From assembly GCF_009856865.1 (NCBI RefSeq), contig NZ_WVUD01000029.1:1-47628 (forward strand): a stretch of DNA of 47,628 nt. Direction: 5' to 3'. The position numbers and the translations under genes were made by a program. Every line of letters begins with the position of its first letter. The first letter of the stretch is position 1. This DNA is from Solidesulfovibrio aerotolerans. Lineage in GTDB: Bacteria; Desulfobacterota; Desulfovibrionia; Desulfovibrionales; Desulfovibrionaceae. Below are positions 1 to 47,628 of the stretch, one piece after another. The notes under the pieces are model-generated. The model was not told where the DNA came from. It made no database searches and was given only the letters and a program-made list of their open reading frames with translations.

Positions 1-124
1 GCCCGGCTGGTGCAACGAAATCTGTTTCAGCAATGTGAAATTCTCGACCTCATTGACCCGCGACGGCAACGCTTAAAACCAAACAATTCTAGCAGGCTAT
101 CTCTTCTAAATTAGCCGGACAGAA

Positions 125-1627
125 ATGCTGACAATTATGTCCGTTGATCAAAAGGGACCATTATACACCGTTTGGAGTCCCTACCAAAAACTGACTGTTA
201 ACGCTGATTTTTACAATAAAGCACTGCGTGGGTTCAATGTTCGGGTCAACAATGTCGGCTATATGGGGCTGCTCAATCTTTCAAAAGACTTTGTGAATGA
301 ACATTTTGGCACTATCCCCGAAGCCATGGACGCCTATGCCGTCAATCAATATGAAATTCCGTATCGTCTGAAATCCGATGCCAAGGAAATTCTGATCGTT
401 GGGTCCGGCGGCGGAAATGACGTTGCCGGCGCACTGCGTAACGGCATTGCCAACGTCGATGCCGTTGAGATTGACCCGATGATTTACCAGCTCGGTTTGG
501 AATTGCATCCGGAAAAACCGTATGCCGATCCGCGCGTGCACGTTACCATTGATGACGCTCGATCCTTCTTTCATACCATGGCTGGCAAAAAACAATATGA
601 CATTATTATCTTTGGATTGCTTGATTCGCATACCCTTGGTTCCAGCTATAACAACATCCGGCTCGACCATTATGTGTACACACTCGAAAGCTTGCAGCAT
701 GCCAAGGCGCTCCTCAAGCCGGGAGGGGTTCTCAGCCTCGCCTTTGAAGTGCAAACACCATGGATTTATTCCCGATTCCATGGCCTGCTGACAGAAGTGT
801 TTGGCCGTCCGCCAATCGCATTTTCCATTCGTTCACCGGGACAAATCTTTGGCTGGGGCGGCGTTATCTTTATCGAGTCCCTTGATCCCCCGGCCACGCA
901 GGCCGCCATCCAGAACAACGCACTTTTGCAACAATTGTTGACCACCAACGCATTGGAGCCAAATCCAGCACCAGTCAAATTAAGCACTGACGACTGGCCG
1001 TATTTGTATTTGGAGAAAGCCGGCATCCCGGAGATGTATCTGTGCATTATTTTGAGCCTTGCCGTGCTGTTCGTGGCGGTTTCGCAGACGACTTTCAAGC
1101 AGGGAAAATCCTGGCAGTGGCAGTTTTTCTTTCTCGGTGCCGGATTTATGCTCCTTGAATTTCAAAATATCACAAAATCCTCCTTGTTATTTGGTGCAAC
1201 ATGGCTTGTGAACGTCTACACGATAACAGCGATCATGATTTTCATTCTTCTGGCGAATTATCTCGTCTACAAGGTCCAATCGATCAGGCCTTCCGTTGTT
1301 TACGCTTTGCTCTTCGCCTCTGTCCTCGCCATATATCTCTTGCCCTTGGATTCTTTGCAATTTGACAACAAAATAATCAAGGGCATCATTGTTTGCGGCA
1401 TCTTCAATATTCCCGTGCTGTTCGGATCAATCCTCTTTATTCATGCGTTTAATAAAACCACAGACAAAAGCGCTGCCTTGGCATCGAATCTGTTCGGCGC
1501 AAGTCTCGGCGGCATGCTGGAGTCTGCGGCCTTTATTACGGGTATTCGCGCCCTTATGCTTGCGGTTGCGTTGCTGTATCTTGGTTCATACCTCGCATCC
1601 AGGAAGACGCTCACGAGTCGCCAATAG
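125..1627 (+). CDS. Spermidine-synthase-like methyltransferase with C-terminal membrane domain
   Basis: The first ~270 residues form a spermidine-synthase-type Rossmann methyltransferase. A TVWSPYQKL strand opens the fold, the SAM/decarboxy-SAM glycine loop is VGSGGGNDV, and an acidic VEIDP strand end follows. From about residue 300 there are six or so hydrophobic helices. Members of this membrane-anchored family usually also carry membrane helices before the synthase domain; here only four residues precede it, so the protein may be 5' truncated. In-frame stops lie at 74-76 and 107-109, so it cannot simply be extended. Start codon is ATG 125 or ATG 137; neither has a good Shine-Dalgarno sequence. 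Base composition is clearly more AT-rich than the rest of the window and codon use differs, suggesting horizontal acquisition. Substrate unknown; a true aminopropyltransferase role is not shown. Confidence 0.7.
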   Translation: MLTIMSVDQKGPLYTVWSPYQKLTVNADFYNKALRGFNVRVNNVGYMGLLNLSKDFVNEHFGTIPEAMDAYAVNQYEIPYRLKSDAKEILIVGSGGGNDVAGALRNGIANVDAVEIDPMIYQLGLELHPEKPYADPRVHVTIDDARSFFHTMAGKKQYDIIIFGLLDSHTLGSSYNNIRLDHYVYTLESLQHAKALLKPGGVLSLAFEVQTPWIYSRFHGLLTEVFGRPPIAFSIRSPGQIFGWGGVIFIESLDPPATQAAIQNNALLQQLLTTNALEPNPAPVKLSTDDWPYLYLEKAGIPEMYLCIILSLAVLFVAVSQTTFKQGKSWQWQFFFLGAGFMLLEFQNITKSSLLFGATWLVNVYTITAIMIFILLANYLVYKVQSIRPSVVYALLFASVLAIYLLPLDSLQFDNKIIKGIIVCGIFNIPVLFGSILFIHAFNKTTDKSAALASNLFGASLGGMLESAAFITGIRALMLAVALLYLGSYLASRKTLTSRQ

Positions 1628-1762
1628 CATAAAACCATTTGGCCGCTGCCGGCCCAAGATGGGACCGGGTGGGTTCCCAAAACTGGCAGCCCGCCTCAGG
1701 GCTGTTGGCCAGGGATACCAGGGGCGGCCGCTATGACGGCTTCACTAAAGGGGCAGCCCCCC

Positions 1763-2059
1763 TCACCGCAACCCACAGGCCCGCTCGCAGCGCTCGCGCA
1801 CCCGCTCCCCTGCCAGCCCGATGTGGGCGGCCACGCAGGCTTCGCACAGCGTCACCGGCTGCGACAGGCGCGCGCCTTGATCCCCGGCGTTTTCCAGCAC
1901 CATGGCGAAGACCGCTTCGGCCAGATCGGCCCGGGCCGGCGTTTGCGCCGCCCGGGGCGCGGGCGCACCCGGACCGGCCGAGGGCGTTTGCAGCATCCCC
2001 AGCGCGAGAAGCCCCGCGACAATGCAGCCGGCAACGACGATTTTCTTGACATCTGGCAT
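1763..2059 (-). CDS. Small exported protein with paired cysteines
   Basis: A 98-residue protein with a short basic N-terminus (MPDVKK) and a hydrophobic stretch (residues 7-23), so it is either secreted or a single-pass membrane protein. A Pro/Ala-rich linker follows. The C-terminal third has four cysteines, C-x2-C then C-x3-C (LCEACVAAH and RCERACGLR), an arrangement that could bind metal or form disulfides. A purine-rich GGGGGG lies a few bases upstream of the ATG. It is transcribed divergently from the LysR gene at 2233, so it may be a target of that regulator. No family recognised. Confidence 0.55.
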   Translation of the reverse strand: MPDVKKIVVAGCIVAGLLALGMLQTPSAGPGAPAPRAAQTPARADLAEAVFAMVLENAGDQGARLSQPVTLCEACVAAHIGLAGERVRERCERACGLR

Positions 2060-2161
2060 GATTTTCCCCCCGCTTGAAACTTCGGCCCGGTCTTTACGAC
2101 GGACCGGGGCTGTGCCATACGACGAACAGAGCCATGGGCGGGGTGTAGCGCGCCGGACTGG

Positions 2162-2176
2162 TGCGATCCAATCGCA
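2162..2176. promoter_or_regulatory. Candidate LysR-type operator
   Basis: Perfect inverted repeat TGCGAT-CCA-ATCGCA, which matches the T-N11-A style of LysR recognition sites. It lies in the intergenic region between the divergent genes at 2059 and 2233, about 57 bases before the regulator's start, where an autoregulatory site is expected. Assignment is by position and symmetry only. Confidence 0.45.
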
Positions 2177-2232
2177 ATGTCTGAAGCGGTCCTTTTGCCT
2201 GACAAAAGACCCGGCAAGGCCGGGAGGGCGTT

Positions 2233-3132
2233 GTGGAATACTATCACCTGCGCACGTTTGTGGCGGTGGCCGAAGAAGAGCACTTAACGCGTGCAGCCGA
2301 GCGCTTAAACGCCAGCCTGCCGGCGGTGAGCGCCCACATTCGCGGCCTGGAAGACGAACTCGGGGTGGCGCTTTTTTCGCGAACGCCCAAGGGCATGCGC
2401 TTAACGGCCGAAGGCCGGGCGCTTTTGGGCGAAGCCAAGGCTGCGCTGACCAGCGTCGAGGCCGTGCGGCTGCGGGCCGGGGCGCTGCGCCAGGAAGTCA
2501 CGGGCGTTGTCCGCATTGGCCTGAATAACGAAGCCGCCCGGATGCGCGTGCCGGAACTGTTGACCAGCATGACCCGGCGGCATCCCGGCGTGGAGCTGCA
2601 TCTGGTCAACTCCAGTTCGCCGCGCATCCTCGACAATGTGCGCCAGGACAAACTCGATATCGGCTTTGTCTACGACAACATCATCGAGCCGGGGCATGGG
2701 GTGGAGGCGGTGGCGCTGGAAGCCGTGCCCATGGCCGTGGTCGGGCCGACCACCTGGGCTGAGCGGGTGTGCCGGGCCGACTGGGACGAACTGGCCGGGC
2801 TGCCCTGGGTGTGGTTTTCCGAGCGGTGTCCGTTCCAGTATCTGCTCGAAGCGTCGTTTACGTGTCGCGGCCTGCCGCTCAATAAGGTCATGGTGGGTGA
2901 CAACGACGCCACATTGCGCACGCTGGTTGCGGCAGGCGTGGGCCTGACGCTGTTGCGCCGCGACGATGCCTTGGACGCGGCGGCGGCAGGTGAAGTGTGT
3001 GTCTGGCGTCAGGATGGTCTGACGCTTGGTTTATCGCTGGTCTACCGTCGGGAGAGGGCGGCGGATCGGCTTATTGAGGCGGTTGCGTCGGTCGTGGCCG
3101 AGGTCTGGGGCCTCCCGGACCGCTGCCGGTGA
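2233..3132 (+). CDS. LysR family transcriptional regulator
   Basis: A 299-residue protein of normal LysR length. Residues 1-60 are the winged helix-turn-helix (AAERLNASLPAVSAHIRGLE, then ELGVALFSRTPKGMRLT). Residues about 90-290 are the periplasmic-binding-protein-like effector domain. The start is GTG at 2233, with GGGAGGG five bases upstream. A small hairpin (CCCGGC-AAG-GCCGGG, 2208-2223) overlaps the front of that Shine-Dalgarno sequence and could dampen translation. The gene is divergent from the small cysteine protein at 1763-2059 and followed 42 bases later by an exported protein. Effector unknown. Confidence 0.9.
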   Translation: MEYYHLRTFVAVAEEEHLTRAAERLNASLPAVSAHIRGLEDELGVALFSRTPKGMRLTAEGRALLGEAKAALTSVEAVRLRAGALRQEVTGVVRIGLNNEAARMRVPELLTSMTRRHPGVELHLVNSSSPRILDNVRQDKLDIGFVYDNIIEPGHGVEAVALEAVPMAVVGPTTWAERVCRADWDELAGLPWVWFSERCPFQYLLEASFTCRGLPLNKVMVGDNDATLRTLVAAGVGLTLLRRDDALDAAAAGEVCVWRQDGLTLGLSLVYRRERAADRLIEAVASVVAEVWGLPDRCR

Positions 3133-3174
3133 CCAACGGCCCATCGGTTTTGTACTTCGCAGGAGCAATACCAA

Positions 3175-4041
3175 ATGAGTGAGTCGGCGACGTCTGACCA
3201 GGGTCTTTCCTGGCGGGTTGCGTGCGGCCTGACGGTTCTGGCCCTGACCCTGTCCATGATGGCCCTGGCCCAGGCCAATTACCGGGAAAACGACCCGCTC
3301 GCCAACCAGGTGCTGTCCGGCAGCGCCTTTGGCTATGCCGATCCGCCGGGCAGACAGGTGTTGGTGCCCGTGGAACCGGCCCTGGCCCGGGGCATGAAAG
3401 GATTTCGACAGGCCGTGGCCGCGCCCGGGCGCGTGGTCGATCTGGCCTATGCCGGCACCCAGCGCGGCGAGGACGGCGAGCACGGCGACCTGACGCCCCA
3501 GCGCTTTGCCGACACGGCCGGAGCGGTGTTTGCCACGAGTCAGCCCCTGGCCCCAAGCGGCGACGTGCTGGTGGCCACGGACGCCTTTCTGGCCGCGCGC
3601 CAAGTGCTGGCGGTAACACCGGCAACGGACGACGCCCCCTGCGCGGCCCAGGTTCGCGCGGACCTGGCCCGGCGGGCCGGGCGGGAGATCGTCTGGTGCC
3701 GGGAACTGGGCACGGTTTCCGACGGCGGACGGTTGTCCCTGGCCCGCTTTGCCCCCCACGGCCACAACGAGCTGGCTGTGCTGGCCTACGACGCGCCCGG
3801 CCACCCTGCGGCCTATCTGCACTATCCGGCCACCGCCGAACCGGGCGGCACCTGGCGGGTGGACGACGACGGCGAATTTCCCGTGGCCGCCTACCAGCCG
3901 CTGTTCGCCTTTCGCAGCGAAACGGGGTTGGAACTGGCCGTACGCTGGTCCGGTCCCGAGGGCGACACCCTGGATCTGTACCGCCAGGAAGGCGACGCCT
4001 TCACCCCGTATGTGGCGGCGAACTGGCTGCGGCCGCAGTAG
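3175..4041 (+). CDS. Exported or membrane-anchored protein of unknown function
   Basis: A 288-residue protein with one hydrophobic segment near the N-terminus (about residues 12-32, VACGLTVLALTLSMMALA), acting as a signal peptide or anchor. The rest is hydrophilic, with no motif I recognise and two cysteines (CAAQV, WCREL) that may pair. AGGAG lies ten bases before the ATG. It sits 42 bases after the LysR gene on the same strand and ends at a strong terminator (4071-4101), so it is probably cotranscribed with the regulator. Confidence 0.65.
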   Translation: MSESATSDQGLSWRVACGLTVLALTLSMMALAQANYRENDPLANQVLSGSAFGYADPPGRQVLVPVEPALARGMKGFRQAVAAPGRVVDLAYAGTQRGEDGEHGDLTPQRFADTAGAVFATSQPLAPSGDVLVATDAFLAARQVLAVTPATDDAPCAAQVRADLARRAGREIVWCRELGTVSDGGRLSLARFAPHGHNELAVLAYDAPGHPAAYLHYPATAEPGGTWRVDDDGEFPVAAYQPLFAFRSETGLELAVRWSGPEGDTLDLYRQEGDAFTPYVAANWLRPQ

Positions 4042-4070
4042 CCCGGCCGGTCGTCGAAACAGGTCATTTC

Positions 4071-4101
4071 AGCCGTCCGCCGCGCGCGGACGGCTTTTTT
4101 T
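4071..4101 (+). terminator. Rho-independent terminator
   Basis: Ten-base perfect stem (AGCCGTCCGC / GCGGACGGCT) with a five-base loop, followed by a run of seven T. It closes the transcript of the exported protein ending at 4041. Confidence 0.85.
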
Positions 4102-4180
4102 GCGCCGTTGACGCCGCCGGGCAAAGCGGTCAACACTCGCGCCACGATTGCGGCCAGGACCAGGCCGGGAAGGGGTGGGC

Positions 4181-4948
4181 ATGCACAGCGATCTGCGGTA
4201 TCTCGGCATCGTCATAGCGGGCGTGGCAGCGGCCTGTCTGCTGCTGACCATCGTGCGGCGGCGCTGCAGCTGTGCCATGGACATGCAGCAACGCAACCTT
4301 TTTGCCACCAATTTTTGTTTTTTCACCACCCTCTATACCTTCTTCCTGGGCTTTGCCGTGGTGTCCTTGTGGCAAAACTACAATGCCGCCGACGCGGCCA
4401 TCACCAACGAATCGGATCTGCTGGTGGTGGAATACCGCCTGTCCCAGTCCCTGCCCGGGACCGAGGCCTTTCGCCAGTCCCTGCTGCGCTATGTCGAAGC
4501 CGTGCAGGAACCGGGCTGGGGCATGATGCGCGACGGCAACGCATCCGATGGGGCCGAGGAACTCTACAGCGCCTTATGGAACGAGCTGCAACGCATTGAT
4601 CCCAAAGCGGTGGCGCATAACCACAGTGTCTATGCCCTCATGCTGTCGCGCATGATCGATTGCAACAAACTGCGCCACGAGCGACTGCTGCTTATTGACG
4701 GCAGCCTGTATTCCCCCATCTGGGTCATCATTTACATGGGCGTGGCCTTCACCATCGCCGGGTATTATTTCATCGAGACCGGCCATCGCCCGGCAGATCT
4801 CTATTTCATGACCATGATGCTGGCCATGATCCTCGGCAACATTTTTTTGCTCTACGAACTGGATACGCCCTTCTCCGGCATCATCAGCCTGGACCCGGAA
4901 AAATTCGCCCAGGCGGCCCAGACCATGCAAAAGTTGGCCGGCCTGTAA
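4181..4948 (+). CDS. DUF4239-like (bestrophin-like) membrane protein
   Basis: A 255-residue membrane protein resembling the DUF4239 family. Two N-terminal hydrophobic helices include the family-like run YTFFLGFAVVSLWQNYN. A soluble helical middle follows (EYRLSQSLPGTEAFRQSLLRY, abbreviated here to its ends), then two C-terminal helices around residues 185-230. The start chosen is ATG 4181, because GGAAGGGG lies just upstream; an earlier in-frame ATG at 4148 has no ribosome site and adds a Pro/Gly-rich tail. Function of the family is unknown; a channel-like role has only been suggested by fold similarity. It is followed 55 bases later by a small DNA-binding protein. Confidence 0.7.
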   Translation: MHSDLRYLGIVIAGVAAACLLLTIVRRRCSCAMDMQQRNLFATNFCFFTTLYTFFLGFAVVSLWQNYNAADAAITNESDLLVVEYRLSQSLPGTEAFRQSLLRYVEAVQEPGWGMMRDGNASDGAEELYSALWNELQRIDPKAVAHNHSVYALMLSRMIDCNKLRHERLLLIDGSLYSPIWVIIYMGVAFTIAGYYFIETGHRPADLYFMTMMLAMILGNIFLLYELDTPFSGIISLDPEKFAQAAQTMQKLAGL

Positions 4949-5003
4949 CAACCCGGCCGGCGTTTCTTGGGGCCGCATCCGAAAACACGGCAAAGGAGCG
5001 GAT

Positions 5004-5267
5004 ATGACAGACGAAACACAAAACAAGGGCCGGCCCGAGACACCCAGCGAAGTCTCCTGGCTGCTGCGCGAAGGCCATTCGCCCATCAAAGCCTGGCGCG
5101 AACATCTGGGCGTGACCCAGGAAGAACTCGGCCGACGGCTGGCAGCCTCGCCAGCGGCTGTGGCCCAACTGGAAGCCCGCGCGGCCCGGCCCCGGGCCGC
5201 GACGCTTAAAAAAGTCGCCGCCGTACTCGGCATCGACTGGGAACTGTTGCAGGTTGCCAAGAAGTAA
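5004..5267 (+). CDS. Small XRE-family helix-turn-helix protein
   Basis: An 87-residue protein. Residues 24-85 form a Cro/C1-type HTH: REHLGVTQEELGRRLAASPAAVAQLEARAARP, quoted here only for its core GVTQEELGRRL followed by AAVAQLEA, then the typical LKKVAAVLGI helix. AAAGGAG lies nine bases before the ATG. There is no partner domain, so it could be a stand-alone repressor or an orphan antitoxin, but no toxin gene is adjacent. It may be cotranscribed with the DUF4239-like gene upstream. Confidence 0.8.
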   Translation: MTDETQNKGRPETPSEVSWLLREGHSPIKAWREHLGVTQEELGRRLAASPAAVAQLEARAARPRAATLKKVAAVLGIDWELLQVAKK

Positions 5268-5280
5268 AGAGGAAAAGGCG

Positions 5281-5350
5281 CAAGAGGCCTCCGGCGGCCG
5301 GGGGCCTGAGGCCCCCGGACCCCCCACCGGGAAAAGTTTATCAAGGGGTT
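5281..5350 (+). repeat. Extragenic GC-rich repeat, copy A
   Basis: Begins 14 bases after the stop of the XRE gene. It has the layout AGAGGCCTCCGGCGGCC, then a G5/C5 hairpin with a TGA-containing loop, then GGACCCCCC, then GGGAAAAGTTTATCAAGGGG. Related copies occur at 11244-11298, 23256-23345 (inverted) and 45323-45400, with diverged copies at 45490-45570 and 45668-45728. Confidence 0.75.
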
Positions 5351-5533
5351 CTGGTGTTGGCTGGCAAACGGGTCGGCTGCGGACCGGGTAAGCCGCCGGG
5401 ACGCGGCCACAGCGCCGCTTCGCCCCGTTCGCGACGCGTGCGTAACTGCATCAATAAATACAGCGCATTATCTAACTTAGACACAAACGACCAGCGTCGC
5501 AACGCACCCGCCGCGCCCTGGGGCACCGGGCGC

Positions 5534-5578
5534 AAAAAAAGGCCGCGTCCGGGGCGGATTCGCCTGCCGGACGCGGCC
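5534..5578 (-). terminator. Rho-independent terminator of the lipoprotein gene
   Basis: Twelve-base stem GGCCGCGTCCGG / CCGGACGCGGCC. On the minus strand the stem runs into seven T. It lies 26 bases after the stop of the lipoprotein gene at 5604. Between here and the repeat at 5281-5350 I see no gene. Confidence 0.85.
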
Positions 5579-5603
5579 CTTGGCGCGCGTGGCGCGTCTC
5601 GGG

Positions 5604-6074
5604 CTACTGCTGGGGATTAAAAACCTGGAAGGTCTTTTTGACCTGGCTGCCGTCTTCGGCCGTGGCCGTCAGGGTCCACTCGCCGGAGGCCATTTCCCAT
5701 TCTTTTTCAAAGGTGAAGGTGCAGTGGTATTCCTGCCCGGTGACCACGTTTTCCACGGTTTCGGTGGTAAAGGTCACGGCGTTTTTGGCCGGATCAATGA
5801 GCCCAGGCGTGGCGGTGACGATTTTCACTTTGGAGGAGCCGCCTTCGGGCTTGAGCGTACGGAATCGCATACCAAAGGTGGAACCGAGCTTGCGCGGGAC
5901 GGCGGTGGTGCTCAGCGTCAGCGCCCCTTTTTCGTAGATGCCGAAATCCACAAGAACAATGGTGGGCTCTTGCGGTTTGTCTTCTTTGCCGCCAAAGCCG
6001 AAGAAACCCATTGTCGAAGAGCAGGAAGCAAGCAGCAGACACAGGACCGGCAAGAGTGCAAGCAGGCGTTTCAC
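5604..6074 (-). CDS. Lipoprotein, DUF3859-like
   Basis: A 156-residue lipoprotein. The signal peptide VKRLLALLPVLCLLLASC ends in a lipobox (LLASC) with the lipidated cysteine at residue 18. The mature part contains a compact beta-rich domain starting IVLVDFGIYEKG and including FGMRFRT and YHCTFTFEKEWEMASGEWTL, which resembles the DUF3859 domain; function unknown. The start is GTG 6074, with GGAGGG six bases upstream. A longer reading from 6203 would put a hydrophilic Arg/Pro-rich tail before the signal peptide and has no ribosome site. It ends at a strong terminator, so it is a single-gene unit. Confidence 0.7.
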   Translation of the reverse strand: MKRLLALLPVLCLLLASCSSTMGFFGFGGKEDKPQEPTIVLVDFGIYEKGALTLSTTAVPRKLGSTFGMRFRTLKPEGGSSKVKIVTATPGLIDPAKNAVTFTTETVENVVTGQEYHCTFTFEKEWEMASGEWTLTATAEDGSQVKKTFQVFNPQQ

Positions 6075-6165
6075 GCGTATCCCTCCAGGGCCGAACGGCC
6101 GTATGATCTTGATGTTGCCCACATGACCCCAACCGCCGTCGGTGTCAAGGGAAGGCGGATTCCCG

Positions 6166-6651
6166 TCAGGACGTTGCCGGCGCGCCGTAGGCCAGGGCCG
6201 CAAGGGGTGTCATGCCGGCGAAATGCGCGCCGAGCGCCTCGCGCTGGCTGTCCACCAGCCGCAGACTGGAGACCGGCAGCGGCCCGGGTTCGTTGCCATA
6301 CATGACCACGGCCCGGTCGATCCATTCCGCCGGCACGAAATCGGCAGACAACTTGAGCACCGACCGCGTGCCCTCCTCAAAAACCGCGAGCAGCTTGTCG
6401 TAGCGCGTCCGTCCCGGACCGAGCACCAGATTGCCGGTGCGGGCCAGAGTCTCTTCCACCCGCGTCGGCGGCACAGCCGCCCATTTGCCCAGCAGCTCGA
6501 AAAAGGTCGGCCGCAGCACCAGATAATAAAACGGATCGATTTTTAGGGCCACCGACACGCCCGGCACATTAATGATGGAGGGCGAGGCGGCATAGTGGCG
6601 TCCCAAAGCCTCTACCAGGCGGGACAGGGTGTCGGCGTAGTCCACAAGCAT
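6166..6651 (-). CDS. Unknown protein, third gene of the ParB-like/SPL-like operon
   Basis: A 161-residue soluble protein with no motif I recognise. Notable runs are LSRLVEALGRHYAASPSIIN, KIDPFYYLVLRP and GNLVLGPGRTRYDKLL. The start is ATG 6651: its Shine-Dalgarno AGGAGG lies inside the last codons of the upstream radical SAM gene, whose TAA is only five bases before this ATG. Translation is therefore almost certainly coupled, which points to a shared role. An in-frame ATG at 6681 lies inside the upstream gene and is less likely. Confidence 0.65.
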   Translation of the reverse strand: MLVDYADTLSRLVEALGRHYAASPSIINVPGVSVALKIDPFYYLVLRPTFFELLGKWAAVPPTRVEETLARTGNLVLGPGRTRYDKLLAVFEEGTRSVLKLSADFVPAEWIDRAVVMYGNEPGPLPVSSLRLVDSQREALGAHFAGMTPLAALAYGAPATS

Positions 6652-6656
6652 GGCCC

Positions 6657-7748
6657 TTAACCTCCTGGATTTCTGGCGCAATCAAGCAGATAGGCTGCAA
6701 GACCGCCCAGTTCCCTGGGGGTGTGGCCAAAAACGGCGCGCCACACCTCGTCCGACTCCATACAAAAATACAGGCCGCGCGAAAAGCCATGCCCGGCCAG
6801 ATGAGCGACCATAAATCGAAATTGTCGCACCCGCAGCGGCCGCAGCAGCCGCTTTTTGCCGTCCGCCCCCACCGCAAATTCACCCAGCATGTAGTCCGGC
6901 AGTTCGCGTCCCTCGGCCGTCAAACGCCCGGGCAGTTCCGGCAGGCAGCGAAACGAACCCAGACTCATATAGGCGATATCGGCCGGCGAAAGATAGTCAA
7001 ATATCATGTCGATGATGGCGGCGTATTCCCGCTCCCAGCCGGCGAAAAAACAGATGGGGTCAAAATGCAGGCAAACCCGGAAACCGGCGGCGGCACAGGT
7101 CCGGGCAGCGGCCAGCCGGGTTTCCAGCGCAGCGGTGTCGCGCTCCTGGCCGGCCACAATGGCCGGGGCATTGAGCGACCAGGCCGGCAGCACCCGGTCG
7201 GGCCGGGGATTGGCCGCCATCCAGGTGAGATCGGCGGTCTTGGATTTCAGCTCCAGCGTCACATTGTCGTAATCGGCCAAAAACCCAAGCAGCTCGCGGG
7301 TGTGGCCGGTTATGGGTTCCAGGGCCAGGGAATCGGCGAACTGGCCGGTGCCCACCCGAAAGGGGCGGCTGATGTCGCGGCCAAAGGTTTCGGCCAATTC
7401 GGCGAACATGGCCCCGGTATTGGCAAAGGCGGTGAGCGTTTTATCGCGAAAATAGGCCCGCAGGATGCAGTAGGAGCAGTCCATGGGGCAGTTCTCGCCG
7501 ATATGGATGATTTGGTAGCCGCAGCAGCGGTAATGGCGCGTGGCCGGGCAGGGGCGCAAAAACCGGCCCTTGTGGGCCTTTATGTGCAACACGCGCCCGC
7601 CGGCCGGGGCCGTTGGCAGAGGGTCGCCCGGGGCGAGGGCCGTTTCCTGGGCCTGGGGCAGCGCGGTCCTGGCCCGGGCGGCCATGGCGGTGTCGGCCAC
7701 GGCGGCGTCCACGGCCAGGGCGGTTATGTCCCACAGCGCCCCGCTCAC
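6657..7748 (-). CDS. Spore-photoproduct-lyase-like radical SAM protein
   Basis: A 363-residue radical SAM protein. The C-x3-C-x2-C cluster motif is in ENCPMDCSYCILRAYF (about residue 90), preceded by the SPL-family CPATRHYRCCGYQ segment; the later HFDPI is also typical of SPL relatives. In true spore photoproduct lyase a hydrogen-donor cysteine sits in an EAACTSD-like strand. The matching stretch here reads RVGTGQFADSLAL and lacks it by my alignment, so DNA photoproduct repair should not be assumed. The GTG start at 7748 overlaps the stop of the ParB-like gene by four bases, and the stop is five bases from the next gene. Substrate unknown. Confidence 0.8.
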   Translation of the reverse strand: MSGALWDITALAVDAAVADTAMAARARTALPQAQETALAPGDPLPTAPAGGRVLHIKAHKGRFLRPCPATRHYRCCGYQIIHIGENCPMDCSYCILRAYFRDKTLTAFANTGAMFAELAETFGRDISRPFRVGTGQFADSLALEPITGHTRELLGFLADYDNVTLELKSKTADLTWMAANPRPDRVLPAWSLNAPAIVAGQERDTAALETRLAAARTCAAAGFRVCLHFDPICFFAGWEREYAAIIDMIFDYLSPADIAYMSLGSFRCLPELPGRLTAEGRELPDYMLGEFAVGADGKKRLLRPLRVRQFRFMVAHLAGHGFSRGLYFCMESDEVWRAVFGHTPRELGGLAAYLLDCARNPGG

Positions 7749-8941
7749 GCCGGAGCCTCGCCGACCGGCCCGTCGGGGTCGTCGTGGGCGATGGTCAGCA
7801 GTTGCGGCAGGACCGGGGAAGCGGCCATGGCCGCCAGAGCCGCCCCGGCCTTGACCAGTTCGGCCGGGCTTTTCACCGTCACCTCAAAGGTCACGGCGTC
7901 GGCTTCAAACCCCTGGCTCGGCCGGAGTTTGACCCGGCTGCCCCGGCTAAGCTCCCGGGAAAGGGCACTGAAGCGGGCCTCCAGGGTGGTCAGGGCCGGA
8001 TAGCGCAACCGGCGCAGCCCGGCCAGGAGGCCAGCCGTCAAATCATTGGGCGAAAGCCCCCGGTGGGGCAGTTCCAGGACGCCGCAGCGGGCAAGCAGGG
8101 CTGCCGCCGGTTCGCCGGCCAGTCGTGCCGCCTCGGTGATCCAGGTGAGCGCCCCGGTCAGGCTCCCCCGGGACCAGCGTACAGCGGCCAACAGCGGGGT
8201 CAGGGCCGCGCGCGTGTCGGCATCCAGCGCCGCAAGCTGCCCCCCGCTCCCCAGCGGCACATGGCCCGAGGCGAGAAGCGCGTCCAACTCCGGCGGCAAA
8301 CCCAGCCACTGGGCGACGAGACGCGCCCGGCGGTCGTCGGCGGCAAAAAGGTACGGCCCGGCCAGCCGCAGGAAATCGTCCAGGCTGGCGTGGGCCGCGA
8401 AATAGCGCCCGGCCGCCACGGCCATGGCGTCGGTGACGGCGCGGCCCTGGTTGGAAGCCAGGTAATACAGCCCCAGGCGCAGGGCCGGGCTGACGGCCGG
8501 GGCCGGCCCGCCCTGGCCGTCATGACCTGCGTGGCCAGTGTGCCCTTCTTGGCCGCCCTGCCCGGTGTGCCCGGTGTGCCCGGCTTGGCCGGTGTGCCCG
8601 GTATGGCCCGCGTGCCCGGCGTGGCCGCCGTAGCCGGCGTAACCGTCGTTGTCGGCCGGCCCGTCCAGGGAGACGGCCAGGGCGCACAGGGCGCTGCCCC
8701 GGATCTGGCGCAGGGCGGCGGCCCGGCGCGAACCGGCGGCCAGGATGGGCCGGCCGCCGGTTTCCACTACCAGGGCCGGCGTTATCTGGCCAAGCGTCGC
8801 CAGGGATTCGACCAGAACGGCGTCAGGCGGGGCGGCCCAGAACAGATGGGGGGCGGCGATGTCCACATCGCGCGGGTGAAGAAAGAGTGGCTGCACGGTG
8901 TCGGTTTTTTTACGGTTTCCCAGTAGAGTTCGTGATTTCAA
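7745..8941 (-). CDS. ParB/Spo0J-like domain protein with collagen-like Gly-X-Y tract
   Basis: A 398-residue protein. Residues 15-95 resemble a ParB N-terminal domain (LFLHPRDVDIA, LVESLATLGQITPALVVE, PILAAGSRRAAALR). Residues 100-147 are sixteen perfect Gly-X-Y triplets rich in His, Thr and Gln, a collagen-like tract. Residues 150-398 are helical, with ALRLGLYYLASNQGRA and a later HRGLSPNDLTAGLLAGL. The partition HTH of chromosomal ParB is not evident, so a segregation role is unlikely. The start is uncertain: TTG 8941 has no strong ribosome site, and GTG 8896 is an alternative. First gene of a three-gene operon with the SPL-like radical SAM gene (four-base overlap). Confidence 0.65.
   Translation of the reverse strand: MKSRTLLGNRKKTDTVQPLFLHPRDVDIAAPHLFWAAPPDAVLVESLATLGQITPALVVETGGRPILAAGSRRAAALRQIRGSALCALAVSLDGPADNDGYAGYGGHAGHAGHTGHTGQAGHTGHTGQGGQEGHTGHAGHDGQGGPAPAVSPALRLGLYYLASNQGRAVTDAMAVAAGRYFAAHASLDDFLRLAGPYLFAADDRRARLVAQWLGLPPELDALLASGHVPLGSGGQLAALDADTRAALTPLLAAVRWSRGSLTGALTWITEAARLAGEPAAALLARCGVLELPHRGLSPNDLTAGLLAGLRRLRYPALTTLEARFSALSRELSRGSRVKLRPSQGFEADAVTFEVTVKSPAELVKAGAALAAMAASPVLPQLLTIAHDDPDGPVGEAPA
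8501..8644 (-). repeat. In-frame 9-base tandem repeats encoding Gly-X-Y
   Basis: The DNA consists of short GC-rich units, such as GGCCACACCGGCCACACC read on the minus strand, coding for sixteen Gly-X-Y triplets inside the ParB-like gene. Near-identical units suggest growth by slippage, so the copy number may vary between strains. Confidence 0.85.
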
Positions 8942-8953
8942 ACTGTTGTCGTC

Positions 8954-8982
8954 TTGACAAGGGGTGACGCCTCATCCAATAT
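8954..8982 (+). promoter_or_regulatory. Weak candidate sigma-70 promoter for the EF-G paralogue
   Basis: A perfect TTGACA (8954-8959) lies in the divergent intergenic region before the EF-G-like gene. The -10 is poor: TCCAAT at 15 bases or CAATAT at 17 bases. The leader would be about 160 bases and contains a small hairpin (AAACGCC-CTGC-GGCGTTT, 9096-9113). Confidence 0.3.
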
Positions 8983-9150
8983 GCCCAAACTCGCGGAAAA
9001 GCCAAGGGGTTGAAAATGCCCGGATTTCCGCACTGATCTCTCTCTATTCGCTTCGTCACCCGGCCGCGTCGGCGGCTCGCAATATGGGACAGGAAAAACG
9101 CCCTGCGGCGTTTGGACCACGTGACAACGCCTAGCACAAGGGAGAAGGGA

Positions 9151-11220
9151 ATGTCGGAAAACCTCGCCAGCCAACGCACCTACGCCCTGATCGGCCACGG
9201 CGGATGCGGCAAGACCTCAGTGGCCGAAATGCTCCTTTTCACGACCGGTGCCGCAGCCCGCCTGGGCAAGATCGAAGAAGGCACCACCGTGCTCGACTAC
9301 GAGCCCGAGGAAATCAAGCGCCGGGGCAGCACCCAGCCCGGTCTGGCCTCCTACCTGTTCCAAAAAAATCGGCATTTTCTCCTGGACGTTCCGGGCGACG
9401 GCAGCTTCAACGGCGATCTGCCCTATCTGCTGCGGGCCGTGGACGGCGTGGTCTTTGTGGTGGACGCCGTGGATGGCGTCAAGCCGCTGACGAAAAAGCT
9501 CTGGGGCGAAGTGGCCAAACTCGGCCTGCCTGCCGTCTTTTTCATCAACAAAATGGACCGCGACCGGGCCGATTACGACATGGCGCTGACCGGCATCCGG
9601 GAAAAGCTCGGGGTCAAGACCTATATCCAGAACCTGCCCATCGGGGCCAGGGAAAATTTCAAGGGCGTGGTCAACGTCCTGGAGCGCAAAGCCTATTTCT
9701 TCGACGACAAGGGCGGCATGACCGAAGGCCCGGTGCCCGAGGATATGACCGACGAGGTCGAAACCCTGCGCGAAACCATGGTCGAGGAAGTGGCTGTCTC
9801 CGAAGAACAGCTCATGGAGCGCTACCTCGAAGGCGAGGAAATCGCCTTGGAAGAACTGCTCGCTGCCGTGCATAAGGCCACCCTCTCCGGCGCGCTGTGT
9901 CCGGTGTGCTGCGGCTCGGCTTTAAAAGCCATGGGCGGGCAGCGCCTGCTGGCCGCCATCCAGAACTATCTGCCCGGTCCTTTGGAAGCGGCTGGCGGGG
10001 CCAAGACCATCACCATCGAAGGCGGCACGGTCACTGCGGCCGAGACCGGTCCTGTGGTCGCTTTCGTGGTCAAGACGCTTTTTGACCCCTTTGCCGGCCA
10101 ACTTTCCATCGTACGCGTCCTGTCCGGCACGCTGACCACCAACATGGAGCTTTTAAACCCGGCCACCAGCTCTTCCGAACGGGCCGGCCAGATTCTGCTG
10201 CCCCTTGGCAAGGAAACGACCATCTCCAAGGAACCGGCCGGCCCGGGCTCGGTCATCGCCCTGGCCAAGCTCAAGGACACCGCCACCGGCCATACCCTGG
10301 CCGATCCCAAAAAGCCCGTGGTCGTCCCGGCCCCGGTGCTGCCGCCGCCCATGATCTCCTACGCCCTGGCCCCGGCCGAAAAGGGCGACGAGGACAAGGT
10401 CTTTGCGGCCATGTCCAAGCTTTTGGATGAAGACATCACTCTGTCCATCACCCGCGACATGGACACCGGCGATATTCTGCTGTCCGGCATGGGCCAGACC
10501 CATCTGGAAACGGCCGTGGATAAGGCCAAGCGGCGTTTCAAGGTTTCGCCCGTGTTAAAAGCCCCCAAGATTCCCTACCGCGAGACGGTCAAGGGCAAGG
10601 TCGAGGTGCAGGGCCGCCACAAGAAGCAGACCGGCGGGCGCGGCCAGTTCGGCGATTGCTGGATTCGCATGGAAGGCCTGCCGCGCGGCTCGGGCTATGA
10701 GTTTGTGGACGCCATCGTTGGCGGGGCCATCCCGCGCCAGTATATCCCGGCCGTGGACAGGGGCGTGCAGGAATCCTCGGTGCGCGGCTTTCTGGCCGGC
10801 TATCCCCTGGTCGATTTCAGGGTTACGCTCTACGACGGCTCGTTTCACACCGTCGATTCCTCGGAAATGGCCTTTAAAATCGCTGGCTCTGTCGGCTTTA
10901 AGGCAGCCTGCGAGAAGTTAAAGATTTCGCTGCTCGAACCCATCGTTCTGGTGGCCGTGAGTTGCCCCGACGAATACATGGGCGACATCATCGGCGACCT
11001 GTCCAGCCGGCGCGGCAAGGTGCTGGGGTCGGATTCCACCGGCGGCATCACCGAAATCCAGGCCCATGTGCCCATGGCCGAGATGCAGGAATACGCCAAG
11101 ACGTTAAGCTCCATGACCGGCGGCCAGGGTGCGTTTACCATGGCTTTCGATCACTACGAGGAATGCCCGCCCCCCATTGCCGAAAAGGTGGTGGCCGAGG
11201 GCAAGAAGAAGGAAGAATAG
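9151..11220 (+). CDS. EF-G-like translation GTPase (fusA2-type paralogue)
   Basis: A 689-residue protein with the full EF-G domain order. P-loop GHGGCGKTS is at 15-23, G3 DVPGD at 79-83, and G4 NKMD at 133-136. Domain II, III and IV segments include KGKVEVQGRHKKQTGGRGQFGD and a C-terminal domain V (PIVLVAVSCPDEYMGDIIGDLSSRRGKV, abbreviated). The catalytic histidine of the DTPGH motif in translational GTPases is replaced by Asp83, which is typical of EF-G-2-like paralogues rather than the main factor. The start is ATG 9151, with GGGAGAAGGGA directly upstream; an in-frame TTG at 9112 has no such site. Probably a slow or specialised GTPase acting on ribosomes; role unknown. Confidence 0.85.
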   Translation: MSENLASQRTYALIGHGGCGKTSVAEMLLFTTGAAARLGKIEEGTTVLDYEPEEIKRRGSTQPGLASYLFQKNRHFLLDVPGDGSFNGDLPYLLRAVDGVVFVVDAVDGVKPLTKKLWGEVAKLGLPAVFFINKMDRDRADYDMALTGIREKLGVKTYIQNLPIGARENFKGVVNVLERKAYFFDDKGGMTEGPVPEDMTDEVETLRETMVEEVAVSEEQLMERYLEGEEIALEELLAAVHKATLSGALCPVCCGSALKAMGGQRLLAAIQNYLPGPLEAAGGAKTITIEGGTVTAAETGPVVAFVVKTLFDPFAGQLSIVRVLSGTLTTNMELLNPATSSSERAGQILLPLGKETTISKEPAGPGSVIALAKLKDTATGHTLADPKKPVVVPAPVLPPPMISYALAPAEKGDEDKVFAAMSKLLDEDITLSITRDMDTGDILLSGMGQTHLETAVDKAKRRFKVSPVLKAPKIPYRETVKGKVEVQGRHKKQTGGRGQFGDCWIRMEGLPRGSGYEFVDAIVGGAIPRQYIPAVDRGVQESSVRGFLAGYPLVDFRVTLYDGSFHTVDSSEMAFKIAGSVGFKAACEKLKISLLEPIVLVAVSCPDEYMGDIIGDLSSRRGKVLGSDSTGGITEIQAHVPMAEMQEYAKTLSSMTGGQGAFTMAFDHYEECPPPIAEKVVAEGKKKEE

Positions 11221-11243
11221 ACGTGGAGTAGGAGCACTGGAAG

Positions 11244-11298
11244 TGGGGCGCTGCCCCACGCCCCGCCGGGGGCCTTAGGCCCCCGGACCCCCAAAAGG
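11244..11298 (+). repeat. Extragenic GC-rich repeat, copy B
   Basis: Just after the EF-G-like stop. GGGGCGCTGCCCC is followed by CGCCGGGGGCC-TTA-GGCCCCCGG and ACCCCC, a shortened relative of copy A at 5281. Confidence 0.55.
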
Positions 11299-11361
11299 TG
11301 GGGCCGCGATCCGGTCGGCGTCAAGGCGAAACGCTCTGACGCCGACCGGATCGCGGCCCCA
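11299..11361. other. 25-bp perfect inverted repeat (large hairpin)
   Basis: The left arm 11299-11323 and right arm 11337-11361 are perfectly complementary over 25 bases, separated by 13 bases that contain a further GCG-AAA-CGC mini-stem. No T run follows on either strand, so it is not a standard intrinsic terminator. It lies between the EF-G-like gene and the response regulator, 56 bases before the latter's start. Confidence 0.85.
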
Positions 11362-11416
11362 CAGTCAGGTCTTACAGAATCGTTAAAACAGCAACGAGCA
11401 GCCTCCATACAACATC

Positions 11417-12826
11417 ATGGCCCACATTCTCCTTATCGACGACGACGCCATCCTGCGCGAGACCTTTGGCGGGCTTATGCGCCGGCTGGGGCACGTCCTG
11501 ACCTGGGCCGGCTCCATGGCGGAGGGCCGGCTGGCGCTGGCCCGCGACCGGGTGGATGTGGTGCTGCTCGATCTGCGCCTGCCTGACGGCTACGGCCTGG
11601 ACCTGATGGATGAAATAAAGGCCGCCCCGGGGGTGCCCGAAGTCATCATCATCACCGGCCGGGAAGACCCCGAGGGCGCTGCCCTGGCGATCAAGTCCGG
11701 GGCCTGGGACTACATCCAAAAGCCTCTCACTCCCAACCGTGTCACCCTGCCGCTCACCCGCGCCCTGGAATACCGCGCCCAAAAGGCCTCCCGGCGGCCG
11801 CGCGCGGTGCTCAAGCGCGAAGCCATCGTCGGCAGCGGACCGGCCATGGAAGCCTGCCTGGATCAGGTGGCCCAGGCCGCCGATTCCAACGCCTCGGTGC
11901 TTATTACCGGCGAGACCGGCACGGGCAAGGAGCTGTTTGCCCAGGCCATCCACGCCAACTCCAGCCGCGCCCACAGCAATTTTGTGGTGGTGGACTGCGC
12001 CGCCCTGCCCGAGACGCTGGTTGAGAGCGTGCTTTTCGGCCATGTCAAAGGCGCCTTCACCGGAGCGGATCGCGACCGCGACGGGCTGTTCAAACTGGCT
12101 GACGGCGGCACACTCTTTCTCGATGAGATCGGCGAACTCTCGCCCGGCATCCAAAAGACCTTTTTGCGCGTGCTCCAGGACGGCCGGTTTCGCCCTGTCG
12201 GGTCCAAGCACGAACTTTCCAGCGATTTCCGGCTGGTGGCCGCAACCAACCGCGACCTGTCGGTCATGGCCGGCATCGGTTCCTTTCGCGAAGATCTGCT
12301 CTACCGGCTGCGCACCATCGTCCTCACCCTGCCGCCCCTGCGCGCCCGGCAGGAAGACATCAAATCCCTGACCATCCACCACATGAACCGGCTGTGCGAG
12401 CGCTACCGGCTGCCGACCAAGGGCTTTGCCGAGGAGTTTTTCCAGGCGCTGTGCGTCTATAGCTGGCCGGGCAATGTGCGCGAACTGTTCGGGGCCATGG
12501 AGCGGGTGCTGCTGCAATACCGCAACGAGCCGGTGCTGTATCCCAAGCATTTGCCCGACGAGATCCGGCTGCAAGTGTTGCGGGCCAACGGCGTTGGCGA
12601 AGCGGCCGAACCAGGGTACGGCGACACTGTCGAATCGGGCGATGCCGGCATAGCGCCGTGGAAAGCTTTTCGCCGGCTGGCCATGGAAGAGGTGGAACGC
12701 GGCTACCTGGGCGACCTGTTGCAAATCAGTCGCGGCAACGTGGGGCGGGCCTCGAAAATAAGCGGCCTGTCGCCGTCGCGGCTCTATGATTTGTTTCGCA
12801 AATACGGGCTGGTGACGCGGCCGTAA
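11417..12826 (+). CDS. NtrC-type sigma-54 response regulator
   Basis: A 469-residue protein in three parts. The receiver (residues 1-120) has DDD at 8-10, phospho-acceptor Asp52 in LLDLRLPDG, and KPL near 105. The AAA+ domain has Walker A GETGTGKE, GAFTGA and Walker B LFLDEIGE. A C-terminal Fis-like HTH reads GNVGRASKISGLSPSRLYDLFRKYG. The GAFTGA loop shows that it should activate sigma-54 polymerase. No clear Shine-Dalgarno precedes the ATG at 11417. No histidine kinase is adjacent, so it is an orphan. The nearest candidate target is the sigma-54-like promoter at 13227, about 400 bases downstream. Confidence 0.9.
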   Translation: MAHILLIDDDAILRETFGGLMRRLGHVLTWAGSMAEGRLALARDRVDVVLLDLRLPDGYGLDLMDEIKAAPGVPEVIIITGREDPEGAALAIKSGAWDYIQKPLTPNRVTLPLTRALEYRAQKASRRPRAVLKREAIVGSGPAMEACLDQVAQAADSNASVLITGETGTGKELFAQAIHANSSRAHSNFVVVDCAALPETLVESVLFGHVKGAFTGADRDRDGLFKLADGGTLFLDEIGELSPGIQKTFLRVLQDGRFRPVGSKHELSSDFRLVAATNRDLSVMAGIGSFREDLLYRLRTIVLTLPPLRARQEDIKSLTIHHMNRLCERYRLPTKGFAEEFFQALCVYSWPGNVRELFGAMERVLLQYRNEPVLYPKHLPDEIRLQVLRANGVGEAAEPGYGDTVESGDAGIAPWKAFRRLAMEEVERGYLGDLLQISRGNVGRASKISGLSPSRLYDLFRKYGLVTRP

Positions 12827-13226
12827 GGGGCGCGCCCCCCCAGGGTCCGGCGCTGGCAGCAGGCTGCAGCCCGCAGGCACGGCAACAGCATGGTCTTCGG
12901 CCAGCAAGTTGCGAGCGCGGCAGCCTCGTGGTCCTCGGCGACGGGATCGGGCTTTTGGGCAACAGTTCGTCTCGCCGCGCCTGCCGTGCGCGGTGCCAGG
13001 ACCGCACGACGGGCAGCATTTCCCTCTTGGCAATCCCTGTGCAATCCCGTAGAAGCAGCGCCCGCCCCGGGAATCGGCCGGCCCCCGCACGAATTTTCCG
13101 TACTTTTTTCCACTTTTCCCGTAATCCAGGATACACTTTTGCGGCACATTCGATTTGAAAACTTGTCAACACAGGCAATCGTTCGGAATTCCTTGCTAAA
13201 AAGCTACCTTTGCGGATCTGAAACAG
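12827..13226. other. Non-coding stretch
   Basis: 400 bases between the response regulator and the sigma-54-like promoter. The first 250 bases are GC-rich with no convincing reading frame on either strand; the last 150 are clearly more AT-rich, as expected upstream of a regulated promoter. I do not see a clean inverted repeat that would mark an activator site. Confidence 0.5.
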
Positions 13227-13242
13227 TGGCACGCATTTTGAA
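13227..13242 (+). promoter_or_regulatory. Sigma-54-like promoter
   Basis: TGGCACG-CATT-TTGAA. The -24 element is a perfect match and the GG to -12 spacing is ten bases as required; the single departure is A for C in the -12 GC. Predicted start of transcription is near 13253. It lies after a sigma-54 activator gene and just before the terminator-bounded RNA at 13253-13335. Confidence 0.6.
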
Positions 13243-13252
13243 TAAGCATGAG

Positions 13253-13335
13253 CAAGGCAGAATGATACCTCCCTATCATTCTGGCCTCTCCTTCATCTCC
13301 TGCGCGGGGGCTCTCACTGAGCCCCCCATTTTTTT
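13253..13335 (+). ncRNA. Candidate sigma-54-driven small RNA or ktrB leader attenuator
   Basis: Between the sigma-54-like promoter and a strong terminator lies an ~83-base segment with no usable reading frame. It holds a ten-base hairpin (CAGAATGATA / TATCATTCTG, 13258-13283) whose loop is CCTCCC. A pyrimidine-rich single strand with CTCTCC and ATCTCC follows, then the terminator hairpin GGGGGCTC-TCACT-GAGCCCCC with seven T. The exposed CUCC motifs are anti-Shine-Dalgarno in character. It could act in trans as a small RNA, or be an attenuated leader of the potassium genes 50 bases downstream. Confidence 0.5.
13306..13335 (+). terminator. Rho-independent terminator upstream of ktrB
   Basis: Eight-base stem GGGGGCTC / GAGCCCCC with loop TCACT, then CATTTTTTT. 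It lies 51 bases before the ktrB start with no coding gene before it, so it must end a short untranslated transcript or attenuate ktrB. Confidence 0.8.
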
Positions 13336-13366
13336 GGCTGCCTCCCCCCTGGAGAATCCCCGCGTC

Positions 13367-13396
13367 ATGCGTTATTTAAGCCGTCATGTGGCATAA
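13367..13396 (+). CDS. Nine-codon leader ORF overlapping the ktrB start
   Basis: ATG 13367 opens MRYLSRHVA and stops at TAA 13394-13396, eight bases past the ktrB ATG at 13386. GGAG lies 12 bases before this ATG, whereas ktrB itself has no Shine-Dalgarno and an in-frame TAA seven bases before its ATG. Ribosomes ending the leader could re-initiate on ktrB. Too short to judge by composition; the call rests on the overlap. Confidence 0.35.
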   Translation: MRYLSRHVA

Positions 13397-14756
13397 AAAG
13401 CTCTTTGCGCCCCTGGTCCTGCCCATGCACTTTTTCGCGGCAGCCATCCTGCTCGGGGCAGGCCTTTTGTGCCAGCCCATAAGCTGCACCGGCCCCACTG
13501 TGTCCTTTCTCGACGCCCTGTTTACCGCCACCTCGGCCGCCTGCGTCACCGGCCTGACCGTCACCGACACCGGCACGACCTTCACCCGCTTCGGCCACAC
13601 CGTCATCCTGGCCCTGATCCAGCTCGGGGGCCTTGGCATCATGACCTTTTCCACCCTGGTCTTTTATCTCTGGCGGCGTCGGGTCTCCCTGGCCGACCAT
13701 ATCGCCGTGGGCCAGAGCCTGCTCCATGACGCCTCGTTTCATCTGGGCCGCTTTCTCACCCGCGTGGCCGTGGTGACGGCCGTCATCGAAGGGGTGGGGG
13801 CGCTGGGCCTGCATGTGTTTGATCCGGTGGGCTTTACCCCCTTTTCCGCCGTGTTCCATTCCGTCTCAGCCTTTTGCAATGCCGGGTTCGGCCTGTTTCC
13901 CGACAATCTCATGCGCTATACCGGCCATCCCGGGATCAATCTGGTCATCATGTGGCTCATTGTCAGCGGCGGCCTGGGCTTTGCCGTGCTCATCGAGGGC
14001 TACCGCGTGGCCCGCGGCCGGCTGTGGGGTCCCGAGCGGACGGGCGGACGGCACCTGGCCTTGTCCTGGTATGCCCGCACGGTCTTTGCCGTTTCGGCCT
14101 TTCTCGTGTTCGTGGGCGCGGCCATGATTTTTTGCGGCGAGTTTCTCGGTGGCCGCTACCCGGAATTGCCGGTCCTCGACCGGATCGTGGCCGCCCTGTT
14201 CCAGTCCGTCTCCTGCCGCACCGCCGGCTTTAACACCTTGGACATCGGGCGCATGGCCGACGCCTCCCTGGTCATCATGATCCTGCTCATGTTTATTGGC
14301 GGCTCGCCCGGCTCCTGCGCCGGCGGCATAAAGACCACGACGTTTCGGGTGCTGGCCGCTTTTGGCAGGGCCAAGATGTTTGGCCGCAAGCAGGCCGTGG
14401 TGGGCCGGTTCGCCGTGGACGACGACACCGTGGACCGGGCTGTCACCCTGACCATTTTCGCCGCCGGGCTGGTGCTTGGCTCGGTGCTGCTGCTGTGCTT
14501 CACCGAGGGGGCGGTGGCCCCGCATGTGGAAGCCGGGGGACGCTTTATGGAAATTTTATTTGAGGTGGTGTCGGCCTTTGGCACGGTGGGGCTGTCCACG
14601 GGCATCACCCCGGGCCTGTCCCCGGCCGGCAAGGTGGTCATCACCCTGCTCATGTTTGTCGGGCGGTTGGGACCGATTCTCTTTCTCTCGGCCTTGCAGG
14701 GGTTCCAGGAGCCGCTGCGCTACCGCTGGCCGGAACAAAACATGATGATCGGCTAG
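13386..14756 (+). CDS. ktrB: KtrB/TrkH-type potassium transporter subunit
   Basis: A 456-residue membrane protein with the four M-P-M repeats of the TrkH/KtrB family. Its four filter loops are visible: TSAACVTGL (Gly56), SAFCNAGFG, SCRTAGFN and SAFGTVGLS. It would conduct K+ (with Na+) across the inner membrane. The size and the KtrA-like partner gene just downstream favour KtrB over the larger TrkH. The ATG at 13386 has no ribosome site of its own but overlaps a nine-codon leader ORF. A terminator 51 bases upstream suggests that expression depends on read-through or a separate promoter I cannot place. Confidence 0.88.
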   Translation: MWHKKLFAPLVLPMHFFAAAILLGAGLLCQPISCTGPTVSFLDALFTATSAACVTGLTVTDTGTTFTRFGHTVILALIQLGGLGIMTFSTLVFYLWRRRVSLADHIAVGQSLLHDASFHLGRFLTRVAVVTAVIEGVGALGLHVFDPVGFTPFSAVFHSVSAFCNAGFGLFPDNLMRYTGHPGINLVIMWLIVSGGLGFAVLIEGYRVARGRLWGPERTGGRHLALSWYARTVFAVSAFLVFVGAAMIFCGEFLGGRYPELPVLDRIVAALFQSVSCRTAGFNTLDIGRMADASLVIMILLMFIGGSPGSCAGGIKTTTFRVLAAFGRAKMFGRKQAVVGRFAVDDDTVDRAVTLTIFAAGLVLGSVLLLCFTEGAVAPHVEAGGRFMEILFEVVSAFGTVGLSTGITPGLSPAGKVVITLLMFVGRLGPILFLSALQGFQEPLRYRWPEQNMMIG

Positions 14757-14800
14757 CCGACCCGGGCTGGGCGTTTTCAGACACAGGGCAGGGAGGGGGC

Positions 14801-15454
14801 ATGGCTGACGAACGGATCTGCATTATCGGCCTTGGCAAATTCGGGTTCCATCTGGGCCGGTGTCTGGTGGAGCTTGGGCGCGAGGTGCTCGGCGTTGACG
14901 GCGACGCGGACAAGGTCAAAAATGCCCAGGGCGTTTTCACCCAGGTCTACCAGCTCGACGCCAAGGACAAGCGCGCCCTGGAGCAGATCCACGTGGACGA
15001 GATGTCCCATGTGGTGGTGTCGGTGGGCCATTCCATGGAGGCCAGCATCCTTATTTCCCTGTATCTCAAGGAGCTTGGCGTTCCTCAGGTGTGGGTCAAG
15101 GCCATTTCCACCGACCATGAGAAGTTGCTGAAAAAGATCGGCGTGGACACGGTTTTCATCCCCGAGCGTTTTGCCGCCAAAAATATGGCCCACCAACTCG
15201 CCAGCCCGGGGCTCATCGAGTATCTTCCCATGGACAAGGATGTGGCGCTTAAAGAAATCGGCATCGACGGCTGGGCCGGACAAACCCTGCGCCAGCTCGA
15301 CCTGACCAACAAGCATCAGGTCCAGGTCATCGCCAAAAAGTGCGCCGGCGAAGACCACTATTCCTTCATTCCGAGGGCTGACGAAGAATTGCGCCAAGGC
15401 GACAAGCTTGTGCTGGTGGGACGGGAAGTCCGGCTGGCCAAGCTGCGTCCCTGA
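14801..15454 (+). CDS. ktrA: KtrA/TrkA-type regulatory subunit of potassium uptake
   Basis: A 217-residue cytoplasmic protein. An RCK N-domain (residues 1-130) carries the nucleotide-binding GLGKFG loop, an acidic GVDGD strand end and VSVGHSMEAS. It is followed by an RCK C-domain (140-217). This is the single-RCK length of KtrA, which forms an octameric ring gating KtrB in response to ATP/ADP or NAD(H). GGGAGGGGGC lies directly before the ATG. It sits 44 bases after ktrB and 15 bases before obg, so the three genes are likely one transcript. Confidence 0.9.
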   Translation: MADERICIIGLGKFGFHLGRCLVELGREVLGVDGDADKVKNAQGVFTQVYQLDAKDKRALEQIHVDEMSHVVVSVGHSMEASILISLYLKELGVPQVWVKAISTDHEKLLKKIGVDTVFIPERFAAKNMAHQLASPGLIEYLPMDKDVALKEIGIDGWAGQTLRQLDLTNKHQVQVIAKKCAGEDHYSFIPRADEELRQGDKLVLVGREVRLAKLRP

Positions 15455-15469
15455 TTATACGGAGGTAGC

Positions 15470-16861
<1,392 letters not shown>

Positions 16862-16882
16862 GCGGAGTATCGGTCCCGGACA

Positions 16883-16946
16883 CAAAAAAACAAGCGGCCC
16901 CTGGACGGCGGTTTGGCGCAAGGCCGAACCGTTATCCAGGGGCCGC
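16883..16946. terminator. Long terminator hairpin between convergent genes
   Basis: A twelve-base outer stem (GCGGCCCCTGGA / TCCAGGGGCCGC) encloses a second stem (CGGTTTGGC / GCCGAACCG with one G-U). On the minus strand it runs into TTGTTTTTTTG, serving the RlmI-like gene; it may also stop obg transcripts. Confidence 0.75.
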
Positions 16947-16975
16947 CGACATTTGGGCGTCAGAGCGGTTACACC

Positions 16976-18169
16976 CTACTCCCGCACCAGACGCAGGAGA
17001 AACGACTTGAGATACTCTGTCTCGACCATGGCCGGATGGGCCGGATGGTCCGGGCCTTGCCGGCCCTGGTCGAGAATCTGCCCCCGCCGTCCCTGGGCCG
17101 CAGCCGCCCGCAGGGCCGCCCGGCGCAGTTCGTAGGCGTCCACATGCTGGGAGCAGGAGCAGGTCAGCAGCAGCCCGTCGTCGGCCAGGACGTCCATGGC
17201 CAGCCGGCTCAGGCGCTCATAGGCCTTAAGCCCCGCTTCCAGATCCTTTTTGCGCTTGACCAGGGCCGGCGGGTCCAGGCTGACCACGTCAAAGGTGCGT
17301 CCTTCGGCGGCGCAGGCCTCCAGAAAGGCGGCTGCGTCGGCGCGCACCACGTCCACCCTGTCGGTCACGCCGTTTCGGGCTGCGTTGTCGCTGGCCATGG
17401 CACAGGCCGCGTCCGAGGAGTCCAGGCAGGTGACGGCGGTTGCCCCGGCCAGGGCCGCGCGCACGGAAAATGCGCCGGCATAGGCGAATAAATCCAGCAC
17501 CGTGCGCCCGCCCACCAACCGGCACAAGCGCGTGCGGTTTTCCCGCATGTCGTAAAACCAGCCGGTCTTTTGCCCGCCCAGGGCCGGCACGGCGAAGTGC
17601 GCCCCGTCCTCGTTTATTTCAAGGTGCTGCGGGGCTGTGCCGTGGGCCACTTCCACCAGCCGGGGCAGGCCTTCCAGGTCGCGCGAGGGGCTGTCGTTGC
17701 GCCAGATAACGGCGCTCGGGGCCAGTTCGGCCACCAGCGCTTCCAGGATCAGGTCCTTGCGGCTGTCCATGCCGGCGGTATTGAGCTGCCCGACAACAAC
17801 GTCGCCGTAGCGGTCGAGGATCAAACCCGGCACATGGTCGCCTTCGGAGAAAAGCAGCCGGTAGTGCGGCGTGGCGTAGAGGCGCTGGCGCATGGCCAGG
17901 GCTTCGCGCAGGCGCGCGCGGAAAAAATCGACGTCCAGGCGGGTGGCCGGATCATGGTCCATGATCCGGGCGCTAATCAGCGAGCCCGGGTTGACGGTGG
18001 CCACGCCCACCGGCCGGCCCCGCGAGGCGGCAACCACGGCCTCCTGGCCTGCTGTGAAGCCGGTAAGGGGCGTTTTTTTCGTATCCACCTCGTTGCTGAA
18101 CACCCACAGGTGTCCGGCGCGCAGGCGGCGTTCCTCATTGTTTTTGAGCGTCAAAATCGGTCGTTCCAT
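16976..18169 (-). CDS. rlmI: RlmI-like 23S rRNA cytosine-C5 methyltransferase
   Basis: A 397-residue protein with the RlmI layout. An N-terminal PUA-like domain (residues 1-75, GHLWVFSNEVD) is followed by a central domain with the family hallmark GDHVPGLILDRYGD. The Rossmann methyltransferase has TVLDLFAYAGAFSVRAALAGA (abbreviated core LDLFAYAGAF), acidic CLDSSD, DPPALVKRKKDL, and CSCS near the C-terminus with the usual cysteine. Expected to methylate C1962 of 23S rRNA using SAM. The start is ATG 18169, with only a weak GTGGGG upstream. It is followed by a strong terminator. Confidence 0.85.
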   Translation of the reverse strand: MERPILTLKNNEERRLRAGHLWVFSNEVDTKKTPLTGFTAGQEAVVAASRGRPVGVATVNPGSLISARIMDHDPATRLDVDFFRARLREALAMRQRLYATPHYRLLFSEGDHVPGLILDRYGDVVVGQLNTAGMDSRKDLILEALVAELAPSAVIWRNDSPSRDLEGLPRLVEVAHGTAPQHLEINEDGAHFAVPALGGQKTGWFYDMRENRTRLCRLVGGRTVLDLFAYAGAFSVRAALAGATAVTCLDSSDAACAMASDNAARNGVTDRVDVVRADAAAFLEACAAEGRTFDVVSLDPPALVKRKKDLEAGLKAYERLSRLAMDVLADDGLLLTCSCSQHVDAYELRRAALRAAAAQGRRGQILDQGRQGPDHPAHPAMVETEYLKSFLLRLVRE

Positions 18170-18226
18170 GGCCCCACGGTACGGGAGGCCGGCCCGGGTG
18201 GCAAGCCGTGGAATGCGCCCGTGAAT

Positions 18227-18322
18227 TGCACCATGGAAACGCGTGGCGGTTTATCGCCAGCACGACGTCGGCCGGGGTCGCATCCCTGCGTGAGATGCAC
18301 CGTGGAAACGCGTGGCGGTTTA
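18227..18322. repeat. Direct repeat of 27 bases, 69 bases apart
   Basis: Copies at 18227-18253 and 18296-18322 differ by one base and share the core GGAAACGCGTGGCGGTTTA. The second copy overlaps the stop codon of the PEBP-like gene; the first lies in the spacer before the RlmI-like gene. Confidence 0.8.
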
Positions 18323-18781
18323 CCCCCGCCCGTAGCGGCCAATGAGCGTGGCCGCCGCCAGGATGTGGCCCTTGGCCGCGCGCAGGATGTCCCTTTTCTC
18401 GGCTCCGGCCGCAAGCTCCAGCCGGGCGTCCAGGGCGTAGAGCGTAAAGACATAGCGGTGCACCCCGGACGGCGGGCAGGGACCGCCGTAGCCAAGGTGC
18501 CCCCAACTATTCCTGCCGGACAGGCTGCCGTCAGGATAGGCCGTCAGGGCCGGCAGCCCCTCGGGCAGCCCGGGCGTTGCCGGCGAAAGATTAAATATCA
18601 GAAAATGGTCCCAGACCCCGGACACGGCGTCGGGATCGTCGCAGACCAGAACCAAGCTGGCCGCCCCGGGCGGGATGCCGGCAAAGGTCAGCGGCGGCGA
18701 CAGGTCGGCCCCGTCGCAGGTGTGGCGGGCAGGGATGAAGCCATCGGAGGCAAAGGCCGGCGAGACGAGCGACATGGCCAT
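18320..18781 (-). CDS. YbhB/YbcL-type PEBP-like protein
   Basis: A 153-residue phosphatidylethanolamine-binding-protein fold of the bacterial YbhB/YbcL branch. It shows FIPARHTCDGADLSPPL, SLVLVCDDPDA, WDHFLIFNL (the PEBP DPD and HW-type pocket), and GYGGPCPPSGVHRYVFTLYAL. No signal peptide is evident, so it is probably cytoplasmic. GAGGAG lies six bases before ATG 18781; a second in-frame ATG follows two codons later. The biological ligand of these bacterial proteins is not known. Its 3' end carries one copy of the 27-base direct repeat. Confidence 0.88.
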   Translation of the reverse strand: MAMSLVSPAFASDGFIPARHTCDGADLSPPLTFAGIPPGAASLVLVCDDPDAVSGVWDHFLIFNLSPATPGLPEGLPALTAYPDGSLSGRNSWGHLGYGGPCPPSGVHRYVFTLYALDARLELAAGAEKRDILRAAKGHILAAATLIGRYGRG

Positions 18782-18885
18782 GGGCGCTCCTCGGCCGCGC
18801 AGGCGGCTGGCATGACGTGGCGAGATTCGTGTTGCGGCCGGGGGAGGGGGCCGCAGAAAAAAACTACGCTGTCTTACAAATGGTT

Positions 18886-18918
18886 TGCGGCCGGGCGGAA
18901 ATCAGCCGCCCGGCCGCA
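18886..18918 (-). terminator. Hairpin after the aldolase gene
   Basis: A thirteen-base perfect GC stem (TGCGGCCGGGCGG / CCGCCCGGCCGCA) with a seven-base loop, eight bases after the aldolase stop. There is no immediate T run on the minus strand (a run of seven T lies about 25 bases further on), so termination efficiency is uncertain. Confidence 0.55.
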
Positions 18919-18925
18919 GGGCCGG

Positions 18926-20203
18926 CTAATCGTCGAAATCACCCTCCGGGCCTTTGTCGTGGGACAGGGACTTGGAGCGCTCAAGGATCTGCTCCCGGGT
19001 CCACTCGGCCGGATTCTCAATGCGCCCGGCCTTGGGGCCAAGGTCGTAGGAACCGGCGGCCAGCAAGGCCTCGATGGCCAGGGGGGCGGTGCCGCCGGCA
19101 TTGAAAACGTCGGTTAAAAGCCAGGTCACGAACTCGGCCACGGCTCCGGCCATGCGATCGCGCACAGCTTTGGGCTGGGCCAGGATCTTATTTTCAAACA
19201 CGCAGTTGAGCTTCTTGTAGTCGCCGGCTTTGATGGCCTTGCCGTCGGCATAGCCCACCATCTCGGCCCACAGGGCATCGTCCAAGCCCTTGCCGGGCTG
19301 TTTGATAAACGCGCCGGCCGTATCCATGATGGCGTTGCCGTAATCGTTGACGGCCACACCCCAGGCGATCATTTGCAGCGCCGTGGCCACATTGGCTTTG
19401 GTGGTGCGGGTTTGGGCGGCGATTTCCTTGAGCTTATCCGATGCGTTACCCGAGGTGCCGTGCTGGGCCCCGGAAAGGCCGTAAGGAGCCAGGGCCTGAT
19501 GGATTTCGGCGGTCAGTCCCACCTGGATGCCCGTGGCCGAGGCCTCGATGCCGTGGGTGGTGCCGTTATTGAGCGCAATCCAGTCCGGGTGGATGCCGTT
19601 GGCATTAAGCCCCCGGATGAGGAAAAGGGCTTCATCGGGAGTGGAAAGACCGGATTTGCCCTTGATCTCGCCCACTTCCGTTTCATAGCCAGCCCAGCCC
19701 GGCACATACGGGGCCAGGGCGATGTTGGCCAGCAGGTTCTCCTCGTCAGGCAGATGGGAGGCGTCGATGGCGATGGAGGTGATGCCGGCTTCAAAAAGGG
19801 TGGGAATTTCGCTCTGGGCTTCGGCCACATCGCCGGGCTTTTTGATGCCGTAATGGTCGGCATGGATGGCCACGGGCACGGTGATGCCCAGTTCGTTCAT
19901 GGCTTGGTCGGCCTGCCGGGCGATGTTCCACAGGGTGACGTTGCAGTAGTTGGACTCAGACCGCGCGATTTCAACGATAATGGCGGCGTCGGCCTTCTGG
20001 GCGGCAAGCAGCGCCCCGCGCAGCACGGCGTTGCTGCGGGAGTTGGCAGCGATGGTCATGGCCTTGCCCTTTTTGAGCATGGCCCGGTCAATCGCTTTGC
20101 CGCTGACGATAAGCGCCCGGGAATGGGGGAAAAGGGTTTTGATGTTGGGCGGGCGGCCAACGGCCAGGGCCTGTTCAAACGCGGTCGTATCCGTCTTGGT
20201 CAT
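18926..20203 (-). CDS. fba: Class II fructose-bisphosphate aldolase
   Basis: A 425-residue zinc-dependent aldolase of the long class II type. Metal and substrate motifs are VPVAIHADHYG (zinc histidine), a later ASHLPDEEN, LNNGTTHG and GLSGAQHGTSGNA. It interconverts fructose 1,6-bisphosphate with dihydroxyacetone phosphate and glyceraldehyde 3-phosphate in glycolysis/gluconeogenesis. AAGGAGG lies six bases before the ATG. The unknown gene at 20263-20715 is 59 bases upstream on the same strand and probably in the same transcript. Confidence 0.85.
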   Translation of the reverse strand: MTKTDTTAFEQALAVGRPPNIKTLFPHSRALIVSGKAIDRAMLKKGKAMTIAANSRSNAVLRGALLAAQKADAAIIVEIARSESNYCNVTLWNIARQADQAMNELGITVPVAIHADHYGIKKPGDVAEAQSEIPTLFEAGITSIAIDASHLPDEENLLANIALAPYVPGWAGYETEVGEIKGKSGLSTPDEALFLIRGLNANGIHPDWIALNNGTTHGIEASATGIQVGLTAEIHQALAPYGLSGAQHGTSGNASDKLKEIAAQTRTTKANVATALQMIAWGVAVNDYGNAIMDTAGAFIKQPGKGLDDALWAEMVGYADGKAIKAGDYKKLNCVFENKILAQPKAVRDRMAGAVAEFVTWLLTDVFNAGGTAPLAIEALLAAGSYDLGPKAGRIENPAEWTREQILERSKSLSHDKGPEGDFDD

Positions 20204-20262
20204 GCAGTCCTCCTTGTGGTGGCGGGGCGCGTGGCCCGAATGGTTGCGACGCGGCGGCCGGA

Positions 20263-20715
20263 TCAGCCGGCGGGGTAGGCGTCTTTGATTTTGTGGCGCT
20301 CGATGATGGCAGCGGCCTGGACATCATCGGCCGTGGCCCGGATCAGGGCGGCAACGGCCGAGGCGATGCGGGCGCGCTCCACCGGAAAGGGAATGTCGGC
20401 AAGCCGCGCGCACAGGGCGTCCAGGCGGGCCAGATTGGCGTCGGCCGGGGCAGACTGGCAGCGGCCGAGAAAATCGCAGCTGACCACCGTGCCGGGCGCG
20501 GTTGCTTTGGGGCCGGGCGCTGCCACATAGACCGGGCTGCCGCACACGGTGCAGGTCATCTCACCCACAGCCGTATCGGCCACGGGAAAAGTCCAGTCCT
20601 TGGTGGTGTTGCCGCAGGCGTCGTATTTGCGGATGTGCAAAAAACGGCTCTCGGCGGCCCAGCCGAAATCGGCGTGGGTCGGGTCGGAGACGCAAAAAAG
20701 TTTGCGCGAAAGCAT
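20263..20715 (-). CDS. Unknown cytoplasmic protein upstream of fba
   Basis: A 150-residue protein starting MLSRKLFCVSDPTHADFGWA. It has a single C-x2-C knuckle (MTCTVCGS) near residue 55 and two further cysteines (SCDFLGRCQ), so it may bind a metal. The C-terminal half is helical (ARIASAVAALIRATADDVQA). The start is ATG 20715, preceded by AAAAGGAGCG; an in-frame ATG at 20757 lacks a site. Family not recognised. Its placement just before fba suggests coexpression with central metabolism, nothing more. Confidence 0.6.
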   Translation of the reverse strand: MLSRKLFCVSDPTHADFGWAAESRFLHIRKYDACGNTTKDWTFPVADTAVGEMTCTVCGSPVYVAAPGPKATAPGTVVSCDFLGRCQSAPADANLARLDALCARLADIPFPVERARIASAVAALIRATADDVQAAAIIERHKIKDAYPAG

Positions 20716-20891
20716 GGCTCGCTCCTTTTCGCCCCGAGACGGGGGGCAACCCTCCAAGGCATAGTACGGGCGGCCGAAACAAGCAACAAACCGCGCGCAT
20801 TCACCCTCCCCGAACAGGGGTTTTTCCTTTCGCGGCGGCGCGCTTTCTGGTAGCTCCAGCCTCGTTGTAATCGAAACGTTTCGGGGGAAAC

Positions 20892-21803
20892 ATGTCGGGC
20901 TACCTCTACGTCCTGGCCGCTGCCGCCTTGTGGGGACTTATCGGGCCGCTGTCCAAGCTGTCGTTTGCCGCCGGTATGGACACGGTGGAGGTGGCCTTTT
21001 GGCGCACGACCCTGGCGTGGTTCCTGTTTGCCGCCCAGGCTGTGGCCAATCGGGAGACGCACATCGACCGGCGCGATCTGCCGGCCGTGGCCGGCTTTGG
21101 CGTGGCCGGCATTGCCGGGCTGTTTGGCGCCTACGTCGTAGCGGTCCAGGCCGGCGGCGCGGCCCTGGCCTCGGTGCTGCTCTACACCGCCCCGGCCTGG
21201 GTGGCGCTCATGTCCTGGCTGTTTCTCAAGGAACCCATGGGCGGTTTCAAGGTGGCGGCGGTGGCGGCCACCATCGTCGGCGTGGCCGGGGTGAGTCTTG
21301 GGCCGGGTGACGGCGGCACGAGCGTGGACGGCCGGGCCATTGCCTACGGCCTGCTCTCGGGGATCACCTACGCCCTGTATTATATCTTCGGGAAATACTA
21401 TCTGGGCCGCTACAAAACGCCCACTCTGTTTCTCTATGCCCTGCCAGTGGGGTCGTTGACCTTATTGCCCTTTACCACCTTCACCACGCCGACCTGGGCC
21501 GGGGCCGTGCCGTGTCTGGTGCTGGCCGTGTGTTCCACCTACGGGGCCTATTCGCTGTATTACGCCGGCTTAAAGCGCCTGGAAGCCACCCGGGCAGCGG
21601 TAACGGCCACCTTTGAACCGGTGATGGCCGCGCTGCTCGCCTTTGCCATGTTCGGGGAGCACTTTAGCGTGGTTGGCTATCTCGGTTCCGGGCTTATCAT
21701 CACCTCGGTGCTGTTAACCATCTGGGACGGGGCCAGGGAGCGGCTGCGCGCCCCCCTGCCGTCGCCGGCACCGGTGGTCGCGCCCGGCAGGCGGGAGGAC
21801 TAA
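20892..21803 (+). CDS. EamA/DMT-family transporter
   Basis: A 303-residue inner-membrane protein with ten predicted helices arranged as two EamA repeats (about residues 5-135 and 150-285). The typical start is ALWGLIGPLSKLSF, and each repeat ends in the family signature (VLLYTAPAWVALMSWLFLKEP; AVTATFEPVMAALLAFAMFGE, both abbreviated). It would export or import a small metabolite; substrate cannot be read from the sequence. CGGGGG lies five bases before the ATG. The small gene at 21878 follows on the same strand. Confidence 0.88.
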   Translation: MSGYLYVLAAAALWGLIGPLSKLSFAAGMDTVEVAFWRTTLAWFLFAAQAVANRETHIDRRDLPAVAGFGVAGIAGLFGAYVVAVQAGGAALASVLLYTAPAWVALMSWLFLKEPMGGFKVAAVAATIVGVAGVSLGPGDGGTSVDGRAIAYGLLSGITYALYYIFGKYYLGRYKTPTLFLYALPVGSLTLLPFTTFTTPTWAGAVPCLVLAVCSTYGAYSLYYAGLKRLEATRAAVTATFEPVMAALLAFAMFGEHFSVVGYLGSGLIITSVLLTIWDGARERLRAPLPSPAPVVAPGRRED

Positions 21804-21877
21804 AGTCGGCCCGACCCGGTACCGATAATATCGATACGGAGAACCGCGCGGCCCCAACCGGCCGGCGGCAGCACACC

Positions 21878-22198
21878 ATGAGCGCAGAAGGCACCACCTC
21901 CCCGCTGGCCGCTTCGGCCCCGACCGCCGCCGCCCCGGCGGCACCTGCTCCTGCGCCCGCTCCCCGCCCCAGTCAGCCCCATAAAGTCGAGGAAACGCCG
22001 GTCAAAAAGATCGAGCCACCGTTTCCCGAGCACAGAGTCCTTTTAAAAATTGACGAGGCCACCCAGATTACCCAGGCGCAGGTCCGCGACGCCGACACGG
22101 GCCGGGTGCTCTACGATCTGCCCGACGACCAGTGGCTGCGTCTGGCCGCCGAATTGCGGGCCTTTGCCGCCACGGCCATCGTCGATAAATCCGTCTAG
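21878..22198 (+). CDS. Small protein with Ala/Pro-rich N-terminus, FlaG-like C-terminus
   Basis: A 106-residue protein. Residues 1-45 are a low-complexity Ala/Pro tail; residues 50-100 read HRVLLKIDEATQITQAQVRD, ADTGRVLYDLPDDQWLRLAA. This follows the pattern of the FlaG family (hydrophobic strand, D-x-x-T-G-x-V, then I/L-P-x-x-x-x-L). FlaG proteins influence flagellar filament length. No flagellar gene is nearby, so the assignment is tentative. The ribosome site is weak (GGCGGC). Confidence 0.45.
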   Translation: MSAEGTTSPLAASAPTAAAPAAPAPAPAPRPSQPHKVEETPVKKIEPPFPEHRVLLKIDEATQITQAQVRDADTGRVLYDLPDDQWLRLAAELRAFAATAIVDKSV

Positions 22199-22217
22199 CC
22201 GTCCCGGCCCCGGAGGG

Positions 22218-22670
22218 TCAGATCGCGTAATCGGCCGCCGCATTCCGGCGGTTAAGGAGCTTGTCCGCGTCCACCAGGTCCTTGAGGCTGCGCGTGTCGT
22301 AGACCCGCTCAAGCGCCACCCGGGCCTCGTCCCAAAGCCCCCGGAACACGCACTGCCCCCGCAGCGGACAGTCATGATCCGGCCGCCCCCGATGGCAGTC
22401 CACCGGGCTTATGGGACCGTCCATGAACCGGATCACCGCACCCACCGTCACCTCGGCCGCCGGGCGGGCCAGATAGAAGCCACCCTCCTTGCCGCGCTGG
22501 GATTCCACGAAACCGCCCTGGCGCAACTGGTGCAGGATGACCTCCAAAAAACGCTTGGGAATGGCCTGGCTGTCGGCGATCTCCCCGGCCGGGGCCGCAC
22601 CCGAACCTTCCCGCCTGGCCAGTTCAAACAGCGCCCGCAAGGCGTACTGACACTTCTGGGTCACTGCCAT
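22218..22670 (-). CDS. Rrf2-family transcriptional regulator
   Basis: A 150-residue regulator. The winged helix runs MAVTQKCQYALRALFELA, IPKRFLEVILHQLRQGGFVES and KEGGFYLARP. The family cysteines are C-x9-C-x5-C (DCHRGRPDHDCPLRGQC), a spacing wider than IscR but suited to an iron-sulfur cluster or thiol sensing. The start is ATG 22670, with AAAGGAGG six bases upstream; the longer frame to 22754 reads into the MOSC gene. It lies 25 bases after the MOSC gene and is its likely operon partner. Confidence 0.88.
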   Translation of the reverse strand: MAVTQKCQYALRALFELARREGSGAAPAGEIADSQAIPKRFLEVILHQLRQGGFVESQRGKEGGFYLARPAAEVTVGAVIRFMDGPISPVDCHRGRPDHDCPLRGQCVFRGLWDEARVALERVYDTRSLKDLVDADKLLNRRNAAADYAI

Positions 22671-22695
22671 ATCCGCCTCCTTTCCAGGCTCGTGT

Positions 22696-23127
22696 TCACT
22701 CCACCGCCACGGCGTCGCCAGGGACCACCTCGCCGCCAACCACCACCCGGGCAAACACCCCTTCCCGGGGCATGACGCAGGTTCCGACCGCCTTTTTAAT
22801 GGCGCAGCCGGCGTCGTGGCAGGTCTTGCCGATGGCTGTCACTTCCAGCACTACCGTCGCGCCCAGGCGGATGCGCCGGCCCAGGGCTATGGGCAGGGTT
22901 TCAAGGCCCTCAACGTTAAAATTCTCGGCAAAATCCCCAGGATTGATGGTCGCCAGCTTCTGGCGCATACGGGTCAACGCATCCAGGGACAGCAGGCTGA
23001 CCTGCCGCCCTGACCCGGCATGGGCGTCCCCTTCGATGCCGTGATCGGCCGTGAGTACCACCCGGGCCACCGGCGTTTTCCGTTCGCCTTTTTTCTGGCT
23101 CACACAGACGCTATGCACAACAGCCAT
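22696..23127 (-). CDS. MOSC-domain protein
   Basis: A 143-residue stand-alone MOSC domain (MAVVHSVCVSQKKGERKTPV, GIEGDAHAG, SLLSLDALTRM, GDFAENFNVEGL, with the conserved C in GKTCHDAGCAIKKAVGTCVM). MOSC proteins bind molybdenum cofactor or carry sulfur for it; this short form is often found beside molybdopterin genes, none of which are seen here. ATG 23127 is preceded by GGAGGG. Cotranscribed with the Rrf2 regulator downstream, hinting at control by sulfur or iron-sulfur status. Confidence 0.85.
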   Translation of the reverse strand: MAVVHSVCVSQKKGERKTPVARVVLTADHGIEGDAHAGSGRQVSLLSLDALTRMRQKLATINPGDFAENFNVEGLETLPIALGRRIRLGATVVLEVTAIGKTCHDAGCAIKKAVGTCVMPREGVFARVVVGGEVVPGDAVAVE

Positions 23128-23255
23128 AGTCGTTCCCTCCGAAGCGGTTGGCGCGCCCGTCGGGCGCAAGAGCTGATAAAACCGATCAATTCAATGCGGC
23201 TCAATGCCCAAGCGTTGGCCCGCCCGTCAAGGTGCGGCGGCCAGCGCACGCCCAG

Positions 23256-23345
23256 ACCCCCTTGAACAACGTCTCCCGGTGAGGGGTCCGGGGGGATCAT
23301 CCCCCCGGCCGCCGGAGGCATCTTCCGCCTTTTCTTCTCGCGCTC
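23256..23345 (-). repeat. Extragenic GC-rich repeat, copy C (inverted)
   Basis: Read on the minus strand it has the same layout as copies A and D: GCCTCCGGCGGCC, then GGGGGGATGATCCCCCC, GGACCCCTCACCGGGAGA, then TTCAAGGGGG. It lies upstream of the MOSC gene, in the opposite orientation to copies A and D. Confidence 0.75.
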
Positions 23346-23695
23346 CCTGGCATGCAATAATCGCTGCGCTCCCCCGCAAACACGCCCGATCCGGTCCGGG
23401 ACACCGCCCGGAGGCCGGCCCTGCGCAGCGAATACCGAGCATGTTTTATTTTGCGAGCGCTCCCACCGCCGGCCGCAGCCCGCGTGCCCGGAGTCCGGCG
23501 TTGTTCCCTTTTGACCCAATTGTGCCGCGCCCTGGGGCTTTTGGAGTCACTGGCGCAGCCCTTTGCGCGCGCTCTCCCCACCGTCGGACGTTTTTTGGAG
23601 CCGCAGGCCCTGCCGCGCGACCCAGCCAGCCCCGCTGGAGCCGCCGGGGAGGGAGCGTGACCACCCCGCCTGGGTCCGTTCCGATCCGTCCCGGC
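23346..23695. other. Non-coding stretch
   Basis: 350 GC-rich bases between the repeat and the promoter of the ErcA-like gene. The open frames here are Arg/Pro-rich, differ on each strand, and have no ribosome sites. I see no gene or clear regulatory palindrome. Confidence 0.5.
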
Positions 23696-23723
23696 TTGAC
23701 CTTTTACCCGCCCGCACTATACT
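23696..23723 (+). promoter_or_regulatory. Sigma-70-like promoter for the ErcA module
   Basis: TTGACC, 16 bases, TATACT: five of six matches in each box. The leader to the ATG at 23885 would be about 155 bases. It implies that the module is transcribed by housekeeping polymerase even though its third gene is a sigma-54 activator. Confidence 0.55.
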
Positions 23724-23884
23724 CGACCAACCATATGCCTTGAAAGCGCCAGACCTCCCGCAGGGTTGCCACGCCGTCAGGCCCGTCCCAAACGGTTGGC
23801 CAGGCCGCAGGCCCCTGCCGGATCGTCGCGCCGGCAGGCGTCGCAACCGCACCGCACACCGCCCGGCACGAACCGAGGAGCTTC

Positions 23885-25027
23885 ATGCGGATCAGCAAAT
23901 TCGCCATTCCCGAAATCATTTTCGGCCGGGGAAGCATTGTCCATCTGGCTTCCTGCGCCAAACGCGTGGGCGCGCGCCGGGTGCTGCTCGTCAGCGACCA
24001 GGGGCTGGTCGCAGCCGGCTGGGTCGAGCGTATCCAGGAAATCCTGCGCGACAACGGCCTGGAATGGGTCTATTTCGACGCCGTCCATTCCAACCCCCGC
24101 GACTATGAAGTCCACGACGGGGCCGACGTCTACATGCGCGAGCGGGCCGACGTCATCATTGCCGTGGGCGGCGGCAGCCCCATGGACGCGGCCAAGGGCA
24201 TTGCCACCATCGTTGGCAATGGCGGGCGCATCAACGACTACGAAGGGGCCAACCGCATCATGCGGCCCCTGCCCCCCATGATCTTTCTGCCGACCACCGC
24301 CGGTTCGGGTTCCGATATCTCCCAATTCTGCATCATTACCGACGTGGCCCGCCAGGTCAAAATGTCCATCATCAGCCGGTCGCTGGTGCCCAACGTTTCC
24401 ATCATCGATCCGCTGGTGCTTTTGACCAAAAGCGAAGAGCTCATCATCTCCTCGGCCATCGACGCCTTTGCCCATGCCGTGGAATCCTACCTCTCGCTTC
24501 TCTCCTCGCCCTTTACCGAGCACCAGGCCTTAAAGGCCATGCGCCTTATCGCCCACAACCTGCGCCCGGCCCTGGAAGACCGCTCCATCGAGGCCCTGGA
24601 GAATCTGAGCATCGCCGCCACCTCGGCCGGCATGTCCTTTTCCAACGCCGGCCTTGGCATAGGCCATTCCCTGGCCCATTCCCTGGGCGGCATGTTCGAC
24701 GTGCTCCACGGGCTGGTCCACCCCATTTTGCTGCCGCCGGTCATGCGCTTTAATCTCCCGGCCAGCGTGGACAAGCTGGCCAACATCGGCCGCATCGTGT
24801 GCGGCCCGCGCATGTGTTCCAACGAATACATCGCCCAGGCCGGCATCGCCTGGCTGGAGCGCTTTTTCGCCGATCTGCGCGTGCCGGTGCGCCTGCGCGG
24901 CATCCTGCCTGACAGCAGTTGCCTGGAAACCATCGCCAAGGCAGCGGTCAACGACGCCTGCACGCTGACCAACCCCCGCCCGGCCAGTTGGGAATCCCTG
25001 CTCGGCGTGTGCCAGGAGGCCTGGTGA
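23885..25027 (+). CDS. ErcA-like iron-containing alcohol dehydrogenase homologue
   Basis: A 380-residue group III alcohol dehydrogenase fold. The cofactor loop is GGGSPMDAAKG (95-105). The four iron ligands are present by spacing: Asp193, His197, His261 and His275 (AIDAFAHAVES; GHSLAHSLGGMFDVLHGLVHP, abbreviated). Relatives beside a PAS histidine kinase are named ErcA after the Pseudomonas protein that takes part in regulating ethanol oxidation. The same context here (kinase gene overlapping, then a response regulator) supports that class over a simple fermentative enzyme. GAGGAG lies five bases before the ATG. The stop overlaps the kinase start (TGATG). Confidence 0.85.
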   Translation: MRISKFAIPEIIFGRGSIVHLASCAKRVGARRVLLVSDQGLVAAGWVERIQEILRDNGLEWVYFDAVHSNPRDYEVHDGADVYMRERADVIIAVGGGSPMDAAKGIATIVGNGGRINDYEGANRIMRPLPPMIFLPTTAGSGSDISQFCIITDVARQVKMSIISRSLVPNVSIIDPLVLLTKSEELIISSAIDAFAHAVESYLSLLSSPFTEHQALKAMRLIAHNLRPALEDRSIEALENLSIAATSAGMSFSNAGLGIGHSLAHSLGGMFDVLHGLVHPILLPPVMRFNLPASVDKLANIGRIVCGPRMCSNEYIAQAGIAWLERFFADLRVPVRLRGILPDSSCLETIAKAAVNDACTLTNPRPASWESLLGVCQEAW

Positions 25028-26241
25028 TGCCCTCGCGCGGGCCGTCCCTGGAAGATCTCATCGGCATTGAGCACAGCAAGCTGGGTTTTTTCCAGGAGTT
25101 GCGCCAGACCATCGAAGCCTTAAAGGACGCCAACACCCAGTCTGCCCAGCGCCGCCGCGAAATCGCGGCCATTCTCGACGGCATCACCGACATCATGATG
25201 GTGCTCTCCAGCGATCTGCGCATCCTTTCGGTCAACCACGTCTTTCGCCAGACCTTCCCGGAAACGCCCCATCCCGAGGGCCTCTACTGCCACGAGATCT
25301 TTTGCGGCGACGACAAACCCTGCGCCAACTGTCCGGCCAGCGCCTCCTTTGCCTCCGGCGACATCTGCCGGGAAACGGCCATCTTTAAAATCGGCGGCCG
25401 CAACACCCAGTTCGAGATGGTGGCCTCGCCCATCCACCGGCCCGATGACCCGGAAAGCCATATCCTGGTCTTTAAGCGCGACGTCAGCCGGGAAAAGGAA
25501 TATCAGGCCAAGTTTTTCCAGGCGGAAAAGATGGCCACCATCGGCATGCTGGCCACGGGCGTGGCCCATGAGGTCAACAATCCGCTGACCGCCATTTTCG
25601 GTTTTGCCGAGGGGCTGCGCCGCCGCATGCCGGCGCTCAAGGAAAAGGTCGATCCCCGGGTGATGGAGGACGTGGAAGACTATGTGGCCACCATCCTGCT
25701 GGAGTGCCGCCGCTGCCAGGACATCGTCACCACCCTGCTGACCTTTAGCCGCCAGAAAACGGTCAGCTTTGCTGCCGTCAGCTTAAACGCCGTGGTCAAC
25801 GACACGCTCAAACTCCTGCGCAGCCACTTGAAACAACGCACCCAGGCCAAGATCACCGTGCGCACGGAGTTGAGCGAGAATCTGCCCAAGGTGCACGGCG
25901 ACGAACACCAGATCAAACAGGTCATGCTCAATCTGCTGGTCAACGCCATGGACGCCATCACCGGTCCCGGACGCATCGTCATCACCACGTTCCAATCAAG
26001 CGAAGGCGTGGTCTGCCTGTCGGTGGAGGATTCCGGCTGCGGCATCCCGCCCGAACACGCGGACAAGCTTTTCGAGCCGTTTTTCACCACCAAACGCTCC
26101 GGCAAGGGCATCGGCATCGGGCTTTCCACCTGCATGTCCATCGTCAAAAAACACCAAGGGGATATAACGGTTGCCAGCGTGCCCGGCCACGGCGCGACGT
26201 TTACCGTCAAGTTCCCCGTCAATACGGATACAACCACGTGA
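25027..26241 (+). CDS. PAS sensor histidine kinase (ErcS'-like) with a four-cysteine cluster
   Basis: A 404-residue soluble kinase with no membrane helix. Residues 25-45 are a short coiled coil. A PAS domain at 45-155 contains Cys88, 93, 99 and 102 (YCHEIFCGDDKPCANCP), which could hold metal or an iron-sulfur cluster. The HisKA box HEVNNPLTAIFGFAEGL has His181, and the ATPase domain has NLLVNAMDAI, DSGCGIP and GKGIGIGLS. The ATG at 25027 overlaps the stop of the ErcA-like gene, and its own stop overlaps the next gene's GTG by four bases. The tight coupling implies that the dehydrogenase homologue, kinase and regulator form one pathway. Confidence 0.88.
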   Translation: MPSRGPSLEDLIGIEHSKLGFFQELRQTIEALKDANTQSAQRRREIAAILDGITDIMMVLSSDLRILSVNHVFRQTFPETPHPEGLYCHEIFCGDDKPCANCPASASFASGDICRETAIFKIGGRNTQFEMVASPIHRPDDPESHILVFKRDVSREKEYQAKFFQAEKMATIGMLATGVAHEVNNPLTAIFGFAEGLRRRMPALKEKVDPRVMEDVEDYVATILLECRRCQDIVTTLLTFSRQKTVSFAAVSLNAVVNDTLKLLRSHLKQRTQAKITVRTELSENLPKVHGDEHQIKQVMLNLLVNAMDAITGPGRIVITTFQSSEGVVCLSVEDSGCGIPPEHADKLFEPFFTTKRSGKGIGIGLSTCMSIVKKHQGDITVASVPGHGATFTVKFPVNTDTTT

Positions 26242-27566
26242 CCAGCCCTTATTCCGTTCTGGTGGTGGACGACGAACCGTCCATCGGCAAGTTGCTCAAA
26301 AAAGAAATGTCCACCCCGGTCCGGGCCGTTTCAACGGCGGAAAGTGCCCATCAGGCCCGGGAAATGCTGCGCCGCAACACCTACGAAGTGGCGGTGCTCG
26401 ATCTGCGTCTGCCCGACGCCGACGGCCTGGATCTGCTGGTGGAAATCCGCCAGCACTCCCCGGATGTCGAGGTCATCATCATCACCGGCCACGGCAACAT
26501 CGACAGCGCCGTGGAGGCCATGAAACTCGGGGCCTACGACTACATCACCAAGCCCTTTAACCTGGAAGAACTGGAACTGGTGGTGGAGCGGGCCTACCAG
26601 CGGGCCTGCCTGCGCTTTGAAAACCGCCAGTTGCGCCACGCCCAGCGCCAGGCCCAGCCCCAGGAGATCATTGGCAACTCCGCCGCCATCAAGCAAATCC
26701 GCTTTCTTATCGACAAGGTGGCTCCCACCGAAGTGCCGGTGCTCATTACCGGCGAATCCGGGTCCGGCAAGGAAGTGGCGGCCACGGCCATTCAGGCCCG
26801 GTCCAGGCGGGCGGACAAGCCCTATGTCATCAAAAACTGCGCCACCCTGCAAAAGGAACTGGCCCGCTCGGAACTGTTTGGCTACGTCAAGGGGTCGTTT
26901 ACCGGAGCCACGGAGAACCGCGAAGGGCTTATGACCTTTGCCAACAAGGGGACGCTGTTTCTCGACGAAATTGGCGAATTGCCCATGGAGGTCCAGGCCT
27001 CGCTGCTGCGCACCCTGGAAAATAAGACCTATCGCCGGGTGGGCGACAAGGACGAGCGCACCGCCGATCTGCGCCTTTTATTTGCCACCAACCGCAACCT
27101 GGCCAAGGAAGTCGAGGCCGGACGGTTCCACGAGGCCCTTTTCCACCGCATAAACGTCTTTAATATCGAGCTGCCCCCGTTGCGCGACCGCAAGGAAGAC
27201 ATTCCGCTTCTGGTCGATTATTTTCTGGGGCGCATTGAAGGCGGCGGGGCCTACCGGGTGTCGGACAAGGCCATGGGGTGTCTGATCAACTACCATTGGC
27301 CGGGCAATATCCGGGAGCTGCGCAACGTCATCGAGCGCGGGGTGATCCTGTGCGAGGCCGGGGTGATCACGGAAAACGCCCTGCCCCGGGAACTGTCGCT
27401 GCGCTCCGAGGGCGAGAACGATTTTCTCTCCCTGGAAGGCGTTGAGCGGGAGCACATCGGCAAGGTGCTCGCCTGCTTTGGCAACAACCGCACCTTGGCC
27501 GCCACGGCGCTTGGCATCTCGCGCAAGACGCTCTACCGTAAGATCCGCGAGTACGGCATTATGTAA
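26238..27566 (+). CDS. Sigma-54 response regulator of the ErcA module
   Basis: A 442-residue NtrC-type protein. The receiver has DDE at 11-13 and phospho-acceptor Asp55 (VLDLRLPDA). The AAA+ domain has Walker A GESGSGKE and Walker B LFLDEIGE. The sigma-54 contact loop reads GSFTGA instead of the usual GAFTGA. A C-terminal Fis-like HTH reads TLAATALGISRKTLYRKIREYG. The GTG start at 26238 overlaps the kinase stop. Presumed partner of that kinase. A GGGGCGGC / GCCGCCCC hairpin without a T run follows at 27572-27603. Its target promoters are not visible in the module itself. Confidence 0.9.
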   Translation: MTSPYSVLVVDDEPSIGKLLKKEMSTPVRAVSTAESAHQAREMLRRNTYEVAVLDLRLPDADGLDLLVEIRQHSPDVEVIIITGHGNIDSAVEAMKLGAYDYITKPFNLEELELVVERAYQRACLRFENRQLRHAQRQAQPQEIIGNSAAIKQIRFLIDKVAPTEVPVLITGESGSGKEVAATAIQARSRRADKPYVIKNCATLQKELARSELFGYVKGSFTGATENREGLMTFANKGTLFLDEIGELPMEVQASLLRTLENKTYRRVGDKDERTADLRLLFATNRNLAKEVEAGRFHEALFHRINVFNIELPPLRDRKEDIPLLVDYFLGRIEGGGAYRVSDKAMGCLINYHWPGNIRELRNVIERGVILCEAGVITENALPRELSLRSEGENDFLSLEGVEREHIGKVLACFGNNRTLAATALGISRKTLYRKIREYGIM

Positions 27567-27646
27567 CGCCTGGGGCGGCGACGCAGGCCGCTGTTGCCGC
27601 CCCGCTGCAATCGCCAGCGGTTCCGCCCACCCAACCACGGGACGTT

Positions 27647-29707
27647 ATGATGGGAAGCATCGATATCGGGACGTTGGCAATCTGCCTGGGGCTTGTCGCC
27701 CTCCTGCAGTTCGTGGCCTTTTGCATCCAACTCCAGGTTGACCCGGCCCGCCCGGGGCCGGGCTGCTGGGCCGTGGCCAGCGCCATCGGCTGCGTCGGGG
27801 CCGCCGTCAACCTGCTCCGCGTCTTCCCAAGCCTGAGCGGCCACTACACCGTGCCCATCATCGTCTACATTCTTTCCCTCGTCGGCGGGCAGATCCTCGT
27901 CTACGTCGGCATCCTGCGCTTCCTCGGGCGCCGTGAAAAACGCGGCCCCCTCATCGCCCTGGCCGTTCTGACCGCCGCCGCAGCCCTCATTTTCACCTCC
28001 GTCCACGACGACCTCCCCGCCCGCCGCGTCTGCAGTTCGGTCATCTTCGCCCTGATCAGCTTCGCCTCCAGCCGGGCCCTGCTCAGGCATCACACCCCGG
28101 ATATCGCCGTCGGCGCACGCGCCGTGGCGGCCATCTTCGCGGTCAACGGCCTGGCCCTTGCCGCCCTGACGGCCCTTCCCGCCCTGGGCCTCTTGCAGCT
28201 CCCGCCCCCCCTGCCCGCAGTCCTGACCTACTTCGTTCTCCTGGTAGGCAGTCCGCTCGCCAGCATCGGCCTCATTGTCCTTGGAAACCAGAAACTCGCC
28301 GCCGAAAACAGGGAAGCGGGGGAGGGGCTGCGAACCGCCAAGATCTTCATGAAATCGGTCCTGGACAGCCTGACCGCCCATATCGCCCTCATCGACGCCA
28401 ACGGCGACATCATTCTGGTCAACAAGGCCTGGCGCGATTTTGCCCGGCTAAACGGCCTGGACCCGCAACGGGTTTGCGAAGGCACGAACTACCTTTGCGC
28501 CTGCGATGCCGCCGCCCGAAACGACGACGCCGAGGCCGATTCCTTTGCCGCCGGCATCCGCAAGGTCCTGGCTGGAGAACTCGGACAGTTCATCATGGAA
28601 TACCCCTGCCACGCGCCCCATGAGCGACGCTGGTTCGTCGGCCGGGTCACGCCCTTTCCCGGGGACGGCCCACGCCGGGTCGTGGTGGCCCACGAGGACA
28701 TCTCCGAACGCAAGCTTATGGAACTGGCCTTGGCCGAATCCAACAAAAAACTTGCGGCCTACAGCGCCACCGATGCCTTGACCGGCATCGCCAACCGCCG
28801 CCGCTTCGACGAGGTCTTTGCCAGCGAATACGCCCGCCATGCCCGCTCCGGGGCAACCCTGTCCCTGGTCATGCTCGATATCGACTATTTCAAGAATTAC
28901 AACGACACCTATGGTCATGCCGAAGGGGACAACTGCCTGATCCAGGCGGCCGGCACCATCGCCCGAACCCTCCACCGCCAGACGGATCTGGCCGCCCGCT
29001 ACGGCGGCGAGGAATTCATCTGCCTGCTCCCCGACACGGATCTGGCCGGGGCTGTCGCCGTGGCCGAGGACATCCGCCAAAACGTCGCAGGGTTGGCCCT
29101 GCCCCATGCCCAGTCGGCCGTGGCCCCGGTCGTCACCGTCAGCATCGGCGTCCTGGCCGCCAAATGCCCGCCGGGCGCAGCCCCCGGCGATCTCTACAAG
29201 CAGGTCGATGCCCTGCTCTACAAGGCCAAGGGCAACGGACGAAACCGGGTGGAAAGCAACAGCCTCGAATCCGATGCCCCGGACGCCGCCGCAGCCGGAC
29301 AGGGCGTTGTCCGCATCTTCTGGGACACCGCCTTCGCCAGCGGCAACGCCACCATCGACCGGCAGCACCAGATGCTCATCGCCACGGCCAACGAACTGCT
29401 CCTGCTCATGACCCAAAACCCTTCCTGCCCCACCCTGGGCACCGCCATTGACGCTGCCCTCCAGCATGTCGTCGAGCATTTCCGGGACGAAGAACGCATC
29501 CTGGAAGCGGTCGATTTTCCGGGACTGGCCGAACACACGGCCGAGCACGAACGTCTGCTGCAAAAAGGGACGGCTCTCGTCAGCGGCTGGACCGAGGATT
29601 CTGCCTCCTCTGGCGAAATCATTCGCTTCATTGTCCATGACCTGATCATGATGCACATGCTTTCCAGTGACATCCAATACCACCTCTGCTTTAAGCAACC
29701 CGCCTGA
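27647..29707 (+). CDS. Membrane diguanylate cyclase with PAS and C-terminal hemerythrin
   Basis: A 686-residue protein in four parts. Six or seven hydrophobic helices occupy residues 5-220. A PAS domain (about 240-365) starts FMKSVLDSLTAHIALIDANG. A GGDEF domain has the active signature YGGEEF near 453 and an upstream product-inhibition site RQTD. A bacteriohemerythrin domain (about 550-682) has the diiron-ligand pattern IDRQHQML, HVVEHFRDEE, HTAEHE and HDLIMMHMLSSD. It should make cyclic di-GMP with output tuned by oxygen or redox state at the diiron site. Start ATG 27647 or the adjacent ATG 27650. Adjacent genes also encode redox sensors. Confidence 0.9.
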   Translation: MMGSIDIGTLAICLGLVALLQFVAFCIQLQVDPARPGPGCWAVASAIGCVGAAVNLLRVFPSLSGHYTVPIIVYILSLVGGQILVYVGILRFLGRREKRGPLIALAVLTAAAALIFTSVHDDLPARRVCSSVIFALISFASSRALLRHHTPDIAVGARAVAAIFAVNGLALAALTALPALGLLQLPPPLPAVLTYFVLLVGSPLASIGLIVLGNQKLAAENREAGEGLRTAKIFMKSVLDSLTAHIALIDANGDIILVNKAWRDFARLNGLDPQRVCEGTNYLCACDAAARNDDAEADSFAAGIRKVLAGELGQFIMEYPCHAPHERRWFVGRVTPFPGDGPRRVVVAHEDISERKLMELALAESNKKLAAYSATDALTGIANRRRFDEVFASEYARHARSGATLSLVMLDIDYFKNYNDTYGHAEGDNCLIQAAGTIARTLHRQTDLAARYGGEEFICLLPDTDLAGAVAVAEDIRQNVAGLALPHAQSAVAPVVTVSIGVLAAKCPPGAAPGDLYKQVDALLYKAKGNGRNRVESNSLESDAPDAAAAGQGVVRIFWDTAFASGNATIDRQHQMLIATANELLLLMTQNPSCPTLGTAIDAALQHVVEHFRDEERILEAVDFPGLAEHTAEHERLLQKGTALVSGWTEDSASSGEIIRFIVHDLIMMHMLSSDIQYHLCFKQPA

Positions 29708-30096
29708 ATCCTGGCCCAGTCCGGTCCCGCTTTTTTATACGGCCCGGCCGCCTCGGACGAGTCAAAAGGCACCACCCTTTCCGGTTAAGTCCCAACCTGC
29801 CCCATCCTGCCGGCCGGCCCGTGTTCGGGCATATTTGGAATCGGCCCACAGCGCCTCAAAATATTCTATTATTTAAGCGTATTCCAATATTACCGCGCAA
29901 ACAGAACCGCGGAACACGCCGCCCCATCCCTTTCGCTCTTCCGGTATGTATCTTGCTCTATGGCAGCAAGAACACAACAACGCGTCGGCCCGCTCCACTC
30001 CCTGGATGCCGTTCGGCGCGACGGCGCGGTGAGACACGTTCGACGGTCGCGTAAACCGACCGGGCGACGGCCTTTGCCTGCCCCAAGGAGTACCAC
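29708..30096. other. Intergenic region before the tetraheme cytochrome
   Basis: 390 bases with no convincing gene. Positions 29826-29905 are AT-rich, with an imperfect inverted repeat (TTGGAAT at 29835 and ATTCCAA at 29881) and a -10-like TATTAT at 29867. This looks like a promoter and operator region for the cytochrome, but no matching -35 box is seen. Confidence 0.4.
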
Positions 30097-30567
30097 ATGG
30101 GTTGGCGATTACCTGGTTGTCTGCTGGCTGCGGCCGGCCTGTCCCTGTCGTTGGCGTCCGTTGCCCCGGCCCAACCCGGCCCGGCCCGCTATGTCGGCAG
30201 CGCCGCCTGCGCCCCCTGCCACGCCGGGCAGTACGAACGCTTCCAACGCTTTTCCAAAAAAGCCCATTCCTCCAAAAGCCTGCGCCTTATGGCCAAGGGG
30301 TTGACCGACCAGGAGCAGGCCGGCTGCTACGCCTGCCACACCACGGGCTACGGCCGTCCTGGCGGATTTACAGATTTTACGGCCACGCCCGAACTGGCCG
30401 ACGCCGGTTGCGAAGTCTGCCACGGCCCAGGGGCGGACCATGCGGCCTCGGGTGATCCGGCCGCCATTAAAAGCCACCTCACCCTGGCCGACTGCGACCC
30501 CTGCCACAATGATGCCCGGGTGCGCTCCTTTGGCTACAAGCCGCTGCTCCATGCCGGGGCGCATTAA
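30097..30567 (+). CDS. Periplasmic tetraheme cytochrome c (c554-like)
   Basis: A 156-residue protein with a signal peptide (residues 1-26, cleaved near APAQ). Four CxxCH heme sites are at 38-42 (CAPCH), 77-81 (CYACH), 105-109 (CEVCH) and 133-137 (CDPCH). The spacing and the GCEVCHGPG motif resemble the cytochrome c554 family. It would carry electrons in the periplasm. AAGGAG lies six bases before the ATG. The heme-containing chemoreceptor gene follows 66 bases later, so the two may be coexpressed and could interact. Confidence 0.88.
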   Translation: MGWRLPGCLLAAAGLSLSLASVAPAQPGPARYVGSAACAPCHAGQYERFQRFSKKAHSSKSLRLMAKGLTDQEQAGCYACHTTGYGRPGGFTDFTATPELADAGCEVCHGPGADHAASGDPAAIKSHLTLADCDPCHNDARVRSFGYKPLLHAGAH

Positions 30568-30633
30568 AACCGTGGGTATGCAACGCGCAACACGGGGCAC
30601 GGCCTTTCCCGGCCCAGGCCCTGGAGACCGACT

Positions 30634-32439
30634 ATGTTTCGACGCACCCGCTCCATCCGTATAAAGGCCCTGGTCCTGGTGACTCTGGTGGCCGCTGCTG
30701 CGCTTGGCGGCCTGTTCGCCGCCAACACCCTGTGGCAGCGCGAGATGGCGTTGACCCGCATCCGCGAAACCGGAGCCGCCGAAGCCGAACTGATCAAACT
30801 TATCGTCAGCGAACCCATGGTCATTGGCGACAACGCCGCCACCACGGCCCAATTTGCCAAAATCGCCGCCAGCACACAGCGCCTGAAAGCCTACCTCACC
30901 GACTTTCGGGGTAGGATCACCTACGCCACCGATGCCGCCACCCTGCGCCGGCCCCTGGCCGAGGTCGCGGCCAGCCCGGGGCTGGCCGCCCGGTTGCAGG
31001 CCGCCCTGGCCACGGCTGTCGATGGCGACGGGTTGGAAACCGAAAGCAGCGGCACCGCCTCCTTTGCCACGGTGCGCGCCGTCAAAAATGCGCCCCAGTG
31101 CCACCACTGCCACGGTGCAAGCCGGTCCGTGCTCGGCGCGCTGGTCACCGTGGCCGACGTCGGCCCGGACATGGAGGCCCTGGCCGCCAACCAGCAGCGC
31201 ACGGCCCTGCTATCCCTGGCCGGCTTGGCCGTCCTGGTGGCCGGGCTGCTCCTTTTCATGAAATATTCCATCATCGACCGGCTGGCCTTTCTGGCCGCCA
31301 CCAGCCAACGCATCGCTTCCGGCGATATGGACGCCTGCCAGGCCGTGGCCGTGCGGGTCGATGCCCGCCAGGCCCAGGGCAGCGGTGATGAAATCACCGT
31401 GCTCGGTTCAGGCCTGTGCACCCTGGTGGCCACGCTTCGCGGCAAGATCGCCGAGGCCGACGCCAAAACCACGGAAGCGGCCAGTGAGGCCAACCGGGCC
31501 GGGGTCTGTCTGGCCGAAGCCGAAACGGCCCGGGAAGCGGCCGCCCGAGCCCGGCATGAAGGGGCTGTCCAGGCCGCCCAGACCCTGGAAGGCGTGCTGG
31601 ACCATCTGGGTGCCGCCACTGCCGCCCTGACCGACGCCGTGTCCCGGGCCGGGTCCGGGGCCAGAACCCAGAAGGACGCCGCCCTGGAGACCGCCGCCGC
31701 CATCAATCAGATGAACGAGTCCGTGGCGGACATGGCCAAAATAGCGGCCGGCGCGGCCAGGATCTCGGCCGAAGCCAAAGACAAGGCCAGCCTGGGGGCC
31801 GACACCGTGCACGAACTGGCCGGCTGCATCACCGGTGTGCGCGAACTGGCCGAAACCCTGCGCCGCGACATTGCCGCCCTGGGGCAGGAGGCCCAAGGCA
31901 TCGGCCAGATCATCAACGTCATCTCCGACATCGCCGATCAGACCAATCTGCTGGCCTTAAATGCCGCCATCGAGGCGGCCCGGGCCGGCGATGCCGGACG
32001 CGGGTTTGCCGTGGTGGCCGACGAAGTGCGCAAGCTGGCCGAAAAAACCATGCTCGCCACCAAGGACGTGGAAAAGGCCGTCACCAGCATCCAGACCGGC
32101 ACGAAGGCCCATGTGGACAGTGTGCAGGAGGCGGCTTCGGCCATTGAAACGGCTTCGACCCTGGCCCACCGCTCGGGCGAGGCGCTCTCCGGCATCGTGG
32201 AGCTGGTCACGGCGGCGGCCAAGCAAGTGCGCTCCATCGCGGCCTCGTGCGAAGACCAGTCGGCGGTGAGCGATGAAATCGGCCGATCCGTGGACGGCAT
32301 CAGCGCCATTTCCCAGGACACGGCCGAAACCATGGAACAGGCCGATCTGGCCGTTGGCCGTCTGGCCAGCCAGGCCGAGAGTCTCAAGCGCCTGACCGAC
32401 GACATGCTCGACGAACCGGCCGCCCAACTTCCGGCCTGA
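30634..32439 (+). CDS. DcrA-like methyl-accepting chemotaxis protein with periplasmic heme motif
   Basis: A 601-residue chemoreceptor. TM1 is at 11-31, the periplasmic domain at 32-188, and TM2 at about 189-211; a HAMP region and the signalling domain follow, with the hairpin tip [35 protein letters not shown] (core [14 protein letters not shown]). The periplasmic domain carries one c-type heme site, CHHCH at 156-160, the arrangement of DcrA, the oxygen/redox chemoreceptor of Desulfovibrio. It lacks a C-terminal CheR/CheB pentapeptide. GGAG lies nine bases before the ATG. The neighbouring cytochrome and hemerythrin cyclase genes fit a redox-taxis theme. Confidence 0.9.
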
Positions 32440-32455
32440 CGCCAGATCGTTGCAA

Positions 32456-32483
32456 GCGGCCGGCGGGCAACACCGCCGGCCGC
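32456..32483 (+). terminator. GC hairpin after the chemoreceptor gene
   Basis: Eleven-base stem GCGGCCGGCGG / CCGCCGGCCGC with a six-base loop, 16 bases after the stop. No T run follows, so it may act as a stabilising hairpin or a weak terminator. Confidence 0.45.
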
Positions 32484-32723
32484 ATCAGGCTGCTTCAGGC
32501 TGTTGGCCTGCCTTCGCCTTGACGCAGCGCGCTTGCCCCCAGGCTCCCTGCCCGGTTTCGCCCCACCCGTCCGATGCCGCCAGGCCAAAAAGGGACGACG
32601 ACAGAGAGCTTGTCACTTGTTTGTCGTTTGGATAAGCTAACGCTCCTTTTTCATGCACCGGCGAGGCGCTCTCGTGGGCTTAAGCTGGAGATCCAGCAGC
32701 AAAGAGATGGAAGGAAGATTTCG

Positions 32724-33098
32724 ATGAAACGACCCGATTTTGCGAAATGCGGCGGCTTAGTCCCCGCCATCGCCCAGGAAGCGTGCAGCGGCGAAGTGCT
32801 CATGCTCGCCTACATGAACGAAGAAGCCTACGACAAAACCCTGGCCAGCGGCGAAGTCCATTACTACAGCCGCAGCCGCCAAAAAATCTGGCATAAGGGC
32901 GGCACCTCCGGCCATGTCCAAAAGGTGACCTCCATCCGCTTGGACTGCGACGCCGACACCATATTGGTGCTCGTCGAGCAGATCGGCGGCGCAGCCTGCC
33001 ACGAAGGCTACAAGTCCTGCTTTTTTACGGAAATCACCAACGACGGCGAACGCACCTGTTCCGCCAAAGTTTTCGATCCCAAGGAGGTCTATAAATAA
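32724..33098 (+). CDS. hisI: Phosphoribosyl-AMP cyclohydrolase
   Basis: A 124-residue HisI. Motifs are [35 protein letters not shown], the zinc/magnesium acidic run [10 protein letters not shown], and [13 protein letters not shown] with the metal-binding cysteines. It opens the ring of phosphoribosyl-AMP in histidine synthesis. It is the monofunctional form, without HisE. ATG 32724 is chosen because AAGGAAG lies upstream; longer frames start within the leader. Followed immediately by hisG. Confidence 0.92.
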
Positions 33099-33980
33099 AT
33101 GGCCAGCGACAACATGCTCAAACTTGGCATCCCCAAAGGCTCCCTGCAGGACGCCACCATGGCTTTGTTCGAGAAATCCGGCTGGAAAATCCGGATGCAC
33201 CATCGCAATTATTTCCCCGAGATAAACGACCCGGAAATCACCTGCTCCATGTGCCGCGCCCAGGAAATGTCGCGCTACGTCGAATCCGGCACCCTGGATT
33301 GCGGCCTGACCGGCAAGGACTGGATTCTGGAAAACGAGTCCGATGTCGTCGTCGTCGATGATCTGGTCTATTCCAAGGTGAGCAACCGTCCGGCGCGCTG
33401 GGTGCTGGCCGTGGCCGCCGATTCGCCCTACAAGCGCCCCGAGGATCTGGCCGGCAAAAAGATCGCCACCGAGCTGGTCAATTTCACCAAGCAGTATTTC
33501 GCCGGCGCGGGCATCCCCGTGGACGTGGAATTCTCCTGGGGTGCCACCGAAGCCAAGGTGGTCGAAGGTCTGGCCGACGCCATCGTGGAAGTGACCGAGA
33601 CCGGCACGACCATAAAGGCCCATGGCCTGCGCATCATCTCCGATCTGCTTTCGACCAACACCCAGCTTATCGCCAACAAAAAGGCCTGGGAAGTTCCGTT
33701 CAAGCGCCGCAAGATCGAGATTTTGAATATGATGTTGCAGGGCGCGCTGCGGGCCGAAGGGCTTGTGGGCCTGAAGATGAACGTGCCCGAAGAGAAGATG
33801 CCGGCCATCATGGCCCTGCTGCCGAGCCTGACCGCCCCCACTGTGGCTGGGCTTTACAACAAGACTTGGCTGTCGGTGGAAATCGTTGTGGCCGAAAGTT
33901 CCGTGCGCGATCTGATCCCCCAGCTCCATGACCTGGGTGCCGAGGGCATCATTGAGTACGCGCTCAATAAAGTTATCTAG
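33099..33980 (+). CDS. hisG: ATP phosphoribosyltransferase, long form
   Basis: A 293-residue HisG_L. The catalytic part (1-210) starts [19 protein letters not shown], with GLTGKDWI, and the PRPP loop reads [15 protein letters not shown]. The C-terminal regulatory domain (220-293) is present, so it is the histidine-feedback form that needs no HisZ. It catalyses the first step of histidine synthesis. The ATG directly follows the hisI TAA, and AAGGAGG lies in the last hisI codons, so translation is coupled. A strong terminator follows at 34007. Confidence 0.93.
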
Positions 33981-34006
33981 TTTCGACGCAAAGAACAGCG
34001 AATAGC

Positions 34007-34040
34007 AAAACGGCCGCAGGCAGAAGTCTGCGGCCGTTTT
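34007..34040 (+). terminator. Rho-independent terminator of hisI-hisG
   Basis: Thirteen-base perfect stem AAAACGGCCGCAG / CTGCGGCCGTTTT with an eight-base loop. The A and T tails make it look bidirectional. Confidence 0.85.
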
Positions 34041-34250
34041 GCGTTTGTTGCAGTCGTGTGCCAGACGCATTTAAATCCTCTGTTCTCTGGAATTGGCCGT
34101 GGCTCCTGGGTTTGGTCCAAAGAGGAAATAAATGGAGACGCCGCAAAAAAGTACAATTTCAGCCAAGATTCTGATACGAAAATTGAAAAAGACAATACGA
34201 CAATGACCATCCACGCTTTTTGCGGTACGAAAAATCTCAAGGAGCCTTCA

Positions 34251-35351
34251 ATGCCCAACCGAATTTTCTCTATCCTCGCAACGCTTTTGTGTGTGCTCGC
34301 GTTGTCGTGGTCGGCCGGTCTGGCCTGCACCAGTGTTCGGATCAAAACGACGGACGGCATGGTCTTTTATGCCCGCACCATGGAAGGCGAGTGGACGTTG
34401 CAGACGGTCTTGGGTGTTGTGCCCAAGGACACGGCCTATCAGGGCACGTTGCCGGATGGAACTTCCAAGGGCCTTAAATGGAAGACCAAATACGCCTTTG
34501 TCGGCATGTTCGATTTTGGCCTGCCCCTGGCTTCTGACGGCATGAACGAAAAGGGGCTGGTGGTTGGCGAGTTGTTTCTGCCGGGCTATGCCGCCTACGA
34601 AACCTTTGACAGCGCCAAGGCCGATATAACCCTGGCCCAGTTTGAATACGGGACGTGGCTGCTCTCCAATTTCGCCAGCGTTGCCGAGGTGCGCAAGGCG
34701 TATCGCGAGGTGCGCGTCTGCCAGGGTCCGGTGGACACGGCCGGGCCGCTGCCGTTGCATTATGTGGTGCATGATCCGTCGGGCGACTGCGTCGTTATTG
34801 AGTTCACGGCCGGCAAGGTGACGCTCTACGACAATCCCCTGGGCGTCATGACCAATTCCCCCACCTTTGACTGGATGCTCACCAACCTTGACAATTACAT
34901 CAATCTTTCGGTCATGAACACGCCGGAAAAAGAACTCAAGGGGTTAACGCTTAAGACTTTCGGCCAGGGTTCGGGCCTCTACGGCCTGCCGGGCGACTAC
35001 AGCCCGCCCAGCCGTTTTGTGCGCATGGTGACGCTGTCCCAGGCTGCTCTGCCGGCCAAGGGTGCCGACCAGGGGCTTAATCAGGCCATCACCATTTTGG
35101 ACAACGTGGACATTCCCATCGGTGCCGTGCGCGGCTTTGAGGGCAAGCAAGCGGCCTATGATAAGACCATCTGGTCGGTTGTGGCCGACACCGCCAAATT
35201 GCGTTATTATTTCCGCAGCATGGACAACAAGAACTGGCGCTATGTTGATCTGGCCAAAGCCTTTGCCGCGGCCAAGGGTATCAGCACCGTCCCGGTATTC
35301 ATCCCGGTGGATTATCCTGACGTGACGAGCCAGGCCAAGCCGCTGCAATAG
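34251..35351 (+). CDS. Exported choloylglycine hydrolase/penicillin V acylase-like Ntn hydrolase
   Basis: A 366-residue protein with a signal peptide ending SAGLA, immediately followed by Cys26. Cleavage there would expose the N-terminal catalytic cysteine of the Ntn-hydrolase fold (CTSVRIKTTDGMVFYARTME, then LPLASDGMNEKGLVVGELFLPG). It would hydrolyse linear amides such as bile-salt-like conjugates, penicillin V or acyl-homoserine lactones; substrate unknown. ATG 34251 has AAGGAG six bases before it. The 210 bases upstream are AT-rich and could hold a promoter, but I cannot place its boxes. Confidence 0.82.
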   Translation: MPNRIFSILATLLCVLALSWSAGLACTSVRIKTTDGMVFYARTMEGEWTLQTVLGVVPKDTAYQGTLPDGTSKGLKWKTKYAFVGMFDFGLPLASDGMNEKGLVVGELFLPGYAAYETFDSAKADITLAQFEYGTWLLSNFASVAEVRKAYREVRVCQGPVDTAGPLPLHYVVHDPSGDCVVIEFTAGKVTLYDNPLGVMTNSPTFDWMLTNLDNYINLSVMNTPEKELKGLTLKTFGQGSGLYGLPGDYSPPSRFVRMVTLSQAALPAKGADQGLNQAITILDNVDIPIGAVRGFEGKQAAYDKTIWSVVADTAKLRYYFRSMDNKNWRYVDLAKAFAAAKGISTVPVFIPVDYPDVTSQAKPLQ

Positions 35352-35842
35352 GCTTTGTCGTCGCGCCGGCGGCGAGACGCTGGGTCTGTCGTCTGGGGCG
35401 TGTCCAGCCCAGGCAAGCCTTGGTCGTTTCGCCGCCGTTCGGTCGTGGCGCGCTGTCCCGAACACCGCCTTGGCGCTTGCCCGGCCCGCCTTCCTCTCCC
35501 TGCCCACACCCGGTCTGCGCCGCCTGACCCCCGCGCACCCGGCCTGCGCCGCCGCACGCTGTCGCAACACCCATGACAACCCGTAACAAGCCGGAGTTGA
35601 TGCCTCTTTATTTTTTTCAGAGCGCCATTTACTGCCAAAGTTTCAGCCGCGCCCCAAAAGCCGGAGCGTAAATAACACCCTTTTTAAAAATATTACAGCG
35701 CCAGCCCCTTTACATTTCTCGTCAGGGGCGTATCTCTCCCTCGTTCAGTCTTTTCAACGAGCATGGATTTTTTGGATCTTGGGCTTTTCTGATGTGCAGC
35801 TCCAATTGATGCGAAAATAAGTGCTAAAAACAGGAGCAACCC
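35352..35842. other. Intergenic region before the RRM gene
   Basis: 490 bases with no supported gene. The first 230 are GC-rich and hold an 18-base near-repeat (35507 and 35536, 29 bases apart, core CTGCGCCGCC). The remainder is AT-rich, with a small CTCGTT / AACGAG hairpin near 35740-35760 followed by a T run at 35768-35773. It is a plausible long leader for the RNA-binding protein; no riboswitch class recognised. Confidence 0.4.
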
Positions 35843-36133
35843 ATGTCCAAGAAACTCTATGTCGGCAATCTTTCGTTTAATTCCACCGAAGACGACATCC
35901 GTACCCAGTTCGCCACCTACGGCGAAGTCATCAGCGTCAACCTGATCACCGATCGTGAAACCGGCCGTCTGCGCGGCTTCGGTTTCGTCGAGATGGACGA
36001 AGAAGGCGCTCGCGCTGCCATCCAGGGCATGGACGGCAAGGACTTCGGCGGTCGTAACCTGAAGGTCAACGAAGCCGAAGACAAGCCCCGCTCCGGCGGC
36101 GGCAGCAACCGTGGCGGCGGCAGCCGCTGGTAG
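35843..36133 (+). CDS. Small RRM-type RNA-binding protein
   Basis: A 96-residue single RNA-recognition motif. RNP2 is LYVGNL (5-10) and RNP1 is RGFGFVEM (44-51), followed by a Gly/Ser/Arg-rich tail. Such glycine-rich RRM proteins are often cold- or stress-induced in bacteria and cyanobacteria and act as RNA chaperones. CAGGAG lies six bases before the ATG, and a strong terminator follows, so the gene is monocistronic with a possibly long leader. Confidence 0.93.
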   Translation: MSKKLYVGNLSFNSTEDDIRTQFATYGEVISVNLITDRETGRLRGFGFVEMDEEGARAAIQGMDGKDFGGRNLKVNEAEDKPRSGGGSNRGGGSRW

Positions 36134-36168
36134 GCCCAAAAGCCTGCCTCGCATTCCGTAAGTAATGA

Positions 36169-36199
36169 AGGGCCGGGACTTGTTCCCGGCCCTTTTTTT
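36169..36199 (+). terminator. Rho-independent terminator of the RRM gene
   Basis: Ten-base stem AGGGCCGGGA / TCCCGGCCCT, loop CTTGT, then seven T. Confidence 0.9.
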
Positions 36200-36313
36200 G
36201 CGTGGTGCGCCCGCCCCGCATTCTGGCGAATGGGCCGACCGGCCTGGGCCACATCCACCAGGCGACAGTGTGCGCCGGCTGCCCAGCCAGGGGGTACGCG
36301 CCGGTTCCGCCCC

Positions 36314-37777
36314 CTACTCGCCGCCGGCGCGCTTGAGCTTTCGAAAAATCGTCGTGCGATCCAGCCCAAGCCGCTTGGCCGCCTCGCCAACCGAACCGAA
36401 ATGCGCGATGGCCCGCTCCAGATACTCCCGCTCAAAGCTCGAAACCACATCCTTATACGGCCGCTCCCAGTCCGCCTCCGCAAGCGCCAGTTCCGGCCCG
36501 GCCGCCCCCGGCTGGGGCGGCGCCGCCGCAACCGCCGCCGCGCCAACAGCCAGCACACACTCCGTCACCCGCATGACCGTGGGCAGATCGTCGGATTCGA
36601 TGCTCCCGTTATCGCACGTGATCACCAACCCCTCGATGAGATTTTCCAGCTCGCGCACGTTGCCCGGCCAGTTGTAGTGGGCCAGGATGCGCTCGGATTC
36701 CAGGGTCAACGTGGTGCGCTTGCGGTAGCGCGCGCCAAAGCGCTGCAAAAACATCCGGGCCAGGGGCAAAATGTCGTCGGGCCGGTCGCGCAGGGGCGGA
36801 ATCTCCAGCACCGCCACCCGCAGCCGGAAAAACAGATCGCTGCGAAACGATCCCACCTTGGCCTCGGCTTCCAGATTGCGGTTGGTGGCGGCAATGACCC
36901 GCACATTGGTCTTTCGCGACCGGCTCGACCCGACCGGGGTCAACTCCCGGTCCTGGAGCACCCGCAGGAGCTTGGATTGCAGCAGCAGCGGCATATCGCC
37001 GATCTCGTCAAGAAAAATGGTGCCCCCGTCGGCCATCTCAAAAAATCCCACCCGCCCCTTGGGATGCGCCCCGGTAAAGGCTCCGGGGGCGTAGCCGAAC
37101 AGTTCGGATTCAATGAGATTTTCCGGGATGGACGCGCAGTCCACCTTGACGAAGGGCTTCTCGCGCCTGGGGCTGGCCTCGTGGATCATGCGGGCGAACA
37201 ATTCCTTGCCAACGCCCGTCTCGCCCAACACCAAGGCCACGGCGTCGGTGGCGGCAATGCGGCGCAAGAGGTCCATAAGCCGCTTCATGGCCGAATTCTC
37301 GGCAATGAAGCTGGTGATGCCCCCACCCTCGCGGATGAAAAAATCCATTTGATGCTGATAGGTTTCGATCAGCTCCTGCTGGCGGGAGATGCGCTCGCGC
37401 ATGCGGGCCATAAGCGTAATGTCGCGGGCGTAGAGCACGACCAGGCTCACCGTGCCGTCCGGGTCGCGGATGGGCTTGCCGTCGATGGTCATGGAGCGGT
37501 TGTTGCGGGTGACCTGGATGGAGGACGCCGGCTGGCCCGTGGCCACGATCTCGGGAGTGATGGGGGCGATATTGAAAAGGCCGGCTTTTTGAAGCTCTTC
37601 GACGTTCTTGCCGATCAGCTCGGCCTTGCTGATGCCGGTTAACTGCTCATAGGCGGCATTGGCCTTTAAGGCATAGCCGTCGCGGTCGGCGATAAACACG
37701 CCGTCTTCGATGCTGTCGAGGATGGCATCGAGGTGGGCGGCCACGGGATCGAGGGGTATTTGTACCTTTTTTCTCAA
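36314..37777 (-). CDS. PAS-containing sigma-54 activator
   Basis: A 487-residue enhancer-binding protein without a receiver. A PAS domain (15-120: LDAILDSIEDGVFIADRDG) is linked by a coiled coil. The AAA+ domain has GETGVGKE, GAFTGA and IFLDEIGD. The C-terminal Fis-type HTH reads SVGEAAKRLGLDRTTIFRKLKRAG. Signal sensing is therefore direct through the PAS domain, not by phosphorylation. The start is TTG 37777, with AAGGGGG six bases upstream. It is divergent from the IscU-like gene, whose sigma-54 promoter (38022) and TTGCAAC-type sites lie between them, so that gene is the obvious target. Confidence 0.9.
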   Translation of the reverse strand: MRKKVQIPLDPVAAHLDAILDSIEDGVFIADRDGYALKANAAYEQLTGISKAELIGKNVEELQKAGLFNIAPITPEIVATGQPASSIQVTRNNRSMTIDGKPIRDPDGTVSLVVLYARDITLMARMRERISRQQELIETYQHQMDFFIREGGGITSFIAENSAMKRLMDLLRRIAATDAVALVLGETGVGKELFARMIHEASPRREKPFVKVDCASIPENLIESELFGYAPGAFTGAHPKGRVGFFEMADGGTIFLDEIGDMPLLLQSKLLRVLQDRELTPVGSSRSRKTNVRVIAATNRNLEAEAKVGSFRSDLFFRLRVAVLEIPPLRDRPDDILPLARMFLQRFGARYRKRTTLTLESERILAHYNWPGNVRELENLIEGLVITCDNGSIESDDLPTVMRVTECVLAVGAAAVAAAPPQPGAAGPELALAEADWERPYKDVVSSFEREYLERAIAHFGSVGEAAKRLGLDRTTIFRKLKRAGGE

Positions 37778-37847
37778 GCAGGCCCCCTTTTGGCGGCAGT
37801 ATTGTCACACTTTTCCCAAGCTCGGGCAGTTACCCTGCTGCAATAGC

Positions 37848-37877
37848 GCAACCAGTGGCAAAAGCGCAACATGTTGC
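37848..37877. promoter_or_regulatory. Candidate upstream activating sequence for the sigma-54 activator
   Basis: Perfect 12-base palindrome GCAACATGTTGC at 37866-37877, with a further GCAAC half site at 37848. Related half sites recur at 37943-37950 (TTGCAACA) and 38011-38018 (TGTTGCAA). The palindrome is about 150 bases before the -24 element of the divergent gene, the usual distance for enhancer-binding sites. Confidence 0.6.
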
Positions 37878-37942
37878 AAATCTGCCAACCATCTGTTTTT
37901 ACACGTCAAGGGCCAAAACCGGCCAAATTGCCTGCTGCCAAT

Positions 37943-37950
37943 TTGCAACA
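37943..37950. promoter_or_regulatory. Second TTGCAACA half site
   Basis: Same motif family as the 37866 palindrome, about 75 bases before the -24 element. Together with the site at 38011, which touches the promoter, it gives three positions across the intergenic region. Confidence 0.4.
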
Positions 37951-38021
37951 TCGCTCGTCTTTTTGAAGCATTCATCGGACGTTTATTTTTGTGAGTCAAT
38001 AAAATCAGTATGTTGCAAACT

Positions 38022-38037
38022 TGGCATGTTGATTGCT
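38022..38037 (+). promoter_or_regulatory. Sigma-54 promoter of the IscU-like gene
   Basis: TGGCATG-TTGA-TTGCT. Both the -24 GG and the -12 GC are present at the required ten-base spacing, with the preceding T and following T of the consensus. Predicted transcription start near 38048, giving a leader of about 57 bases. Confidence 0.8.
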
Positions 38038-38104
38038 TAATAGAAAAGCAAGAACGCACGAGACGCAGGAAACACACTGCACGGCATTTATAAAGGAGAC
38101 CGCC

Positions 38105-38467
38105 ATGACCGCTACCGCCACCACCACCAAGACCCGTTTGACTGTGAAGCCCCTTGAAAACTACACCATCGAAGGCACCAGCGAATGTTCCGCCTGCGGC
38201 CGCTCGGTCAAGATGCAGCTGCTCATTGAAAACGACATCATCGTCGATGCCGGCGGAACGGTCGAAAGCTGCGGCTACAGCCGCGAATGCATGGCCGCGC
38301 TCATTGCCACCGTCAAGGGCATGAACATCATGGACGCCCAGGCCGTGTCCAGCGAAGATTTCCAGCCGCTCATGACCCGCGTCATCGAGAAGCTTGGTTG
38401 CGATAACTGGTGTGTGGCGGCCTTGCGCATCGCTCTGCGCAACTATCGCCTCCGGGCAGCGGCCTAG
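38105..38467 (+). CDS. IscU/NifU-N-like small protein
   Basis: A 120-residue protein that aligns by eye with the IscU scaffold. ACGRSVKMQLLIENDIIVDA matches IscU's ACGDVMKLQI segment; ESCGYSRECMAALIATVKGM matches the second cysteine segment; NWCVAALRIALRNYR matches the last. The three cluster cysteines correspond to Cys31, Cys56 and Cys103. The cluster-release Asp of IscU is Arg33 here and the His before the third cysteine is Trp102, so ordinary scaffold activity is doubtful. Extra cysteines are Cys28, Cys62 and Cys99. ATG 38105 has AAAGGAG before it. Driven by the sigma-54 promoter at 38022. Confidence 0.65.
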   Translation: MTATATTTKTRLTVKPLENYTIEGTSECSACGRSVKMQLLIENDIIVDAGGTVESCGYSRECMAALIATVKGMNIMDAQAVSSEDFQPLMTRVIEKLGCDNWCVAALRIALRNYRLRAAA

Positions 38468-38521
38468 GCACCCCGCTTCCCACCCTCGGACCCAACCCGT
38501 CCCACGCGGGTGTCCGGAACA

Positions 38522-38557
38522 GGCCGGGAACCGTCCGCCGCAACGGTTCCCGGCCTT
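38522..38557 (+). terminator. Rho-independent terminator of the IscU-like gene
   Basis: Thirteen-base stem GGCCGGGAACCGT / ACGGTTCCCGGCC, then TTTG. It makes the IscU-like gene a single-gene transcript. From here to the phosphorylase start I see no other gene or clear promoter. Confidence 0.75.
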
Positions 38558-38790
38558 TGTTGCGCCCGGTCCCCGGCGTGCCGGCGCCAGCCCGCCTCGC
38601 GTTCGCCAGAGCGCGGGCAACGTGCGCCTCACGGCATCTGTATCACGCTTGCCTGCCTGTTGGACGACACGCCCGTCGCCCCAGCCCGCCGCCACAACGC
38701 TTTGACAACCCGCCGCCCTTTCCTTAGACCATAAAGAGTCGTCTAACCCGTCTAATGCGCCCTGCAACCACCGCCTCGGGAGACACAGCC

Positions 38791-41244
38791 ATGCGCCAGC
38801 CCAGCGTCGAGGATTTCCATGACATCGCCGCCCTTGGCGAGGACATCCGGCGTCACATCCTTTCCAACCTCGGCAATGACCTCTATCCGCCTGATCCTTT
38901 TCGCTATTACAGCGGGCTGGCCTATTCCATACGCGACCGGCTGATCAAGATGTGGCTGGCCACCCAGACCTCGTATTACGACTCCATGTCCAAGCGGGTC
39001 TATTATCTGTCCATGGAATTTCTGCCCGGCCGCTTCCTCATGAACTACGTCACCAACATGGGCATGGAGGAAGGCTGCCGCGAGGCGGCCACGAAGCTGG
39101 GCTATTCCCTGGACGATCTGGCCGAGGAAGAGCGCGACGCGGGCCTTGGCAACGGGGGCCTGGGGCGGCTGGCCTCATGCTACATGGACTCCATCGCCAC
39201 CCTGCGCATCCCGGGCTACGGCTATGGCATTCTCTACGATTACGGGCTGTTCCACCAAAAGATCGTGGACGGCTGGCAGGAAGAGCAGGCGGACAACTGG
39301 CGGCGCCACGGCAGCGCCTGGGTCATCGACCGGGTGGAACACCACTACGAGGTACGCTTCCACGGCCGCAGCGAAGCCTATACCGACGCCAAGGGCACCC
39401 AGCGCTACCGCTGGGTGGACACGGATTCGGTGGTGGCCATGCCCTGCGACATCCTCATACCGGCCCACGGCGGCCGGCACGTCACCAACATGCGGTTGTG
39501 GACCGCGGCCTCGTCCACGGGCTTTTCGCTGCGCGATTTTAACCAGGGCGATTTCCTGGGGGCCATGCAGTCCAAGATTTTATCGGAAAACATCTCCAAG
39601 GTGCTCTATCCCAACGACGAGCCCATCCAGGGCAAGGAATTGCGCCTTAAGCAGCAATACTTCCTGGTGGCCGCCACCCTGCGCGACATCATCCGCCGCC
39701 ACAAAAAAACCGGCTCCACCTTTGAAGGCTTTTCCGATCAGGTGGCCATCCAGCTCAACGACACCCACCCCACCATTGCCGTGGCCGAACTCATGCGCAT
39801 CCTTTTGGACGAGGAGATGCTCGGCTGGGACGAGGCCTGGGACATCTGCCGCCGCACCTTTGCCTATACCAACCACACCGTGCTGCCCGAAGCCCTGGAA
39901 ACCTGGCCGGCGGATCTGCTGGGCCGGGTGCTGCCCCGGCATTTGGAGCTTATCGCCGAAATCGACCGCCGTTTTCTGGCCGAGGTGGCCCTGCGCCATC
40001 CCGGCGACGCCGGCAAGCTTGAGCGCATGGCCATCATCGACCGCAACTCCTGCCGGGTGCGCATGGCCCATCTGGCCATTGTCGGCAGCCACAAGGTCAA
40101 CGGCGTGGCCAAGCTGCACTCCGACATTCTGCGCCACAAGGTGTTCCCGGATTTCGACGCCTTTTATCCCGGCAAATTCACCAACGTCACCAACGGCATA
40201 ACGCCCCGGCGCTGGCTGAATCAGGCCAATCCGACCCTGTCCCGGTTGATTACCGAGCACATCGGCCCGGATTGGGTGACCGACCTTGACCGGCTGCGCG
40301 AGCTGCTGCCCCTGGCCGACGATGCCGCCTTCCGGTCGGCCTGGCGCACGGCCAAACGCGAAAACAAAAAACGGCTGGCCCGCTATGTCCTGCGCAAATC
40401 CGGCATCGGCATAAACCCGGACACGCTCTTTGATGTCCAGGTCAAGCGGATGCACGAATACAAGCGCCAGTTTTTAAACGTGTTGCACATTGTGACGCTG
40501 TATAACCGCCTGCGCCAAAACCCCGATCTGGCCGTGCCACCGCGCACGGTGCTCATCGGCGGCAAGGCCGCGCCCGGCTATTTCATGGCCAAGCGCATCA
40601 TCCGGCTGATTACCGCCGTGGCCGCGACAGTCAACGCCGACGACGCCCTCCGCAGCCGGCTGCGGGTGGTCTTTTTGCCCAACTACTGCGTGTCCCAGGC
40701 CGAAAAAGTCATTCCGGCCGCCGACCTGTCCCAGCAGATTTCCACGGCCGGCATGGAAGCCTCGGGCACGGGCAATATGAAGTTCGCCTTAAACGGCGCG
40801 CTGACCATAGGCACGCTGGATGGGGCCAATGTGGAGATCATGGAAGCGGTCGGGCGGGAAAACATCTTTATTTTTGGCCTGACCGCCCCGGAGGTGGAAG
40901 CGACCCGGGCGGCCGGCTACAATCCCATTCCCCGCATCGAAGCCGACGCCGAACTGGCCGAGGCCTTGGACATGATCGGCCGGGGCTTTTTCACCCCCGA
41001 CGAACCAGATCTTTTCCGACCGATTCTCGATAATCTGCGCCACAACGGCGACTACTATCTGGTCACGGCCGACTACCGGGCCTGCATCGAGGCCCAGGAC
41101 GCGGTCAATGCCCTCTACCTCGATCCCGAAGCCTGGACAGCGGCTTCGATCCGCAACACCGCTGCCATGGGCTATTTCTCCAGCGACCGGGCGGTGCTGG
41201 AATACGCCCAGAATATCTGGGATATCGAACCGCTCGGGGAATAG
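38791..41244 (+). CDS. glgP: Glycogen/alpha-glucan phosphorylase
   Basis: An 817-residue phosphorylase of normal length. N-terminal family motifs include YYLSMEFLPGR and GNGGLGRLASCYMDSIA; later come QLNDTHPTIA and NGITPRRWL. The pyridoxal-phosphate site is EASGTGNMKFALNG, with the lysine near residue 664, followed by TIGTLDGANVEI. It releases glucose 1-phosphate from glycogen. ATG 38791 is chosen because GGGAG precedes it; an in-frame ATG at 38755 adds 12 residues and has no site. No other glycogen gene is adjacent. Confidence 0.94.
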   Translation: MRQPSVEDFHDIAALGEDIRRHILSNLGNDLYPPDPFRYYSGLAYSIRDRLIKMWLATQTSYYDSMSKRVYYLSMEFLPGRFLMNYVTNMGMEEGCREAATKLGYSLDDLAEEERDAGLGNGGLGRLASCYMDSIATLRIPGYGYGILYDYGLFHQKIVDGWQEEQADNWRRHGSAWVIDRVEHHYEVRFHGRSEAYTDAKGTQRYRWVDTDSVVAMPCDILIPAHGGRHVTNMRLWTAASSTGFSLRDFNQGDFLGAMQSKILSENISKVLYPNDEPIQGKELRLKQQYFLVAATLRDIIRRHKKTGSTFEGFSDQVAIQLNDTHPTIAVAELMRILLDEEMLGWDEAWDICRRTFAYTNHTVLPEALETWPADLLGRVLPRHLELIAEIDRRFLAEVALRHPGDAGKLERMAIIDRNSCRVRMAHLAIVGSHKVNGVAKLHSDILRHKVFPDFDAFYPGKFTNVTNGITPRRWLNQANPTLSRLITEHIGPDWVTDLDRLRELLPLADDAAFRSAWRTAKRENKKRLARYVLRKSGIGINPDTLFDVQVKRMHEYKRQFLNVLHIVTLYNRLRQNPDLAVPPRTVLIGGKAAPGYFMAKRIIRLITAVAATVNADDALRSRLRVVFLPNYCVSQAEKVIPAADLSQQISTAGMEASGTGNMKFALNGALTIGTLDGANVEIMEAVGRENIFIFGLTAPEVEATRAAGYNPIPRIEADAELAEALDMIGRGFFTPDEPDLFRPILDNLRHNGDYYLVTADYRACIEAQDAVNALYLDPEAWTAASIRNTAAMGYFSSDRAVLEYAQNIWDIEPLGE

Positions 41245-41290
41245 GGGAGGCGGGGGGTCTGTCTGGACCCGACCCGGCGGCGGCGGCCGG

Positions 41291-41329
41291 AAAAACGCGC
41301 GCGGCAGTCCTTGCGGCAACGCGCGCGTT
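41291..41329 (-). terminator. Terminator of the zinc-ribbon gene
   Basis: Ten-base stem AACGCGCGCG / CGCGCGCGTT. Read on the minus strand it ends in five T. It lies between convergent genes and may also serve glgP weakly. Confidence 0.65.
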
Positions 41330-41384
41330 GACGATAGGTCGTGCGATACCATCGACAGGACGCGGCAGCGCCAGGCGAAAGCAG

Positions 41385-41816
41385 CTACAGCCGGCGCAGC
41401 CAGGCTACGATCCCAAGGATCGCCATCAACGGATAAAGCGGCCACAGGATGCCGAGCCACAGGCACACGCCCACGGCCACGGCCAGCGCGCCGGCATAGA
41501 GGCAGGCTTCAAGATAGGGGCCAAGACCGCGCAGGGGGCTTTTCCAGCCCTGGAAGTCGAGCAGAGGGGAGGCCAGACGCGAGGCTTCGTCCTGGGGCGC
41601 GATTTCCGGGCGCGACGCGCCGTCCCCGGTCTGGCGCGGTGCGGCACCCGCCTCCCGGTCCGATGCTGCGTCCGTTGGCCGGGCCAAGGCCCGACCGGCC
41701 TCGCCGGTCTCCCCGGCCTCGTCGCCGCTGCCACGGCCGGACTGAAGCTTGTGGCCGCACAACCCGCAGACAAGCCGGTCATCGGGGTTGTCCCCGCCGC
41801 ATTTATTGCAGCGCAT
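41385..41816 (-). CDS. Zinc-ribbon membrane protein
   Basis: A 143-residue protein. The N-terminus is a zinc ribbon, C-x2-C ... C-x2-C (MRCNKCGG and VCGLCGHKL), of the kind found in zinc-ribbon_2 proteins. A low-complexity linker follows, then two hydrophobic helices at the C-terminus (ACLYAGALAVAVGVCLWLGI and PLYPLMAILGIVAWL). ATG 41816 is chosen because it begins right at the ribbon; ATG 41837 and ATG 41888 are in frame, with no better ribosome site. Function unknown. Confidence 0.65.
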   Translation of the reverse strand: MRCNKCGGDNPDDRLVCGLCGHKLQSGRGSGDEAGETGEAGRALARPTDAASDREAGAAPRQTGDGASRPEIAPQDEASRLASPLLDFQGWKSPLRGLGPYLEACLYAGALAVAVGVCLWLGILWPLYPLMAILGIVAWLRRL

Positions 41817-41906
41817 GGCCGCGCCTGCCAGTCTCATTTGTTGACAACATCGCAGGCGATCATAAATGGAAACCAGGCATCCCGCCACTAAAACAAAGGA
41901 ACGCGC

Positions 41907-42104
41907 ATGGAGATGATCCTGACCGGCTATTCCGTCAATCCCGTGTGCTGCAACGGTTGCGGCGCGTGCGCTGCCATGGCCCCGGACCTTTTCGCCATGG
42001 ACGAGGTCAGCGAAAAGCCCGTCCTTTTGCTGTCAGAAGCTCCGCTCGACGCCGTTGAACGGGTCATGGCCTTTTGCCCCCACGACTGCATCGAAACCGG
42101 CTGA
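41907..42104 (+). CDS. Single-cluster [4Fe-4S] ferredoxin
   Basis: A 65-residue ferredoxin. Cluster ligands are Cys15, Cys18 and Cys21 (CCNGCGAC) and Cys57 (CPHDC), with a further Cys14 and Cys61 that might pair. This is the short one-cluster type common in sulfate reducers. AAAGGA lies six bases before the ATG. It acts as a small cytoplasmic electron carrier; partner unknown. Confidence 0.88.
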   Translation: MEMILTGYSVNPVCCNGCGACAAMAPDLFAMDEVSEKPVLLLSEAPLDAVERVMAFCPHDCIETG

Positions 42105-42196
42105 ACACCAGCCGGACCGCATCGCCCTAATGCCTTTGCGCCGTCGTCCGATAGGCACAGGGAGGCGGCGCAGGCGCGCTGCCCGGGGAGGCCGCC

Positions 42197-43075
42197 ATGG
42201 CACAACGGACGCGATTGGCCGTCATCGAAGCCCTTGATCGGCTGGGATTACTCAAATACCTGTTGGCAACAGGCATCACCGTGCTGGCATTTGCCCTGAC
42301 CGCCGGGGCGTTTTGCTACGAGCAGTTGCAAAAACAGCCGCCCCGCCTGTCCGAGGCGGCCAAGGCCGTCATAGCAAAGGACGTCCCGGCCCCGGCCCAG
42401 CCCGGCTACGCCCTGCGCGCGCCGGTCAGCCATATGGCCCGGTTCGCCGCCGCCACCGACACGCCAACCGGCTTTTCCTTCTACGACATCTCGGATCAGG
42501 AAACGCCCCAATCCCTGGCCGACAAGCTGGCCGGAAAACGGTTTCGAACCACGCGCGGCCAGGGCCAGTCCTGCAACTTCGCCTATCCCCTGACCGCCCC
42601 GGCCGGGGATCGTGAAGCCGTGGCCGCCTACATCCGCGCCCTGGGCCGGGATTGCTGCGCCGTGGCCCAGGTGCTGCCGGGCCAGTTGGCCACCTACGCC
42701 TTTACCCGTCTGGCCAACAAGGAAGCCCCCAAGGCCATCGACCCCCTGTCGGGCGTGGCTGTCTTTTCCGAAGTCGGCGGCGGCCTCTTAACGCTCAATA
42801 TGCGCTTTTCCAACAACGCCGAAGGCTATGCCGCCAGTCTGGCCCAACACCTGGGCGAACGCTTCGGGCCGGCCTCGCCCATGGGCCGCGACGGCTCGGC
42901 CTGGGCCAGGGACAACGGGCTGGTCACCCTGACCCGCACCGGCAACAGCTTGCAGGTGTCCGTGTATTTCGCTGCCAATATCGAACGCCACGCCGCCCAT
43001 ACGGCCCGGCTGGCCGACCGGCCAGCCCGCCCACAACCGCCGGCCACCGGTCTGGCCGTGGCCGAGGGCTGGTAG
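42197..43075 (+). CDS. Membrane-anchored protein of unknown function
   Basis: A 292-residue protein with one transmembrane segment (about residues 20-42, LLATGITVLAFALTAGAFC) and a soluble domain of two parts. The first carries GFSFYDISDQETPQSLADKL and two Cys-containing runs (SCNFAYPL, GRDCCAV). The second has GGGLLTLNMRFSNNAEGYA. No family recognised. GGGGAGG lies six bases before the ATG. A bidirectional terminator follows. Confidence 0.65.
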   Translation: MAQRTRLAVIEALDRLGLLKYLLATGITVLAFALTAGAFCYEQLQKQPPRLSEAAKAVIAKDVPAPAQPGYALRAPVSHMARFAAATDTPTGFSFYDISDQETPQSLADKLAGKRFRTTRGQGQSCNFAYPLTAPAGDREAVAAYIRALGRDCCAVAQVLPGQLATYAFTRLANKEAPKAIDPLSGVAVFSEVGGGLLTLNMRFSNNAEGYAASLAQHLGERFGPASPMGRDGSAWARDNGLVTLTRTGNSLQVSVYFAANIERHAAHTARLADRPARPQPPATGLAVAEGW

Positions 43076-43108
43076 AGTGGTCGTGCGCTTTGCAGACGCA
43101 CCAACCAC

Positions 43109-43148
43109 AAAAGCCTCGCCAGCCCCTGGAAGGACTGGCGAGGCTTTT
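43109..43148 (+). terminator. Rho-independent terminator
   Basis: Fourteen-base stem AAAAGCCTCGCCAG / CTGGCGAGGCTTTT, 33 bases after the stop of the gene at 42197. Confidence 0.85.
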
Positions 43149-43246
43149 CGCGCAAAACCGGCTGCCTGACAGGCAAGCCGCCGGCAATCCGGGTGATCCG
43201 ACTCGAAAGCGCGCGCGGTGCGCCACACTCCCGAGTGCGGCGTTCA

Positions 43247-43268
43247 CAAAAAGCACTTATGCTTTTTG
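43247..43268 (-). terminator. Terminator of the two-receiver operon
   Basis: Nine-base stem CAAAAAGCA / TGCTTTTTG with a four-base loop, about 70 bases after the stop at 43337 on the minus strand. Confidence 0.55.
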
Positions 43269-43336
43269 CAAATAAAAACAATAAATTTGGTGTGTTGATG
43301 CCAGGCAAACCAGAACAGCAAGAGCCCAACGCGACA

Positions 43337-43984
43337 CTAGGCCAAAAGCCGCAACCAGCCCAGTGGTTCGCTGCCGACGGCAGCAACAAGCGGCACATCC
43401 GCCGCCTGCGGCACGGCCGGTTCGTTGGGGAAGGCTTCAGCAAAGGGCATGCCGGCCAGATGCTCGTCGGGATGGGCCAACAGCACCCGGCCCTGGGCGT
43501 CGGTCACGGCCAGAGGCCGGTCGCAGGCGGCCAGCACGGCCGACAGGATGGACTTGTACAACACCACGGCCGCGTCGGTGGCGCAAATCTGCTGCCGGCT
43601 GCGCCGGGTCAGGGCCATTTCCAGATTGGCCTTGAGATCCAGCAATTTGACGGGCTTTTGAATGTAGCCGGCCGCACCCGTGCCAGCCACCCGGTCCATG
43701 ATGTCGCGGTCCACGGTGGCCGTTAAAAAGATCACCGGCACGCCGAGCGCGTCGATGATGCCCTTGGCCGCTGTCACGCCGTCCATGGGGCCGGCCAGAT
43801 TGATGTCCATGAGCACCATATCCGGGGCCAGGGCGCGGGCCGCATCGAGAGCCGCCTCACCCGTATCGACGATGCCGCGCACGGTATAGCCCAGGCGTCC
43901 CAGGATCTTTTCCGCCACCCGGGCCGAAAGCACATCGTCTTCGACAATGAGCACGGAGCGTGGCTTGCGGGCCGTGTCCACCAT
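43337..43984 (-). CDS. Response regulator with C-terminal PAS-like region
   Basis: A 215-residue protein. A receiver occupies residues 8-130 (VLIVEDD, phospho-acceptor Asp in VLMDINLAGPMDG, QKPVK). It is followed by ~80 residues (YKSILSAVLAACDRPLAVTDAQGRVLLAHPDE) that look like a small PAS or ligand-binding module and no DNA-binding domain. ATG 43984 has AAAGGG upstream at good spacing; the GTG at 43990 is too close to it. It is the second gene after a CheY-like receiver. Outputs of such proteins are usually protein-protein. Confidence 0.82.
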   Translation of the reverse strand: MVDTARKPRSVLIVEDDVLSARVAEKILGRLGYTVRGIVDTGEAALDAARALAPDMVLMDINLAGPMDGVTAAKGIIDALGVPVIFLTATVDRDIMDRVAGTGAAGYIQKPVKLLDLKANLEMALTRRSRQQICATDAAVVLYKSILSAVLAACDRPLAVTDAQGRVLLAHPDEHLAGMPFAEAFPNEPAVPQAADVPLVAAVGSEPLGWLRLLA

Positions 43985-44010
43985 GTCCACCCTTTGCAGC
44001 GCCGACGCGT

Positions 44011-44400
44011 TCAGCCGTTGTCGGCCAGCAATATCTTTTTGTGGGCGTCCTGGATCTTGTAATACAGGTCGTCCATCTCCGCCGGCTTCATGAGGTAGTC
44101 AAAGGCCCCCTGCTCCATGCCCCGGATGGCCACATCGACATTGGCATGGCCGGTGAGCATGATGACCTCCACCCGGGGGTGGGCCGCCTTGATGCGCGTC
44201 AGCGTCTCCATGCCGTCCATGCCGGGCATCTTGACGTCCAAAAGCACGACATCCACAGGATTTTCCGCCAGCGACTCCAACGCCTGCTCCCCGCTGTTGG
44301 CCATGGAAACCACCAGCCCCCGGCGCATCAAGCGCTTGCGCAACGTTTCCACATAACTCTCTTCATCATCCACCAGCAGTACCCGCACGGATTCGCTCAC
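44011..44400 (-). CDS. Single-domain (CheY-like) response regulator
   Basis: A 129-residue receiver: VLLVDDEE, phospho-acceptor Asp in VVLLDVKMPGMDGMET, TGHANVDVA, and MKPAEMDDLYYKI. The last motifs match the receivers of NtrC-like regulators and of stand-alone relay receivers. The start is probably GTG 44400: GGAGGG sits six bases before it, but directly abuts the in-frame ATG at 44406. It is followed 27 bases later by a second receiver protein. No kinase is adjacent. Confidence 0.85.
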   Translation of the reverse strand: MSESVRVLLVDDEESYVETLRKRLMRRGLVVSMANSGEQALESLAENPVDVVLLDVKMPGMDGMETLTRIKAAHPRVEVIMLTGHANVDVAIRGMEQGAFDYLMKPAEMDDLYYKIQDAHKKILLADNG

Positions 44401-44476
44401 AAACATCCCTCCGATCGGACTTGGAAAAGCCTGTATTCCATAGCTGCGCGCCGGGGGAAAAGCAACAGCATCCCTT

Positions 44477-44505
44477 TTGACAAATCACCGCCCAGACGCA
44501 ATAGT
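44477..44505 (+). promoter_or_regulatory. Sigma-70-like promoter of cysQ
   Basis: A perfect TTGACA, 17 bases, then AATAGT (four of six). The transcript would start about 15 bases before the ATG, just including the GGGAG ribosome site. Confidence 0.5.
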
Positions 44506-44526
44506 CACTGCTGCCGGGAGAAAAAA

Positions 44527-45309
44527 ATGCACGCCCTTGACCGCAACGCCCTGATGGGACTGGCCCGACTGGCCGGACACGCCATCCTCGAATGCTACCA
44601 CGACGGCTTTACCGTTGAAACCAAAGCCGATCAGTCGCCGCTGACCACCGCCGACACCCGGGCCAGCGACATCATCATGGCCGGACTGGCCCAGCTTTTC
44701 CCCACTGTACCGGTTATCTGCGAAGAAACAGCCAATGCCCCCTACGAAACCCGCCAGCGCTACACCCGGTGCTTCGTGGTCGATCCCCTGGACGGCACCA
44801 AAGAATTTATCCACAAAAACGGCGAATTCTGCGTCAACATCGCCCTTATCGAACACGGCCGGCCCGTCTTTGGCGTCATCCACGCCCCGGTGGCCGACTG
44901 CGTCTACGCCGGCGGGCCGGACTTCCCGTCGATCCGCCAGACCGCCGGAGGGCCGCCCGAACCCCTGCGCGCCCGCCGCCCGGCCCCGGACGAGCCGCTG
45001 ATCGCCGTGGCCAGCCGCTCCCATCCCTCGCCAGGACTGGCCGCCTATCTGGCCCGGTTTCCCGGCGTGCGCTCCATCAGCCGGGGCAGCGCGCTCAAAT
45101 TCTGCGCCCTGGCCGAAGGTGCCTGCCACCTCTACCCGCGCCTGGGACCGACCTCGGAATGGGATACCGCCGCCGGCCACGCCCTCGTGCTGGGGGCCGG
45201 CGGGGCCATGACCGCCCTGGATGGCTCGCCTTTCGTCTACAATAAGCCCAATCTCCTCAACGGCCCCTTCATCGCCCACAGCCTGCCCCCCGACGACCCG
45301 CGCTTGTGA
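44527..45309 (+). CDS. cysQ: 3'(2'),5'-bisphosphate nucleotidase CysQ
   Basis: A 260-residue inositol-monophosphatase-fold enzyme. It has the metal sites CEETAN and DPLDGTKEFIHKNGEFCVNIALI (core DPLDGTKEF) and the closing SEWDTAAGHAL. It hydrolyses PAP or PAPS to AMP or APS, recycling the by-product of sulfate activation. GGGAG lies seven bases before ATG 44527; a longer frame reads back through the opposite-strand receiver genes and is not used. A GC-rich repeat cluster starts right after the stop. Confidence 0.92.
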   Translation: MHALDRNALMGLARLAGHAILECYHDGFTVETKADQSPLTTADTRASDIIMAGLAQLFPTVPVICEETANAPYETRQRYTRCFVVDPLDGTKEFIHKNGEFCVNIALIEHGRPVFGVIHAPVADCVYAGGPDFPSIRQTAGGPPEPLRARRPAPDEPLIAVASRSHPSPGLAAYLARFPGVRSISRGSALKFCALAEGACHLYPRLGPTSEWDTAAGHALVLGAGGAMTALDGSPFVYNKPNLLNGPFIAHSLPPDDPRL

Positions 45310-45322
45310 GGAGGAAGAGAAA

Positions 45323-45400
45323 TAAGAGGAAGAGGCCTCCGGCGGCCGGGGGGATGATCCCCCCGGACCCCCCGACGGGAAAAGTTTTTCAAGGGGGTAT
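45323..45400 (+). repeat. Extragenic GC-rich repeat, copy D
   Basis: Starts 14 bases after the cysQ stop, as copy A does after its gene. Layout AGAGGCCTCCGGCGGCC, GGGGGGATGATCCCCCC, GGACCCCCC, then GGGAAAAGTTTTTCAAGGGG. Confidence 0.75.
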
Positions 45401-45464
45401 GGGTGGACCGGTCGGCTGGGGATCGGGACAGCCGACGTGGGTGTTTGGCAGCACATGACACAGT

Positions 45465-45489
45465 CGCCGGCTCCTCGTGGGTCAGGCAG
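45465..45489. repeat. 25-bp direct repeat, distal copy of the agmatine deiminase 3' end
   Basis: Identical over 25 bases to 46508-46532, which is the intact 3' end of the agmatine deiminase gene. Read on the minus strand it encodes the same residues LTHEEPA. The two copies enclose about 1.04 kb. Confidence 0.8.
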
Positions 45490-45570
45490 GAGAAAGAAGA
45501 AGAGGCCTTGGCGGCCAAAGGGTGTGACAGCCCTTTGGAATCCCACCTGAAAGGCAAGGGGTTAAAGGGG
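45490..45570 (+). repeat. Diverged GC-rich repeat, copy E
   Basis: AGAGGCCTTGGCGGCC is followed by an AAAGGG...CCCTTT hairpin instead of G/C runs, then a TCAAGGGG-like tail (GGCAAGGGGTTAAAGGGG). Same architecture as copy D with compensating changes in the stem. Confidence 0.5.
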
Positions 45571-45667
45571 AACGGCGGTGCCGCGACGGTGGGGTGGGGT
45601 GGGAAAGCCGCTTGCGTCAGACGGGCATTGCCGCGCGGCAAGCTTGGCGGGAACTACCGTTGTTCCG

Positions 45668-45728
45668 ACAGCCGGTGGGGATAATCCCCCCTGCCGCTTT
45701 TACCGGGAGAAGTCTTCCAAGGGTTTTT
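45668..45728 (+). repeat. Diverged GC-rich repeat, copy F
   Basis: GGGGATAATCCCCCC hairpin followed by TTTACCGGGAGAAGTCTTCCAAGGGTTTTT, matching the second half of copies A and D. Confidence 0.5.
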
Positions 45729-45775
45729 AGGCTCAAGCGTTTAGAATAAACACTGCCTGCCGTCTCTCATCACTT

Positions 45776-46240
45776 TTACTTTTCAAGCGTCACTTTCTTT
45801 TGCAGGGTATCTTTGTCAATATAAAACTTGATTTGGTATGTTTGCTTACGGCTGGATATAGCTGATTCCTTGCTCATAAAATCTTCTTTCACATCAACCA
45901 ATATTATATTGTCTGGAGCAAAACTGATTTTTTGAATAGCATGAACATTAAGACCCGTTTCCCAGACAAAAGCTTCAGAATTATACTCTATGGAAACGTA
46001 GACAAACACACCATTCATCGCCGGGTCACCGCCGCCGACACCAAAAATTTTTATCTCAGGGCCTGACTCCGAATAGGCTCCCCTGTAAAATGACAAAACA
46101 GATGATAGAATAGAATATTGTGCCGTATTTGTCAGGGCCATGCGCTCTATCGCCATCGCCTGCAGCGGCAATGACAGGCTCATGATACCAACCAAAACTA
46201 TTTGTATGACGAAATATTTTATCACTGAAGCACTTTTCAC
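45776..46240 (-). CDS. AT-rich exported protein of unknown function
   Basis: A 154-residue protein with a signal peptide (residues 1-30, ending LPLQAMA). The mature part has no recognised motif; it contains IKIFGVGGGDPAMNGVFVYV and a Lys-rich C-terminus. Base composition is much more AT-rich than in the neighbours. The start is GTG 46240, with GAGG eight bases upstream. It lies inside the segment bounded by the 25-bp direct repeats. Probably acquired horizontally. Confidence 0.6.
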   Translation of the reverse strand: MKSASVIKYFVIQIVLVGIMSLSLPLQAMAIERMALTNTAQYSILSSVLSFYRGAYSESGPEIKIFGVGGGDPAMNGVFVYVSIEYNSEAFVWETGLNVHAIQKISFAPDNIILVDVKEDFMSKESAISSRKQTYQIKFYIDKDTLQKKVTLEK

Positions 46241-46308
46241 GGTTTCTGCCTCACGACAACATTTTGAGTAAAAACGGAGTTGGGCAACAAACTATCTGAT
46301 TTCTCCGT

Positions 46309-46337
46309 TAAATACGCTTGGCATGTATGTGCGTCAA
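46309..46337 (-). promoter_or_regulatory. Candidate promoter for the AT-rich exported gene
   Basis: On the minus strand TTGACG, 17 bases, TATTTA. A CTCCGTT / AACGGAG hairpin follows in the leader (46273-46309). The -10 box is weak. Confidence 0.35.
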
Positions 46338-46501
46338 CACACAGGTCAGGTTGCTTGAAAAAATTGCTTCAATTGCATCGCCAATTGCCAGGCAACAGCT
46401 CCCGACAGCGGCGGGACGCTCGGACGCACTGGGCTGGCTGGGCGTCCCGCCACAAGGCTGGCGGCCTGACACTGCACTTGGCGCGAACGGCCCTCGCCGT
46501 G

Positions 46502-47545
46502 TCAGCCCGCCGGCTCCTCGTGGGTCAGGCAGTGGATGGTCCCCAGGCCCCAGACCAGATCCACGGCGGAAATGCCCACCACCTCGCGGCCCGGGAATGC
46601 CTCGGCCAGGATGCCGAGCGCCAGTCGGTCACGGGCGTCGTTAAAGGTCGGCACCAGCACCACCCGGTCGCCAATGAGAAAATTGGCATAGCTGGCCGGC
46701 AGCCGCTGGCCCTTAAAGACCACCGCCCGGGGCATGGGCAGATCAATGACCTGCAACGCCCCGCCATCGGCCAAGCGCACCCCCTGCAAGCGCTCGCGGT
46801 TCTCGGCCAACAGCGCATAATTGGCGTCGGCCGGATCGTCCTCGCGGCACAACACCACCGTGTCCGGCGAAACAAACCGGCACAAATCGTCCACATGGCC
46901 GTGGGTGTCGTCGCCGGCGATGCCCTTGCCCAGCCAAATGACGTTGCGCGCGCCAAGATACTCCGCAAAGACGGCTTCATAGTCTGCCCGGCCAAAGCCG
47001 GGGTTGCGCACCTGCACTGCGGGATCAAGCAGGCACTCCTCGGTGGTCAGCACATCGCCCCGGCCGTTGCCGTCCATGCCGCCGCCTTCCAAAACCACCC
47101 GCCGGCCCTGATACTGCGCCGAAACAACTTCCATCCCCAGCTCCCGGCACACCGCCGGCCCCACCGCGTCGTCCAGTAAATGATCCGGGTACTTGGCCCA
47201 GCCCGTGAAACCGAAATCCACCGCCACAACCTTCCCGGCCCGACGCACGAAAAACGGCATGAAATCCCGGGTCCAACCCCGATCCATGGGGGCCGTAAAC
47301 CACTCGACCAGCCCCATATCCGCGCCAACAGCCCGTAAAACCCGCCCGGCCGCCGTGCGCTGCTTGCCATCCCGAACCAACAGCCGCACCCGCTCGCCGG
47401 CACCGGTCAGCTTGCGCAGCATCTCGCCATACACCCAGGCAATGGGCGAAAACCTGCCCGGCCAGTCCGAAGCATTGCCCGGCCACGCCAACCACACCGC
47501 CGTATGTCCCTCAAACTCCGCAGGCCACTGTAAGGTCGTATGCAC
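46502..47545 (-). CDS. aguA: Agmatine deiminase family protein
   Basis: A 347-residue agmatine/peptidylarginine deiminase. Motifs are WPGNASDWPG, PMDRGWTRDFMPFF, LEGGGMDGNGRGDVLTTEEC (core GGGMDGNG), GDDTHGHVDD, and the catalytic cysteine Cys339 in GTIHCLTHEEPAG at the very C-terminus. It converts agmatine to N-carbamoylputrescine and ammonia in polyamine synthesis. The start is GTG 47545, with AAAGGAG five bases upstream. The last 25 bases of the coding region before the final codons are duplicated at 45465. Confidence 0.88.
   Translation of the reverse strand: MHTTLQWPAEFEGHTAVWLAWPGNASDWPGRFSPIAWVYGEMLRKLTGAGERVRLLVRDGKQRTAAGRVLRAVGADMGLVEWFTAPMDRGWTRDFMPFFVRRAGKVVAVDFGFTGWAKYPDHLLDDAVGPAVCRELGMEVVSAQYQGRRVVLEGGGMDGNGRGDVLTTEECLLDPAVQVRNPGFGRADYEAVFAEYLGARNVIWLGKGIAGDDTHGHVDDLCRFVSPDTVVLCREDDPADANYALLAENRERLQGVRLADGGALQVIDLPMPRAVVFKGQRLPASYANFLIGDRVVLVPTFNDARDRLALGILAEAFPGREVVGISAVDLVWGLGTIHCLTHEEPAG
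46508..46532. repeat. 25-bp direct repeat, proximal copy in aguA
   Basis: Perfect match to 45465-45489. Lies over the codons for the catalytic-site tail of agmatine deiminase. Confidence 0.8.
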
Positions 47546-47576
47546 ATGGACTCCTTTGGGGAGAAGAGGCGAAGAA

Positions 47577-47623
47577 CTGGGGGAGGGAACCCCTTTTTGG
47601 AAAAAAGGGGTTCCCTCCCCCAG
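47577..47623. repeat. 21-bp perfect inverted repeat at the right edge
   Basis: Arms 47577-47597 and 47603-47623 pair over 21 bases (start CTGGGGGAGGG) around a five-base loop. It belongs to a second kind of extragenic palindrome. It may end transcription of a gene beyond the window edge. Confidence 0.75.
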
Positions 47624-47628
47624 ACCCC

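What the first reader, a model, noticed from the sequence alone, without database searches (positions are those of the whole stretch)
13227..13335. Candidate sigma-54-dependent small RNA with anti-Shine-Dalgarno loops
A near-consensus sigma-54 promoter (-24 perfect, one -12 mismatch), then a 10-bp hairpin with loop CCTCCC, a CUCC-rich single strand and a strong terminator, all within about 110 bases and without coding potential. It lies downstream of an orphan sigma-54 activator gene. It could be a translation-blocking small RNA or a ktrB attenuator.
Basis: partly seen in the sequence, partly recalled or inferred. Interest (0 to 1): 0.75.

Follow-up and report, generated by a model that had tools for sequence, protein, structure and literature searches.

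The report
Sigma-54 small RNA with Shine-Dalgarno-blocking motifs
Next to a gene for a sigma-54 activator, this sulfate-reducing bacterium probably makes an RNA of about 83 bases that exposes two stretches able to stick to ribosome start sites on messenger RNAs; close copies occur in related genomes, so it is probably a real regulator, although what it switches off is still unknown.

Summary
The element at 13227-13335 is conserved in 14 of 14 genomes of its genus (Solidesulfovibrio, judged from named relatives) and in four genomes of two other genera. Kept are the sigma-54 promoter (18 of 18), a hairpin with compensatory changes and loop CCUCCC (17 of 18), a single strand UCUCCUUCANCUCC (18 of 18) and a terminator. 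The predicted RNA is 79-85 nt in 17 of 18. The closest homolog of the adjacent activator gene scores far higher in the 18 sRNA genomes than in any of the other 229 family genomes searched. The RNA is kept in genomes where ktrB does not follow, so it is not simply a ktrB leader. No Hfq was found in the 8 genomes searched. Best reading: a response-regulator/sigma-54-controlled trans-acting sRNA that blocks translation starts through two anti-Shine-Dalgarno seeds. No target is identified; hndA looked promising but its pairing is not above background. The kind is known (D. vulgaris ncRNAs beside response regulators, GlmY, Qrr; anti-SD sRNAs such as NfeR1). No Rfam family is matched. Homology to the D. 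vulgaris ncRNAs could not be tested.

The parts
11417..12826 (+). Response-regulator sigma-54 activator (receiver + AAA+ sigma-54 domain with GAFTGA + Fis-type HTH, the last just under Pfam's cut-off); proposed activator of the sRNA
   Evidence: Pfam; closest homolog at 641 bits or more in 18 of 18 sRNA genomes and at 520 bits or less in the other 229 family genomes; within about 8 kb of the sRNA in 14 of 18
13093..13103 (+). Upstream activator-like site 1 (degenerate TTTTNCCGTAA, two mismatches)
   Evidence: Placed by eye in the window; a second site 19-21 bp upstream of site 2 is found by a looser pattern in 11 of 14 genus genomes, not including the window
13114..13124 (+). Upstream activator-like site 2, TTTTCCCGTAA, 113 bp upstream of the promoter (start to start)
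   Evidence: Exact TTTTNCCGTAA in 12 of 14 genus genomes, one-base variants in the other 2; of the 8 exact sites in this genome only this one has a sigma-54-like promoter reading away from it within 300 bases
13227..13241 (+). Sigma-54 promoter TGGCACG-N4-TTGA
   Evidence: TGG[CT]-N7-TTG at the same place in 18 of 18 genomes
13253..13335 (+). Predicted small RNA, about 83 nt
   Evidence: Start inferred from the promoter, end from the terminator; 79-85 nt in 17 of 18 genomes
13255..13287 (+). 5' hairpin, loop CCUCCC (13268-13273), first anti-SD motif
   Evidence: Three pairs with both sides changed and pairing kept; loop unpaired probability 1.0 in the 17 genomes that have it
13287..13300 (+). 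Single-stranded UCUCCUUCAUCUCC, second anti-SD motif
   Evidence: 13 of 14 positions identical in 18 of 18 genomes; mean unpaired probability 0.67-0.99
13306..13335 (+). Intrinsic terminator (8-bp stem, 5-nt loop, T7 tail)

Best explanation
A free-standing, about 83-nt trans-acting small RNA. Shown by sequence: a conserved sigma-54-type promoter, upstream TTTTNCCGTAA sites, a conserved folded RNA with two exposed anti-SD stretches, and an intrinsic terminator. Inferred: the phosphorylated response regulator encoded at 11417-12826 binds those sites and, with sigma-54 RNA polymerase, switches the RNA on; the CCUCCC loop and the UCUCCUUCANCUCC strand then pair with purine-rich ribosome-binding sites of several mRNAs and block translation start without Hfq. 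The signal, the kinase and the mRNAs are unknown.
For: The RNA is found in 14 of 14 genus genomes by DNA search and in 4 genomes of two other genera by a covariance model. The promoter is kept in 18 of 18, and the distance from promoter to terminator is nearly constant. Compensatory stem changes with an invariant loop, and an invariant single strand, point to selection on an RNA. The closest regulator homolog and the sRNA co-occur (641 bits or more in 18 of 18 with the RNA, 520 or less in 229 without, taking the two draws of 247 family genomes as the same), and the gene lies directly upstream in 7 of 18 and within about 8 kb in 7 more. Of the 8 exact activator-like sites in this genome, only the sRNA one has a sigma-54-like promoter reading away from it within 300 bases. 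Both anti-SD stretches are predicted mostly unpaired. Hfq was found in 0 of 8 sRNA genomes, with 5 of 14 control genomes positive. NfeR1, an Hfq-independent sRNA with anti-SD seeds, acts by this mechanism (PMC10746234, passages read).
Against: No transcript data were available. No target is supported: an extended complementary site is no commoner than the reversed control (116 against 119 hits in 14 genomes, the 116 including the RNA's own antisense); hndA starts of four genomes rank 105, 105, 156 and 85 of 174 background starts by duplex energy; no gene shares the AAGGAGAGG site between genera among the 100 starts compared. The -12 element departs from consensus in 17 of 18 genomes. In G004 the regulator homolog is about 161 kb away, in G011 and G012 on another contig, and in G002 split over contigs. 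TTTTNCCGTAA is not commoner genome-wide than its reversed control (126 against 148 in 14 genomes), and in the g53 genomes only one degenerate site per locus was found. G067 lacks the CCUCCC loop and a clean T tail. On two of five covariation measures the structure is not clearly above shuffles.
Confidence: 0.62

Rival explanations
1. A 5' leader or attenuator of ktrB: transcription from the sigma-54 promoter reads through the terminator under some condition and gives ktrAB mRNA.
For: In the window the terminator ends 50 bases before the ktrB ATG, and the sigma-70 scan of 12800-13500 found no promoter; ktrB is downstream in 11 of 18 genomes, and in G067 a TrkA-like gene follows.
Against: In G007, G009 and G010 the RNA is kept although an obgE-like gene follows (in G007 after a KtrA-like remnant), and ktrB was not found in the fetched regions of G005, G006, G008 or G067 either. 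Whether ktrB lies elsewhere in those genomes was not searched. A terminator stem with a T-rich tail is present in 17 of 18.
Confidence: 0.1
2. A broad translation throttle or anti-SD decoy: the RNA imitates the 16S rRNA tail and weakly covers many Shine-Dalgarno sites at once instead of a few specific mRNAs.
For: The loop holds ACCUCC, the anti-SD core (recalled), and the strand holds UCUCCUU; no specific conserved target emerges.
Against: Conservation extends beyond the anti-SD letters (e.g. the GCGC that follows the strand), though that may belong to the terminator; the expression level is unknown.
Confidence: 0.12
3. A protein-binding or sponge RNA: the C-rich stretches capture a protein or another RNA rather than mRNAs.
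For: No mRNA target found.
Against: A CsrA sponge of the usual type is unlikely: 16 of 18 predicted RNAs hold no GGA; G013 has one in the terminator, and G067 has one past its terminator stem, where the end is uncertain (the GGA preference of CsrA is recalled).
Confidence: 0.1
4. A non-functional or differently transcribed conserved intergenic region.
For: No RNA data.
Against: Compensatory changes with an invariant loop, uniform RNA length, conserved promoter and upstream sites.
Confidence: 0.06

Closest known systems
D. vulgaris Hildenborough response regulators DVU0679 and DVU0653, each with an ncRNA downstream (Dv_sRNA2 for DVU0679)
   Same: Response-regulator sigma-54 activator with its target ncRNA directly downstream, same bacterial order, RNA function unknown for Dv_sRNA2 (PMC3333781 passages; PMC4641369 passages and section 6). 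DVU0653 has GAFTGA like the window's regulator.
   Different: R1 matched only three genera among 247 family genomes.
GlmY with QseF/GlrR (enterobacteria)
   Same: sRNA gene in the same locus as the response-regulator gene that activates it through upstream sites; sigma-54 promoter (PMC8745638 passages; PMC6075780 search listing)
   Different: GlmY is a decoy for RapZ (PMC7073468 search listing); GlmY is not among the Rfam matches here
Qrr sRNAs with LuxO (vibrios)
   Same: Response-regulator activator plus sigma-54 drives a small RNA (search listing)
   Different: Qrr RNAs are Hfq-dependent (recalled); Hfq was not found here
alpha-r14 / NfeR1 anti-SD sRNA family (alpha-proteobacteria)
   Same: Anti-SD motif in unpaired regions, Hfq-independent, blocks a translation start region (PMC10746234 passages)
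   Different: Three hairpins each with CCUCCUCCC, activated by LsrB and repressed by NtrC; here one loop CCUCCC plus a single strand, sigma-54 promoter
mmgR / suhB (Rfam RF00519)
   Same: Small RNA; weak score over the same region and strand
   Different: 14.5 bits against a cut-off of 41, E 1.4 and 0.52: not a member

Membership tests
Sigma-54-dependent sRNA adjacent to its response-regulator activator | Sigma-54 promoter at the RNA's start | tested here: met
   18 of 18 genomes, by sequence only
Sigma-54-dependent sRNA adjacent to its response-regulator activator | Activator gene linked to the RNA | tested here: met
   Directly upstream in 7 of 18, within about 8 kb in 14 of 18, closest homolog present in 18 of 18
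Sigma-54-dependent sRNA adjacent to its response-regulator activator | Activation of the RNA by that regulator | not testable with these tools
   needs expression or binding data
Homolog of D. vulgaris DVU0653 or DVU0679 ncRNA | Sequence or synteny homology | not tested
Anti-SD trans-acting sRNA | Exposed, conserved C/U-rich stretches complementary to SD sites | tested here: met
Anti-SD trans-acting sRNA | Pairs with translation start regions of mRNAs | tested here: inconclusive
   No enriched or above-background target
Anti-SD trans-acting sRNA (Hfq-independent subset) | Works without Hfq | tested here: inconclusive
   PF17209 in 0 of 8 sRNA genomes, found in 5 of 14 control genomes; absence of the gene only, not a test of action
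Rfam mmgR/suhB RF00519 | Score at or above the gathering cut-off | tested here: not met
   14.5 of 41 bits
Any Rfam 15 family | Score at or above the gathering cut-off | tested here: not met
   0 matches in the window; weak ones below cut-off, best ylbH leader on the other strand, 18.6 of 50 bits, E 0.025
ktrB leader/attenuator | Always precedes ktrB | tested here: not met
   ktrB follows in 11 of 18 genomes; an obgE-like gene follows in G007, G009, G010

The most novel reading that the evidence does not exclude
A stress-triggered, Hfq-independent anti-SD decoy: one response regulator, through sigma-54, makes an RNA that imitates the 16S rRNA tail with two seeds and dampens translation initiation widely in sulfate reducers, possibly with stronger effects on energy genes such as hndA.
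Probability: 0.1. Interest if true: 0.75.

Novelty: new member of a known kind. Interest (0 to 1): 0.45.

Why it matters
It gives a conserved and testable regulator-sRNA pair in sulfate-reducing bacteria in which no Hfq gene was found. At least one of the D. vulgaris ncRNAs beside response regulators is described as of unknown function; this one offers defined seeds, a defined promoter and a candidate activator.

Tried and rejected
hndA (first subunit gene of the hnd NADP-reducing hydrogenase, name recalled from its sequence) as target: its start region carries AAGGAGAGGTG in 12 of 14 genus genomes and a variant in 2, and it lies about 9-17 kb from the sRNA in six genomes (G001, G003, G004, G007, G010, G011; positions), but on another contig in the window's genome. 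Predicted duplex energies for four genomes rank 105, 105, 156 and 85 of 174 background starts (the background is mechanical ATGs with an SD-like run in 20 held sequences of the genus, so rough). 0 of 4 genomes of the other two genera match a 60-residue HndA piece. It stays a weak lead. A recurrent AAGGAGAGGTCNAGNCCCATG hit opened only a 5-codon frame and was dropped. The recurrent GGAGATGAAGGACAAG hit, read in one locus (L326), lies inside a coding frame that resembles signal peptidase I (identification recalled). Only part of the pattern hits were examined: 30 loci (whose list was also cut) plus stretches chosen from its rows, 30 of the 36 hits, four loci read by script, and 44 of the 126 hits (8 of 8 in the window's genome).

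Regulator homologs in other genera: downstream sequence was read in 12 paralog loci (L092-L103) and scanned by pattern in 17 of 20 stretches (the script found no activator frame in L114, L117 and L122). None showed this RNA; in six of six g41 stretches a sigma-54-like promoter with TTGC precedes a frame beginning MNDALLK (lactate-dehydrogenase-like by recall). No tree of the activators was built; 'closest homolog' rests on the score gap. In one search the minus-strand loci were not turned; one search repeats it correctly. In one search my promoter pattern had the wrong spacing; one search repeats it. The ORF picker often took shadow frames; gene order is therefore taken from tblastn and read frames. 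R1 was searched over 247 family and 297 order genomes, partly the same ones; R1 was built from the 14 genus sequences, so those match by construction; the order search added one borderline match at E 0.004 (G057), which looked unrelated when read. The pattern scan of genome contigs gave 77 stretches, of which 7 match R1 strongly, all Desulfovibrionaceae by title; it did not list several genomes that the genome search shows to carry the RNA, so its absences mean little. A plasmid search with the activator gave only homologs below 60% identity. Weak Rfam matches below cut-off (ylbH, SprD, suhB and others) were set aside. Paper searches for an earlier report, listings only: Desulfovibrio+sigma54+small RNA (8 papers), Desulfovibrio vulgaris+sRNA (25 of 37 listed), Desulfovibrio magneticus+non-coding RNA (4 papers), Solidesulfovibrio+sRNA (no paper); no title or abstract start showed this RNA.

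Full report
What is there. The window belongs to a genome (G000, 4.6 Mb, 161 contigs) whose genus is taken as Solidesulfovibrio because six contigs of genus members have the lengths of named contigs, four titled Solidesulfovibrio and two Desulfovibrio sp.. Between a response-regulator sigma-54 activator gene (11417-12826; receiver and AAA+ domains, Fis-type domain just under cut-off) and a TrkH/KtrB-like gene (13386-14756) lies a sigma-54 promoter TGGCACG-N4-TTGA (13227-13241), then 83 bases that fold into a hairpin with loop CCUCCC, an open strand UCUCCUUCAUCUCC and a strong terminator. The promoter motif alone could be chance (0.24 expected in the window); the fold is better than all 200 shuffles.

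Conservation. A DNA search of 59 genomes found the element strongly in 14 of 14 genus genomes and in none of the other 45 beyond short weak matches (best E 0.005). Alignment of the 14 shows the RNA nearly unchanged between freely varying flanks. In the hairpin three pairs change on both sides while pairing is kept, and 100% of cells are paired in that helix. Over both helices the covariation score is 0.222 against 0.134 in shuffles (0 of 500 reach it), cells with double changes 11 against 3.9 (0 of 500); but on 'pairs with double changes' 62 of 500 shuffles reach the observed 3 and on 'further pair types' all 500 do (RNAalifold agrees). A covariance model built from the 14 matched 18 of 247 family genomes: the 14 by construction, three of genus g53 and one of g43. 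In G067 (g43) the 5' hairpin has lost the CCUCCC loop but the strand GACCUCUCCUUCAACUCCUGCGC is kept, so the single strand is the deepest-conserved part.

Control region. The pattern TGG[CT]-N7-TTG is present at the same place in 18 of 18, ending TTGG in 16, TTGA in the window and TTGC in G067. Upstream, TTTTNCCGTAA is exact in 12 of 14 genus genomes and a one-base variant in 2; a second, looser copy 19-21 bp further up is found by pattern in 11 of 14 (in the window only by eye); G067 has three copies and each g53 genome one degenerate copy. Genome-wide the pattern is no commoner than its reversed control (126 against 148). I looked at 44 of the 126 hits, including 8 of 8 in the window's genome: there only the sRNA site has a sigma-54-like promoter reading away from it within 300 bases; among the 44, three others (in G001 and G009) had such a match. 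The closest homolog of the activator scores 641 bits or more in the 18 sRNA genomes (in G002 a 356-residue piece) and 520 bits or less in the other 229 family genomes, taking the two draws of 247 as the same. It is directly upstream of the sRNA in 7 of 18, within about 8 kb in 7 more, about 161 kb away in G004, on another contig in G011 and G012, and in G002 split, with a C-terminal match at the end of the sRNA contig some 5 kb away. That the activator binds the upstream sites is inference.

Not simply a ktrB leader. ktrB follows the RNA in 11 of 18 genomes by tblastn. In G007, G009 and G010 the frame that follows resembles obgE (name recalled; the same frame follows ktrA in the window), in G007 after a KtrA-like remnant, while the RNA, promoter and upstream sites remain. 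Whether those genomes keep ktrB elsewhere was not searched.

How it would work. The loop and the strand are predicted open (unpaired probability 1.0 for the loop in 17 of 17 and 0.67-0.99 for the strand in 18 of 18) and are complementary to Shine-Dalgarno-type purine runs. No Hfq gene was found in 8 of 8 sRNA genomes searched. The most likely action is translation block by pairing, as reported for NfeR1 in S. meliloti (PMC10746234, passages). I could not name a target. The pattern AAGGAGAGG-N1-9-ATG occurs 8 to 18 times per genus genome, the RNA's own antisense included in some. hndA is the only gene seen to recur across most of the genus (12 of 14, a variant in 2) among the hits examined, but its pairing energy is ordinary (ranks 105, 105, 156 and 85 of 174). 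In the three g53 genomes a gene resembling mvhD (recalled) carries the site, and no gene shared the site between genera among 100 starts compared. The long complementary site is not enriched (116 against 119).

What is known. In D. vulgaris Hildenborough, response regulators DVU0679 and DVU0653 have ncRNAs directly downstream as targets, and four ncRNAs belong to the sigma-54 regulome (PMC3333781 passages; PMC4641369 passages and section 6). GlmY and Qrr are other sigma-54 sRNAs driven by response-regulator activators. So the kind is known. The sequence reaches no Rfam cut-off (weak matches), and the listings of my paper searches show no description of it. Whether it is a homolog of a D. vulgaris ncRNA remains open.

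Noticed in passing
window 38022-38036: A second near-consensus sigma-54 site (TGGCATG-N4-TTGC) ahead of a small frame starting near 38105 (MTATATTTKTRL, cysteine-containing), with a sigma-54 activator-like frame (PAS-like by recall) on the opposite strand at 36314-37777.
   Followed up: partly
window 11298-11362: A 31-nt inverted repeat, 94% complementary with 3 bases between the arms, between the elongation-factor-G-like gene and the activator gene.
   Followed up: no
L039, L040, L045, L046: In several relatives the sRNA follows genes that look like hydE and hydF, with hnd-type hydrogenase genes a few kb further upstream (identifications recalled, read in L046).
   Followed up: partly
L041, L042, L044: In G005, G006 and G008 a hybrid histidine kinase (read in L041) lies just upstream of the sRNA; its family was seen only in these three regions.
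   Followed up: no
window 13368-13397: A nine-codon frame (MRYLSRHVA) overlaps the ktrB start, and a TGGAGA-like and GCTAC-like stretch between terminator and ktrB is partly kept in relatives.
   Followed up: no
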